From Brachynemurus nebulosus (lineage: Eukaryota; Arthropoda; Insecta; Neuroptera; Myrmeleontidae), in the NCBI GenBank assembly GCA_035578155.1, contig JAPWDM010000013.1:8519527-8583526 (forward strand): a DNA stretch of 64,000 nucleotides. Reading direction: 5' to 3'. The translations under genes were made by a program, and so were the position numbers. Shown piece after piece: positions 1 to 64,000 of this stretch. Below the pieces are notes generated by a model. The model had not been told where the DNA came from. It made no database searches and saw only the letters and a program-made list of their open reading frames with translations. Every line of letters starts with the position of its first letter. Positions within the stretch are counted from its first letter, which is position 1.

Positions 1-533
1 CAACAGTTACTTTGTAATCGGTGTAATAACCGTGATATCCGTAGTAACCGTCTTTAATATAATATTAATATTAAAATTTAAATTATTTTGAGAAAAAATT
101 ACAAAATTTTGAAAAAAAAAATTAGGTTATATTGGTTTTGAAACGAAAAAGCTCAAGTCCAATAAATTGAACATACTACGGTATCAATCCGCTGTGCATT
201 TGCAAACATAACATTATTCTCAACGCTCAAATACTGTGCACTTATTCCATTATTGAACATAAAATTGCGTCTTTTACCAGATGGACTTTTCATTATTTAA
301 TTTAAAAACATTAAACAAAACAGATACGTTTGAAGTTCCTAATATACACACTTAAATAATGATCATCGCTGTGTCTGATGTCCTCCGATGGCCAGTGTTT
401 TGACCTCACGATTCAAACAGATTAATTATCAATTTTTATTTTTCACACTCTTTAAGATGGTTGACTGACGCAACAGGGTGTAAAAATAGTACCAGATTCC
501 ATAAAAGTCCATCAGTTATTGTCGCGAATTAAT

Positions 534-1616
534 AGCTTTGTTCGTGCAACAGTTTTGAAAGTACAAAACTGTACGGAGCATGCGTATTTGTTAAATGAGC
601 GTTCGAGCAAAACTAAATTTGTGATTTGATTGCAAATCTAATGTTCTAGCAGCTTAAAAATTAAATTTCGAACTAATACACGACAGCTAGAAAAATTCAC
701 CAACTTTTAACAAATTTGTCGGATTGTACTTGCGCAGTAGATCTCAAATATATTACTGTTTAAAATTTAAATATTTTATTGTCTGTTAAGTTAGATATAT
801 TGTTAGGGAACTTTTATTTCAGTTATTTTTTCTTGTGAAATTTTTTTGAAATATTTTTTTACTAGGTACAGGTAAATAAATTTTAAAAAGAAATATTCAT
901 ATTTAAATACAGTTATAATATGCCCTTTTTATCGTTTAGAGAGAAGAAATTAATTCACCATAATATTTTTCATTAGGTTTTCTTTCTCTTATTGTACAAA
1001 ATGAATGAAAGATCATCCAGCTCCAGTACGTTTAGTTCCAGTGACTTGTCTAATTCGAGCGATGATGATTTACTTGATTTTAAAATTAATAAAATTCGAT
1101 CAAAAAATGAAAATTACTTTGAAAGTACTATTCAATTATATAATAATAAAGAATTTATTGAGCATTTCAAAATAAATAGACGTGTAGCTGAAAGTCTAGC
1201 AGAACATTTTCAGCTTAGTGAATATTTAAAACATTAGTTGGGTGGGAATGGAAAATTAAATGTGCTTATTGGAATGGAAAATTAAATGCAATTAAATGTT
1301 TTAATATTTTTTTGGATATTTTGCAAATATTTTAATAACCAAAAGCATTGTTAAGTTACGTCAAAAAATGTCAATCTTTTATAACCTTATTAGTCTATAA
1401 CCACTATAAAATATGTATGACATCCATGAGGCCCGTGAGTCCAAGACATGCCGGACACGATTAGAGTGACATCTGGTGGTTCTTAATTAAACCTAAATCT
1501 CGAATTCACCGTTCGAGCGTCAAAATAATTTGAAACTAGTTTGTTGTTGAACATGCGCGGTAGTCATAGTTTGAAAAATCACTAATTAGTTTGAAATTGG
1601 TTGCACGAACAAACCT
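534..1616. mobile_element. PIF/Harbinger-like DNA transposon remnant
   Basis: The two ends are imperfect inverted repeats: AGCTTTGTTCGTGCAAC at 534-550, and AGGTTTGTTCGTGCAAC on the minus strand at 1616-1600. Similarity continues inward with GCATGCG or GCGCATG and GCGTTCGAGC or CGCTCGAACG blocks. The interior carries a transposase N-terminal fragment. The flanks are AT-rich, so the target duplication cannot be read with certainty. At about 1.08 kb it is far shorter than an autonomous element of about 3 kb or more. Confidence 0.6.
1001..1237 (+). pseudogene. HARBI1-like nuclease N-terminal fragment
   Basis: A 78-residue frame starting at the ATG at 1001. It begins with a Ser/Asp-rich stretch and then reads NYFESTIQLYNNKEFIEHF followed by KINRRVAESLAEHFQ. 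This resembles the start of Harbinger transposases, where a YNDKEFKKHFR-like segment precedes the nuclease domain. No catalytic DDE region follows, so it is an orphaned 5' end inside the element at 534-1616. It may be unexpressed. Confidence 0.5.
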
Positions 1617-2924
1617 AATATTATCGTTAATTTTAAGATTTTGTTCTTTTTTTATTATCTTCAACGTTTAGAATTTCGTAGAACGATGTTTAACAACGAA
1701 AACTTTATGAATTCGTGATTTCTGTCATTGTAAAGGTGATCTACCCGCATTTGATTGATTTACAATTTAAGAAACAGCGTCATTTTTTAAAAAACTATTC
1801 TTGAAAATAAAAGGTTTAGATTATTATGTTGTTAATATATTGATTAAAAAAAGAAATATTTTATCTTGAGAATTGCGAGAAATTCTAGCTATTGAACTAC
1901 GACGAAATCCTGACTTAAACCGATTGAACTAACGCTTGATATATTCTTTTTGTTATGTTGCCTTTTATAAGATTATCTAGAATCAACGCTTAAAATAAAA
2001 AATATCGATTTTTTAGAACGCCTAAAAGGTCAAAAAACAAGGTTCTGATGAGAAATTTGGATACTATGTGTAGCAAATACTACAAAATAACATCCAAAAA
2101 CCATTTATCGACCACTTTAACGAGGAAAATACTACCAAATTCTTAAACCGTTTTCCCTTGAACCTTAATGTTTCTCAGTTTTTCAATTTCTAAGAGATTG
2201 GTTGACATAGCTTTACACTATCCAACTAAACAAAATTTCCTTCCTTTTCTCTCACAGGAATGATAAAACCAAACGAGTGAGATAAGAAAAAACAAACCTG
2301 TTTCCACTGTGTTTTTGCATTAAGCGACAAAAATTTTTAATATTTTTTTTTTTTTGAAGGAAATGTCCGACTAAAAAATTCACCTTCATATGGAGATTTG
2401 TGTAATTAAGTTATTATAAGCGGATTTTATTTTAAAAAAATATTTTATAAGAATTTTTATGAGTGTAAAATATACACGGACTGATAAAGTCTGTCCATAA
2501 AATCATGTTCATTATTATCTAAACCTATTTGTTTCGTACATTCGCTTTTAAAACGAACATAACATATAAAATAAATGTGTCAGAGAATGATACAACTATC
2601 TTTTATTTCAGTTTTGCATATAAAAACTTAATATTAAAGATATGTAATTCAAATGGCATTACTGTTATGATTCAAAAAGTAAATAAAGTTTTTAATAACA
2701 GGTAATAATTATTGGAAATATTAAATTTATATATAGTATATCTATATATGCATGTAATTATAAAAAAATATTTATAACGACTTAAAAAACTGCTCACATT
2801 TGCTGTTTTTATGGACGAAATTTCTTAGGCAGAAGAGGATATTTAAGCGAAAGAAGATATTTTCACTGCAGTTAGTTTGATGCTTCTTTCTGTTTAGCAA
2901 ATATGTATATAAATACTAACAATT
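1617..2924. other. AT-rich intergenic DNA with one repeat fragment
   Basis: No gene is seen. The stretch 1690-1790 (TATGAATTCGTGAT, then GTGATCTACC) is similar to 41645-41770, so it is a dispersed repeat. The rest is AT-rich sequence with short homopolymers. Confidence 0.5.
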
Positions 2925-3330
2925 ACCCGCGGCTTCGCACTCCGATGAGTTCTTCAGCCAGACACGTCTAATGCCCGGAATCAGATATTTTAAGCATTTT
3001 TTTCTAAAAGAAAGAAGAAAAATATAAGACATTTTTGCCAAAATTTACCGAAATTCAAAAATTTTTAGATATTTTTTTTATACCATTGTAAAGAACGGGA
3101 AAATTCACATAAGATAGATTTCTGAACCATTATTCTAAATTAATTAACAACTTTAAATTATGCATGATGTAAGGAAAATAAATCTTTATTTTATAGGAAA
3201 GGGAAGCCTCATGTATTTTTTTTAACTGAAATACGCACTTGTTTTATGTGATAGGAATTTATTTTTTTAAATGTAAGTCCTGGGAAATTCGCTATGTTGT
3301 GCAGGATGCTGCAACAGGGATATTTTGAAG
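2925..3330 (+). repeat. Decayed copy of the (TA)n-associated repeat family
   Basis: It starts with TTACCCGCGGCTTCGCAC and shares with the copy at 18265-18815 the blocks TTCGTCAGCCAGACACGTC (here TTCTTCAGCCAGACACGTC), TTGCCAAAATTT, ATTCGCTATGTTGTGCAGG and GCTGCAACAGGG. It lacks the (TA)n tract. Confidence 0.6.
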
Positions 3331-3922
3331 TTAAATTAAAAACTATGGGAATTTTAAACGATTTTGCGTTATCAGAAACGCGTTTTGCAATTGTATTTCT
3401 GTTTTCCCTTGTATTTAAGTCACTTTCATCAGTCATTCTAATTCTACTTCACTTCTTCTAATCGTAATATGTACTCCCAAAGTACTGGGCTCTTTTTAAA
3501 AAAAATTTGTAATACCTGTATCTTAAAAAATATTAATTAGTTTTGTACTGTTATAAAAAAGAAAATCCACAACTGTGAAACATATTAAATATGCAAATTA
3601 GTAATAACATCTGAAACACTTAATATTATTCAAATTTTTAATCTTAAGTAATTAGTCACATATATTATATATTTATATGTATGTCTATGGTATACCTGGA
3701 AAAAAATTATTTTTTTGGAATTCTATATTTATTTATAATATAAATTTAAATTAATAAATAATTAACACTTTGAAACAAATTACTTCCTTATCAACAAAGA
3801 AACAAATTTGCTTCAAGTTTCAGATGAGAAAATAAAATCATAGACACAATTTATCTAGATCATGTAATTAAGAATGTTTGCACAAAAATATTTTTTAAGA
3901 AGTAGATACAGTAAAGCATGAT
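3331..3922. other. AT-rich intergenic DNA
   Basis: No gene, RNA or paired-end element seen. The open frame around 3209-3436 on the minus strand lies largely over repeat sequence. Confidence 0.5.
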
Positions 3923-4745
3923 TTAAGGGGGTTCTGGTTTAAAAATTAAAAAAAAAATAGATTTTATTTTATTTATTTATTTTTTTTGCATAATATCATG
4001 GTCCGAGGTAGAGATCACAAACTGCTCGAAACAAAATTTCAAACTTTAAACTCGTTTTTCTCGAAACTATATTTTTTGAAACGGTTGGCGATATCTCAAG
4101 TTCTAGTGGATCGATTGCTTTGAAATTTTATACAGAGCTTCTTAATATATTTAAAATTAGTTTATAAAAACTTTGTCAATTTCCACTATGAATAAGATTT
4201 ATCTTTTAGTGACTTTTGTGGCTTTTGGTGATTGTCACCTAAAAGCAACCATAGAAATTATGTACCTAAATAATGTATGTCGTCACTCTTTATGTTCACA
4301 TTTTAATAAAAAATATTTTTTTTCGAATACCAACTCATAAATACCAACGTTATATATTATTTTGGTGTTTGTCACTTTAAGGGAACCACATAAAATATAT
4401 ATTTAAATAATATATTTTGTCATTTCTTTTATTCCCTTTTTAATAAAAAATCCTTAAGAATATACAAAATATCCCTTAAAGCATTTCCTAATGACTAAAC
4501 TTTGGTTCATTTCCCTAGCTTATCTAGTTCACGAGATAAATGAGTTTAAAAAATTCCTTCAAAATTACATTTTTTTATTATCTCAAGAATGGTTCAAAGT
4601 CGAGGTCCAAAAACCATATGTGTTATTTTCTTAATGACACCCCCTTCCAACTACAAACACTATTTTGAAAATATCTCTCGGGGGCCATTTCACTATACTT
4701 TTGACGCTAGACCCTTTGGCCGTCAAGACCATAATACCCCCTTAA
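3923..4745. mobile_element. TTAA-flanked MITE with GGGGG ends (piggyBac-like)
   Basis: TTAA at 3923-3926 is followed by GGGGGTTCTGGTT. At the other end ATACCCCC precedes TTAA at 4742-4745. Outward TTAA duplications and G-rich ends are typical of piggyBac-superfamily elements. The shared inverted end is short. The interior (823 bp in all) has no transposase frame. It resembles in design, but not in interior, the element at 61488-62273. Confidence 0.45.
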
Positions 4746-5650
4746 ATTAAACTAGTGACTAATAATATCTATTGCTCCTGTCACGTGCAAGTTAATTAGG
4801 ACGCAGTTATATATGCCCATACTTCTTTAAACTGTGGACCTTTTTGGTCCCGCTAAATAGGAATGGAAGTCTAAATTCTGGCAGAACGTTGGTAGTTGCG
4901 GAAACAGAAACGAACATCTGTTACATCGCTATATACTTACTCAAAAGTAATTTATTCTCTTTGATTTTTATTATTTAGGAGTTGAATGACCTATTTGAGT
5001 TTATATATAATCAAATTCTGAGTTTTCATCTTTTGTAAAAATATTGAAAAAAATACATTTCACTAATTGAGTAATAAACCGTTTGATCTTTCGTTACAAA
5101 ACGACAATTAAGTCACCATTTACAAAATATACAAATTAATACACAACAAAAATCTAACTTTTTGCCATTTTGCTGTCAATTTATTGAAATTTTCTTACCA
5201 AATGTTTCGCCGCGCCGTTCGGTGTGTGGCATTGGCAAATAATCAAAAAAACAATTTTTTCAAAAATCCAATTCCAAAATACAATTTTAAATATAATATT
5301 TCATTAATGTTTTTTAATTAAACATCAAAGTGGTCATTTTTATTTCGATGCCTTGAGCAATACCTAATGTACGCACATACTGGGAATCAAAAAACGACTG
5401 AAAATTATTTTAGAAAAAACAAAATTGATTAATATTATTAATTTGTAAATATTAATGAATTTTGATATTTCAACGAGTTTTATCTAATTTCATATGTTTT
5501 GATTCTTATCTGAGTTATCTATGAATAGGTACATACAGGGCATACACACAAACATGCATTTACATATACTGTTTCGGTACAGAATGTTACAGATTTAGTC
5601 AACATGAACAATATTCTCAATAACTAAACATCTGAATTCAAGAATTTACT
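4746..5650. other. AT-rich intergenic DNA
   Basis: Nothing recognisable as a gene or as an element with paired ends. Confidence 0.5.
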
Positions 5651-5690
5651 AACAAATTTCGTCTGCTAGTAGAACATAATATCAATATTA

Positions 5691-6025
5691 CGGGGGACAG
5701 GTCTACCCACACTGTCAACTTCCCATTGGATGCCCTTAAAGACTATTGCAAATGAATAACTTTTTCTTAAATTCAGGGGACTCTTCCTCTGAAGGGGACT
5801 CCACCCTTATCAAACAAAAACGCGAGACAAAAAATATTTCACAAAAAGTTTCTTATTTCGATTTTCCGTTTACTTTTTTTTTTTTCTAAATTTTACTAAC
5901 AAACACACACACAGACATCACGCTAAAAACGATGGATTCGGATTCTAGTGACCTTGAAACGTGGAGATATGTCAGAATTAGCGATTCGTAAAATCGGACC
6001 CATTACAATAACTTCCAATGGGAAG
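5691..6025. mobile_element. Nested insertion with TTA duplication
   Basis: It interrupts the left arm of the surrounding foldback element. TTA is present on both sides (5688-5690 and 6026-6028), consistent with a 3 bp target duplication as made by PIF/Harbinger elements. Inverted CTTCCCATTGG and CCAATGGGAAG motifs lie near the ends, the left one about 28 bases inside. No coding frame. Confidence 0.45.
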
Positions 6026-6189
6026 TTAAAAATTTACAATGTTAAGGTCCACCTCTCAAAAACAGAGAAAGTATTTTGATTACGAATAAGTTACGAAATA
6101 TAATAATATATTTCGTAGCTTAATTTTGTTAATATACCTAATAAATTAATTGTTATTACAAAAAAAAAAAAGAAAATTGAATACACTTG

Positions 6190-6246
6190 TAACGGGATTC
6201 GATCTCGGTACCCCACTCTGGCGCTCGACCGCTAAGCTACACTTAT
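6190..6246 (-). tRNA. tRNA-like relic
   Basis: On the minus strand TAGCTTAGCGG fits an A box, and AGATCGAATCC is close to a B box at a suitable distance. A three-pair D stem can be drawn. The anticodon and T stems do not pair well and the acceptor is not convincing, so this is a decayed tRNA or tRNA-derived SINE head, not a working tRNA gene. Confidence 0.3.
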
Positions 6247-6402
6247 TTCGATCAAACGTACTAAATAACTTGATTATATCTGACCTATATTTTTGTCCAA
6301 ATTTTAAATAAAAGTATTTCCTCTGTTTTTGAGAGATGGACCTTAATATTGTAAATTTTTAATATTGATATTATGCTCTACTAGCAGACGAAATTTCATT
6401 GA

Positions 6403-7613
6403 AATCGGTGACGACCATACCTGAACCGTTCCTCGTAAGTGAAATTTTATCAAAATTAACCTAATCATATTCTTTTCAATTTTCATTAATAGGTAAAACA
6501 AATCAATTCTGCCTTAGAAACCAATAAATGTTCCCCTTTCGTGTATAATTTTTTGGTTTGTGGGCATATCAAATTTTATTTCTGTTCTAAATGTCTTGTT
6601 ATATTTATTGTTTAAGATGTCTTTCACTGCTACTGACAGTCTCTAAACTTATATGTATAAATTCGTTTCTTCTAAGATTTTTCCAACTTCTTAAAAACCA
6701 ATTTCCATTTCACAGAAAACAAATTTTTTTCGATTCAAACAAAACAAAACCAAAACAATTTTAATCTTTGAACAAAGAAATCGTTTTTAAAGTGTCCAGT
6801 GTAGTGTAAGTGGTGACACACGATCCAGACTCAGAAGCCACCGAACAAAAATGTCACCGTGTCAACAAAATATGTAACTTCTACATACATAGATGTCGCG
6901 CATCTGTATGTACGACCGTGACGCCGTTGCGCGATATTAAAATACTAGAAGCTTACAGTTAGTTTTTAGTTGCAATCATTAAGTTAATGTTAAGTCATCC
7001 GTAATATTTAAATTTCCAACTACTACTATCTCATCGCATATTATTCTTTATCTTTTAATATTTATATAGTTATAATTCTATTAAAAGAGAACTCTAAAAC
7101 GTGGCGTATATTCCATAGATGTATATTTCGAATTTAATAAAATGAGCTAGAGGGAGGTAGGTATTAAACTTGAAATTCCTATCAGTACCTATTGTAGTAA
7201 CAATAATTTAGGACAGTGAGTTTTTGTTTAGGAATAAAACACTCGAAAAGTTTCCAAAAACAACATGTACTTTATATTTTTGTTGTTCACAACAGTGGTG
7301 TGCAATACAGTGTGTAAAGTTAAACGACTTCGGGTGCACAGAGAGGTGCTAGGTTCGATTTCACACACCTTCGATAATTTTTTTTTTTTGCATCATATGA
7401 AAAGTCATCAAAGCCTTAAAATATATCCAAGATTCAACCAACTACTACATTGTAAAATTGTAACCAGTGCAATAACCGTGGTATTCGCAGTAACAATTTT
7501 TAGTGCCTTTTCAAATAAATTATTACCAAAATATAATATTGATATAGTGAAAATGACTCACTAACATAAATTCATGTTTTAGGCAAACTCGTAATATAGC
7601 TATATCTCACAAG
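6403..7613. other. AT-rich intergenic DNA
   Basis: No gene supported. The 99-codon frame near 7265 uses a non-ATG-like context, runs through a T tract and shows no domain. Confidence 0.5.
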
Positions 7614-7956
7614 TAGTGATAAGCAAAATTAGTCTTGGTCTTGCAGTCTTGTCTTGGTCTTGCATTTTTTGCAAGAGAGCAAGACCAAGACAAAAGCAAG
7701 AAAGAAGCAAGACTCTTGCAAAACTATTTAAATAGCTTGAAAGTATAATTAATACCGTAAAAAGAAAAAATTCTAATTTTAGAAGGAAAAAATTCGCTAA
7801 TAAAAAATGCAAGAAAGTGCAAGATTTTTTAGCAATACCAAGACCAAGACTGCATATTGCAAGACCAAGACCAAGACCAAGGCTCAAACTGCTCTAGCAA
7901 GACCAAGACCAAGATTCTGAATGCAAGAGCAAGACCGAGACCAAGACTGCTAAGTT
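7614..7956 (-). repeat. CTTGGT/ACCAAG hexamer repeat element, copy 1
   Basis: It begins AGTGATAAGCAAAATTAG and is built mainly of CTTGGT or its complement, in the order CTTGGT block, spacer, ACCAAG block. The spacer (CTTGCAAAACTATTTAAATAG onward, given here as its first bases only in part) is the reverse complement of the spacer in copy 2, so the whole unit is mobile or was duplicated, not just the hexamer. Confidence 0.7.
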
Positions 7957-9016
7957 TTAGTTTTAGTTTTGTTTTTTTTTTTTTTTAGGAAAAACTGCAA
8001 AATTTTGAAAGAAAAAATGGTAGTGGTTTTGTTTTCAAAATACCGACGTATGTAGACAAATCACATCTTGCTTAAAATATGGTCTTGTTTACTTAATAAT
8101 AAACAGCACATTATGCTTGTTATATCACACTCCGTTTGATGCTTCACTGAAATAACTCATAAACTGTCATTACACGCTATCTATTTACTATAATACAATA
8201 AATAGTTCTCTACAACTTTTTTTCCAGTGGTTTGATCAACTCTATAGTATGTCATCTATATACTGTCATATTATTGATGTCAACCGGTATATAATTTCAA
8301 ATTTTTGTCGTCTAATTTGATACTGATATGGCCATCCATGTATTACTTACTACTCTTTCTATACAGGTACCACGGAGAAGCACTAATATATTTTCTTTGA
8401 TGATTTATAAACAAATTCATCATTGATCGATCGATCAAACTGATAATATTTTATTAAAGATGTATTTAATAGATTCAACAACAGAAAAAAAAAAAACAAC
8501 AAAAAACCACTCAAATATCAGCCTCGTACTTATGTTACAGTAGAAATCTAAAATGTCACATTTACATTATTATAATTAACATATGAAACAAATTTTATTT
8601 TTTGTTAATTACTTAGTTACCTACCGATTGATGTGACAAGTTTCCGAAATTGTTGTAATATTATAAAATAGGTTGATCAAAATATTCTCACACACATGAC
8701 ACCGTTTATTTATTAGGATTAGTATTCAGGCTTGCTAATCGTCCAATTTCTAACCGAACAGTTCAACTATAATGTTATTTGTCTAGATCCGATTCCTCGG
8801 TATGTTCCTGTTTCGCCTGTTCTCGTTTCGGCTGAAATTAAAAAATTTGGTACGCTTTGGTTGCATTTTGTCTGGCCACATGTTAGACGGAAATAAATAA
8901 TTGTGATTCGCCTGATCTACTTTATAGGTAAAAAGAATAAGACAAATTCAAGAAAGCTATACTTAAATAATGAAATAACAGTAGGAAGATGTGAATATAA
9001 AGATTCGAGTGATATT
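7957..9016. other. AT-rich intergenic DNA
   Basis: Contains T and A tracts (about 7972-7987 and 8486-8497). No gene or element with paired ends seen. Confidence 0.5.
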
Positions 9017-9872
9017 TTAACCCTAGAATCATACGTAGACGTCAAAACGACGAACAAACTTCTCTACCTGCTCCAATACTACAATTTGTCAGTACCTGCT
9101 TGCTGTGAGATTTCTGTTATCTAATTTATTTGTTGTTAAAACACATAAGACGTATTTATTTTGTTTATAGTCATTGTCGTTTTGTTTGTATTGAAATAGT
9201 GTCCGTCAAAAGGACGTCGATGTATGATTACACGATGTTTTTTTTAAAGATTTTGTACTTCACATATAAAAGTTTTCCTAATTTTTCTAAAATTTATTAA
9301 AGATATGCATGTTATAATTAATTTATTCAATGATTATGACAATGTGAAAGATGATTACAACTGTTTGACTTATAGAGACGACATAATACTGAAGTTTTAA
9401 TATATTGAATCGAAAACTAAAGAATGCGTTTCAAGTGACTTAATAAAAGATTAACAATTTATTTTGTGGAAAATATTTTAATTTTTATTATTTTTTGAGA
9501 TCTTATTCGAAAAATTACTAACAAATTTTAGAAAATTTACAAATGTGCCTAATGGGGAAATAACTACATATCTATAGGAATATTTATGACTGAGAAATTT
9601 CACATTCTGTAAAGTCACACATGTCCACTGACTCATAATAGTTCATAAATTAATTATTTGAAACACATGTTTTATGATACAATTGATGTATTTATCTATT
9701 GTTTAATTTTTATAATGAAAATATGCTTTGATAAAAAGATTAAAAAAATTGATAAATATTTACATTAAGAAATTTTTCCAAATCCAATTTTTCCGTAAAA
9801 AGTCCATCCGTCAAAACGACGTCGATGTATGATTAACGTTTCTCGTAGACCAACGTATGATTCTAGGGTTAA
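9017..9872. mobile_element. piggyBac-like MITE, copy A
   Basis: TTAA at 9017-9020 is followed by CCCTAGAATCATACGT. The inverse, ACGTATGATTCTAGGG, precedes TTAA at 9869-9872. The first eight bases CCCTAGAA match the ends of the classic piggyBac element. Subterminal GTCAAAACGACG and GACGTCGATGTATGATTA motifs recur at both ends. It lacks about 70 bases near the right end that copies B and C have (the TTTGTTCGCTTTTGTAG segment). No full transposase frame is present. Confidence 0.85.
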
Positions 9873-10739
9873 GAATAAAAATTAAATCTAGGCACACAGC
9901 TTCCAAAATATACTCCCTTTGGATAGAGTATAATTCCACTACTTTACTAACTTGGTAGGTACTGTCAGTGCAAAGTAGGGGCAAGACTTGTTGGTTGCTG
10001 CGCTCATATTGCCTCCGTAATCTAGTATTTAAGTTACAACAGATATCAAGATCATACTATTCGAAGAGTTGCGTGCGACTTCAAAAAATTTTTAATGGAT
10101 GCAAATGTTGAAAGCTACTGGAGTGACGAGAATGAAGACTAGACAAGGAGTATAAAGTTTAAAAATGTTGAAACTTTTGGAATTATCCAAATAAAGTTGA
10201 CTAATTTCATAATTTTGCCTTTTCATAAAACTTTCCTATAATAATGATATCGATACTCCTCCTTTATTCATCATTTTTTCGGTTGGAAAGATAACCTGCT
10301 TTGAACACAAAGTTTGAATTTTTGAGGGCAAGGACTTAGTAGATCGCATATACGATAGTAATACCAGAAATAAACGCAATAATTTATTTGTTCAAAAGAG
10401 AAAGAAAAAACTAGAATAAAATAAATTAGATCTCATCAAACGATATAATAATTAGAGCAAGAACGGAGAAATAAAAAAAAAAGAGAAAAGGTTACATAAA
10501 TATAATATGACAAAAAAAGAAAACACATTGGATATTTAGTTTTTGCTGTTTGTTACAACGGGTTTGGCCTTTTTTTTCGGTAATTATTTTGATCAGAGGA
10601 AGAGAAAAAAACTACGAATGAAACAAAGAGAAAATTCATTGCCATTACCTTTTCCCGAACGTGCCCTGACAAGTGTAAATATGTCTGTGACTCAAAACAT
10701 TCGTCATAGCTTTAGACTCAACAGTGCATATTAATATTA
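9873..10739. other. AT-rich intergenic DNA
   Basis: No gene supported. The 63-codon frame at 10543 has no recognisable domain and runs into the repeat copy starting near 10740. Confidence 0.45.
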
Positions 10740-11320
10740 AAAATACCCGTGTCGCAGCATCTGCATAACATAGCGAATTTCCAAAAATGGGTCACTGACG
10801 AATCTTATATAACAACCTGTATCCATCTAAAATAGTTTAGTTCTCTAACAGTGAAAAAAATTTCAAAAATCGATTAAGTACTTTATTTTTGGCGCCGTTG
10901 AGACTCCCGGATCCTGGTGCACCCCATATAACATAAACTGTATTCATCTAAAATAATTTTCAAGAAATTTTCAAACTCAATGATGACACGTTCTTGAAAA
11001 GTTGGTTAATTTTTATTTTGAAAAATGAAACCGATATAAATATTGTTAATAAAAATAAAGAAATTTAGCTTATCTTATATATAATTTTTTACGCTCTTTT
11101 CGATGGTGTAAAAGAAATTGAAAAACTTTTGAAATCTTGCTAATTTTTGCAAAAAAACCATCAGAAATGGCGAAAAATGTTCAAAATTTTTGCTTAGTGA
11201 AAGTCATTTTCGGTTTCTTGACGCCTCAATAGTAATTTTTGTCATATTCCCGGGCTCACAAGTCATTCCATGACACCCACTATAATAAATCAATTTCCAG
11301 AATGGAAATTCGCTTAATAA
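10740..11320 (-). repeat. (TA)n-associated repeat family, minus-strand copy without (TA)n
   Basis: It opens with TACCCGTGTCGCAGCATC and ATAACATAGCGAATTTCC, and closes with CCCGGGCTCA and CCAGAATGGAAATTCGCTTA. These are the two ends of the family seen complete at 18265-18815 and 33995-34570. The middle is diverged and has no dinucleotide tract. Confidence 0.6.
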
Positions 11321-12159
11321 CGAAAGAATAATCTATCAAAAATTATTGTTAACAAAAGTAAACGTCTTCTAATGTGAGAAACGTCTTTTCCTTTTAGAAA
11401 ATGTGAGTATGTTGAGTCTGAAACATATGAAGTATTTTTTCATGTAAGCTAGTGTTCTATTGCAATCTCTATGAACGCTTGCGCAACCTAGAGGTGAATA
11501 TATTCTTATCAAAACTTAGGTGTAGGTACTTATGGTCAGCCAGCATAGATACTTACAACAACCGTAGGTATTTCTAGTTATTGGATGTGAGTGGAACATA
11601 CAGTAAATTAGGTTAGTGGCCAAATTGCCAATACATTTTCGGAATTAGATTCCATACATCAATTTATTCGATGTTCTGCATTAGTAAATTACATTCGGAC
11701 GTCACTGGTCGGATACAGTGGAACAAAATGGAGGAGGCCAAAGGAAATTTTTCGACATTATAATTAACATAATTACCTTCATAAAGGAAATACCTACATA
11801 TATGTCGTTCCCAAAATAAAAATTTGAAAAAACCCAAAAAAGCTACTAAATAAAAAAAATAGATGTATTTTAGGTGTTACTTAGGTGTGTTTTGAGAAAA
11901 TATGAAAAACAAAAGGGACCGTTAACTAGATTTTCGTACAACTAACCGTTCCTTATAGATAAAATTTTTTTTGTTTTTTTGGTAATTTAAAGTATGAGGA
12001 TGTGTTCTTCGGCCATGCTGCTAACAAAAATCGTATTAAATGACCACCCTCTGTCTCTGCACTTAATGTCATCTAGTCAATATATTTAAATTTAAAAAAA
12101 AAAAATAAATTAAAGTAAAAAAATGTTTTTTCAAGAAAAAGCATTTATTTAAAAATGGA
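11321..12159. other. AT-rich intergenic DNA
   Basis: No gene or paired-end element seen. Confidence 0.5.
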
Positions 12160-12370
12160 CTAAAAGAAAAATAAAATAACTTTTTAGTGAAGTTTGAAGT
12201 AATATGCAACATAATCTATAAAAGCTTGAAGCTTTATCATTAATTATTTCTGTTTTGGATGTTTTGAATATAAGTGTAGCTATTTTACTTTTCAGTAGTT
12301 ACCAAACTTAATTATGCCTTGTAGTATATTGCTTCAAACTTTACTAAAAAGTTATTTTATTTTTTAGCCT
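12160..12370. repeat. Small foldback element
   Basis: AAAATAACTTTTTAGTGAAG at about 12173-12192 continues as TTTGAAGTAATATGC. The reverse complement of 12310-12365 reads the same with few changes (AGTAAAGTTTGAAGCAATAT). The arms are about 45 bases around a loop of about 90. Confidence 0.5.
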
Positions 12371-13558
12371 ATATTTTAATCGGTTAACTTACCCTAATCA
12401 AATATAACTATGGAAACAAAAAATTGCAACGTAAAATCAATGGACAATATTTGACAATTCGAAATGTCAAAAAGTTGCACAGGACTAAAAATCAAAAATT
12501 TTGGTTTGGGGTAATTAAGGGCAAAACTAATTATATAATATTGTATTGTCATCAAGGTTAGATACGTATGTAAAATTTGAAACCTCTAGCTCAATTAGAA
12601 CCTGTTTAAATTTTTATTCCAAGATTTGATCTAAACCAACATACTAACATAGCAAATTAAATAAAAGTTTTTAATAAAAAATTAAGCATTTTGTAACCTA
12701 TTTGTTACCTACAGTGTATAATTTCTTATCTATTCCACGTGTTCATACTTCAAGTAACAATTAAACTAAATCATTTTAAAATAATAAAAGACGAAATCAC
12801 CGTTTAAGATATGAAGATGAGTAACCTCGGCATTTATTAAAAAGTAATTTAAAGTATTTCTACAATATTTAAAAAAAAAATGAAATAAAATGAAAAAATT
12901 GCCATTATTATCTTTGTTACACGAAATATAATGTTCATTACAGTTAGAAAAGTAATTAAATCTACGTTAACTGAAAACAATCCAATTGGCCCGAAAAGAA
13001 AAAAAAATCAACTTAAATATTTTTGTTCATAAAATCATTTATTTAATGGATATCGCACAGATATCCGTTCTACTCATATTTTTTTTTTATAAAAAATAAA
13101 AATTCGCCACGTACGTATTGGACACGTATTAAATTAGGGTTCCTCAGTGGTTTTCAAAATAAAATCTAGCCAATCTAGGGCACTTAAATACATTTTTCAT
13201 TGTTTATATAAAATGTACTGAAGCAAATGAGGCTTCAAAATGAAACGTGGTCTAAAAGAACCGTCTAACGATATCCCACACAATAAAGTGCCTGGAATTA
13301 TTAAAAATGGTTATGGAAACCTCAAATTCCATTTATGAGCTCCTTCTAATGATATGGCACACGATGTAATTCGTAAAAAAAGTTTTCATTTCCAATATGT
13401 CAAATTACTTTGAGAAATTAAGAAATTAGGAAAAAGAAAGTAGGAATTATGAGAGTGTGGCACACGAACAGACAGACAGAAAAACAGACAGACGAACATG
13501 TTGAAATGATACAGAATCCGAGATTAAATTTAACAGATTAGAGAATTGCTTTATGGTA
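12371..13558. other. AT-rich intergenic DNA
   Basis: No gene supported. A short CAGA-type simple repeat lies near 13470-13492. Confidence 0.5.
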
Positions 13559-14975
13559 CAGCTGAACGTTTTTTTTTATGCGGTTTTTAAAAAAATGGCC
13601 AAAAAATGCATAGTATGAATCAAAATAAAGAGACAGTACGAAACTTAAACATTTACTATAATAACATTCTTTGATAAAAATACTTTTTAACGGCTTTTAG
13701 GCATTTAATCAGTACATTGCATAAGAACATAAGTTATTGCATCATTTAATTTTTTTACAGATATATTTTTCAAAATTTTCATAATATTATAAAAATGAAA
13801 TAAAATGTTTCTACGTGTAAATTAAGGCATTGTCTTGCTTAGAAAAGCTTTGAGTTATGTATTTTCGATGAAACTCTTTTTATGCGGTCTCAACTCACCG
13901 CATAAGAAAGTTTTTTTTTTATTGGAATCTGTCGAATGACGATATGACATCGTGTTGAAAAATCAGACTATTCTTAAAGTGCATTTGTTGAAATGTCATT
14001 CATGAGCTGAATTTTGTAGATCTGAAAATACATACAATTGATTTGATTTTTCAATTCATTTACAATGGGGTATTTGACAGTAGCTGAAAAAATATCTATT
14101 TTGATTTTTAAATAATTACTCGAGTCAGAATGATACTGAATATTGCTTTTATATAAGTTATTTCATTCAAAAATATAAAAATTTTAATTAAATAAAATTA
14201 CAAAATTTACGTTAAAAATGACGTAATCAAAAACATCAAGCAAAAGCAGCTTACGTCACAAGCTCGTTTGAATATGTAGGTATTATATTGTAGTTAGGAA
14301 AAAAAATTGTTTACTTTTTCGGTAACTATAAAAAAAAATTTTCTTTATTATTTTTCATTACTAGACCTACTACAACTACTCAATGTTTTAGAGCCAATGA
14401 CGTCATACGATTTGAAAGAGACAGAAAATATCGTTTTGGCGATCTTTCTAAAAACTGAAATTTTATCGGTGATTTTTATTAAAAATATAGTACAAAATAA
14501 TTTAAAAATGTGTTTTTTGATTTTAGTAAGAAGTAATAGACACACTAAGATGGTTTCTAAAAAATTGTCAAATACCGCATTCGTCAGTTATTTTATGACG
14601 TTTGTATACTCTAAATTGTAATATTCATTAACTCATTCACCCATTTTTTCATATTTTTACCACATTTTAACTGTTTTACAGATGTAAAATTTTCTCTCCT
14701 TCAACAAAATCTCTTTGTTTTGGACCTGTGTCAACCCAAATACTAACAGTTCTAATATTTATCTTTTTTTTTCTTAATATAGCACTGGTTACTATATATA
14801 AAACTAATGTTAATGCACCATTTTGTCAGCCATTTTTCTGAAGCTCCTCCTTTTGGACAGATCCCAATACCGAACTAATCTATTCATAGCTATTTATGAC
14901 AATTTTTAAAATATTTTTTTTGTGCGATTTTTTTTTATGCGGTCCCTATCCACCGTATAAAAAAAGGATCAGCTA
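13559..14975. mobile_element. Tigger/pogo-like element, long copy
   Basis: CAGCTGAACGTTTTTTTTTA then TGCGG starts after TA at 13557-13558. The far end CCGTATAAAAAAAGGATCAG then CT is followed by TA at 14976-14977. CAGCTGAAC with TTTTTATGCGGT is a Tigger/pogo-type end. The first 350 bases and last 150 bases match the copy at 39698-40218, but this copy has about 900 extra bases (from about 13910 to 14800). The extra part has no recognisable transposase, so it is either original interior or a later insertion. Confidence 0.6.
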
Positions 14976-15020
14976 TATTTCATATTTGCTACTAATAAAT
15001 AAAACACATCAAAAGAGTTG

Positions 15021-15058
15021 GTTGCGATAATGATCATATTGATCGAAACGTGTCGTGA
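15021..15058 (+). ncRNA. Decayed hammerhead-like motif
   Basis: TGATCATATTGATCGAAACG then TGTCG gives a GATC/GATC hairpin directly followed by GAAAC and GTGTC, the layout of stem II, the GAAA core and the cleavage site in minimal hammerheads. The CTGANGA box is degraded (GCGATAA). It resembles the better preserved pair at 36762-36924. Confidence 0.3.
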
Positions 15059-15253
15059 GAGTTTCTAAAATAAAAGTTGTATTTTTTTCCCAAATATACG
15101 AATGACGATTAAAATCTATCGGAATTGAATCAAATCGGAACATAAATAAAACACTGTGTATATCAGAGAGTTACAATAATTAAAAATAGGTAAGTATATT
15201 ATAATCAAAAATTGACGGAATGTATTCAGGTAGGTAATTTCATTTTAAATTAG

Positions 15254-15392
15254 TCAAATGAGTTGTGCTCGCATATACCGAACGACACACCGAATGATAG
15301 GTCTTCATTGAAACCAATTCGTTGCGGAACGAACCGCGCGAAGGAGAACAAAGCCACCGAGGAGCATTCGGATTCACAGATGCAAAACTTCG
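15254..15392 (+). CDS. Possible internal exon, unidentified
   Basis: A block of balanced composition in AT-rich DNA. On the plus strand it is open after an AG at 15252-15253 and reads through HIPNDTPNDRSSLKPIRCG and NRAKENKATEEHSDSQMQNF to a weak donor (CG then GTAGAT) at 15393. The opposite strand is also open over most of the block, so the strand is uncertain. No family is recognised. It could be an exon of a gene with very long introns or a repeat fragment. Confidence 0.2.
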
Positions 15393-15639
15393 GTAGATCT
15401 CACCCATTATTAACATACTGCCTATATTATATCAAGTACCAACATAGTATTTTCAAAATAAGCTTAGGTAAACAATGAAAATACTTATGTCGAAATGATT
15501 TTTCAAATTAACTTTCTAGTGGAGTAAAATTATTTCGTATTCAGATTGGGCCTAAAATAAATAGCTGGTCAGACCTCAATCAAAGTTTGCTTAAATAGTA
15601 AGATACTGACAAAATGAATATGAAGACTCTTTTATGTGA
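15393..15639. other. AT-rich intergenic DNA
   Basis: No further feature seen after the candidate exon. Confidence 0.4.
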
Positions 15640-16060
15640 TTTTGCTTCCAAGACTACTAAAGTAGCGGAAGCATTGTGATCATTTTTGAAAAATAAAAAT
15701 TTTTTTCCCTCCAAAATAAAATTTTTTACGCAAATTTTACGTTTTAGAGCTTCCTGAACAATTTTAGTTTGTTGGATGTAAGTCCGTCTGTGTGTTGCAC
15801 CAAGTGGCATAATTTCTGAACTATTCCTAGACGGTCCCCTATGAATTTAATCGGAATCGGAGTAACGGTTGCTACGCCGCTACCACGTCATTCAATTAAT
15901 ATACTAAATTGCACCAAGTGGCATAACTTCTGAACTATTCAATTCTTTATTATGAAATTGTCAGAAATTATACGGTCTGGTTCCTAGATGGTTCTCTACA
16001 AATTTCATTGCATTCGGAGTAATAGTATCCACGGCGCTACCATGAAATCCCATTAAATGT
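15640..16060 (-). repeat. Dispersed repeat with an internal duplication
   Basis: CACCAAGTGGCATAATTTCT at 15798 recurs at 15912 (CATAACTTCT), each followed by a CTAGACGGT or CTAGATGGT block and a GCTACGCCGCTACC or CACGGCGCTACC block. The 15700-15850 part is the reverse complement of 42480-42620, so this is a dispersed repeat family. No coding capacity. Confidence 0.5.
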
Positions 16061-17449
16061 CAATATCTTATTTACTGCTAGTCCCACTTCACTCAAATTT
16101 TTAAAGTATTTTGGGAGTTAGTGTCTAAAATACTTTTACTATTATTTTATAATTTAGCCTTTAAGTATTTTGAGTTGCAACAATTTTTTATGAACTTTAA
16201 CGGTATACGAGTATATGTATATTAGGTAGAATACTGTTTTGTAGTCTTTTACGAATACGAGGAAGCTGTATGCCTCACCTCTTTGGCAACGCATTTTATC
16301 CTCTTTCCAATGATGTAAAAAAATGTCGCAAAAACTTTTAAATTTGGGCAAATTTTGGCAAAAAATTGCCCCAGAAACCATGTACCGAGCATCAGACGTG
16401 TTTGACTGAAAAACTTATCCAAGTCGCGTCATAACAGTGACTGTAATAACTGAATTTTCGATTCAAAAATTTGCTAAAACCTCATAAGAAAGATAGGTAA
16501 TACTAGAAACTATAAGATTATCTAAAATCAGCCCATCAGACATCATATATTTTTTGGCGCCATTTTGAAAAAAAAAAGAAAAATTTCTCTGTTTTTTAAA
16601 CTTTCAGTCGTTCTAAACAATCGAATTTTTTATTTTAAGCACTGATTCTAGATGGTCTCACAAAAAATACCATAGTAAAGAGAATGCATCAAGTTTTTTT
16701 GAATCATTGGCACCTTTTTTTAGCCTTTGACTTTCAACAGGCTTACAGGGGCAGATGGATGGTCAACGAAAAGAAACAAAATTTCGAGATACACTTAATT
16801 ATATGTACCTACTTTAATGTACACTTTTTTTTCATTAAATAGTTCGTCTAGAAAAAAATTCCAAAAAAGTGGTTTTTTTAGCATATTACATACTTGTAAA
16901 GGATCCTTTAAAGTGTAGAAAATAGATGTGCTATTGTGTTGTACTAAACGATCTCGTGTAAATATGGTATTAGAAATTCAATACACTTCAAGCTATGTTG
17001 AAGATACTATAAAATATCAGTATATTATGAACGGGCATTTATTTTGTTGATTGCGCTGCGCTGGTCCGTCTACTACTAACTGTTGCGAGCAGATAGATAC
17101 TCAAATAAATATTATAGCAGCACAAAACATTATTATTCCTTGACTGAACAAAATATAATAATAACATTCACGCTACAATTATGATAATTCAAAAATAATA
17201 CAGGAACTTCGCTACTAAAATAACTCATTAAGAATTCAAAATTAATAATAACAAAAATAATTTAATGCATTCGTACAGCATGTTTTATAAATATGTACAT
17301 ATTTGAAAATGTACATATATAAATATAATGAAATTTTACAACATGATATTTAAACTTATATTAAATAAATAAATACAAATTTTGAATTAATTATTATTCA
17401 CCCCAAGGTTTTTGTTAAATTTATTTCCAAAACCGTTTTCATTTAGCGA
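16061..17449. other. AT-rich intergenic DNA with a family fragment
   Basis: The stretch at about 16300-16480 is a decayed minus-strand copy of the (TA)n-associated family (GGCAAAAAATTGCC, CATCAGACGTGTTTGACTG, AAGTCGCGTCATAACAGTG). The rest shows no feature. Confidence 0.45.
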
Positions 17450-17575
17450 AATACCAGAATGAAATTCAGCTATCATTTATAGCACTATCATGGCGCGACT
17501 TGAGCTCGGGACTATAACAGAAATTTGTTTTGACGTCCCTAGAAACCGAAAATAATATTCCCTCATATATGGGGC
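17450..17575 (+). repeat. Head fragment of the (TA)n-associated repeat family
   Basis: AGCGAAATACCAGAATG, CATGGCGCGACTTGAGCTCG and CCTAGAAACCGAAAATAATA are the same blocks as at the start of the copy at 18265. Confidence 0.65.
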
Positions 17576-18264
17576 ATTCTTTCTGAACGGGAGATCCCCT
17601 GCTGTCCAAAATTTTTGGTGCTTAAAATAGGTGTACAATAGCTCAAATTAAAGGTTATAAACTCTACTTTTCAAATATGAGTGGCAAAATTGACCTCACA
17701 CAATAATGGCTTCAATATGACGGCTGAAAAGTATAACTGCATTTTTTTGCGGACAATAAACGTTCTGTAACGTTTTAAAAATTTTTTCATAAAACTTTTT
17801 TTGGTTAAAAATGTACAGTTTTCATTAACGTTTTGAGGGCAATTTAAAAATATATAGAATCTATACAGGGTGTTCCATTTAACCTGGAATTTTCTAAGTC
17901 TGACCAAAAAAATAGTATTTCTGAAGAGGGCATCTTTCTGTCCTAAAATAAGTTCGCCTCCGAAAATCTATGATTCACTTCTAATTTCAACATTCATGCG
18001 GTTTCTAGGACACTGAAAAATTTTAGTAAACTCGGTGACGCGACGTGATCAGATTAAAATTTTTTTTTAAATCACTTTTTTTCGACGCCGAAAATTTTTG
18101 CATCTTATTGTACGCTGTCGATTCGCGACTATCATTAAATAAACGTACATTAAAATGACATAGTATTCGCTACCGTTATTTAAGATTGTAGAAAAGTTAG
18201 TTGATATGGTTAAGAGCTCGTCCGAAAGAGGTCGCTGCGGTATTGAAGAACTATACGACGGAGC
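17576..18264. other. Intergenic DNA
   Basis: CAGGGTGTTCCATTTAACCT at 17867 resembles the ends of many insect elements, but no partner end was found. No gene. Confidence 0.4.
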
Positions 18265-18389
18265 TATATTAGCGAATTACCAGAATGGAATTCAGCTATT
18301 ACAGCCACTGTCATGACGCGACTTGAGCCCGGGACTATGGCAGAAATTTGTTTTGAGGTCCCTAGAAACCGAAAATAATATTCACTAAA

Positions 18390-18486
<97 letters not shown>

Positions 18487-18815
18487 TCCGCGCGATAACT
18501 CTCGAACGAAGTATCCAATTTTTACGAAATTTGATGAAAACATTGGAATTCCCAAACCCTTGGATGAATTCGTCAGCCAGACACGTCGGATGCCAGGAAC
18601 ATGGTTTTTGTTCTTGCAAAAAATTAATTTTTTGCCAAAATTTCCACTAATTCAAAAATTTTTGCGAAATTTTTTTACACCATTTAAAAGAGGAGAAAAA
18701 ATTACATAAAAAAAGATCTTTAAACTATTGTTCTATATGTCAACTAGTTTCCGAGAAAAACTATTTTTTATAAACGGAAATTCGCTATGTTATACAGGAT
18801 GCTGCGACAGGGGTA
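18265..18815 (+). repeat. (TA)n-associated repeat family, full copy
   Basis: It opens with TATTAGCGAATTACCAGAAT and GACGCGACTTGAGCCCGGG, holds a long (TA)n tract, then CGCGATAACTCTCGAACGAA, CGTCAGCCAGACACGTCGG and TTCGCTATGTTATACAGG, and ends GATGCTGCGACAGGGGTATT. The copy at 33995-34570 has the same parts in the opposite orientation. No transposase or reverse transcriptase frame. The class is unknown to me. Confidence 0.7.
18393..18482. repeat. (TA)n microsatellite
   Basis: About 45 uninterrupted TA units inside the repeat copy at 18265-18815. Open frames across it are artefacts of IYIYIY coding. Confidence 0.95.
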
Positions 18816-20555
18816 TTAGATATTATATACAGAGGACGACACTAAAGCAACGTTCAATTCATTCATCATTGAAGCGAGCAAAGAATCAAATAACATCTTA
18901 TGAAATATTATTTTATAAAAGATTATTTATATTTTTCTTATCATACACATAAAAGTACGGAAAGATACACTTTATAGTAAAAATGAAACTGGTGTAAAAG
19001 ATGATAGACCATCCTTTGGTAATAATACAAACATATAATTTTTTGGCAGTGACGGTTCTACAGTGTTTGTGTTACAGTTTGGGAAACGTAGGATGACACA
19101 TTTTGCGCATCTCAAGTCTCATCCTACATTTTTCAAGCTGTATATCGATTTAAAATCGAATGATGGGACCTATGGTCATCAACGTGTGAATTTGGAGATG
19201 CCTAATTCGTTTCACAAGAATACCAAATTATGTAAAAATATTGGTTTTTGTATATATTTTAACTCTGTTGCAATTTTATAAAATTTACCACGTGAGTTTT
19301 TTGAGAGTTGCCATTTCTATTACAACCAAATTTTTATGATAGAAATGGTACTGGAAAAGGTTCTTTTCTTGGATGTAATGGAAATGTAACCAAGAAAAAC
19401 ACTATCGGTTGAAGTAGCCTCAAGTGCGTATGCTTATTTTTACCGCCTAACCAATAAATTATAGAAAAATTAAAAGATTAAACTTCGGTAAAAAAAATTT
19501 TTTTTGCTCATTTGTTGTTAATTAATGCATTAGATCAGTTTTACCGAAAAATTAATATATAGTCCCATTTAAAAATCTATAAGTTTGTATCATAGCTCAA
19601 AAATCATAAGTGCTATAAAGCTCCTGACTATAGCAATCGTTTCCCCCCGTCGATATCTACAACTCTTATTTGAACAATGTTTCGATTAAATCAACGGTTT
19701 GGCTGTAATAAAAATGGCAACTCTCGAAAAACTCACACAGTATATGATTAAGAAGGAAAAGCTTGAATCGTATGAGAAAAAAGTTTAAGAATATGAAAAT
19801 GTCGACTACATGCTAAAATTTTTAATCTTCAAAAATAGGGTATTTGATAGTATCAAGAAAAAATGATTAAAACAGTTTTTAATGCAAACTTATAATAAAG
19901 AATAATAACAATTAATTATGCTAATTTATCCTATTATTATATAACATTTTCAAACATTCTAGAGGGCTTTGGAACATTCTAGAACCTTCTACTCCTTAAT
20001 TGCCTAACATTTTTAAATTTTTCTTTGTTGAATCTAAAATTTTTTGTCAGGAAAGATATTTTACGTAAAAAAATTTACTTCCAGCCAAGTATTTTAAAAA
20101 ATTTTATTTTTTAAACTTCTTAGGAAATTATTCCTTTAAAAATAAGTCCTGAAAAATTCACTCTGTTACTTAGGATACGGTGTGACAGGGGTATTTTCAT
20201 AAACAGAAAATATATACATCCATAATATATTAAATATGAATATTTTAAAATAATTTGTCAAAATTAGTTCATAGTGCACATAATTCAATGTACCGCCACT
20301 GTTTAATACCTATATTTTTCGTTTTCTTTCATTTTATGATAAAAGTAAAGAGAGACGCAAATATTTACAATTCACAAACTGTATCTAATTTGTAGCACAT
20401 AACTTTTATATTATTACGAATTTCTGCACGATATGGCTTTGAAGAGCGTCTACCTTATAATACTTATTGCAGAAATATCATCAACTTCAGATCAATGTAT
20501 GTTTGTATATATAAAGAATTATACTTTGGTGTATACCACACACTGCAGTATCGTG
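18816..20555. other. AT-rich intergenic DNA
   Basis: The frame at 19063-19281 covers a slightly less AT-rich stretch (KRRMTHFAHLKSHPTFFKLY) but no family is recognised. 20140-20200 is a tail fragment of the (TA)n-associated family (GATACGGTGTGACAGGGG). Confidence 0.4.
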
Positions 20556-20649
20556 GGTATATCGCACCTCGGCGCAACAACAGAGCCACATCTTATATGG
20601 ATTTGTAGGTATAGTGTGACCCTGTTGTTGCCGAGGTACGATATGTACT
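20556..20649. repeat. Hairpin of about 25 bp arms
   Basis: TATATCGCACCTCGGCGCAA at 20559 onward pairs with TTGTTGCCGAGGTACGATAT ending at 20644. The loop is about 40 bases. It may be a small foldback element or a structured transcript. Confidence 0.5.
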
Positions 20650-21028
20650 TATATATATACGAAGCAAAAACCACGATGAGTACATACAAATAATATATAA
20701 TTTTATTTTATTCCATATAATAATTATAAATTTCATTTCTGACCGTATAGAAGATACTTACCTAGATTTTTATAATTTTGCAAAAAAAATTTCAATTTAA
20801 TTTCAATTCAAAGAGGAATACGGAAGAGTTTTTGAAAAAAATATCGATGTGGTTAACATTCTGGATTCAAAGACACCCATTTCTGGACCGTGTATGATGG
20901 AAAAAATTGAAAAATTTACGCCTTTTTGACTTAACAAATTACATCATTAACACCACTAAAAATTGCTGTAAACTGCTAAAGTTTTTTACGGTTAACCGAT
21001 TGCAAAATGAAGGTGTTTTTCACACAAG
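20650..21028. other. AT-rich intergenic DNA
   Basis: Nothing recognisable. Confidence 0.5.
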
Positions 21029-21468
21029 CGGTTAGTGATGAACAAATGCAAGACCAAGACCAACACTTGGCAATCTTGGTCTTGTTCTTGCATTAAGAAT
21101 CTTGGTCTTGGTCTTGCTAGAGCAGTTTGAGTCTTGGTCTTGGTCTCGGTCTTGCAAAATGCCGTCTTGGTTTTGGTCTTGGTCTTGGTATTGCTAAAAA
21201 ATCTTGCACTTTCTTGCATTTTTTTATTAGCGAATTTTTTCCTTCTAAAATCAGAATTTTCTCTCTTTACGGTATTAATTATACTTTCAAACTATTTAAA
21301 TAGTTTAGCAAGACTCTTGTTTTTTTCTTGCTTTTGTCTTGGTTTTGCTCACTTGAGTCTTGGTATTGGTCTTGCAGCCATACTTATAGTCTTGGTCTTA
21401 GTCTTGCAAAAAATGCAAGACCAAGACAAGACTGCAAGACCAAGACTAATTTTGCTCATCACTATTTG
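21029..21468 (+). repeat. CTTGGT/ACCAAG hexamer repeat element, copy 2
   Basis: It starts AGTGATGAACAAATGCAAG and ends TTTTGCTCATCACT, a terminal inverted repeat. Between are CTTGGT runs, an AT-rich spacer with CTATTTAAATAGTTTAGC, more CTTGGT runs and a final ACCAAG block. The hexamer gives spurious LVLVLV or TKTKTK frames on the two strands. Confidence 0.75.
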
Positions 21469-22890
21469 AGAAACGTTATATTTTTAACTTCTCTGGAATA
21501 GAAAGTTATTCCTTCAAATGTTACACAAAACGCTCCGACAGGGGTACTTTTAAAACATGCAAATATCCAAATATTTAAAAAAAATTTTCACAGAATTAGT
21601 GAAACACTCCATTAAAATTGTTTAACCAAAATTATTCACAATGCCATTTTGCTTGTGTTACATACAATAGTTTTTGCAATTCTGAATTAAAATGGAAAAA
21701 TTAAGGAAAAATGGAAAAATTATTTCAGATTTTTTGCTTTAATTCTGTCATCCTATAGAATTGTATTCGTTCTAAGCCTGAATTTTACTCTTCAGCTGCC
21801 CTTTAGACTAATGTAAGGGGACGAAACGGTCAGTTCAAACATTTTAGAGTGCTCAGAGGTGCCTCGGAGAAAAAAGCTACAAAAATTTTTGAAAATTGTT
21901 TCCACTTATATAGTTCTCCAAGAGTATCATTTTTAAATCGTTTGTGCAAAAAAGAAAAAGAATACTAGGTAGGTACTCCAAAAAAATGTTAAAGTATGCT
22001 TTCTTACGAAAAAATTTTCATGTTCCCGAATTTTCTCTAAAAGTAGAAAATATCTATATAAAAATTTCATAATCTTCCTATTCCTTTACCATATCTATAT
22101 AAATTTTTCATGAAAATTCAGTAATTGATTCACCAAACATCTTACATTTAATGCCCCGGTAAAAAGCTCTTTTATATTACTACCCACTACAACTCTATCT
22201 TGTATATTCTTCACATAAAGATAACGTACGCTTTAAAGTAAAAATTCTATTTAGACATAATTCAGTTTACATCTATGCATTAATAAAAACACAGGTTCTA
22301 CTTCTAACTCCGTCTAGTATACAGTAAGTACATAGTAATAAAATAAATATTCATTACCTTCAAAGAGTAAAATAGATTATAAAACCAAACTTTCAGAGTA
22401 CATACTGTATTAAATTATTATTACTTTAAAGGTAGTTTAAAGGTACGTTCACACTAACACGTTTAAGTTTGAATACTTGATCGAATATCTAGACTATGAA
22501 ATAACAAAAAAACTATTGTATTAGTATGCACCTACCTTTACATTGTAAAATTACCTAAATAGCTCGTAAGTACATCATTATTATCTACGAGAGATTTCGG
22601 CGTTGAAGTTAAAATTTCAAGTAAAATGAAACATAGTTGAGACTGAATCAGATCGAATCGAAGCTACCTTTTCTTAAACTTTCCTCTCAATAATGCTTTT
22701 GTAATTTTATCTGTACTAAACTTGAAGGGCTAAACTCAATAATAGCAAAATATTCAAGTATGTACATATTATGTACCTCAATAAGTATTTACTCTTGAAG
22801 AAAATTCGACTTCTTCATTTTCGTAAATTTAAATCGACACAAAAAACACAAAAATGTTCAAAAATCGTCAAAAAAGTGTAAATAAGATAC
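21469..22890. other. AT-rich intergenic DNA
   Basis: 21475-21560 carries a tail fragment of the (TA)n-associated family (CGCTCCGACAGGGGTAC). No gene. Confidence 0.45.
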
Positions 22891-22897
22891 TTCATAC

Positions 22898-23763
22898 TAG
22901 AGATGTGCCAAAATCGTGAATTCAGGCGTGACCCATCGTGATCGTGAATGATTTTTTACGATCGTGCGTGAGTGGGCGTGATCGTGACATTTAATTTCTT
23001 GTCGTAAATAATTCGTGAGTCACGAAAAGTTGAAGACTATGAATAAAATTTTTTAAAGTAATTTATTATTTTCAGTTTTAAGGAATAATAACTTAAACCG
23101 ATTTGATTTTTTAACTACAAAAAAAATCTTTTTATATACTGCTTTGAGTACAAGTAGGTAGAAATCCAATAACCCTTACTAACAAATTCCATTTCTTTAC
23201 CAAGATGCTTGGAGTGTATACAAAATGATTTACAATTTAGAAATGTCCAACAGTGTTGATGATGTTGTTCTAATTATTTCTTCCGTTTTTAAATAATTCC
23301 TTAAATTTTTAACAAATTCTTAAAATTAGCCTGCATCTCTCGCGATGTGTGTATATACGGTCTCAGTCAATGGGTATAGTAGGTAATAGTTGAAAATATT
23401 AGGTACAAGGTCAGTTTTACAGTTTTGAACAGTATGATCTATGACGATTCCATGAAGACATAACATAAAGAGCATATGGGTTAATTTAAAAGAATATTAT
23501 CTTTTTCAATATTTTAAGTAGTGTTATTATTTTCATTATTTTTTTAAAAATTTGTTATTTATATATTTATGGGTACTAAAAAATATTTTGTCATAATTTT
23601 CTTAAAAAACTACATATTTGGTTTGGTTTTCCGAAATGTCATGTTTATATACAAATACAATACAATAAGTAAATTTTCTCGTTCGTGATCGGACGTGAGT
23701 GCAAAAGCTAATTCGTGACTGTGCGTGATCGTGACTAAAAATGTACTCACGAGCATATCTCTG
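22898..23763. mobile_element. hAT-like MITE with CGTGA-rich ends
   Basis: AGAGATGTGCCAAAATCGTG at 22899 is mirrored by ACGAGCATATCTCT at 23750-23763. TTCATAC occurs just outside at 22891-22897 and, two to three bases further out, at 23766-23772, as expected for a 7-8 bp hAT target duplication. Both subterminal parts are dense in CGTGATCGTGA-type repeats. No transposase frame. Confidence 0.55.
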
Positions 23764-23772
23764 CGTTCATAC

Positions 23773-24305
23773 CTGGTTCTATAATTAAAAACGTAAAGTG
23801 AATTAACACCATGTTAATATCTACGCCGTGAAAACTATTTTAAAACACAACATCAGTGACATCTATACACATAAAACCGTAGCACATACCTTTATGTGCG
23901 CTCACTCATACGATGAGTACAAATTTTCACATTTGACTCAAAACATTATATAATAATAAATTATAGTGCAAAATATCATATTTCTCAACATTCAAAATTC
24001 TAATGAAGTGGTTTTATGTAACTCGATGAGCAATTAACTACCTACATTTTACCTTGCTTGGTATTGTTATAACGGAGCTCCAGATACCATGCCTGGCACT
24101 GGAGCTATGTTAGGTTGAGCTGTATGCATATACAAATGACATTAACAATAAAACATAAGTATTAAAGTCATAGAATTGTTAGAATAGTATGTTAAACGAA
24201 TTTCATATAAAATGAACACTTTATGTACTCCTTACAAATCAGTGGCGAATAAGCGGTATCGTTAGCCGACAGGCAACACTGATTTTTTTAACATTAGAAA
24301 TTCGT
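23773..24305. other. AT-rich intergenic DNA
   Basis: A short hairpin sits at about 24075-24108 (GGAGCTCCAG with CACTGGAGCT). No gene. Confidence 0.4.
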
Positions 24306-24772
24306 TTAATACGTTCACTGACAATCTAAAAATATAGACTTTATGAGATGGCCAAATATTCTATGTTAAATAAGTAAATTCTTATATTTGTCACGCGATA
24401 TCGCATGATTGGCAATGAAAGTGTTAAACTAGAATTATTGGTATAAAAACTAAAGGTTTCAGCAAAACATAAATTATTTGTAAATAGTTTAAAAATTCAA
24501 ATTCAAAACCTAACTATGTGATTTTTTCGTAAAATTTCAATAGAAAACACCAAATATTGAAGGATTTCGTAGTAATTTGTTCCGGTCAGTGAGAATTACA
24601 TTAATGCCATGCCATCACGTCCTTATAACCTGTAATGACAAAACACTCAATTGGTACACTGTTTTAACAACTAATAGACTTTAGACGGAATTTTGGACGT
24701 CTACGACGTTGTGTTTGAGTTTGTACGGTTTCCTTTGACGTCTTATGACGCCAATAACCGTCAAGGTGTTAA
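24306..24772. mobile_element. Possible TTAA-flanked MITE(s)
   Basis: TTAATACGTTCACTGACAAT at 24306 is mirrored by ATTGGCAATGAAAGTGTTAA ending at 24427 and by CCAATAACCGTCAAGGTGTT then AA ending at 24772. All share the pattern TTAAYACNTTNANTGNCAAT. It may be one 467 bp element with an internal end, or two elements side by side. Confidence 0.35.
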
Positions 24773-25706
24773 AGTATTTATGAATAAATGAAGTCTCAAG
24801 ATACATTCAAGGTATGGCCAGTTGCTATTTTGTCAATTTTTAATGCATTTTAAAATGATTGTTATCAAAATGCAATATTGGTAATAAAATATAACTTTTT
24901 GGAGAAAAAACTGCAAAATTTAAAAAAAAAAAATAGGATTTATGGCAATGACAGAATGGCAATGACAGAGTCAACTTTGGCTTTCACTTTCTTACTTGGC
25001 AAATTTTTGATGATACCATTTTTCACTACAATTTAGAAGGGTCACCGATACCGGAAATTAGAGGTACTGACCATAATATACAAACAAATATGTAATCAAT
25101 TCTCCGGCTAATAGTGGATTTATACAAGATCAACTGTTTATCCGTTTCAGGAGAAATCGATAAACAGTTTACGGGGGGATTAGTCAGTCTCAAACGTAGT
25201 TATTTTTTAGTTTTTATTGTCTGATTGAAAAGTATTAGAAACTAATGTTACTTCTGTTACAGTAATTATTTTGAATGTTACAAAAATAGGTGTACAATGT
25301 TGCAATGTCATTTTAAAAACCACCACCACTGATCATTACAACCAAAACATTTGTGACTTAATGTGAAGTCGTTAATGGAACACGAGATACTATGTATAGT
25401 ATGAGTATGTGTTTAAAGACTTATTGTAAGCATATATCTACGTCTATATAATGTATTTATATACTCAGCTCTCCTAATACGGAAAATATAGATAATGACG
25501 TATAATGCTACCTTAATGACATTGTAAATTAAAAATTTCATTTTCAAATAAAACATGCTGTAATTATGTATTTTAATTGTGTATGCATTTAATTATTATC
25601 GATTTTTTTCGGAAAACTGGAGTAAAAAACACAAAATGATTCTAAAGTAATATCAAGTTCAATAATTATGTCATCTAACCATTCTAATCGAAATTTCGTC
25701 AATTTT
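24773..25706. other. AT-rich intergenic DNA
   Basis: No gene or paired-end element seen. Confidence 0.5.
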
Positions 25707-26312
25707 CAGGTCTTTTTTGTGCGATTTTTTAATATAGTTTTTAAAAAAAGTACACGGAGAGAAAATTGCTATAAAAATCACTGTGCTCATACTACAATCG
25801 ACGTGTAACAGGCGAACATATCCAATTTTTGTACGGTAAAAGTATAAAAATTACAATAATATAACTATAATTTTTATAATTTTACCGTAAAAAAGTTGGA
25901 TATGTTCGCCTGTTACACGTCGATTGTAGTATGAGCACAGTAATTTTTATAGGAATTTTCTCTCCGTGTAGTCATTAAAATCCATAATGTAAATCAAAAT
26001 TGAGAGAAAGTAAACTTAAACATTAAATTTTATAACTTTCTTTGATAAAAATACTTCTTAATGGTTTTGAAGCATTTAATCAGTACATTGCATAAGAATA
26101 TAAGTTATTGCATCATTCGATTTTTTTTGTAGATATATTTTTCACAATTTTAATATTATAAAAATGAAATAAAATGTTTCCACGTGTAAATTAATGCTTT
26201 ATCTTGTTTAGAAAAGTGAGGTTTTGAGCGTTTTGAGTTGATATTTTTTAATACATTTTTGTACGATTTTTTTATGCGGTCCCTATTCACCGTATAAAAA
26301 AAGGTTCAGGTG
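25707..26312. mobile_element. Tigger/pogo-like MITE interrupted by a palindromic MITE
   Basis: The left end has CAGGTCTTTTTTGTGCGATT and the right end CCGTATAAAAAAAGGTTCAG then GTG before TA at 26313. The interior matches the copies at 13559 and 39698 (CATTTAATCAGTACATTGCA, AAAATGAAATAAAATGTTTC). The 220 bp palindromic element at 25751-25970 sits inside it, so this copy is older than that insertion. Confidence 0.65.
25751..25970. mobile_element. Long palindromic MITE, copy 1
   Basis: The ends are TACACGGAGAGAAAATT and AATTTTCTCTCCGTGTA. The whole 220 bases form two arms of about 100 bases (including ACAATCGACGTGTAACAGGC and ACATATCCAATTTTT) around a short AT-rich centre, with few mismatches. 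It has no coding capacity. It could fold into a long hairpin RNA if transcribed. Confidence 0.85.
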
Positions 26313-27264
26313 TATGTTGCCAAGAGAACAATTTCTAACATTGTGATTTACATAGGTATATGATCTGCAAAAAACATCTACAAAAGTTCTAGTCTGACAT
26401 CTAGGCGTCTTAAAATTATTTGCCCGAAAAGTTCCCTATATACTGTACATATTATATAATTTCAATGAAAAACTACCTTTTCAGTAAAAGCGCTATAAAA
26501 CCTTAAATAAAAAAACTGACAAAATTTTCAGAACTGAAAAATTCTAAAGTATAAGTTACATCAATTACGTAAGTGCATGATTCTTGCGCAATTAATAGGT
26601 AAAACTATTCATGGCACTATACAAATTCATCGATTATAAAATAGATTCATGAAAAAAAACTGTATATTTTCGACATAATTACATAAATCGTTTTGAAAGG
26701 AAATCAAATCTCTTTAGAAACAAGTTTTCTAATAAAAATTGACAATAAAAGGGTTTCCGTCATAATTTATTTCGTATATCCGGTGACACATTATACATTT
26801 TTAATATAAGTAGCGTATAAGTAGAGATATTAAAGTAATAATCAATCAATCAGTTGTAAATTCTTTCAAAAAAAATGCACTACAGAAATAGTTTTTCAAT
26901 GTAAGTATTAAATTTCATCAAAAAACATTGTGTTATTAGTAGTAAAAAAAAAAAAAAAATTGATATTTTTTACGCTTTAGTAATAATAACAATGAATGAA
27001 TACTTAAATGTTTGGTTTACCTGATTTTAAAAGGTCTCTGTGTTCTGTTAAACTGATTAACCATATATTTTTCGAAAACAGTTACATACATAATTGCCAT
27101 AAACTGAACAAGTAGCTAAGTCAAGTATTAAAATCAAGTTTCAAATATTGTCTTAACAAAAATGAGGCATGTGACGTCATCAGGTATATTCAACCACGTT
27201 TAGACTATTGAAATTCCTAGTTTGATGGACGGAGGTATAAATTTTTCAAATGCTTCTCTTCACT
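26313..27264. other. AT-rich intergenic DNA
   Basis: No gene or paired-end element seen. An A tract lies near 26944-26958. Confidence 0.5.
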
Positions 27265-28200
27265 TTAACCCTAGGATCATACGTACACGTCAAAACGACG
27301 AACGAACTTCTCTACCTGCTCCAATACTACAACTTGTCGGTACTTGCTTGCTGTGAGATTTCTGTTATCTAATTTATTTGTTGTTATAACACATAAGACG
27401 CATTTATTTTGTTTATAGTCATTGTCGTTTTGTTTGTATTGAAATAGTGTCCGTCAAAAGGACGTCGATGTATGATTACGCGATGTTTCTTTTTTAAGAT
27501 TTTGTACTTCACATATAAAAGTTGTCCTAATTTTTCTAAAATTTATTAAAGATATGCATGTTATAATTAATTTATTCAATGATTATGATAATGTGAAAGA
27601 TGATTACAGCTGTTTGACTTATAGAGACGACATAATACTGAAGTTTTATTATATTGATTCGAAAACTAAAGAATGCGTTTCAAGTGACTTAATAAAAGAC
27701 TAACAATTTATTTTGTGGAAAACATTTTAATTTTTATTATCTTTTGGGATCTTATTCGAAAAATTACTAACAAATTTTAGAAAATTTACAAATGTGTCTA
27801 ATGGGGAAATAACTACATATCTATAGGAATATTTATGACTAAGAAATTTCACATTCTGTAAAGTCACACATGTCCACTAACTCATAATAGTTCATAAATT
27901 AATTATTTGAAACACATATTTTATGATACAATTGATGTATTTATCTATTTTTTAATTTTTATAACGAAAATATGCTTTGATAAAAAGACTAAAAAAAATT
28001 AATAAATATTTACATTAAGAAATTCTTCCAAATCCAATTTTTTTTTTTAAATATTTTGTTCGCTTTTGTAGTATTGTTATGTAAAAAAAATGTTTTTTTG
28101 CAAATAAACTCTAAAACTCTCCGTAAAAAGTCCATCCGTCAAAACGACGTCGATGTATGATTAACGTTTCTCGTAGACCAACGTATGATTCTAGGGTTAA
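27265..28200. mobile_element. piggyBac-like MITE, copy B
   Basis: TTAA at 27265-27268, then CCCTAGGATCATACGT (one change from the other copies). ACGTATGATTCTAGGG precedes TTAA at 28197-28200. The interior is nearly identical to copies A and C, including a short frame, MHVIINLFNDYDNVKDD then YRDDIILKF. At 936 bases it is the longest of the three. Confidence 0.85.
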
Positions 28201-29025
28201 TACAACTGAAGCTGTAAAAGTAACCGAAAATAAACTTCTGTATAGTATCAAAGGGTCATTCATAAAAGTTACATGTACAGAGGGGTGGTAGGGTAGTAGT
28301 CTAGCCTGATGAGGAGGGGGCTGAAGATCCGAGCAAACGTGACGTCATGTTTGAAAAAATTTATCTTACAACTGAGATACCTTCCCAAGAAAGCATTCTT
28401 TCAAAGAAAGCCTATAGACCAACAATCTAAAAAAGTTTCATGTCATTTAAAATATAAATAGGTCGAATCAATTTCGAAATCCATACACAATCACATCCGA
28501 GGTTATTCAAATTATTTTTCTTGTATTAAATATTTAATTTATAACCTAGATTTTTATAACAGAACCAAATATTTTTTTATTCATTTCAAAAATATTTTTA
28601 ATGTTAGAATAATTGAAATGGATAAAGTTATTTGAGGTTAATTATTAAAAGGAAATTAAAACTAACAAGGAAACAAAATGTACAAAACAAAAAAATTTGT
28701 TTATAAATTTTTTTGTTGAAAAGTTATTTCTTGTTTTGTTATTAAAAAATAATTATTAATGGTTAATTAAAAACCAAACCAATTTTAAAAGGTAACGTTA
28801 ACTTTTGTTTTAAACAAAACTTCTTTTTCTTATTCATTGCTAGTTTTTTCGAATACTTTAAATAATTCATGAAATCAAAACAAAAATTAAAAGTTTAACA
28901 AAAATTTCTTTTAACATTCAAAGCTTTCTACGTCAGACAAAATATTTTAAAGTTTCTTTTTACGAAATACCTTGCATTTCTTAAAAGAATTTATTTATCT
29001 AACTTAATAAATATATTTAATTATT

Positions 29026-29026
<1 letters not shown>
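28201..29026. other. AT-rich intergenic DNA
   Basis: No gene supported. Very AT-rich from 28500 onward. Confidence 0.5.

Positions 29027-29057
<31 letters not shown>
29027..29057 (+). repeat. Poly(A) run of 31
   Basis: An uninterrupted A tract. It could be the tail of a decayed retrotransposed sequence, but no recognisable retroelement lies upstream. Confidence 0.8.
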
Positions 29058-29060
<3 letters not shown>

Positions 29061-29286
29061 CCCTTCAAGCAAAATGAAATAATTTTACAAAAAAGGCTAA
29101 TGACATCAATTTAATCAAAATCATAGGTACTACAGTTTGAACGGCAATAAACTCAAAAAACTCAAACTTATGTTTTTTTTTTTTTTTTTTTGATGATAAA
29201 TGAATATCAAATTAAAAAACCGAAGGGCGCTACCACTTTTATTCTTCATTTTGATGTAAATCATTAATTTACATTTGTATTTTTTT

Positions 29287-30525
29287 GGTGCTACTATAGT
29301 ATGTGGTCGATCCGCTCATCCTGCGGTCAATCCTATTCATCTCAGAAATGTTTTTCAAACAGACAATTGTCTACTTTTAATTATTTCAATATAATATACG
29401 GTAGCGCTTCAGTAAAGTTGACATCAGTTTTGTTAAGTGACGTCACTTTTTTCTCACTAAAGTTAAGAGGATTTTATAGAAATAGAAAGAAACAATATTA
29501 TTACATTACACATTTTTAAGACAAAGACATTGTAAATTCTATAAAACCTGTGACTGTAGTAAAAAAGAAACAATTATATATAGTATGATTTAAAGAAATT
29601 CGTTTGGATATCATAAGAGTATTCAAATTTAAACTTTTCTCTGTTGAATTTTAGAACTTCGTTCGTAGCTTAAAGTTCATAAATGTTACTAATTATCTTT
29701 ATTTAAAGTGAAATTCGAACAATATTACAAAAACAAAGGGAAATAATATTAGTTACAGATTTTTCATGACATAACTAAGATTGGTTATGAGCTGAACTAT
29801 AAAGTCATAAATTATAAAGTATTAAAACATAAAAACGTAAACAAATCAGTAGTGTTTTTTAATATAAATATTTCTCTATGCAAAAAGAATTCTAGAATGT
29901 TGAATTCTAGAATTTTGAAAATTTTTTTCAGATAGGTATATATGCAAAGCGAGCGATTTGATTGAAAGCTAATTACTCAATTCAGTTATTTACTTAATAT
30001 AATAAATAAACTGAAATAATAAAATAATACCAAAGTACTTGAATACCAGGTACTTATTAACCAGTTCGGAGAATCGATTTTTTTAGTTTATAATTTTATT
30101 ACATTTAATAAACATAAATTTAGATATGTGAAGTTCTACCTATAGTGGAACCTCCGTTAACCGGACATCATTTTCACGCCAAAAATTTTTAAATCAAGTA
30201 CTCCGAAATTCTACACAAAGTCAGTTATTTATAGTTCACCCCCTTCGTTCACTAAAGGATTTAAAATTAGCCAGTCCCATATTTCAATGGTAATTTTCGC
30301 GTGAAATGCGGTAAATGAAATCCGGTTAAGAGGGGTTCCGCTGTACTTGTTGTCATTTTTATTATAAAATTTTATTAATTAACCATATCAGTCACAACTT
30401 GATACTGCAATTTTTTAAGTCTGACTTATGTATACAATTTATTTATTTGTGAGATTATATAGTATTAATTCTTTTTTTGGTTTTCCAAACGAAATAGATG
30501 GTCGACCGTGTACTATAGTAGCACC
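29287..30525. mobile_element. DNA transposon remnant with 26 bp inverted ends
   Basis: GGTGCTACTATAGTATGTGG then TCGATC at 29287 is mirrored at 30500-30525 (GGTGCTACTATAGTACACGG then TCGACC on the minus strand). It is 1239 bases long and contains the TA-flanked MITE at 30143-30343 as a later insertion. No transposase frame was recognised, and the target duplication is unclear, so the superfamily is not assigned. Confidence 0.6.
30143..30343. mobile_element. Small Tigger/pogo-like MITE
   Basis: Left end TAGTGGAACCTCCGTTAACC then GGA, right end on the minus strand CAGCGGAACCCCTCTTAACC then GGA. TA flanks both sides (30141-30142 and 30344-30345). About 200 bases, non-coding. The end motif with GGAACCYC and AACCGG is typical of pogo/Tigger relatives. 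Confidence 0.75.
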
Positions 30526-31009
30526 ATATGTATATTCTTTTACAACACACGTGATATATAAACGATTCATTTGACTCCTAAATACATTTCAATGATATTT
30601 TTATACGATGTACGAAGTTTTCTACATATACGCTGAAGTAGATTGTACAGTTAGTATAGGTACTAATATCTGAGACTTTAACTTTTACAAACTTAATTGT
30701 TACTTAATATCGTCGGGGTCTGAACTCGGTGTGTGAGCCACCGTTGCACGTTCGTTGTGAGCGAACTTCATTTTGAACGATTCAGTCAATTAAAATGAAT
30801 AATGTGTTCTCGTTAAATTTGAAAACGATTTAAATATATCATATGATTATGCATATAACAGTTACGTTGTAAATAAATGTTTAAGCAAGACATATTACTA
30901 CATTAGAGTGCGTTAAAGGTGCATTCAATAATTATACAAGTGCAAATATTTAACCGAAATTTTGAAGATATATTTAATTTTGGATTTTTTTAAAAATTGT
31001 TTGATATAA
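30526..31009. other. AT-rich intergenic DNA
   Basis: No gene seen. A short less AT-rich stretch at 30712-30775 has no clear coding signal. Confidence 0.4.
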
Positions 31010-31112
31010 AAGTTTATAGGTCCATTTTTGGAATCAGTCACTTGGTACGACCACATGTAATTCAGAAAAATATCGGGGCTTTCTTAAGCGTTACAGAAAG
31101 GTTTAATAGTTA

Positions 31113-31765
31113 TTTGTGTATTAAGAGCGCAAAATGGTGGTTTGCCGCTCGATTGAGAATGTTGACGCGCGACGCCGCCAGGCGGAGCGCGTTAATCTCA
31201 TGAGAGCGGCAAGTCATTTTGTGCTCGAATTACACACAAAATTTTTTCTACAATCTTATAAAATTTTTTTTTTTATTTAAAAGATACTTGAAAAAATAAT
31301 AATGGACGTTAATATTTACTTTAATATTATAATTTTTGCAGGTTCCGAAATATATGGAGGTGTACCTACTTGAGAAATCAGTGTCACTATTACATATTTC
31401 CATCATATATGTACATATTTTTTTAAATATTTTATTCTATTTATTTATTAATTATAGTTATTTATTATTTTTAATTAATATTTTGCAGTTATTTTGAAAT
31501 TTAATAAAATTAATATTTCACTTGATATTACGATTAACATAATAATTTTAGAATCTGTTTATTTATTTGTTACCATAGAAAATATAAACAACGCCTACCC
31601 GATTTGTAATTAAATATACGTTGAGTGAGCGACAAAGTATTATTTTTCCGCTTTAAAGCGCAAAGTAGTAGTTTGTTGCTCAGCAACGAGAGTCTTCGGC
31701 AAATAGATATTTTGCGCTCTCTTCACAGAGCGCAAAAGCCTTCTTTCCACTAAGATTGTAGAAAA
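31113..31765. mobile_element. Insertion in the satellite with GC-rich inverted arms
   Basis: The sequence joins a satellite unit broken at TTTAATAGTTAT to its continuation at GCAGTTATTTAAT. It holds an inverted pair at 31114-31150 (AAGAGCGCAAAATGGTGG then TTTGCCGCTC) and 31202-31238 (GAGCGGCAAG then TCATTTTGTGCTC). A related motif (AAAGCGCAAAGTAGTAGTTT) appears at about 31656, with TTTTGCGCTC near 31710. No coding frame; class unknown. Confidence 0.45.
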
Positions 31766-32391
31766 AAGCAGTTATTTAATATTAGATAGAATTCTTGTGG
31801 TTTGGAATCATTTCCACTATTAACTGGAATAACATTAGGTCGTATAATACGAAATGTCGTTTTCCGACCACTTCGTCTAACATGTGATTCAGAAAAATAT
31901 CGAACTTTTTTTAAGGATTCGGGAAATGTTTAAAAGCAATTCTATAATTTTAAATAAAATTATTGTAGCCTGAAATCGTTCCGCTATTAGTTGCAATAAC
32001 ATTAGGTTATGTAGTATGAAATTTCGTTTTCGGACCACTTCGTCTCACTTGTATAGGTAATTCAAGAAAATATCAATACTTTCTTAAGTATTCAAGAAAT
32101 GTTTAAAAGCAATTCTGTAACTTTAAATAAAATTCTTGTAGCCTGGAATCATTTCCACCATCAAGTGGAATAACATTATGTCGTGTAATATGAAATGTCG
32201 TTTTCCGACCACTTTTTCTACCTTGTAATTCAGAAAAATATCGGGGATTTCTTAAGCGTTACAGAAAGTTTTAAAAGCAGTTATTTAATATTAGATAGAA
32301 TTCTTGTAGTTTGGAATCATTTCCACTATTAACTGGAATAATTTTAGGTCATGTAATATGAAATGTCGTTTCTCGACCACTTGGTCTACTA

Positions 32392-32937
32392 CACACACCG
32401 GCATACAAAATATCTGTAAAATTAAAACCAACAATTTAATTTCAAGAAAATATTAATCTTATTTAAATATTCACTTAAAATTACATGTTCACAAGTCGAT
32501 ATACCTTCGGTAGCAAAAACAAGTAACCATATAATATGGCAAATTTTTGGAATCTTATGTCGTCTAAGAATAATTTAAGTTTAAGATTAAACAAATAGAA
32601 AATTAAACACAGCATTTTAATACCGCCTGGTTCCTCCCGTGCTCTTATCAAAGCTTCCATTTGTCTTTCTATACTCAGAATGATGTCATCTATAGTCTCC
32701 TGGGACAGTCTTTGCCATTCGTCAATTACGGCAGTTTGAAGCTCGACCATATTGAGAAGAAGCGGCATTTGAATTCGAAAGTGACAGACCTCTTAAAAAG
32801 ATTTGTATCAATAATAAATAAAAGCAATTTTATGGAAAGTCAATTGATTCATTATATGAAAAAAAAAAACAGCCAACTTTGTTTAACAAATAGGCTTTTA
32901 TATTTTTTTTATGTTCCGCTAATTATGCCGGTGTGTG
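32392..32937 (-). mobile_element. Tc1-like transposon remnant
   Basis: CACACACCGGCATA at 32392 and TATGCCGGTGTGTG ending at 32937 are perfect 14 bp inverted ends. TA flanks both sides (32390-32391 and 32938-32939). The satellite unit continues directly across the insertion. The interior keeps the C-terminal end of a transposase on the minus strand. At 546 bases it is a strongly deleted copy of an element normally about 1.6 kb. Confidence 0.85.
32616..32768 (-). pseudogene. Tc1-type transposase C-terminal fragment
   Basis: The frame reads NMVELQTAVIDEWQRLSQ, then ETIDDIILSIERQMEALIRA. This matches the end of Tc1/mariner DDE transposases, where an EEW-x-x-I/L segment precedes L-x-x-S-M-x-x-R. 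The catalytic residues lie upstream in an intact protein and are absent here. After about 50 residues the similarity stops. Confidence 0.75.
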
Positions 32938-33265
32938 TATGTTATTGAGATAAATATCGACACTTTTTAAGTATTAGAAAAATGTTTAAAAGAAATTAGT
33001 TAACTTTAAATAGAGTTCTTGTAGCCTGGAAATAGTTCCACCCATTAACTGGTATAACATTAGCTCATGTAATATGAAATGTCGTTTTCCGACCACTTGG
33101 TCTACCATGTATTTCAGACAAATATCGACACTTTCTTAAGCACTAGAGAAATGTTTAAAAACAAACCTTTAATTTTCAATACAATTCTTGTAACCAGGAA
33201 TCGTTTTCGCCACTAATTGGAATAGCATTAGGTCGTGTAATATGAAATGTCGTTTTCCGACCACT

Positions 33266-33994
33266 TGTGATTTTTTGTTCTGTCGATGACGTAAAAGTAC
33301 TAATCTAATCCACAATGCGTCAAATTTGAGTTACCTTTACAAAGAATTCTAAAACGAATGTTATTGTTCTATATCATTGAAATAGAATATACAAAACTTT
33401 CACAGCATCTTTAATATTTCAATCACAACGTAATTGTGGTTTCTAACGAATTCGATAAGCGAATATAATAAGTATCTAATAGCGAATTTTCGAATATAAA
33501 CCTTTCCATTATAAGCATTTATCCGAATTATATTATCATCTATATCGACGATATAGACTCAATTGGGAAATGGATAGAATATTTTAACAATAATTCAAAA
33601 TAATACGAGAACAAAACTTTTACTCAAATCAAAATTTTCAAATAAATCAAATTCCTTAGGTATATACCTATACAATAAAAATAAATTATATTATGAAAAT
33701 AGTATAATATTATCCAACCGTAATTTTCATTATTAATAGAGAATCTGTTAATAAAATTTAACGTTGAATATGTAGTTAATATTCAAAGTTTTGTAAAAGT
33801 TTTCAGTATAAATTTTAATTATTATTATTATAAACATATTATTGAATCGTATGCATGGGATACTCGTTTTAAAACAGAAGGGTCAGGTTATTTGCTAACG
33901 TATAAATATCTGTATAATGTTTTATAATATATCAGGCGTTTCCAAGTTTTGCGTCGATGGGCCTAAATAAAAGTATGTAATGTAATAGTATTAA
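33266..33994. other. AT-rich intergenic DNA
   Basis: No gene or paired-end element seen. Confidence 0.5.
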
Positions 33995-34361
33995 AATAAA
34001 TACCCCTGTCGCAGCATCCTGCATAACATAGCGAATTTTCGTTTATAAAAATTAGTTTTTCTCGAAAACTAGTTGACATAGAATAATAGTTTAAAGACCT
34101 TTTTTATGTAATTTTTTCTCCTCTTCTAAATGGTGTGAAAAAATTTCGCAACAATTTTTGAATAAGTGGAAATTTTGGCAAAAAACTAATTTTTTGCAAG
34201 AACAAAAACCATGTTCCCGGCATCCAACGTGTCTGGCTGACGGACTCATTCAAGGGTTTGGGACTTCGAATGTTTTCACCAAATTTCGTAAAAATTGAAT
34301 CCTTCGTTCGAGAGTTCGATAGCGCGGACATACACATACACGCACACACATACACACATAC

Positions 34362-34443
<82 letters not shown>

Positions 34444-34570
34444 TTAGTGAATATTATTTTCGGTTTCTATAGGGACCCCAAAACAAATTTCTGCCATAGT
34501 CCCGGGCTCAAGTCGCGTCATGACAATGGCTGTAATAGCTAAATTCCATTCTGGAAATTCGCTAATAAAA
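33995..34570 (-). repeat. (TA)n-associated repeat family, full minus-strand copy
   Basis: It begins AATACCCCTGTCGCAGCATC, passes CGTGTCTGGCTGACGG and CGTTCGAGAGTTCGATAGCG, a CA/TA tract, then CGGTTTCTATAGGGACC and CCCGGGCTCAAGTCGCGTCA, and ends CATTCTGGAAATTCGCTAAT. It is a good match to 18265-18815 inverted. Confidence 0.7.
34328..34439. repeat. (CA/TACA)n then (TA)n microsatellite
   Basis: ACATACACATACACGCAC at the left passes into CATA repeats and then about 32 TA units from about 34375. It sits at the same place in the repeat family as the pure (TA)n at 18393. Confidence 0.9.
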
Positions 34571-35868
34571 ATTAATAAAAATATTCGATACAGTAAACTT
34601 CCGGTTATCCGAGCCTCCGGATTATCCGAAGTGATCTAAGGCCCGTTTTCTTTTTTTTTTACCGTCGCTTGGCTAAAGTTTTCGTAACTCTTGGGATAAA
34701 GTGCATATAAGAACACTTTTTTTCTTGGTCTCAGTAGTAGGAACCATATAAACATTGACGTTCAAAATTTTGCAAACGAGGCTTAATAATGAAAAGTGGT
34801 TAAAAGAATCTCAACTTCATTTTAAGAGATCTTTCTAATGATATCCTACGCGATAGAGTATACGAAATTATTTTTAGAATTATTTACGAAAAATCAAGAA
34901 TTTTGTCCATTTTCCACTATTTCTTCCAGGATGCTTTTTAATACCGAAACATACCTTTTTTGAATTTTCAGAAATTTACTTGTCTGTATTTCCGAAAGTT
35001 ACCAACACAGTTAAGCCGAAATATTTTTAACCGCGTAGTTAGCAAGTGCTTAGGTCACAATTTTTTTTAGTTCTTTTTCATCGACTGTGTCCTTTAAAAA
35101 TTACAGAGGCGAGGACAATTTTACGAGCGTTTTTTAATGGTATTTCACACGATGTGATACCTAAAAAAGTAAATTTTCATCCCCACCTTCCAATATAGGC
35201 AAGTAGGTACTTCAAAAAGTGAAGAAAAAATTTTTTTGCTACCAGTTACTTGATATCTTAACCTGTTTTATGCGACGCATAGACTAAAAGATGTAAGCCG
35301 AGAAAAATAAAGTACCTACTGGAAAAGAACTCTTCAGTACCTATATTGGTAGGGTACTGGAAAAGAACTCCTCAGTAGGTACCTATGTTTCCCCTGAAAA
35401 TTTTTTTCTTTTGATATTCACAAAGATAAATAAACAAAGGAATTGACCAATTTAAAAAATGAATTGAATTAGTGTTATTTATTAAGGAATATTATGTTCC
35501 AGATTTCATAAGAAAAAACCATAATGAATTATGTCCGATATATGAGCCAAAGTCAAGGTAGGCCACCAATGCAGTATCTAATGAAATCATATAAGTATTA
35601 TTTTGAATGAATAAAAATTGAAACACTCGTAAATCAATTAGCTATTAATTAGTTTATTTCTCGCTATTTGATTCTAATATTATAATTTTAGTGCGGCTAT
35701 AATTTGTTACATTAATAACAACCCTGGTACCTATGTACATAATAATCAATGTTATCAATTAATATTTACGCGGTTTATGACTTCCCGTTTCTATTTTCCT
35801 ATACCTACGATTTATTATCAAAAATTGCATAAATAATAAATTAAGGTACAGTATACGGTAAAAAAATA
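34571..35868. other. Intergenic DNA with a solo Tigger-like end
   Basis: ACAGTAAACTTCCGGTTATC at about 34590, followed by CGGATTATCCGAAG, looks like one end of a pogo/Tigger-type element, but no partner end was found. The rest has no feature. Confidence 0.4.
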
Positions 35869-36339
35869 CATCGGTCCCTCAACTTACGCGGACTTTTATA
35901 GCGATGTGTTAAATTTTCGAATTGCTTCTAAATTCGGTCTATCATAAAGTGTACCTGTTTTTTAGTTTTTACTATGTTTGTTTATATAAATGATACTTTA
36001 CGTTATCGAAAAATTGTATCGTAAATATCTCCTAAACGGTGTGTCGTAGCTCAAAAATAACGAAGCGTTTAAAGGCTTAAGCGAAGCAAATTGTGGGTAT
36101 TCCGAATATATTGAGACTATCAAAACCTACTTTTCGTTATCGAAAATTATCGATAGGTATCGAAAATAAGGATATTTTTAAAACTTTAATATGTAAATTT
36201 CTACATATTCAGTATATTTTAGTAGCTTTTATTTCCAGTATTTTTCCTTTTATAATGACGGATTCAATTTACGTGAGTTTTTATACGCGTAAATTGAATT
36301 CCCGTGGAACGGATATTCGCGTAAATCGAGGGACCAATG
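35869..36339. mobile_element. Tigger-like MITE with CAT(C/T)GGTCCCTC ends
   Basis: CATCGGTCCCTCAACTTACG then CG starts at 35869. On the minus strand CATTGGTCCCTCGATTTACG then CG starts at 36339. TA flanks both ends (35867-35868 and 36340-36341). The 471-base interior is non-coding. Confidence 0.75.
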
Positions 36340-36748
36340 TATTCGAACAAAATATTTTTTTGTTTCCTATCAATTTTTTTTATTAGAAGGTAATTTTTTC
36401 GTTCACTATAGATTTCGTAATCTTAATTTGACCAATAATTCACTATTTACAACTTCCCATTTCGAAAATTTTTTTCCAATTATAATTGCAATTTCGTTGT
36501 GACCAATCGTCATATGTCCAAAAAAAAAAAAATTAAATTATTCCTGTATCATAAGAACACGTAATATATTATGTGGAGCCTATTTTCAAGAACCGGTTAG
36601 TTCAGAATATTAATTGGTACCGATATTTTGTGTCAAGTTGGACGTCACGAGAGGATTCAGATGCGCTATTAGGGAAGATTTAAAAGCAAAGGTAAATAAA
36701 ACGTTAGAAATGAACCTTCCTTTTTTTTGAAGTCGGCTAAAAATCTGT
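36340..36748. other. AT-rich intergenic DNA
   Basis: No gene seen. The last 150 bases adjoin the hammerhead-bearing palindrome and may belong to the same element. Confidence 0.4.
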
Positions 36749-36761
36749 GTCATCGGAATAT

Positions 36762-36802
36762 GCCCGACATGTTTCGACCGATTTTTGGTCATCCTCAGGG
36801 GC
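36762..36802 (-). ncRNA. Hammerhead-ribozyme-like motif, minus strand
   Basis: The mirror of the motif at 36884-36924. On the minus strand it reads GCCC, CTGAGGA, T, GACC, loop AAAAATC, GGTC, GAAAC, ATGTC, GGGC. The stems are kept while loop bases and the variable N of CUGANGA differ from the other arm, a pattern expected if structure was conserved before the copies diverged. Confidence 0.5.
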
Positions 36803-36883
36803 GAGAATAGCAATCAAAAATTCAAAAGACATTCAACATTTGTTGTTTGTTTTTTGTTCTTTGAATTTCTGATTGCTATTCTT

Positions 36884-36924
36884 GCCCCTGACGATGACCA
36901 TAAATTGGTCGAAACATGTCGGGC
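36884..36924 (+). ncRNA. Hammerhead-ribozyme-like motif, plus strand
   Basis: In order: GCCC (stem I, 36884-36887), CTGACGA (fits CUGANGA), one extra T, GACC, loop ATAAATT, GGTC (stem II), GAAAC, ATGTC with the expected cleavage after C (36920), and GGGC (stem I, 36921-36924). The very short ACATGT stem III is like that of minimal hammerheads in Penelope-like retroelements. The extra base before stem II departs from the standard core, so activity is uncertain. Confidence 0.5.
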
Positions 36925-36937
36925 ATATTCCGATGAC

Positions 36938-37662
36938 AGTGATTTGGATATTTCTATACTGATTTCTAGAACTTTTTGGTGTTTGATTTTTGTGCAGTGA
37001 AATTTGCCTGAAATTTTATTTGATATTAGAAATATTGCCGAGAGAAAAATTTTGGTACCATTCCCACAGATTTCCAATCCCACTCTTGTCCAATTTATTA
37101 ATCTTAATTCCGTTTCGGAAGTTACATAATTATGCCATATTCCATTTAACATGACGTTGCCAGTTGTTACCAGATTATAGGTTAATACTTCATTTATTCC
37201 AAGAATTAATTAATTTTTTTTTTCAATAACGCTTTTCCTCATTAATTCGAAATTTTGTATATGTGCTCAGACAGATTTACCTGCTTACTATGCAAAATTC
37301 TATGGCAAAAATATTTCCCATACGAATACATGCATTTTACTACATGTTGGGTTTTCCTAATCAACATGAAACTTCATGAGAATTTTTTTTATTCTAAAGC
37401 CTATCCAATGTTATTGCATTGCTTTCAACCAAGTCTTAATTTCGGCCGGAACGCAACGAAACAGTGTTCTAGCACCACCCCGAAATTTTTTTTTTGATCA
37501 ATATCTTTAGGAGTGGTAGAATTGATTGTGAGAGCAGAGGCATATGGTAAGTCAACACGATATTTTTTTCTAGTCAATCCCATTTGTAGCCCATTCAGGA
37601 GAAACTAAGCAAAGGCGACCTCTTATTTTGCTCGCTTCTGTTTTTTGTGTCTTATTTTTTTT
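36938..37662. other. Intergenic DNA
   Basis: No gene supported. 37440-37620 and 37725-37765 share blocks with 53920-54110 (GTTCTAGCACC, GGCATATG, AGGAGAAAC, GCACCTAAAATTTTA, ATTAAGCCCTG), so this is part of a dispersed repeat. Confidence 0.45.
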
Positions 37663-37680
37663 GGGGGGGGGGGGGGGGGG
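37663..37680 (+). repeat. Poly(G) run of 18
   Basis: An uninterrupted G tract after a T-rich stretch. It is exceptional in this AT-rich DNA and could form a G-quadruplex; its length may be unreliable in assembly. Confidence 0.8.
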
Positions 37681-37807
37681 TGTATTACTTCTATTTTTTG
37701 GGAAAGAAATTGTAGTTACTCCTGCGTTCCGGCACCTAAAATTTTAAAAATTAAGCCCTGATAGTTTCAACTGGTTTTCGCCATTTTGATTCCAAGGACT
37801 CAAATCG

Positions 37808-38113
37808 TACACGGCGAGAAAAATCATAAGTATAATTTTTGTAGATAAAATTTCAGAAAAATTACCATGCTCTCTTATAATTCGTGCGCGATCGACGACC
37901 AAAGTAAAAAATATTTTACAATCATGTTTTTACTGTGCTGTTTTACAAATTTTACGGAGTTAATATTACGGAAACAATATTCTATCTTTTAAATTTTCTA
38001 TGATTAATTATAATTTTTATATTTTTACCGTACAAAATTGAATATGTTCGCCTTTTACACGTCGATTGTAGTGCTGAGCACAGTAATTTTTCTATGAATT
38101 TTCTCTCCGTGTA
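37808..38113. mobile_element. Long palindromic MITE, diverged copy 2
   Basis: It starts TACACGGCGAGAAAAATCAT and ends GAATTTTCTCTCCGTGTA. The right half (TTGAATATGTTCGCC, CACGTCGATTGTAGTGC) matches the copies at 25751 and 40641; the left half is diverged and carries extra bases (306 in all). Confidence 0.65.
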
Positions 38114-38767
38114 TGGTTCGAACATTTTCGGCAAACTGCTATTTGAAATCAACCACCTCCGTGTATATAAATTTGAACATGATCAAATTTACAAAAAAAA
38201 AAAAAATCATTTTGTTTTTAATGTTACTATCAAATTCTAATGTATATTTTTTTAATTAAAAAAAAAAAAAATCAAATAAAAATACAGCAGCCATGTTGTA
38301 CGTGAGAGAGAATTACTGAATGTTGTTGTTTATAATATGAAGAGGTATCTGGCAAGAGAGGTACACAGGTACCATACCTCCGATATAAATTTTTTAAATG
38401 AAATTTGATAATAATATAAAAATGAATATTTACTGATTTATCTTCGTCGTTTGAATACTTTGGTTTTTTTTCCATTCTCAATGCATGTTAATATTTAATT
38501 TACTTTAAATAATACTCATATTTCAAAAAATATTGTATGTGTATAATACGTAAGTTACGGTAAATTCCGTCCGTATGGTAAATGTGTATTTTTTGTGTTC
38601 AGTTGATATTGAAGATTAGATTGAAATATTATCATAGTTTTGATTGTAGCATTTTTTTAAAAGTTTTTTTTAGATATTTCGTGTGAGTAATTCATTCATA
38701 AGTAATGATTTTTTTTTATAACATTTAAAACAATTAAAATTCACATAGTGTTTGAAACATTATCAAA
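38114..38767. other. AT-rich intergenic DNA
   Basis: A tracts near 38195 and 38259. No gene. Confidence 0.5.
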
Positions 38768-38840
38768 TTGGGTCGGCTGGGGCTCGAACGCGGATCTCTT
38801 GGTTGCTAGCCAAGCGCCTTACCAATTAGGCTAAACCCGT
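38768..38840 (-). tRNA. tRNA-like relic, Ala-like anticodon AGC
   Basis: On the minus strand TAGCCTAATTGG is a good A box, CTTGG and CCAAG form a perfect anticodon stem around loop CTAGCAA (anticodon AGC), and CGTTCGAGCCC resembles a B box. The T stem has mismatches and the acceptor ends (ACGGGTT and CCGACCC) do not pair. It is a tRNA pseudogene or the head of a tRNA-derived SINE. Confidence 0.45.
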
Positions 38841-38970
38841 GAAACATTATTAATGTATGGCGACCTTTTGTTCGTATTTATACATACACCAATATTTATT
38901 ACATCGCATAAAATATTGGTGTATGTATAAATACGAACAAAAGTTCGCCATACATTATAATGTTTCACAC
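38839..38970. repeat. Foldback of about 60 bp arms next to the tRNA-like relic
   Basis: GTGAAACATTATTAATGTAT, then GGCGACCTTTTGTTCG and ATACATACACCAATATT on the left are mirrored at 38910-38970 with few changes. The loop is ACATCGCATAA-like. GAAACATTAT also occurs on the other side of the tRNA-like relic (38754-38763), which hints that the relic and hairpin moved together. Confidence 0.65.
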
Positions 38971-39697
38971 GCACTAGATAACATTTGAAATTAAAAAATT
39001 AAAATAATTACAAAATTCCCCCGGTTTTAGTATTAGTTATAAGCCCGAATGCTTAGTAGAGTTCTATCTAGTTCAAAACGGGGACAGCAGACTTTAATAG
39101 GTTTTCTCAGCTAGGCATTTCGCTCACCTGGGGAAAGAGTTCTCTCTGCCACAGGTGTGGCTTGAAAAACGAATATTTTTACTGACAAACTCACAGCAAA
39201 ATATTTAAATAAAACATTAATCAAAAAATTTACTCTTGGGACGTCATCGGTCAAGGACGTTTAACTGTTTTTACGCTATAAAATTCAAAATTTTAATCCC
39301 CGAAACTTGAAACCTTGTGTTAGTAATAGGTTTTTAGAATCGCTATTTTCATTTTTGCTAAAATTAAAGCTGTAAAACTAACACAAAATATCGAGTTTGA
39401 GAATGTGATTTGTGACACATTCACACAAAATTTCGCTCTTGACGACAAAAATGAAAACTGATAAATTAAATTACTAAAGTTCTACTAACATAGGCATAAA
39501 ATATTTTTTAGAATAATTTTTTATCAAAATAAAAATACTGAAATTTGTGCCTATGATATCATCAACTACACTCAGCCATTTAGAGGCTATAAATTACAGA
39601 TTTCTCCTAACGATTTTTTCATTTTTAAAGAATTTTAGACCAAAAGCTCGAAAGTAACTAAATTAATACTTTTTTGCTTTCTTTTTTTTCGAATATA
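38971..39697. other. AT-rich intergenic DNA
   Basis: No gene or paired-end element seen. Confidence 0.5.
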
Positions 39698-40218
39698 CAG
39701 CTGAACTCTTTTTTATGCGGTCTTTTTTTGTGCGATTTTTTTTATGCGGTTTGTAAAAAATGGCCATGAAAATGCATAATGTGAATCAAAATCACGAGAC
39801 AGTAAGAAACTTAAACCATTACAATAATAACTTTCTTTGATAAAAATACTTTTTAACGGCTTTTGAGCATTTAATCAATATATTGCATAAGAACTATTAC
39901 ATCATTTAATTTTGTTACAAATGTATTTTTCAAAATTTTCATAATATTATAAAATTGAAATAAAATGTTTCTACGTGTAAATTAATGCTTTATCTTGTTT
40001 ATATGTAGAAGCAACTTATAAGGAAATTTCTAAGTTTTGAGCGTTTTGAGTGATGTTTTTTCGATGAAGCGGTCCCGACCAACCGCACAAAAAGTTCTTT
40101 GTACAATCTGGATCGAACTATACTTTTTATAGCTATTTATGATATTTTTGAATATATTTTTTTTGTGTGATTTTTTTTTATTGCGGTCCCATTTACCGCA
40201 CAAAAAAAGAATCAACTG
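39698..40218. mobile_element. Tigger/pogo-like MITE, compact copy
   Basis: CAGCTGAACTCTTTTTTATG then CGG starts after TA at 39696-39697. The right end on the minus strand is CAGTTGATTCTTTTTTTGTG then CGG, followed by TA at 40219-40220. The 521-base interior matches the two other copies of this family and has no transposase. Confidence 0.8.
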
Positions 40219-40640
40219 TATAAGAAATTGTTTATTTTATTTTTATTTTTTATGTATTTATTTATTTTTTTTAAATATAAGAAAATACATATACCTATTA
40301 AACAATTAACTGTTACCCACGGCTTCGCTAACATAATTTTCGTAATGTAAAAAGGAAAAATTATTGTTTCGTGTCTGTGTTCACAAAATCCCTGTATATT
40401 TCTTATGGAGATTTTCGTACCCAGAAAACGGTCATATCTTGAGAACAGTTTGGAATTTTAAATATCTGATAGTTTTTTTTTTCGATTCGTACCCTAATTT
40501 TAGTTATATATTATATAGTCTTCTGTTTAAATAAAAAAACAAATATTTTTTTCAATCACTGCCGCCATCAAATTGCCTACCGTTGTTTTGGAATATAACC
40601 AGATCAAATTTCGATACTTTCGCGATAAAAATTACAAATT
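40219..40640. other. Intergenic DNA with a TTACCC(G/A)CGGCTTCGC motif
   Basis: GTTACCCACGGCTTCGCTAA at 40311 resembles the start of the repeat at 2931 (TTACCCGCGGCTTCGC). This motif is widespread at repeat edges in insects. No gene. Confidence 0.4.
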
Positions 40641-40863
40641 TACACGGAGAGAAAATTCCTATAAAAATTACTGTGTTCATACTACAATCGACGTGTATCA
40701 GGCGTACATATCCAATTTTTTATGTACGGTAAAATTATAAAAATTACAATAATATAACTATAATTTTTATAATTTTACCGTACAAAAATTGGATATGTTC
40801 GCCTGTTACACGTCGATTGTAGTATGAGCACAGTAATTTTTATAGGAATTTTCTCTCCGTGTA
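40641..40863. mobile_element. Long palindromic MITE, copy 3
   Basis: TACACGGAGAGAAAATTCCT at the left and the exact inverse at the right end. The arms of about 105 bases are nearly perfect and nearly identical to copy 1. The small sequence difference between copies suggests recent activity. Confidence 0.85.
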
Positions 40864-41899
40864 CCTTCCAGTATTTACACAAAATCATTTCGAAAATATT
40901 AAATTCAAAATACACCTTTACCAATCACGTTCTCATTCTATTCATCTTAACCTTTATATTAAAAAAAAAATCATATTTTTTTTGTTCACTTTTAAAACAG
41001 GTAAATTATTTAATACATGTAGAGGGCGTTTCATGTTACTGTTCAGTTCCAAACGGCAGATACCTTCTAATTTATTATTTATTGTCTTTTCATATATTAA
41101 AATTTTTCCAGTATCAAAAAACAACAGCCTCACAAAACACCGTTCAAATTAATGTTAATAAAACGTGTCTCTCTGGTAAACGAATCGAAAAGAATGTTTT
41201 TTCATCTTTTTCTGCAGCTACGAACTGACTGACTGGATGCTTAATTAATTGTTTAAATTGTTTGATTCGAGTCAAAAACGGGATACTACATATTTTTCGA
41301 TACAAACGAAATGTGCGAGCATCGAAGCAAATAAGCAGCAAGTGAATTACGAAGGTAGAAAATGACAAAGAAGCCGTTTCGTTTTTAAAATTGTGAATAA
41401 AATGAATATCATCAAAATATATTTTTGCAACCAGACGTACCAGTGTTTCTCAAACTTCCTCAGTAGGGAGGCTTGCTCGTACTCGTAACAAACTTTTGTT
41501 CAATCTTTAAAGTGATTTTGTGCATCTTAAATTTCGTGTTTTATAATATTATTAACGTTATGTTTGAAGCAAGAATAACTGCTTCTAAACTTTTTCTAAT
41601 CGGCTATATAACTATGAAAATTATTAAAAGACTGACTGTAATTCTAACAACGAAATCCCTATGAATTCGTGATTCTCGTCATCGCATGCAGTGATCTACC
41701 TGCACTTGCCTACTTTGGAATTGTCAGTGTCGAATATTATGCAATTTAAGAGTCTGTGTTGTTTTCTTAGAATTTTTTAATTCATGTAGAAAGTAAAACG
41801 TTAACATATAGTCATATTATTAACCAATTAATTTTAATATTAAAGAAAACAAAAAAATATTTTACCTCCATAGAATTGTGGAAACCCTCAAATATACCA
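40864..41899. other. AT-rich intergenic DNA with a repeat fragment
   Basis: 41645-41770 (TATGAATTCGTGATTCTCGT, GTGATCTACCTGCA) matches 1700-1790. The overlapping frames at 40824-41228 begin inside the palindromic MITE and show no domain. Confidence 0.45.
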
Positions 41900-42381
41900 G
41901 GTGTTCTATTTGGATGTATACATACGTTTTACATGTTAATTTTTAACATTGGATTCCCATAAGGAAAAAGTTATGTCACAAGAGTGCTTTGAACACACTA
42001 ATAATACTAATTTAATATTATAACTACTGTTACTATAGCTTTAACAATAACAATGCAGTAAAATAAAGAAATGAATGTCGCAATTTTCAAGCATTTAACA
42101 TTTTTACATAATAAATATTTGTGTCATCTGAGGCTGTAACTTCTAAAAGGCATTTTTTTATTTTCTTGAAAATACATATTAAAATAATAAAAATACCAAA
42201 AAAATATTCTGTTGAAGAAATAGTGCAGATAATTTGGTGAAAAAAAATTATTTTATAAAAGAAAATTGCCAAAAATAGAAATATGTTTATCCAAAGCGCT
42301 CTTGTGACATAACTTTTTCCTTATGGGAATCCAATGTTAAAAATTAACATTTAAATCATATGTACACATTCGGCCGGTACA
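41900..42381. mobile_element. Foldback MITE with near-identical arms
   Basis: The left arm (about 41900-41992) and right arm (about 42290-42381) are inverse copies. A block of about 57 bases including GGATTCCCATAAGGAAAAAG and TTATGTCACAAGAG has only about one change. The outer ends (GGTGTTC and GGGTGTACC) are less alike. The loop of about 300 bases is AT-rich and non-coding. Confidence 0.75.
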
Positions 42382-42660
42382 CCCAGCATACATACCATCA
42401 AAATTTGAGCAGAATTAAACTAGTGGCGAATAAAATATTAACATTTAATGGAATTTCATAATAGCACCGTATGCTACCACTATTCCGATTGCGATGAAAT
42501 TTGTAGGAGACCATCTAGAAACCAAACCGTAAAATTTCTAAAAATTTCATCAACTGTTTAGGAAGCTCTAAAACGTAAAATGCGTGTAAAAATGTTCATT
42601 TTGGAGGTGAAAAAATTTCAAATTTCAGAAGTTATCACAAAAACCGTGGTTTAGTAGGAA
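42382..42660 (+). repeat. Dispersed repeat shared with 15640-15850
   Basis: GCTACCACTATTCCGATTGC, AGGAGACCATCTAGAAACC and AGGAAGCTCTAAAACGTAAA correspond in reverse to blocks at 15700-15890. Confidence 0.5.
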
Positions 42661-44396
42661 AAATTCGAAAATGTTATTTCTCGAAACCCGTTACTCGATT
42701 CAATAGTGTTAGAATACTAAAAATGTAGAAATCAGAAAGAAATCCGATAGCAAAATTTTGAAAGTTTCAAAAATTAAAACCATATAACTCCCACAAAACA
42801 AGTTACTGCTGGCGGACATTACATTCCAAATTGTCCTCAAAAAATTTTATCAACTAAAAACATGAGTGATTCAAATCGAACCAATTTTCTAGATGAAGAT
42901 AAAATCATTATAAGCATCATTTAAAAAAATATAATTATTTATTTATTATATTTGATACGAATCAAACACAAAATCATCAGATAAGATTGAACAAAACTTT
43001 TATTTCAATCGTTTGTTTAAATTCTACATATAGCTTTAATCTAGATTTCAAAAGGTAATACATAAATATAGATGAGATTTCTCATTGATAAGTAGGTACC
43101 GATCTCTTTGTGTTAAGGGCAATCTTTTAATTTCTTACTCATTATAATTTATAAAATACCTTCAATAATAGTGTAGGGTACCAAAATTTCATACATTTTT
43201 TTTTTTAACGAAATTGAAAAAGTGGTCGATTTTTGCCCAATGGGCAACAAGTAAAAGAGAAGTTTGTTACTTTTCATAGTTTCAGATGCACCAAATTCAA
43301 AAGTACTAATTAAAAAAGTGTAATTCCAAAGAAACACTGAAAATTGAAGGGAATCATCTAACTCTAGACTCTAAGAGTCTAGCCAGTTAATTTTTGGCAC
43401 AGGAGCACTTGATGTGAATAGACAGAACCACAATTTTTTTATTTAATGATGTCGAAATATATAGGGTATTTGATTTTTTTTAAAAATGAATTTTGTACCA
43501 CAAAGAAAATTTTTTTATAAGCGCAAAATGTGACTAACTTTATAAGGTTATAAAAGTTAACATGCCATTGTCAGAGAGAGTATTATTTATAATTTTCAGG
43601 GAATTATTTGCAAGCAATCAGAAAATACGCTACAAAAAAATTTTGTCTTTAATATTTAAAAAAATTAATATTTTTGAATTCTGCCCACTTTTTACCGGAC
43701 AGTGGGCAAAAATCGATCATCTTTCAGGGTCTCTTTTAGAAAAACTTATAACTACCATGAAATACTGTAAATCTACGCTGAAATGCTGATTCGACTGAAA
43801 AGCGTAAGTTTACTTTGTGAAATTTTTTTTAAACGTTTCTTCTTTGATTTTTTTGAATAAATTTGTGTTTATAGTATAATTATAATTAAAATTTTACGCT
43901 GTCGTTTTTTCTGTTAGCTGACAGTTCTTCGGGTTAAATTACTATTTTTAAGCAACAAATTTAAGTTATAAAAAAAATACAGATTTATTCAGAAAAATAT
44001 AAAATTCGAATGTACTTTATACGGTAAGACAATTTAACAAATAAAATAAGTTATTATGGGTGCAGTTCATATTATTATTTAATATTTTTTTACTGTGATT
44101 TTTAAATCACGAAAAATTTAGATACTACTAAAAATCTTTATTTCATTTTTATCGTGTTTACGTACAATGAAATGACTAATGAATAATTTTCTACAATTTT
44201 TTTCGCTGTAATAATCTGTCTTAACTTTTTTTTAGTAATTTATTAAATTTTAGTTATACATATTATACTAAGTATATGTACCAAATAATATTTTTTTAAA
44301 AATTGTCATGTCCCCAACACACCGATTAAGAATCACTGGCCATTTGAAAATTGTAATTGTGATAAATGATTGTAATAAATAAGTCAGTTTACTCAC
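42661..44396. other. AT-rich intergenic DNA
   Basis: A weak inverted pair links about 43220-43250 (GTGGTCGATTTTTGCCCA) with about 43700-43725 (TGGGCAAAAATCGATCAT) and could mark a decayed foldback element. No gene. Confidence 0.4.
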
Positions 44397-44490
44397 CTTC
44401 ATAATAAAATTAATTGCAGTACTCTCGTCTTCGCGAGGTTCACTCGCCGGTCTCTGGTGCTGCCACCACATCAGATGACGGAGAATGGTT
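44397..44490 (-). CDS. Possible first exon of an unidentified gene, ending in a strong splice donor
   Basis: This is a GC-rich island in very AT-rich DNA. On the minus strand an ATG at 44471 opens MWWQHQRPASEPREDESTA and continues through NFIMK to 44397, where the sequence reads AAG then GTGAGT, a perfect donor site. No AG acceptor is seen close upstream, which fits a first exon. It lies about 540 bases downstream of the Toll gene stop on the same strand. It could instead be a spliced 3' UTR segment of that gene, or part of a repeat. I recognise no protein family. Confidence 0.3.
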
Positions 44491-45028
44491 AAATAATTTT
44501 ATGTGTGTGTATAGTAGAGTGAAGAAGGAATTATTTTTTTTTGTTTAAGAAAAAAATTTAAAACACAATTGTATTAAATTTCACAATAATGGTTTTATTT
44601 CTCTTTTCTCTCTGATCATGACCAGACGTTTACAGATCTGGTTTTGGTTATATCCACAGTGGGTAGAGCCAGTTATGTATAAAATTTACACAAAAAATAA
44701 TAATAAATTCAATAATTATTAATTTATAATACAAAAATAAAATTATCAAAACAAATAAATACTTTTAAAAAATGACTATGTACAGTTATAATACAAAAAA
44801 CATACAAAAATCAGAAATTTTTTCGTTATTTTCAATCTCTTTCTTTATTTACTATATATAAATTTATTTTTTTTTTTTTAATTTTATTTTTTTAATTATT
44901 TATTATATGGAACATAATTTACACTGTCATTTGATTTTGAGAAACTAAAAGAAAAATTTTTAATAGTCAAAGTCCCTCCTTCAGTTCAGCACTTTAAAAC
45001 AAGTGTCCACGTGTCGAAGAATGGGATA
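44491..45028 (-). other. Probable 3' UTR of the Toll gene
   Basis: On the minus strand several AATAAA signals occur downstream of the stop codon (for example at 44863-44868, 44844-44849 and 44594-44599). Which one is used cannot be told from sequence alone because the region is AT-rich throughout. Confidence 0.4.
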
Positions 45029-48000
45029 TCACACTAGATAGGCTTGCACGGCCGGATGTTGGGTCTGCGGGTGGTGGTGGGGATGATGTTGTGGAGCGCC
45101 GGTGGGTGGCATCCGTCGTCCCGAGCCGCCTCGCTCTAACGTCGAATAATCCGAATCTATACTAGAATAAATATGATCACTAAGAGGTCGACCAGTGGCG
45201 TCGCTCGCCGCCAACGATTGCGTCACAGGATTCTGAAGTGGTTGCGCCTGTGACTGCTGTGTCGTCTGGGCCTGCTGACGTCGCGCGGGCCTAGGCGATG
45301 GCGTGGCCGTCGTTGCTGACGAGTAGTTGGCCTCGTCGTGGTCCTGGGACTCTTGTGACTGGTGCGCCGCCCCATGGTGAGCTGGACTTCGTTGCAACGA
45401 GTTGTTGGACGAGTAAGCGGGTGGGGCACCGTCACAACTCTGTGCCGCTCTAAATAACGGATGTGCACTGATGTGTGCATGGAGTGCCGGCGTCTGAGCG
45501 GTCGTCGGCTTTAATTTCTCGGGGTACGAGTGCCCGTGCGTGCCATTCGACACCACACTTGAGTCTATCGTGTAATTATTTATATTCCTACGGTAATTGG
45601 TGTGATGGTGATGATGGTGGTGCTTGGAACGTGGCTGGCCGCTTGGCATCGCGTACCGTAACCGTTCCCAAAATCGTTTGTCACCCCATCGAATACGTGC
45701 GGCAGTCTTCAGGTAGGGCCGCAACTCGGGATCGAGCTCGGCTTCTGGTAACGGGGACGTTTCTTCAATGACCACCAGTTTGAAGACACGTCCTTTGAGC
45801 GCTTCGTGTAGCGCCTGTCGCAACTCAAATCGCGACCACTCTGTCTGTAGAAAGTTACGTGACAGAATCAGCAGAACTCGTCTGCTGGCCTCGGCTGCTT
45901 CCAGGACTGCAGCAGCTGGTGCCGCGTGCTGCAGATACGAGTTGGCGTGCGGTAAGTCACGATGATGTAGACACAACTGTAGTGCCGGCGTGCCAGTTTC
46001 CAGCTCGGCGGCAATTGAACGCACCACAAACTCCTCATCTTTTGGGCTGTAGCACACGTAACCGTCGTAAAGTTTATCACGATCTTCACAATGTTTACTC
46101 CCGGCTGCGGTAAAATGGCACAGACGCACGCCGTAACGTGAAAACAGCCACACGCGCACAGTCTCGCGAAACACAAACGTCAAAATCAGCACCACTAGCA
46201 ACACCAGAAACAACGTCAACGTGATAACCATCATCGGTAAATAGTCCGACACAAGCATACTCTCGATCACGGAACTGCCGGCATAGAAATCACTACAGGC
46301 GGTGTCGTTTAAATTGATTTCACGTTTGTACGGCGGTTTTGAGTCCGTGTTGAAACAATAAATGTCCGACGTATCGATCACTTTCGCCGCATTTTCACTC
46401 ACCCATGTGGTTAGTTCTTGTAAAAATTTACACCTACACGACCACTGATTGTTACCGATACCAAGTTGCACTAGATGTGTGTTTAACGACAATTGCCATA
46501 CCGGAAAATTTGTCAAACGATTACCATCCAACCGCAATATTTGTAACGATCGAAGCGGTTGCAAAGTCATATTGCCAATAAAAGCGATTAAATTATTTTG
46601 TAAATATAGTTCTTTTAAATGCGCTAAATGTTCAAATTCGTAACCTTTCAATTCACTTATACGATTATCCTCTAAATGTAGTGTTTGTAGCATATTCAGT
46701 CCATTGAATGTGCGATTTTGGATCGTCTCAACACCACTCCCGTTCACATACAGCACTCGCATATTTTTACGCCCGATAAACACATGATTTTGTAACTCGC
46801 GAAAATCGTTCCCGTCCAAATACACTTCAGTCGCGTCCATTGGAATGCGATGCGGGATCTCGTTGACATTTTTCGACGAACAATCCACAATATTCGTGTT
46901 CCACGTTTGATCGTGGTAGCAGGTGCAATTTTGCGGACAAGTCATCTCACAATCGCACGCATCGAAATCGCAACAATGACACAGCGCAAAACAGTGCGTT
47001 TCGTATTTACACAAAAAATCGCTCGGTTTCGCCTCGACCAATGGCATGTGGATCATGCCACGCGAGTACGTCATACGACACATGATATTATCCAAATCCA
47101 TAACGCGGGGATGTTGTCTTAGCGCGGTCATATTGTTGATCATTTGGAGCCATTCCATGGTACAGTCGCAATGAAACGGATTTCCACCGATATAGAATTC
47201 TGGCAGGGATCGATTTATCGGGACCGGTGACAGTCGTAATCCGTTCAATTCTAAATGTACCAATTCGTTCGCGTACATATCCACTCGGGCCAATTTCGTC
47301 TTGTCCAAAAATGTGTTTGCGTGCACGTTGCGAATAAAATTGTTATTGATGAAGAGCAATTCAATACTGTTTGGTATCGACATTGGCGATATCTCCGTGA
47401 TACGGTTATGACTAGCATCCAGTGTTGTAACACTAATTTCATCCTGAATTTTATAATAGTTGCCCAAATGTTCGATAAAATTATTATGAATATCCAACCA
47501 TTTTAAACTGCTCGGTATGAACGCATAATCGAACCACACCAAATGATTATCCGATAAATTAAGCCACAATAAACTCGCGAGTGTCGCAAACACACCATTA
47601 ATATCCGTCAAAAAATTCTCATCCAAACGAATCGCTTCAATTTGTGTGTTACGATCAAAAGTACCACGTTCGATACTCTGGATCTTATTTTTCGCTAAAT
47701 TCAACACTTGTAAATTTGGTAGATCCCATAGCATACCACGCGTTAAATTGCCAATATTATTCTCGATCAAACGTAAACCGGTCAATTGTTGTAGATTTTT
47801 AAACGATCCATTTCGAAAATCACTAATTTGATTTTCACCCAGATCCAACGTTTTCAAAAATGATAATTCTTTTAACGCCTCGGGCACTTCCTCCAATGCG
47901 TTTGAACTCAAATCTAAATCTTTCAGATCGGAACAGTTACGAAACGCTTGCGGATGAATGCTGGTTATTAAATTGTTATTCAACGTCAGTTTGCTTAACA

Positions 48001-49213
48001 CGAACAAACCGTTGAACAAGTGCGGTCCAATTGTATGCAAACGATTCTCGGCCAAATTTAATGTATGCAAATTGTACAACGGTAAAAATGCATTATCTTC
48101 GATCAACCCAATGGAATTGTTGCGTAAATTTAAAATTTGCAAGAAAAATAAATCCTTAAAAGTGCGCCCATCGATTCGGGTCAAACTGTTATGCGACAAA
48201 TTCAACACAATCAATCGGATCAAACCCGTAAACGTGCCGGCATCTACATGATTACTGGAAAGTTGATTACCGGACAGATCGAGCACCAACAGTTGCTCCA
48301 AACGATGAAATAGACCCCGAGCGAGCGAAAATAGCGAATTATTTTGCAGATGGACTTCACGCAATTCCCGTGATCCAGCAAACATGCCCTGCGGTAACGT
48401 CTCCAAACGATTACTCGAAAGATCCAGTATTCGCAACGACACCAATCCAGCCAATGCCTCGCCAGAAACTTCGGTAATATTGTTGTGACTTAAATTTAGA
48501 TGTTGCAATCGACGAAATCGCGAAAACACGGATCCTTCGGGTAAGATGGATAGTTCGTTGTAGGAGACATCGAGTACTTGCAATTCGGAACCTCCACATG
48601 ACGGTTGTTTCGGTTTCGCCGCATCACCCAATCCCAAACGTTCAACGCTTCGCAACCGATTTCGTGTTAAATTCAGCGTTTGTATATTCACCAGCGGACA
48701 GAAAATATCTTCGGGCAACGCACGAATATTGTTGTTCGATAGATCTAGCGAAGTTAATTCACGTAGACCCATCAGACTACCGGCAGCCAATTCTAAATAT
48801 TTGTTCGAACTCCATTCCGAATTGTACGTGTTAATCGTGAGCTTCTTCAATTCACGCAACCCATCGAACGCTTCCGTTGGTATATGCAAAAGTTTACATC
48901 GATCGATAATCAATTCGGACAATTGTTGCAACTTTTGGAAAGCTCTCGGTTTTATCGAGCTTTCAAACAATAGTACATCACTACATTTAACACGCAATTT
49001 TGTGGTCGCCTCGGACGGCATTGCGCCAAATTCGCCGTCCAATTTACGTAGATGGCATGCAACGGACGTGCGGCCCGAAGAAGTGTTATTGCCATCCGGC
49101 GACCAGGAACACTGATCCGTTGTTAGATTTTCCGGACGTTGCGCTTCGACGAAAAAAATGACTAGTATAAACAAAAATGTGGAAAATCCGAACTTAACAA
49201 TGTCAGTTTCCAT
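45029..49213 (-). CDS. Tollo: Toll-family receptor, Tollo (Toll-8)-like, intronless
   Basis: Single open frame of 1394 residues. Residues 1-24 form a signal peptide (hydrophobic run FGFSTFLFILVIFF, likely cut after VEA). More than twenty leucine-rich repeats follow to about 670, then a Cys-rich C-terminal cap (NPFHCDC near 675), the CHCCDFDACDCEMTCP cysteine cluster and second N-cap (near 745-780), a short second LRR block and a second cap (NQWSCRC near 921). A membrane helix lies at about 990-1013. The TIR domain spans about 1044-1190 (box 1 YDGYVCYSPKDEEFV, box 2 RDLP, box 3 FWERLRYAMP). The tail has a seven-His run, NYSSATTATPSPRP, HIYSSIDSDYSTL and a terminal VQAYLV. The two-block ectodomain places it in the Toll-6/7/8 group; the tail motifs favour Tollo. 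Drosophila relatives act at the cell surface in epithelial patterning and polarity and in modulating immune responses. An intronless CDS is usual for this group. Toll-6 or Toll-7 is the alternative. Its base composition is far less AT-rich than its surroundings. Confidence 0.95.
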   Translation of the reverse strand: METDIVKFGFSTFLFILVIFFVEAQRPENLTTDQCSWSPDGNNTSSGRTSVACHLRKLDGEFGAMPSEATTKLRVKCSDVLLFESSIKPRAFQKLQQLSELIIDRCKLLHIPTEAFDGLRELKKLTINTYNSEWSSNKYLELAAGSLMGLRELTSLDLSNNNIRALPEDIFCPLVNIQTLNLTRNRLRSVERLGLGDAAKPKQPSCGGSELQVLDVSYNELSILPEGSVFSRFRRLQHLNLSHNNITEVSGEALAGLVSLRILDLSSNRLETLPQGMFAGSRELREVHLQNNSLFSLARGLFHRLEQLLVLDLSGNQLSSNHVDAGTFTGLIRLIVLNLSHNSLTRIDGRTFKDLFFLQILNLRNNSIGLIEDNAFLPLYNLHTLNLAENRLHTIGPHLFNGLFVLSKLTLNNNLITSIHPQAFRNCSDLKDLDLSSNALEEVPEALKELSFLKTLDLGENQISDFRNGSFKNLQQLTGLRLIENNIGNLTRGMLWDLPNLQVLNLAKNKIQSIERGTFDRNTQIEAIRLDENFLTDINGVFATLASLLWLNLSDNHLVWFDYAFIPSSLKWLDIHNNFIEHLGNYYKIQDEISVTTLDASHNRITEISPMSIPNSIELLFINNNFIRNVHANTFLDKTKLARVDMYANELVHLELNGLRLSPVPINRSLPEFYIGGNPFHCDCTMEWLQMINNMTALRQHPRVMDLDNIMCRMTYSRGMIHMPLVEAKPSDFLCKYETHCFALCHCCDFDACDCEMTCPQNCTCYHDQTWNTNIVDCSSKNVNEIPHRIPMDATEVYLDGNDFRELQNHVFIGRKNMRVLYVNGSGVETIQNRTFNGLNMLQTLHLEDNRISELKGYEFEHLAHLKELYLQNNLIAFIGNMTLQPLRSLQILRLDGNRLTNFPVWQLSLNTHLVQLGIGNNQWSCRCKFLQELTTWVSENAAKVIDTSDIYCFNTDSKPPYKREINLNDTACSDFYAGSSVIESMLVSDYLPMMVITLTLFLVLLVVLILTFVFRETVRVWLFSRYGVRLCHFTAAGSKHCEDRDKLYDGYVCYSPKDEEFVVRSIAAELETGTPALQLCLHHRDLPHANSYLQHAAPAAAVLEAAEASRRVLLILSRNFLQTEWSRFELRQALHEALKGRVFKLVVIEETSPLPEAELDPELRPYLKTAARIRWGDKRFWERLRYAMPSGQPRSKHHHHHHHTNYRRNINNYTIDSSVVSNGTHGHSYPEKLKPTTAQTPALHAHISAHPLFRAAQSCDGAPPAYSSNNSLQRSPAHHGAAHQSQESQDHDEANYSSATTATPSPRPARRQQAQTTQQSQAQPLQNPVTQSLAASDATGRPLSDHIYSSIDSDYSTLERGGSGRRMPPTGAPQHHPHHHPQTQHPAVQAYLV

Positions 49214-50300
49214 AATGATGGTTTGGTGGTGTGTGTGTGTGTGTATAGTTTGGAAATTGCGAAAAATTTCACAGAATACTGATAAATTTTGCTACGAATT
49301 TAAAGTGATCGCTGATTGAAAAATTCGGGTCATGTCAGCCGTCGTGGTCGTCAGTGCTTCGTAATCGTTTTATCACAAATACTGGCGTTGTGTTGTCTTT
49401 GGACTGTTTCAGTCTTCATTGCGTCGTAGTGCACTTTTCATTTTCGATGAGATAAAGTGCACAGATTTTTTTTTCGTTTGGGAATCACAGAAAAACATTT
49501 GAAGCACACATTGTTTATTTCGCTTTTTAAATTTCATTTGTTTTCACATATTTAAAAACTTTGTTTTAGAAACACCATTTAATTTTTTAATTGTTCAAAA
49601 CACTTTGTTTTATTTTTAATTAATCACAAACATATTTAAAAACTGGATATTTCTTCATTTAAATTAAAAAAAAAAAAAAAAAAAAACTTTATTTTCAAAC
49701 AACAGTTATTTTATTGGGCGACCTGCGAGCGTTTTTTTGTTTGTCCTATGTACGTTGTATCACAATATAAACACAAACTAAAATAATAACGTAACCAACA
49801 AAAGCAAGCAACGAAGTTCGTTTAACGGGGCCCGTGTTGGATGTTGTGTTTGACTAAAAACAACGAACAGACGAGCAACGACAACACCATTAAAACATCC
49901 AAACATCGTTACGTTCAAATCGTCACTGACTCGAACAACCGAGTGACTGCGGTGTATACCAGTTTCAAGAGTGGGGTTATTCGAAATAGTTCACATGATG
50001 GCCGCGCAGCGCTCTAGGATGGACATTCGACACAACAACAATGACGGTGAGGGGCACATGCGCCCCGTAACGATAATATGATGGGGTGGGGGGCCCATAT
50101 TGGTGACTTGACGGTGGAGTGGGGCTTGGATCATGCCTCCGGCGAATAAGATGTGTATGAATGTGTATGCCTTTGTGCAAACTACCACTATTACCGTAGT
50201 ATGTACTTACTACCTGCTTGCTGCCAGAAATGAATGTTTGATGTGCAGCAAGATGGAGCAAGAACGATGAAGATCACACAGACCCACGGAAGACCCTCGT
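49214..50300 (-). other. Upstream region of the Toll gene
   Basis: This stretch is richer in G and C than the rest of the intergenic DNA, most clearly at 49800-50290. It contains a short GT/CA tract just before the start codon (49230-49244), an A tract at about 49666-49686 and the candidate promoter near 49927. Short open frames at 49977-50261 have no recognisable domain. It is best read as 5' UTR, promoter and proximal regulatory DNA of the receptor gene. Confidence 0.45.
49890..49930 (-). promoter_or_regulatory. Candidate Tollo core promoter (initiator plus DPE)
   Basis: Read on the minus strand, TCAGTG at 49929-49924 resembles the arthropod initiator TCAKTY, missing only the last base. 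Taking its A (49927) as +1, GGATG falls at +28 to +32 and fits the downstream promoter element consensus RGWYV at the required spacing. This would give a 5' UTR of about 710 bases if unspliced. There is no clear TATA box at -30. The motif match is seen; its use as a start site is inference. Confidence 0.35.
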
Positions 50301-53300
50301 GTGTGTGTGTGTGTAGTGTAGTTCACTTGTTCGTTGATAGTCTACTTTTTCCGTTTTATAGTAAATATCTTGCCATTCTTGTGTGTTACATCATGACTTC
50401 TAGATTTTTTTCCTAATTCCCTTAGGCTGATTTTTACTCTTTCATCTAAATGTGTATACATACCGTCTAGTTTTTTTTCTCTGTTCCAGCATAAAAATTT
50501 TGTTGAATTAAAAGATATTTTTTCAAATTTGCCTGCATATTCTATGTAATGATTGAAGAAATATTCATTTAAATGAATTCAGTTTAACGAACAATCTAAA
50601 TATTTTTCTTAACACCAGGGGAAATTATTAAATTTTTTTGAAATGATTACCAAACGAATGTTTTAACATAAATTAAAATTATAACGGAAATTAAAATCGA
50701 TAGCCTGAAGTAATTTAAAATATTAGATGCTTCTTGTTGGTATATGTATTTGTCTTGCGTGTAGTAAAAATATTCTAATATTTAACTTTGTCACATTATT
50801 ACGTTTCTTTTTCTTTTTTTTTTTAATTACTCAGATAATAATTAGTTACAAGCAATCAATATAATATAATAAGATGTATCGACCTTATTTTCTTGGGGTG
50901 ACAACAGGAGGAATTAAGTAAAAATAATGTAACTTTTGAGACATTGTCGTTATCAGAAATAAAACATTTGCCGTTGCCTTTGTAAGAAAAATTACGAAAA
51001 ATCTTTATATAGACATTTTGGCTTTCTTCAAAACTATTTTTCTGTAAGTTTTTATAATTAATTTTCTGTTTAAACAATCGGATTAGAGAAGAGAAATTTG
51101 TAGTTACTAGATGTTAAGTAATTTATTAAATTCCCAAACTAATAGACCGGATCCGATATTTTTCCGGTACAGTCATCCGGTACCTAATATTATTTTCTTG
51201 TATTTTAAAACTAGATGTGCCTCTAAAATATTCGGCACCATATACTCTTCACTCTGTGTTCTACACAAGGAAAGAGTTATTTAACAAAAATAAATTATTT
51301 TTTTCAATAGTCTCAAAAAATATGTATTTTTGTTAATAAAATTTTATTTAATGCAAAAGATTTTTTTTCGAAAGCAGTTTTTTTGTATTAAAGAAATATT
51401 TTTCTGACACTGTTGAAAAAAATTATTTCTTTGAGTCAACGAACTCTTTTTCTCAAACCAGAAAAACATGTATAATATTTTTTGTTTTTCTTAATTAAGA
51501 TCTACGTAAAAATGTCTTAATATTAATAAAAAAATATCGTTTCTAGTCAAAAATAGGACACCATTTAAAAAAAGAGTGAACGCTCTAATTCAGAGGTTTC
51601 CATAGTTTTGCGTCGACAGCTCAAGTTACAAATACAAAAATATTTGGTGAGTCAAGAAAAAATTTTAAAATAAGAAAATGCACAAAGAAAAAAATGTGTT
51701 TGTTTACTTTGTTGTAAGCTTTGCCATTTTGACGAAAAAGTTATACATATAACAGTAGTGTCCAATCCCTTGATTGTAGAGCAAATTTTGGTCGATTTAT
51801 TATTATTAGGTATTCCCAGTAAACAGCCAAACATGAAAATCACATTCGGTAAAGTAAGTCACATTTTTTTAATAAATTTGGCAATTTTTACATCAAAATA
51901 GAAAATTTGGTACTCAGGCTACTAAAAATTCACCAACAGCCAAAAAAACTCCAAAACCGTAATTTTGATATTAACAAGTCGAAGCTCCCCATAGAAAATG
52001 CAGAGACTACATAAAATCACAGACGAAAATTAAATCACATTTCCTGAATAAATTTGATTATTTTGACCAAAAAAACTGTTTTATATAAAAATAGATCACT
52101 TATAAACTATAATAGATAAACATATTTGGCCCGTGGACCGCACTTTTGGAACCTCTGCTCTAATTGATCAACAAACAATTTTTAAATTTACCGTTCAGAG
52201 AAAAAAATATATTAATCATAATAAATAAACAAAAAAAAGAAAAGACACAAAAGACATAAAAGAAATTGTAACAGCTCCAGTCTATATCTATACAACAACT
52301 CTTCACAAAGAAAGTATCTAATTTTTTAAAATATGATTTCAGTTGATTTTTGAAATGTATAGACCGATTTAAGAAACATTCATTAAGAATAATGACTTAA
52401 TAAAAATTTCTTAAGTTTTTTGCTCTGTTATCTGATTGTTGTCACAAAAAATTTACTTTTAAATTATTTTTACAATTACAAAAACGACATACCGGGACTT
52501 TTTTGTTGTTTAAAACGATTTTATTATAGTTAATTCTATCATATTTAATTTTAGTTTTAACTATAGAAAAAAAATTCCTATTTAGAAAATAGATGATTTA
52601 AAATAAAATACATTCATTTCTTTTTCTTAATTTTCAAATGCTTTCTTTCAGTTTTTGGTCTAATTTAATCTTTTTGTTAGCCAAAAATTTATTCTAAGCC
52701 CCTTTTGAAAAATGTTTTCTATAACAACAGTGGAACACATGCATGGTAGAAGCGCTGGGGACATAATTTTTTTCAAATAGACGTTTCGTAATTTTCTGTT
52801 AATTTTCATCAACGAATTTCCATCCATTGAAGTATATTTAAGTTACAAATAAAAAAAAAACGTATTTTCATTCCAAAAATGTAATAATTTTTTGTTATAA
52901 TAGAATTTTTATTAAAAATGAAATTACTGGTGCCATCTATTAGCCGGTAGCATAACTATTCCAATATTCAACCATACGCTGTTCATCGCGCTGTGTATTA
53001 GACCATTGATTTTCAAACGGTGGTACCAGTAGCAAGCCGTGCAAACACATTCCGTTTACTCATCCCATAAAACGATGAATGTTTATACATACTACATAGC
53101 ACCAATGAACAATTGATTGCCGCTATAAATTTCTTATGTGTTTATTTTATCGGAATAGTTAGTTACATCGTTTGTGCTATGTAAATATATTTTACATTTT
53201 AACATATTTTTCAAACTTTTTATTACAGATTATTCAATGAAATTTTTCTATTATAGAAACTAATAAAATAAAAACAGAATTTTAATATAAAATAAAAATG

Positions 53301-54843
53301 GTAATTTTAAAATTTTATAATAATTGTACAATCTTTATTGTTTAATAGACAGTATTTTATTGTAACAATACGTAACGGTTACTTTTATTCAAATTTTTAA
53401 ATTAAATATTTTACATTGTTGTACATTTTATTTTTCAATATTTGGTTTAGTGGTAAGTTCTCTTTGTGATAAAAAAAATATAATTTCAAATTTGTGTAAA
53501 AAATATACAAAGTATAATTTGAGATCAAAATTTCGAATTTTCGGCGGCCATGCAAGTTGAATTTTAGCAATTTGAGGACGAGCTTTTAATTTTTGCTATT
53601 ATAAAATAAAAATACCAAACAATTATATCAGAAAAAAACTAAACGATATCGAAAATTAAGCCCAGAGTCGTTTCTACGATTAAAGTTATGGATTGTTTGG
53701 ACCAAAAATGTTGGATATACTTAACAAAATTGTTTCTGGGGCATTAGGAAAGATTTTTTGGCGAGCAAAAAAGAAACAGAAAGAGTTCAGTGTACCATTG
53801 TCTATAATTTTCACCCTAAAATCTATATCCGAGAGAGACAGCGTCAAAATTGCTCAAAATTGCTCAACGCGGTACAAACCTGGGCTTGAACTTGATTGAA
53901 ACCGTTCGATCAAGTTCTAGCACCTTCCAGGGATTTTATTTTTGATCATTTTTGATCAGGGTTTTAAGCCTTAAGGGCATATGACATAAGGAGAGTTTTT
54001 TTGTCCGTCAGCCTCATTTAGGAGAAACGGTAAGCCACGACTTTTCTTGTTCATCAATTTTTGCGAAAATTTAGTTATCGCACCTAAAATTTTAGAAATT
54101 AAGCCCTGGTATAGACCAATAAATTATTTCTTCCTCTTTTCTTCCACCTTCCAAACAACTTTCCAAAATTTTAAGGCCAATTATCCCAAGACAGTAGACA
54201 AGCTTTTATTTAGTTCAGTTTAAAGCTGCCAATGTTATTTAAAAAGTAGAATGAATAATTTAACGTCTGTAAAACTTAAACAATACTTTTGATCATCTGT
54301 CTGTAAAAATTGACTATTTTTTATTTTCATGTCTGTGTCAACAGAAATTTCAACAATGGCTAAAGAAAATTTTCGAGCATAGCTTAACTCAAACATTCCA
54401 CTAATTAAATATTTATTTCGTTAGTTTTCGAACTTACTACACAGGATTTATTCCTTTTTACTTGTCATAATAAACGGGTTTTTTTTCTTTCTTTTTAACA
54501 TCAAAAAATAGTGAAACTAACCTAACTTTGATGTATTAAAACAAACATATACGATCGTTTATTGTATATCAAGGCAGGTAAGGTAACTACGACCGAGTTG
54601 TCCTTAATGCTGCAAGCAAAACACTTTCCAACCGTCTGATTAACCACTAAACAATTCATGGCGTTTACTTTACGTTTTCCCGTAATAATTCTCTAAACAT
54701 AAATTCATTTATTTTACAGCATAGTACAAGTAAATATAATACAACGGGATATGGAAGTACCGCTTTATAAAATTATGGTACCTATATAGTGTACGATGTA
54801 CATAATACAGTAGAAACTCCTTAAGGAAATTATTTTAGGACAC
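50301..54843. other. AT-rich intergenic DNA, few features
   Basis: No gene supported. 53870-54110 shares blocks with 37440-37765 as a dispersed repeat. 52925-53060 is somewhat less AT-rich (TTAGCCGGTAGCATAACTAT) without a coding signal. The frame at 53693 shows no domain. Confidence 0.45.
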
Positions 54844-56602
54844 CAGCCCCGGATCTAGGGGGGGGGGCTGCCCCGGACGACAGTTTTCGGAGGCGCCAAA
54901 CTCATAATGGGTCGGTCAAATGGTCCAAAAAAAAGTTGGTTCTCGACCATTTTAGAATAAATTAATATTCTCCCAGTTGTTTTTACTGTATTTGAGGTGT
55001 TAAAACAATTTTTAACCCTAGAATCATACGTACACGTCAAAACGACGAACGAACTTCTCTACCTGCTTCAATACTACAACTTGTCGGTACCTGCTTGCTG
55101 TGAGATTTCTGTTATCTAATTTATTTGTTGTTATAACACCTAAGACGTATTTATTTTGTTTATTGTATTGTATTGAAATAGTGTCCGTCAAAAGGATGAT
55201 TACGCGATGTTTTTTTTTAAGATTTTGGCCTTCACATATAAAAGTTTTCCTAATTTTTCTAAAATTTATTAAAGATATGCATGTTATAATTAATTTATTC
55301 AATTATTATGATAATGTGAAAGATGATTACAGCTGTTTGACTTATAGAGACGACATAATACTGAAGTTTTAATATATTGAATCGAAAACTAAAGAATGCG
55401 TTTCAAGTGACTTAATAAAAGATTAACAATTTATTTTGTGGAAAATATTTTAATTTTTATTATTTTTTGAAATCTTATTCGAAAAATTACTAACAAATTT
55501 TAGAAAATTTACAAATGTACCTAATGGAGAAATAACTACATACCCATAGGAATATTTATAACTGAGAAATTTCACATTCTGTAAAGTCACACATGTCCAC
55601 TGACTCATAATAGTTCATAAATTAATTATTTGAAACACATGTTTTATGATACAATTGATGTATTTATCTATTTTTTAATTTTTATAATGAAAATATGCTT
55701 TGATAAAAAGATTAAAAAAATTAATAAATATTTACATTAAGAAATTTTTCCAAATCCAATTTTTTTAAATATTTTGTTCGCTTTTGTAGTATTGTTATGT
55801 AAAAAGAAATGGTTTTTGCAAATAAACTCTAAAACTTTCCGTTAAAAGTCCATCCGTCAAAACGACATCGATGTATGATTAACGTTTCTCGTAGACCAAC
55901 GTATGATTCTAGGGTTAAATTATCTTAAATCGTTTAAGCGTAGTGGCCAGTTTTGTTATCCAATTTGATCTGATTTTTTGGTTAGCAGCCTTTTAAGCCA
56001 ATATACATATTTCATAAACCGTTCAACCTAAAAGGTTTAAATAAAAACAATTTTAATGGTTTTCTTTTTAAGTTGTGTCCATATTTTGCCTATTTTCGTC
56101 CATTCCACAAGAAAACTTCATCTAAAGTTGGATATCAAAATTTAGCAAAATTTATTTTTTATATTTTTTTTTTCTTTATAGAAGAAGTGTTTTAAACAGC
56201 TTAATACTTATTTTTTAAGGAAATAGTCGTATATGGGTACAACTATCCAAAAAATTTCAATTTTGAAACTTATATCTTTTAATTTTTACAAACTTCCAAA
56301 AATTGACTTTTTTCAAATTTTGGAACTTTAAGCCTCTATATCTCTGATGGCGCTGATGATAAAAATCTGAAATTTGCACAACTTATAGTGTTCCCAAAGT
56401 ATTAAAATAAAAAATCAACTTGTATATTGATCCTTTACGAAACCCTCAATTTGTACCATTGCCGCAATAGGAAAAATAGGAATTTTGTAAAGAACTTATA
56501 TACTTATGGGTTTTTTTTAAGAATTTATCTCAAACACTGGTGGGAGAGGGCACCACTATCATGTTTCTGCCCCGGTTCTAAAAAATTGTAGATCCGGGAC
56601 TG
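54844..56602. mobile_element. hAT-like element hosting piggyBac-like MITE copy C
   Basis: CAGCCCCGGATCTAGGGG starts at 54844, and on the minus strand CAGTCCCGGATCTACAATTT starts at 56602. Flanking 8 bp are TAGGACAC (54836-54843) and TAGGACGT (56603-56610), a 6/8 match to the duplication hAT elements make. Without the nested MITE the element is about 850 bases, non-coding. Confidence 0.75.
55012..55918. mobile_element. piggyBac-like MITE, copy C
   Basis: TTAA at 55012-55015 then CCCTAGAATCATACGT; ACGTATGATTCTAGGG before TTAA at 55915-55918. The interior is collinear with copies A and B, with a small loss near 55165-55200. It is inserted in the hAT-like element at 54844-56602. Confidence 0.85.
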
Positions 56603-57299
56603 TAGGACGTCATCAAGAATAGCATGGACCAATATTTGAAATTAGTTGAATGATGGGGGTTTAAGAAAAAGTTTGTTTCAGAGTAGGGTCATTACAAATC
56701 TCTGTATTCGCATTTGTAGTATTTTTTAATCCGGACACAGTTGCGGATTTTTCCATGCCGCAATTCCCAGTCTCAACAGCCACGGTTAAATGAAGTTCTA
56801 CTGTATTTTTAAAGTTATAATTTATAATTTTTGTATTCTTAGAAAGAAGTCTTACTGTATTATGAATTTACAATGAAGGGAAAATATGTTGCTATTACTT
56901 GCTCATTATTTTAAATGGGAATGAGGAATTAGTTTTTTGGTTTAGATTTTTTTTTTGTTGCTATTTTTTAAAATGTGATTTTTTTAATTTTAATTGTATT
57001 ATTACAAACAATATACACTGCTTATTGTAAATACACACGTATATAGGCAATAGACATTCATGCTCTGATTACTTGGTTGCCTATACTCATAAAGTTATTA
57101 TATTTTTAAAGGGAACATGTTAATTTAACGGTAAAGCGTTAAACAAGTAATATGTTTCCTTCATAACATTATTATAATGAATAATGAAATCTACTTAATA
57201 AATCTCTAATAACACTGACTGACTGACTGACTGACAGACAACACACAGCCTAAACCGTTGGCTTTAGAAGAATGAAACTTTGCACAATTCCCTTTTTCG
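56603..57299. other. AT-rich intergenic DNA
   Basis: A (GACT)n tract lies at about 57214-57234. No gene. Confidence 0.5.
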
Positions 57300-57730
57300 C
57301 AACACAAACCAAACTGAAGTGATTTAAATTAGGGTGATTGATAGAATTAAAGTAATTTGGGTGTAAATTCTTCATTTTTGCTATAAAAATGATCCACTTC
57401 TTTTTATAAATGTGACTGATCCAACAGAATACCTACTTATTTCTAGGTACCCTATTTGCTTAATTTTGATAAAAATGAAAATAACGACTTCGAAAACCTA
57501 TAACTGGCTTCCAGTTTCCTCATTTTAGTATTTAAGAGTTTTAAGCAACTAAAAAATTTTAATAGACTTGATATCACTAAATTAAAAAAATCCTTCTTTC
57601 ACCAAAACAAGCCAAATTGAAATGATTTGGATTAGGGTGATTGGTAGAATTAGAACTTTTCATATTTGCCATCAAAAAGACCCTTTTATAAATGTGATTG
57701 GTCGGACAAAAATATTTTCTATGTGTCTAA
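57300..57730 (+). repeat. Two diverged direct copies of about 130 bp
   Basis: AACTGAAGTGATTTAAATTA then GGGTGATTGATAGAATTA at about 57310 recurs at about 57612 as AATTGAAATGATTTGGATTA then GGGTGATTGGTAGAATTA. CTTTTATAAATGTGA and a following GAT(C/T)GG-like block also repeat. Confidence 0.55.
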
Positions 57731-58464
57731 TTTTGGTAAAAAAAAACTCAATAGCACTTTACCAAACGACTCAATACGAATGTTTATTAGTTTGTTTCAA
57801 TTTTAAATATTACTCTTTTAAACCATTTTTTATCGGTATACCCCACTTTCTTTTTTTCTGTTTCTTCAGTAATTACCGTTAAATAATATTGCCCAAAAAA
57901 AAGAGCAGTACAGCAAAAGAAAAACCTTTCATCCAATTGAAAATGTATTCAATAATCAATTTTTATTCGGCGAACAACACTTATCGAGGGAAAAAAAATT
58001 AAAGAAAAACATATTATTATTGAATGATGTTCAAAAAAACATAACTAGGTACCTTATGTTTCCTCCGAGTGAATCAATTCCCTTAAGCTTCAAAGTGTTT
58101 TCGTTTTCGCGTTGCCTTGTCGTTCGTTTCTTAATAGAATGAAATTCAAACAACAAAAGATAAGTAAAGTCAGTCGATTTTCCTTCCAAGTTGTTGTAGT
58201 AATATGCTTGCCTTGCCACCTTTGTGTTTCTTCGTATACAACCTCTCAGTTGTACGTAATCAGGAACGTACAAGCACTGGTCCAGTGTACAGTAAGCATC
58301 CGATAATTTGGACAGGAGAAATTTAAGGAAAGAAATTCGGAGGTACTTTTAATTTTCTTGGTCTGCATTTAAGACTTCCTTTCTGTAAGTATAAACATAT
58401 ACAAAAAGTAAGAAAATTAAAGTTTCTAGGATTCTTTGCAGAATTTTCTGAAAACTTGAATATA
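57731..58464. other. Intergenic DNA
   Basis: No gene supported by more than open frame length. Confidence 0.45.
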
Positions 58465-58817
58465 GTGATGAGAAAATGCAAGACCAAGACCAAGACTGCC
58501 AAGTCTTGGTCTTGGTCTTGTTCTTGCATTAAGAATCTTGGTCTTGGTCTTGCTAGAGTAGTTTGAGTCTTCGTCTTGGTCTTGGTCTTGCAAAATGCAG
58601 TATTGGTATTGGTCTTGGTCTTGGTATTGCTAGTCTTCCTTTTTTCTTGCTATTGTCTTGGTCTTGCTCACTTGAGTCTTGATATTGGTCTTGCAGCCAT
58701 ACTTATATTCTTGGTCTTGGTCTTGCTCTTGGTATACATAGTCTTGGTCTTGGTCTTGTTCTTGATCTTGCAAATAATTCAAGACCAAGACAAGACTGCA
58801 AGAACAAGACTAATTTT
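58465..58817 (+). repeat. CTTGGT/ACCAAG hexamer repeat element, copy 3
   Basis: It starts AGTGATGAGAAAATGCAAG, like copy 2, and ends AACAAGACTAATTTTG. It shares GCATTAAGAATCTTGG and GCTAGAGTAGTTTGAGTC with copy 2 (there AGAGCAGTTTGAGTC). It lacks the AT-rich spacer of copies 1 and 2. Confidence 0.75.
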
Positions 58818-59280
58818 GTACTAGAACCACTAGGACTTTGTTAAGGTGTTGCATCACTTTTAAATATCAGAAACGAAGGTTTTATTCGGGAATTTTTTGT
58901 GTATTATAAAAATACGTGATCACAAAAAAAAAATATTTCTCTATTATAAAAAAATTAAATGGCGGTGCGAGCGCAGCTCGAACACAGACGCTTTTGTTCG
59001 AAGAGGTTCATGGTGAGCAGCATATCAATTTTACACAAAAATATTAAAAAATATTGCTTTATTGTAAAACGGCAACAGTATTTTTTTTAAGTAAATTTGT
59101 TAACCAATATCAAAAATTTTGTGTACCACTCTAGATAATTCATCTAAAAAGGTGCGCTAAAATTTCAAATCAATTGGATAAAAATTGTTGGAGTTATTTT
59201 GCCCACCGTTTTGGAAAAGATAGTTTCGAAAAAAACGTATGTAAAGTTTTAAATCGTGTTTATGGTTTTGTGTGTTTATA
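58818..59280. other. Intergenic DNA
   Basis: No gene or paired-end element seen. Confidence 0.5.
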
Positions 59281-59773
59281 TCAGGTCAGTCCAGACTCAT
59301 TTACTAAACCAATAGACATTTGAACCTGTCGAAACCTGTCATCATTTGACTAACATATTATTCAGTTCATCACCAACTTTCGTAAATATCGAACGCATCT
59401 TAGTACTTATAGAAGATAAATATAGATAATCAGTTAAAACATGCTGTGCTACATTTTTTATTTTCGTGTGGTGAATCTGCCAGGTCTGCAGCGATAGAAA
59501 TTAATAGTGTACATGGTGAACACAATATTAGTGTAAGGACTGCCCAGAAATGGTTTAAAAAATTTTAAGTTGGAGAAAGTAGCATTGAAGATGAATCCCG
59601 TTCAGGATGTCCTGTTAGTTTTGATGACGGCATTCTTCGAAATCTTGTGGAGTCAGAGCCACAATTAACAGTGGATCAGATCGCAGAAAGGATGAATTGT
59701 GTTTAATTGTGTTTTTTTTATATTTTTAAAAAATTTATCAAAAAAATACGCACGAACTTATGGACTGACCTGA
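59281..59773 (+). mobile_element. Internally deleted mariner element
   Basis: TCAGGTCAGTCCA at 59281 is mirrored by TGGACTGACCTGA ending at 59773, with TA on both sides (59279-59280 and 59774-59775). It holds the N-terminal part of a mariner transposase and then jumps to the 3' end. At 493 bases it has lost most of the usual 1.3 kb, including the catalytic region. Confidence 0.9.
59431..59706 (+). pseudogene. mariner transposase N-terminal fragment
   Basis: Translation gives HFLFSCGESARSAAIEINSV, then ISVRTAQKWFKKF, a stop codon at 59566-59568, then GESSIEDESRSGCPVSFDD and LVESEPQLTVDQIAERMN. These are the two helix-turn-helix DNA-binding segments and the GRP-like linker of mariner/SETMAR transposases. 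The frame ends at 59706; no DD34D catalytic domain remains. Confidence 0.9.
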
Positions 59774-61487
59774 TACCTATAATTTTTTGAGTTACTTATG
59801 GAAATATACCAAAAGTAATGAAATAATGTAATAAAAGAAGGTTATTGAACGAGCTGAGAGATTCTAAAATATTTTACGCAATGGGGCAGCATTTTTAAAA
59901 GTTTTCAATCCCTCGAAGTCGTTTTAGAAATTAAATTCAAAGGAACATTAATACATCATTTAAGTCAATACAAAAAAGGGAAAATTTTTTTTATTTTTTT
60001 TCACAAAATGCTGTAACGCGTATATAGTCAGTTTTATGATTCATCGAAAGTGGTAACATTAGAACAATTCTGTAATTTTCAAAATTCGACCGAGTAAGGC
60101 TAGAAACCTCTTCTAATTAACTTACTATGTTTGTGAATACATATTTTCGTTTCCAAATTTGCACTCCAATTTTAATTTACTACCTATTAACCAGTCAAGC
60201 TGAAATTTATATGAAATTCCGAATAAATTCGATTCTACTGTAAACGGTATTATATACAGTAAAATTGACGTAGCGGCTACGATCGATTAGATTCTAAATT
60301 GAAATGGCATTTTTATTTATATATGTACATAAACCTGCATATATACCCTATGTATTTCTTATAACCTTCGCCCACTCTGTCGACGAAAAACATCAAAGAG
60401 ATGATTTTTCCAAGTATTTTCTTTTGTCCAATATTTTCCCATCGTTTCTCAGTTATCAGTCAAATGAATGAATGTTGGCTATTGGTGGATATCTTTGTTT
60501 TATTTTTACCTTTTTTTTTTTGTAGATAAATGTACGAATTCTTATCTCTTCTTATGAATTTTCTTTTGGGGAGAATTTATTTGTAATTAAGTTAACGTTT
60601 ATGAAGCCTTATAATGTATGAAAATGCAGGTGGGTTTCTCTTTTTGATTTTGTTCAAAAGGCAGACATCGAAGGACAAAAAACACACCGTAAAAAGGAAC
60701 TACTTTACTCCTAGGGGAATAACGTTACACCGTAAATGAAAAGAGACTCAACACTGTCTAGTAGACAAACTAATAATCATCTCTAAATAGTTTTGGTATA
60801 TTCTTCTTGGTAGTACCATCTGTCACGACACTTAGGAGAATGAATATTCAAATCACCATTTTTTTCTGGTTTTATCATAGCCAGTCTTTAAAGCCTCATT
60901 TTTTCTAAAATTTTTATTCAGAAGAAGACATCATCGGACCATATCACAAGGTAAATATGGTCTATAATCTGATGTTCTTAAAAAAGAAGTTCTTATGCGA
61001 TAAAAAAAAAAATAGTACCAGTTTTAAAACAAATTTTGTAACTTATAACATTTTGTACTTTTGAAAATTCAGCATAAATTTCTTAAATTAGTTAAAAATA
61101 TCATAAATCTAATAATTCTAAATAAGTAAACATTGTGGTTAGTTGCGTACCAAAAGCGAGTACCTCTGCATTTTCTAATCGTTTTTTGCAAACGACAGTA
61201 CACCAATGTAAAGTAGGAGGTATTAACTCCCACCTTATACGATGGAAACTTGCTGGAAATGAATTAATTAAAATTCTATGCTTGTGGAAGTTCTATTTCG
61301 TTAAAATACTCGAGAATTTTAGCAATATGAGAAGCCTCAATATACAATGAAAATTCTTAACTCAAATTTATTTTCAAATGTGTAGATTTGTTTTAAATAA
61401 TTACTATTATGGTACGCCTTTGATACACTGAGCTTTAGGATTATTTTATGAGTGCAGACTGTCACTAATATATCATTATTTTAGTGT
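59774..61487. other. AT-rich intergenic DNA
   Basis: No gene or paired-end element seen. Confidence 0.5.
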
Positions 61488-62273
61488 TTAAGGGGGACCA
61501 CTAGTGTGACCGCCTGAAAAAAGGTGATTTTTGGGAATTTTTTTCAAGGAAAGTACTGTACGGAATGTTTTAATATTTTAAGGATATATTCGTTAATATA
61601 TTATAAATTCGTGATAAAATTTTTGGACCAAAAAATTGAGAATTCAGTGAGTTATTCGCGACCTTCCAAGGCTCCAAAAAAAAAGTTCCCCCACTACTAC
61701 AGTAATAGCGACCTTCACAGTGTCTGAAATAAAAAAAAACCAAAAAGCCTATTAAACTAGAAGGTATTGCCCGTACTATGAACCTCAATCGAAAAAAGAA
61801 GTTGAAATTTAACAAAATGGCGGAGTCTTCTAAAAAAAGTTTCAAAATTTGAGCGAAAAAATTAAATCGATCGGATGATTTATCTTCTAGTTATAACTGC
61901 AGCAATTTTGAAAAATGTAGTTTTTCTTTACCATTTAGTTTTAATCACTGAGAATTTTTGCTAGAATTATTTACGATGTACTCACTAAAACTAGATGAGT
62001 CGTTTAAATGTACCATAGGGTCTAGCTACGACACAACATGTGACTGGCAGCCACGTCCAGAAACTTCCGAACTATCAACCTTCATACATTTCTCAATACC
62101 TCAAAGTTGACAATGAAAATCAGAATTCGCTCTTCGGATGGCTGTAACTCAAAAACTATTTGAGATATGCACTTGCAATTTTAGTATGTTATTTTTAAAG
62201 ATATAGACTATCGAGACATGCAAAAACAATTTTTACATTTTTTTCAAAATGTCACACTAGTGGTCCCCCTTAA
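61488..62273. mobile_element. TTAA-flanked MITE with GGGGGACCACTAGTGTGAC ends
   Basis: TTAA at 61488-61491 then GGGGGACCACTAGTGTGAC; the exact inverse precedes TTAA at 62270-62273. The 19 bp ends are perfect, suggesting a fairly young copy. TTAA target sites point to the piggyBac superfamily. The interior frames on both strands have no recognisable domain. Confidence 0.8.
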
Positions 62274-63107
62274 AAAGCTACGGTTTATTCTAACTCTTTT
62301 TTGTTCTAATACTATTAAAATACTATCATGCTGAATGTTGGTTTGCAAATGTCTCACCATATAAATATAACGGGAAAACTAAATGGACTGGATGAAAGAC
62401 GGACGAAGCCATTAGGGGAGCCATTTAACTATTTGCAGTATCTATGCAATAAAGAGCCACCTATATATAATGTATAACTCTGTCTTTTATTATAAGTTAA
62501 TACAAAATATGCTAAATGTTTTGGTAATGTGTTTATTTATTATTTGAATATTGTCATAACATAAAGTCGATGTTAGATGTGTAAGTTATGCGAAAGAATC
62601 GATACTGATTGTGAGTATAAAATAACATACTCGAAAAATTTTATCATCTAATATCGACTTTATGCCGTTCACCGCAAAAATACAAATAAAAATCTGTTAA
62701 TTTGCATAAAATTTTCAAAGCGATGCAATGTGCTACCGTCAGTAAACAGCGTTGGACCGGATTATTTGAAAATTTAATTAATTTTTAAAACATTATCAGT
62801 ATTTAATTTGTAATTATGACTGGTTCTATGTATATTTTTTTGTTGCCCTTTTTGCCCCTTTTGTATTTATGAATGATTATTAAAACTTTTCTGTTGGGTG
62901 AAAATTTATGCGCGAAAAAATTTCCATTTTCAAAGAAAATATAACAAAATAAAAAAGAATGAATTTTAATGAGAATGTTTGAAAATAATAAATGAATCGC
63001 CGAATGAAGCGGAGTACATGGTTCAGTTGAACTTTTAACCGGTCTACTCAAGCGAGTGGAAAAACAGTAGAAATATTTTATGAAAATTCATGAACATATA
63101 TTATGTA
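62274..63107. other. AT-rich intergenic DNA with a small inverted pair
   Basis: CATAAAGTCGATGTTAGATG at 62560-62579 and CATCTAATATCGACTTTATG at 62645-62664 form a 20 bp inverted repeat around a 65-base loop. No gene. Confidence 0.45.
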
Positions 63108-63860
63108 GGGTAAGTGCGGGGGAGATGCCGCCGTAGCCATAGCTTGTCCGTTGATTGATAGATAGCGCTATTAATGGATTATATGTTTAAAATAAGTCAC
63201 TTATTTAAGCTGTATATGGTAATATTTATGATTAGTCCATCAGTTTAGTAATTATCCAACTTTTTATTATTGAAAAGTAAGTTTTTTAACATAATATTTT
63301 ATCAAGCATTTAATTCATTAGAATTGAAGAATGTATATTTCATTGTTTTAATGAAAATGAGTTTTGTTATTAATTTAGGTATATTTTAAAAGTACTGTAT
63401 AAAATTATAACTTGGAATTCCGCACTATGCTTGCTATAGCAACATGCGGCATCTATCCCAACAAAAAGGGGAGATGCCACATTTAAAGTCGGTATAGATG
63501 CCGCATCATATTACATGTTAAAAACATAGACTTTTAATTATGCAATTTTTTTGGGCTGTAAATTATGCCACGAAAATATAAAAGATCCATTAATGGATCA
63601 GGAAGAGCCCTCATATTAGTGAAGATAACAAAAATAATAATGATTGCCTGTGTATTGAATGTTTTGAAAGGTACTCAGAAACAAAAAAAAGTTGACTGGT
63701 TAAGATGTATAAAGTGCCAAAAATGGTTGTTACATATGGCATGCATCATGGTATGGAGATGTGTGTAAAATGCAAAATTTTTAATATGAACGATGCGGCG
63801 CCTCACTTTCTTTGATGCGGCATCTCTCCCATAGGTGTGGGAGAGACGCCGCTTTGCAGG
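63108..63860 (+). mobile_element. Pogo-like transposon remnant with GGGAGATGCCGC motifs
   Basis: GGGTAAGTGCGGGGGAGATG then CCGCC begins after TA at 63106-63107. Variants of GGGAGATGCCGC recur in both directions (about 63119, 63447, 63469, 63488, 63788, 63811 and 63837), bracketing a short transposase remnant. The right end is not defined; CACACCTATGGGAGAGATGC on the minus strand near 63815-63835 is subterminal. Confidence 0.5.
63565..63768 (+). pseudogene. Pogo/Tigger-type transposase remnant: start fused to PHD-like finger
   Basis: It starts MPRKYKRS, like many pogo/Jerky-type transposases, and soon reaches VDWLRCIKCQKWL. In the neighbouring frame upstream CLCIECFERYSET is readable, and after a one-codon-scale shift HMAC and CVKC follow. 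Together these give the CxxC, CxxC, HxxC, CxxC layout of the C-terminal zinc finger of such transposases. The whole DDE core is missing and at least two frameshifts are present. Confidence 0.5.
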
Positions 63861-64000
63861 CTTTACAAAAATGTTAATTATGAATTCTTTATGACTCAAA
63901 ATTTAAAAATATTTATAAATAATTTTAAAGAACAATGTTTACATTTATTGTGTACTAAATTTCAAATCAATTAAATGCATACTTTAAAAATTATTAAGTG

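Follow-up and report, generated by a model that had tools for sequence, protein, structure and literature searches.

The palindrome in the stretch of DNA analysed here (the window, 64,000 nucleotides from the neuropteran insect Brachynemurus nebulosus) is very probably an insertion of two inverted, 5′-truncated Penelope pseudo-LTRs (pLTRs), each carrying a minimal type I hammerhead. Both the motif and the arrangement are already known in the literature, and the palindrome is a further example rather than a new system. Its arms, 98 nt each, are 88% complementary, with 12 of 98 positions mismatched, and flank a 9-nt centre (Table 1). No open reading frame or other coding sequence of a Penelope-like element (PLE) was found in the window insert itself. 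Around this copy, no target-site duplication longer than 6 bp was found, the only candidates being of 5–6 bp and mostly of low complexity.

Table 1. Features of the palindrome and its continuation, in window coordinates.
Feature	Position	Strand	Basis and remarks
Palindrome left arm, read as an inverted, truncated pseudo-LTR end	36741..36838	-	Arm comparison, copy comparison
Hammerhead-like motif, minus arm	36762..36802	-	Core pattern and descriptor; predicted cleavage after 36766
Extra T after CTGAGGA, ahead of stem II, minus arm	36791	-	Sequence, family alignment
Palindrome right arm	36848..36945	+	Arm comparison
Hammerhead-like motif, plus arm	36884..36924	+	Core pattern and descriptor; predicted cleavage after 36920
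Extra T after CTGACGA, ahead of stem II, plus arm	36895	+	Sequence, family alignment
Last four bases of ACATGT (36914-36919), self-complementary, occupying the place of stem III	36916..36919	+	
Sense pseudo-LTR, 3′ continuation	36946..37028	+	Homology to other copies stops at 37025-37028
TTTTTGTGCAG, resembling a 3′ splice site	36987..36997	+	Common to other copies; splice role putative

Read outward on opposite strands, both arms keep the order GCCC-CTGANGA-T-GACC-(7 nt)-GGTC-GAAAC-ATGTC-GGGC, as the original prediction had stated and as the sequence, a core pattern and a structural descriptor bear out. This is a type I order, with stem I formed by GCCC/GGGC and stem II by GACC/GGTC (4 bp each, in both arms), a 7-nt loop II, and the conserved core elements CUGANGA, GAAA and UH in sequence. 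The single base that had been noticed between CTGANGA and stem II is indeed present in each arm (T36895 and T36791). The motif has no real stem III of its own, only an A-U pair with a CAUG loop, and is for this reason filed as a minimal PLE hammerhead and not as the full form; in both arms ACATGT stands in place of stem III. Of the 12 differences between the arms, loop II holds two and N7 one; these three are the only ones inside the 41-nt motif, in agreement with the claim that changes are confined to the loops and the free N. A fourth, at 36803, lies just outside, where a possible fifth stem I pair would be U-A in the plus arm and C.A in the minus arm. There is one CGAAACATGTC per strand of the window, so that either strand carries a single sense motif, again as predicted. 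The core pattern matches the 64-kb window only in the two arms and has no match in 100 shuffles, and a descriptor including stems I and II finds the same two places only, with four matches in total over 1031 simulated 64-kb windows; the two window matches, being copies of each other, count as about one independent match.

The covariance-model check proposed with the original prediction did not support the hammerhead reading. At gathering score, Rfam lists no hammerhead in the window. Under permissive settings Hammerhead_1 appears on the plus arm alone (36882-36926), with 18.7 bits against a gathering score of 34 and an E-value of 0.055 for 291 bases, and the minus arm is not listed as a hammerhead. 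Ten loci of relatives yielded no hammerhead among 38 matches with E-values up to 5. As the scores are below threshold, the case rests on comparison instead. MicroRNA families head the Rfam list at E-values up to 10 because long hairpins fit them, and were discounted as a product of the palindrome. In folding predictions, the lowest-energy structure of the plus arm is not the hammerhead (−16.7 versus −13.6 kcal/mol), and the minus arm gives a near tie (−11.6 versus −10.6 kcal/mol for the hammerhead). For the window copy as a whole, the predicted structure is a hairpin at −142.9 kcal/mol, compared with −13.6 and −10.6 kcal/mol for the two hammerhead folds. The self-duplex energy of ACAUGU is modest, at −4.6 kcal/mol.

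Comparison was made across the 960-Mb host genome, which comprises 138 contigs. A strict motif pattern, in which the outer stem II pairs are fixed and the two inner pairs are free, has 92 matches and a relaxed one 359, and the reversed control of each has none. Of the 184 cells of the free pairs in the strict matches, 156 are Watson-Crick, whereas 5000 shuffles average 90.3 and never exceed 111; for the 67 distinct strings the figure is 107 of 134 (shuffled mean 65.5, maximum 86). These shuffles ignore descent. GATC/GATC (22), GACC/GGTC (19), GGTC/GACC (15) and GGCC/GGCC (8) are the commonest versions of stem II. Inner stem II pairs are likewise Watson-Crick in 163 of 200 cells among the 100 listed of the 359 relaxed matches, versus a shuffled mean of 94, again by shuffles that ignore descent. 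The original prediction had called for a genomic family with conserved stems, and such a family is present; these counts show a stem II that covaries genome-wide and is maintained. A dimeric hammerhead requires self-complementary bases in the place of stem III. There, 93 of the 100 listed relaxed matches have a self-complementary ACNNGT (AT 78, TA 9, CG 6), as do 64 of their 71 distinct strings; by our own reckoning, one quarter would be expected if NN were free and even.

The 205-nt palindrome, used as a query, has 52 matches in the host genome. An alignment of 29 copies from 20 fetched stretches with the two window arms gave 31 rows, in which the motif is favoured, the copies having been found using the window sequence. 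The majority residue is kept at 123/124 positions in GAAA, 61/62 in UC, 175/186 in CUGA.GA and 29/31 at T10, at 203/248 in stem I, and at 417/496 in the 3′ flank, 256/341 in the 5′ flank and 19/31 at N7. Loop II (199/215) is as conserved as stem II (228/248). The order of the core is kept in 23 rows and, by our own reading, changed in eight, two of those at the junction. Within the window family stem covariation does not exceed shuffling, the observed percentage of pairing being reached by 116 of 500 shuffles.

The same alignment bears on the extra base, which had been described as a departure that may stop or alter cleavage. The base is T in 29 of the 31 aligned copies. Genome-wide, the pattern with the extra base has 359 matches and the pattern without the extra T has 10, in which, by our own reading, G takes its place and the stem starts one base later. 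Judged from these copies, it characterizes the family and is no mark of decay. In a viroid hammerhead, an additional A in the corresponding position caused a moderate drop in trans-cleavage, and its replacement by U gave a 3–4-fold increase (PMC3705267); by analogy, the extra base need not harm cleavage.

The arrangement of copies was surveyed at 21 places, represented by 22 stretches because L028 and L066 coincide. Head-to-head pairs occur at ten of these (the window, L016, L017, L020, L021, L022, L024, L030, L031 and L033), and tail-to-tail pairs at none of the 21. Searching with a palindrome enriches the fetched copies for pairs; in a check free of this bias, made on the 100 listed relaxed matches, all 7 neighbours lying no more than 2 kb apart were −/+. 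The pLTRs are inverted and variably 5′-truncated, the copies at the 21 places having a common 3′ end and a variable 5′ side. Junction pLTR coordinates differ in all ten pairs, and single arms are found at other places. When 27 pLTR ends were inspected by eye, 11 ran into a common tail and two did so partly. The pair at L033 sits in a perfect 10-bp duplication, and nowhere else among the 21 places does a duplication exceed 6 bp. Cleavage as the process that sets the insert ends was considered and is not supported, as the inspected copies run through the predicted cleavage site. With one sense motif per strand and ten pairs with different junctions, the palindrome is, by its layout, not a designed double ribozyme. 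Near the common 3′ end of the pLTRs, a T-run plus GCAG resembles a 3′ splice site, and a similar site is found at L070:771-783, just before a PLE frame; the two are perhaps remnants of a retained leader intron.

A search for the same tail beside reverse transcriptase (RT) genes had been proposed. At L066, a 242-codon frame with the RT letters YVDD (5576-6301) lies upstream of a complete pLTR (6737-7112) in the same sense. Pfam on its own leaves this frame unnamed, but it is 58% identical to L068:4508-5116. The latter matches RVT_1 with an E-value of 1.2e-5 (25.5 bits versus a Pfam cut-off of 29.6) and has one protein relative, 40% identical. A frame at L069 is a 51% relative of the L068 fragment and exceeds the cut-off for RVT_1 (E 3.8e-11); this RT has 416 protein relatives and, among the 120 listed, most carry RVT_1, PF28514 and PF26215 and some GIY-YIG. 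Named relatives of a Penelope-type protein of the host genome include beetle proteins (Diabrotica). The host genome gave 3865 RT candidates at first look, of which 150 were scored, and a sequence search of the PDB gave no match to the RT fragment. A GIY-YIG domain (PF01541) adjoins the pLTR in opposite sense in L026/L067, with an E-value of 9.3e-5 for the L067 frame. In another subfamily, a tandem 4318-bp unit, with three motif places at that spacing, combines the motif with a GIY-YIG-like relic in the same sense (L074), the latter having no Pfam match. A PLE reverse transcriptase is thus found for the family and not for the window insert, and on sequence evidence the link between the window-type pLTR end and a PLE-type reverse transcriptase is shown at one place, L066. 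The loci L069, L071 and L072 also contain PLE coding regions as head-to-head palindromes, 99.6–99.8% identical over 0.9–3.2 kb, which suggests recent activity.

Minimal type I hammerheads of PLEs were reportedly described by Cervera and de la Pena in 2014 and by Lunse, Weinberg and Breaker in 2017. The claim that hammerheads with a tiny stem III are known from these elements agrees with available descriptions, in which cleavage as a dimer is proposed (PMC7761336; PMC6466107). The likeness lies in a type I core that lacks a real stem III and sits in PLE ends; the host-genome matches may differ from the published set in one added base between CUGANGA and stem II. The arrangement resembles that of Penelope in Adineta vaga, in which inverted pLTRs meet head to head at palindromic junctions, explained by the authors through self-priming, and which also shows solo pLTRs, an optional 3′ tail and, at some copies, 9–10-bp duplications (PMC3846280). 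Unlike those elements, the window insert lacks an ORF between its pLTRs, and its sense end extends about 135 nt past the ATG, versus 12–22 codons there (PMC3846280). PAc, a Poseidon PLE of Anolis, is described as having hammerhead stems I and II, with C3 and G8 before the ATG; its ATG starts an ORF, whereas the window ATG frame is short (PMC11167929). The PAc hammerhead needed added protein in order to cleave, and mutants of its catalytic residues were without effect on in vitro insertion (PMC11167929). Animal retrozymes share type I hammerheads, the amphibian ones having a single stem III pair with a palindromic tetraloop and cleaving better as dimers; the window element, unlike them, is not tandem and has its motifs on opposite strands (PMC7229834). 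Head-to-head hammerhead pairs as such were not found described in the excerpts covered (literature on hammerheads with Penelope or palindromes, retrozymes, both polarities, and insects), which is weak evidence of absence.

Other origins of the palindrome appear far less probable. A palindromic foldback element or MITE of the DNA-transposon type, bearing an incidental hammerhead likeness, would be consistent with the 98-nt arms and with the 10-bp duplication at L033, yet this origin is improbable: ten pairs have ten different junctions, arms occur singly elsewhere and the 3′ end is common while the 5′ side varies, the motif recurs in other subfamilies with swapped stem II pairs, and an RT fragment lies upstream in the same sense. 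A retrozyme, that is, a small non-autonomous retroelement based on circular RNA with hammerheads at its borders, is very improbable, even though the insert is short and non-coding, the hammerhead is of type I, and amphibian retrozymes have a comparable one-pair stem III and palindromic tetraloop (PMC7229834). The motifs are inverted instead of directly repeated, with one sense motif per strand, and so no unit lies between two same-strand cleavage sites.

It is scarcely to be expected that the block is conserved for an encoded N-terminal peptide, with RNA structure not the cause. T36895 of the plus arm belongs to an ATG (36894-36896) that occupies the place of the start codon in the anole PLE PAc, where C3 and G8 precede it (PMC11167929). 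Use of the motif ATG as an ORF start is nevertheless not supported for the window, where the frame stops after 22 codons; moreover, CTGANG is conserved upstream of the ATG, and stem II swaps between GACC/GGTC, GGTC/GACC, GATC/GATC and GGCC/GGCC. Chance likeness within an ordinary palindrome would agree with the sub-threshold Rfam score but is barely conceivable, as the reversed patterns have 0 matches against 92 and 359.

Under the preferred reading of two inverted pLTRs, two RNA copies of the source elements would pair through ACAUGU into a common stem III and cleave after GUC; by analogy with the published hammerheads, the source-element motif probably cleaves as a dimer. Head-to-head inserts could arise by self-priming or strand switching during reverse transcription, and selection would have worked on the source elements, not on the window copy. 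A read-through transcript of the latter is predicted to fold into a long hairpin in which just one hammerhead is in sense. The window copy is thus probably locked in its own hairpin, and it lacks the further sense motif that dimer formation in cis would take; most likely it does nothing, or might at best give rise to double-stranded RNA.

A separate arrangement is found at L079:214-756 (G000:C74, about 76148813-76149355), which consists of four 135-bp tandem units, each a palindrome. Hammerhead-like motifs occur on both strands (+277, 412, 547, 682; −246, 381, 516, 651), some with a changed core or stem. No second array of this kind was made out among 98 matches from 40 scored of 100 candidates, L079 being the only multi-unit array discerned there. 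Were head-to-head pairing more than a by-product, tandem amplification of palindromic pLTR pairs, as in L079, might yield small self-cleaving RNAs of both polarities and lead from a retroelement end to a viroid-like ambisense replicon, though this is a long shot. In viral contigs, the first pattern matched no stretch and the relaxed pattern nine, by eye chance or unrelated; one of them, in contig L003 (7576-7607, minus strand), reads CTGACGATGACC...GGTCGAAACACGT, with stem I unpaired by eye, and is probably a chance match.

Elsewhere in the window, a tRNA-like Rfam match at 38769-38838 (−), with 35.5 bits the only match at gathering score, is not called by ARAGORN. It sits in a stretch (38732-39002) repeated in L026, L028 and L029, perhaps a tRNA-derived SINE. 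A 168-bp tandem repeat forms two arrays at 31764-33267, and GTCTTG/CAAGAC-type repeat arrays are located at 7831-7948, 21074-21199 and 58502-58770. The region 45029-49291 encodes an LRR-TIR protein resembling animal Toll receptors.

The finding confirms the known association of hammerheads with Penelope and provides one genome where the dimer model for Penelope hammerheads lends itself to study by sequence alone. In this genome, stem II swaps its pairs while the substitute for stem III stays self-complementary, and an extra base that is absent from the standard hammerhead is kept, in a form that scores below threshold in the Rfam hammerhead model.
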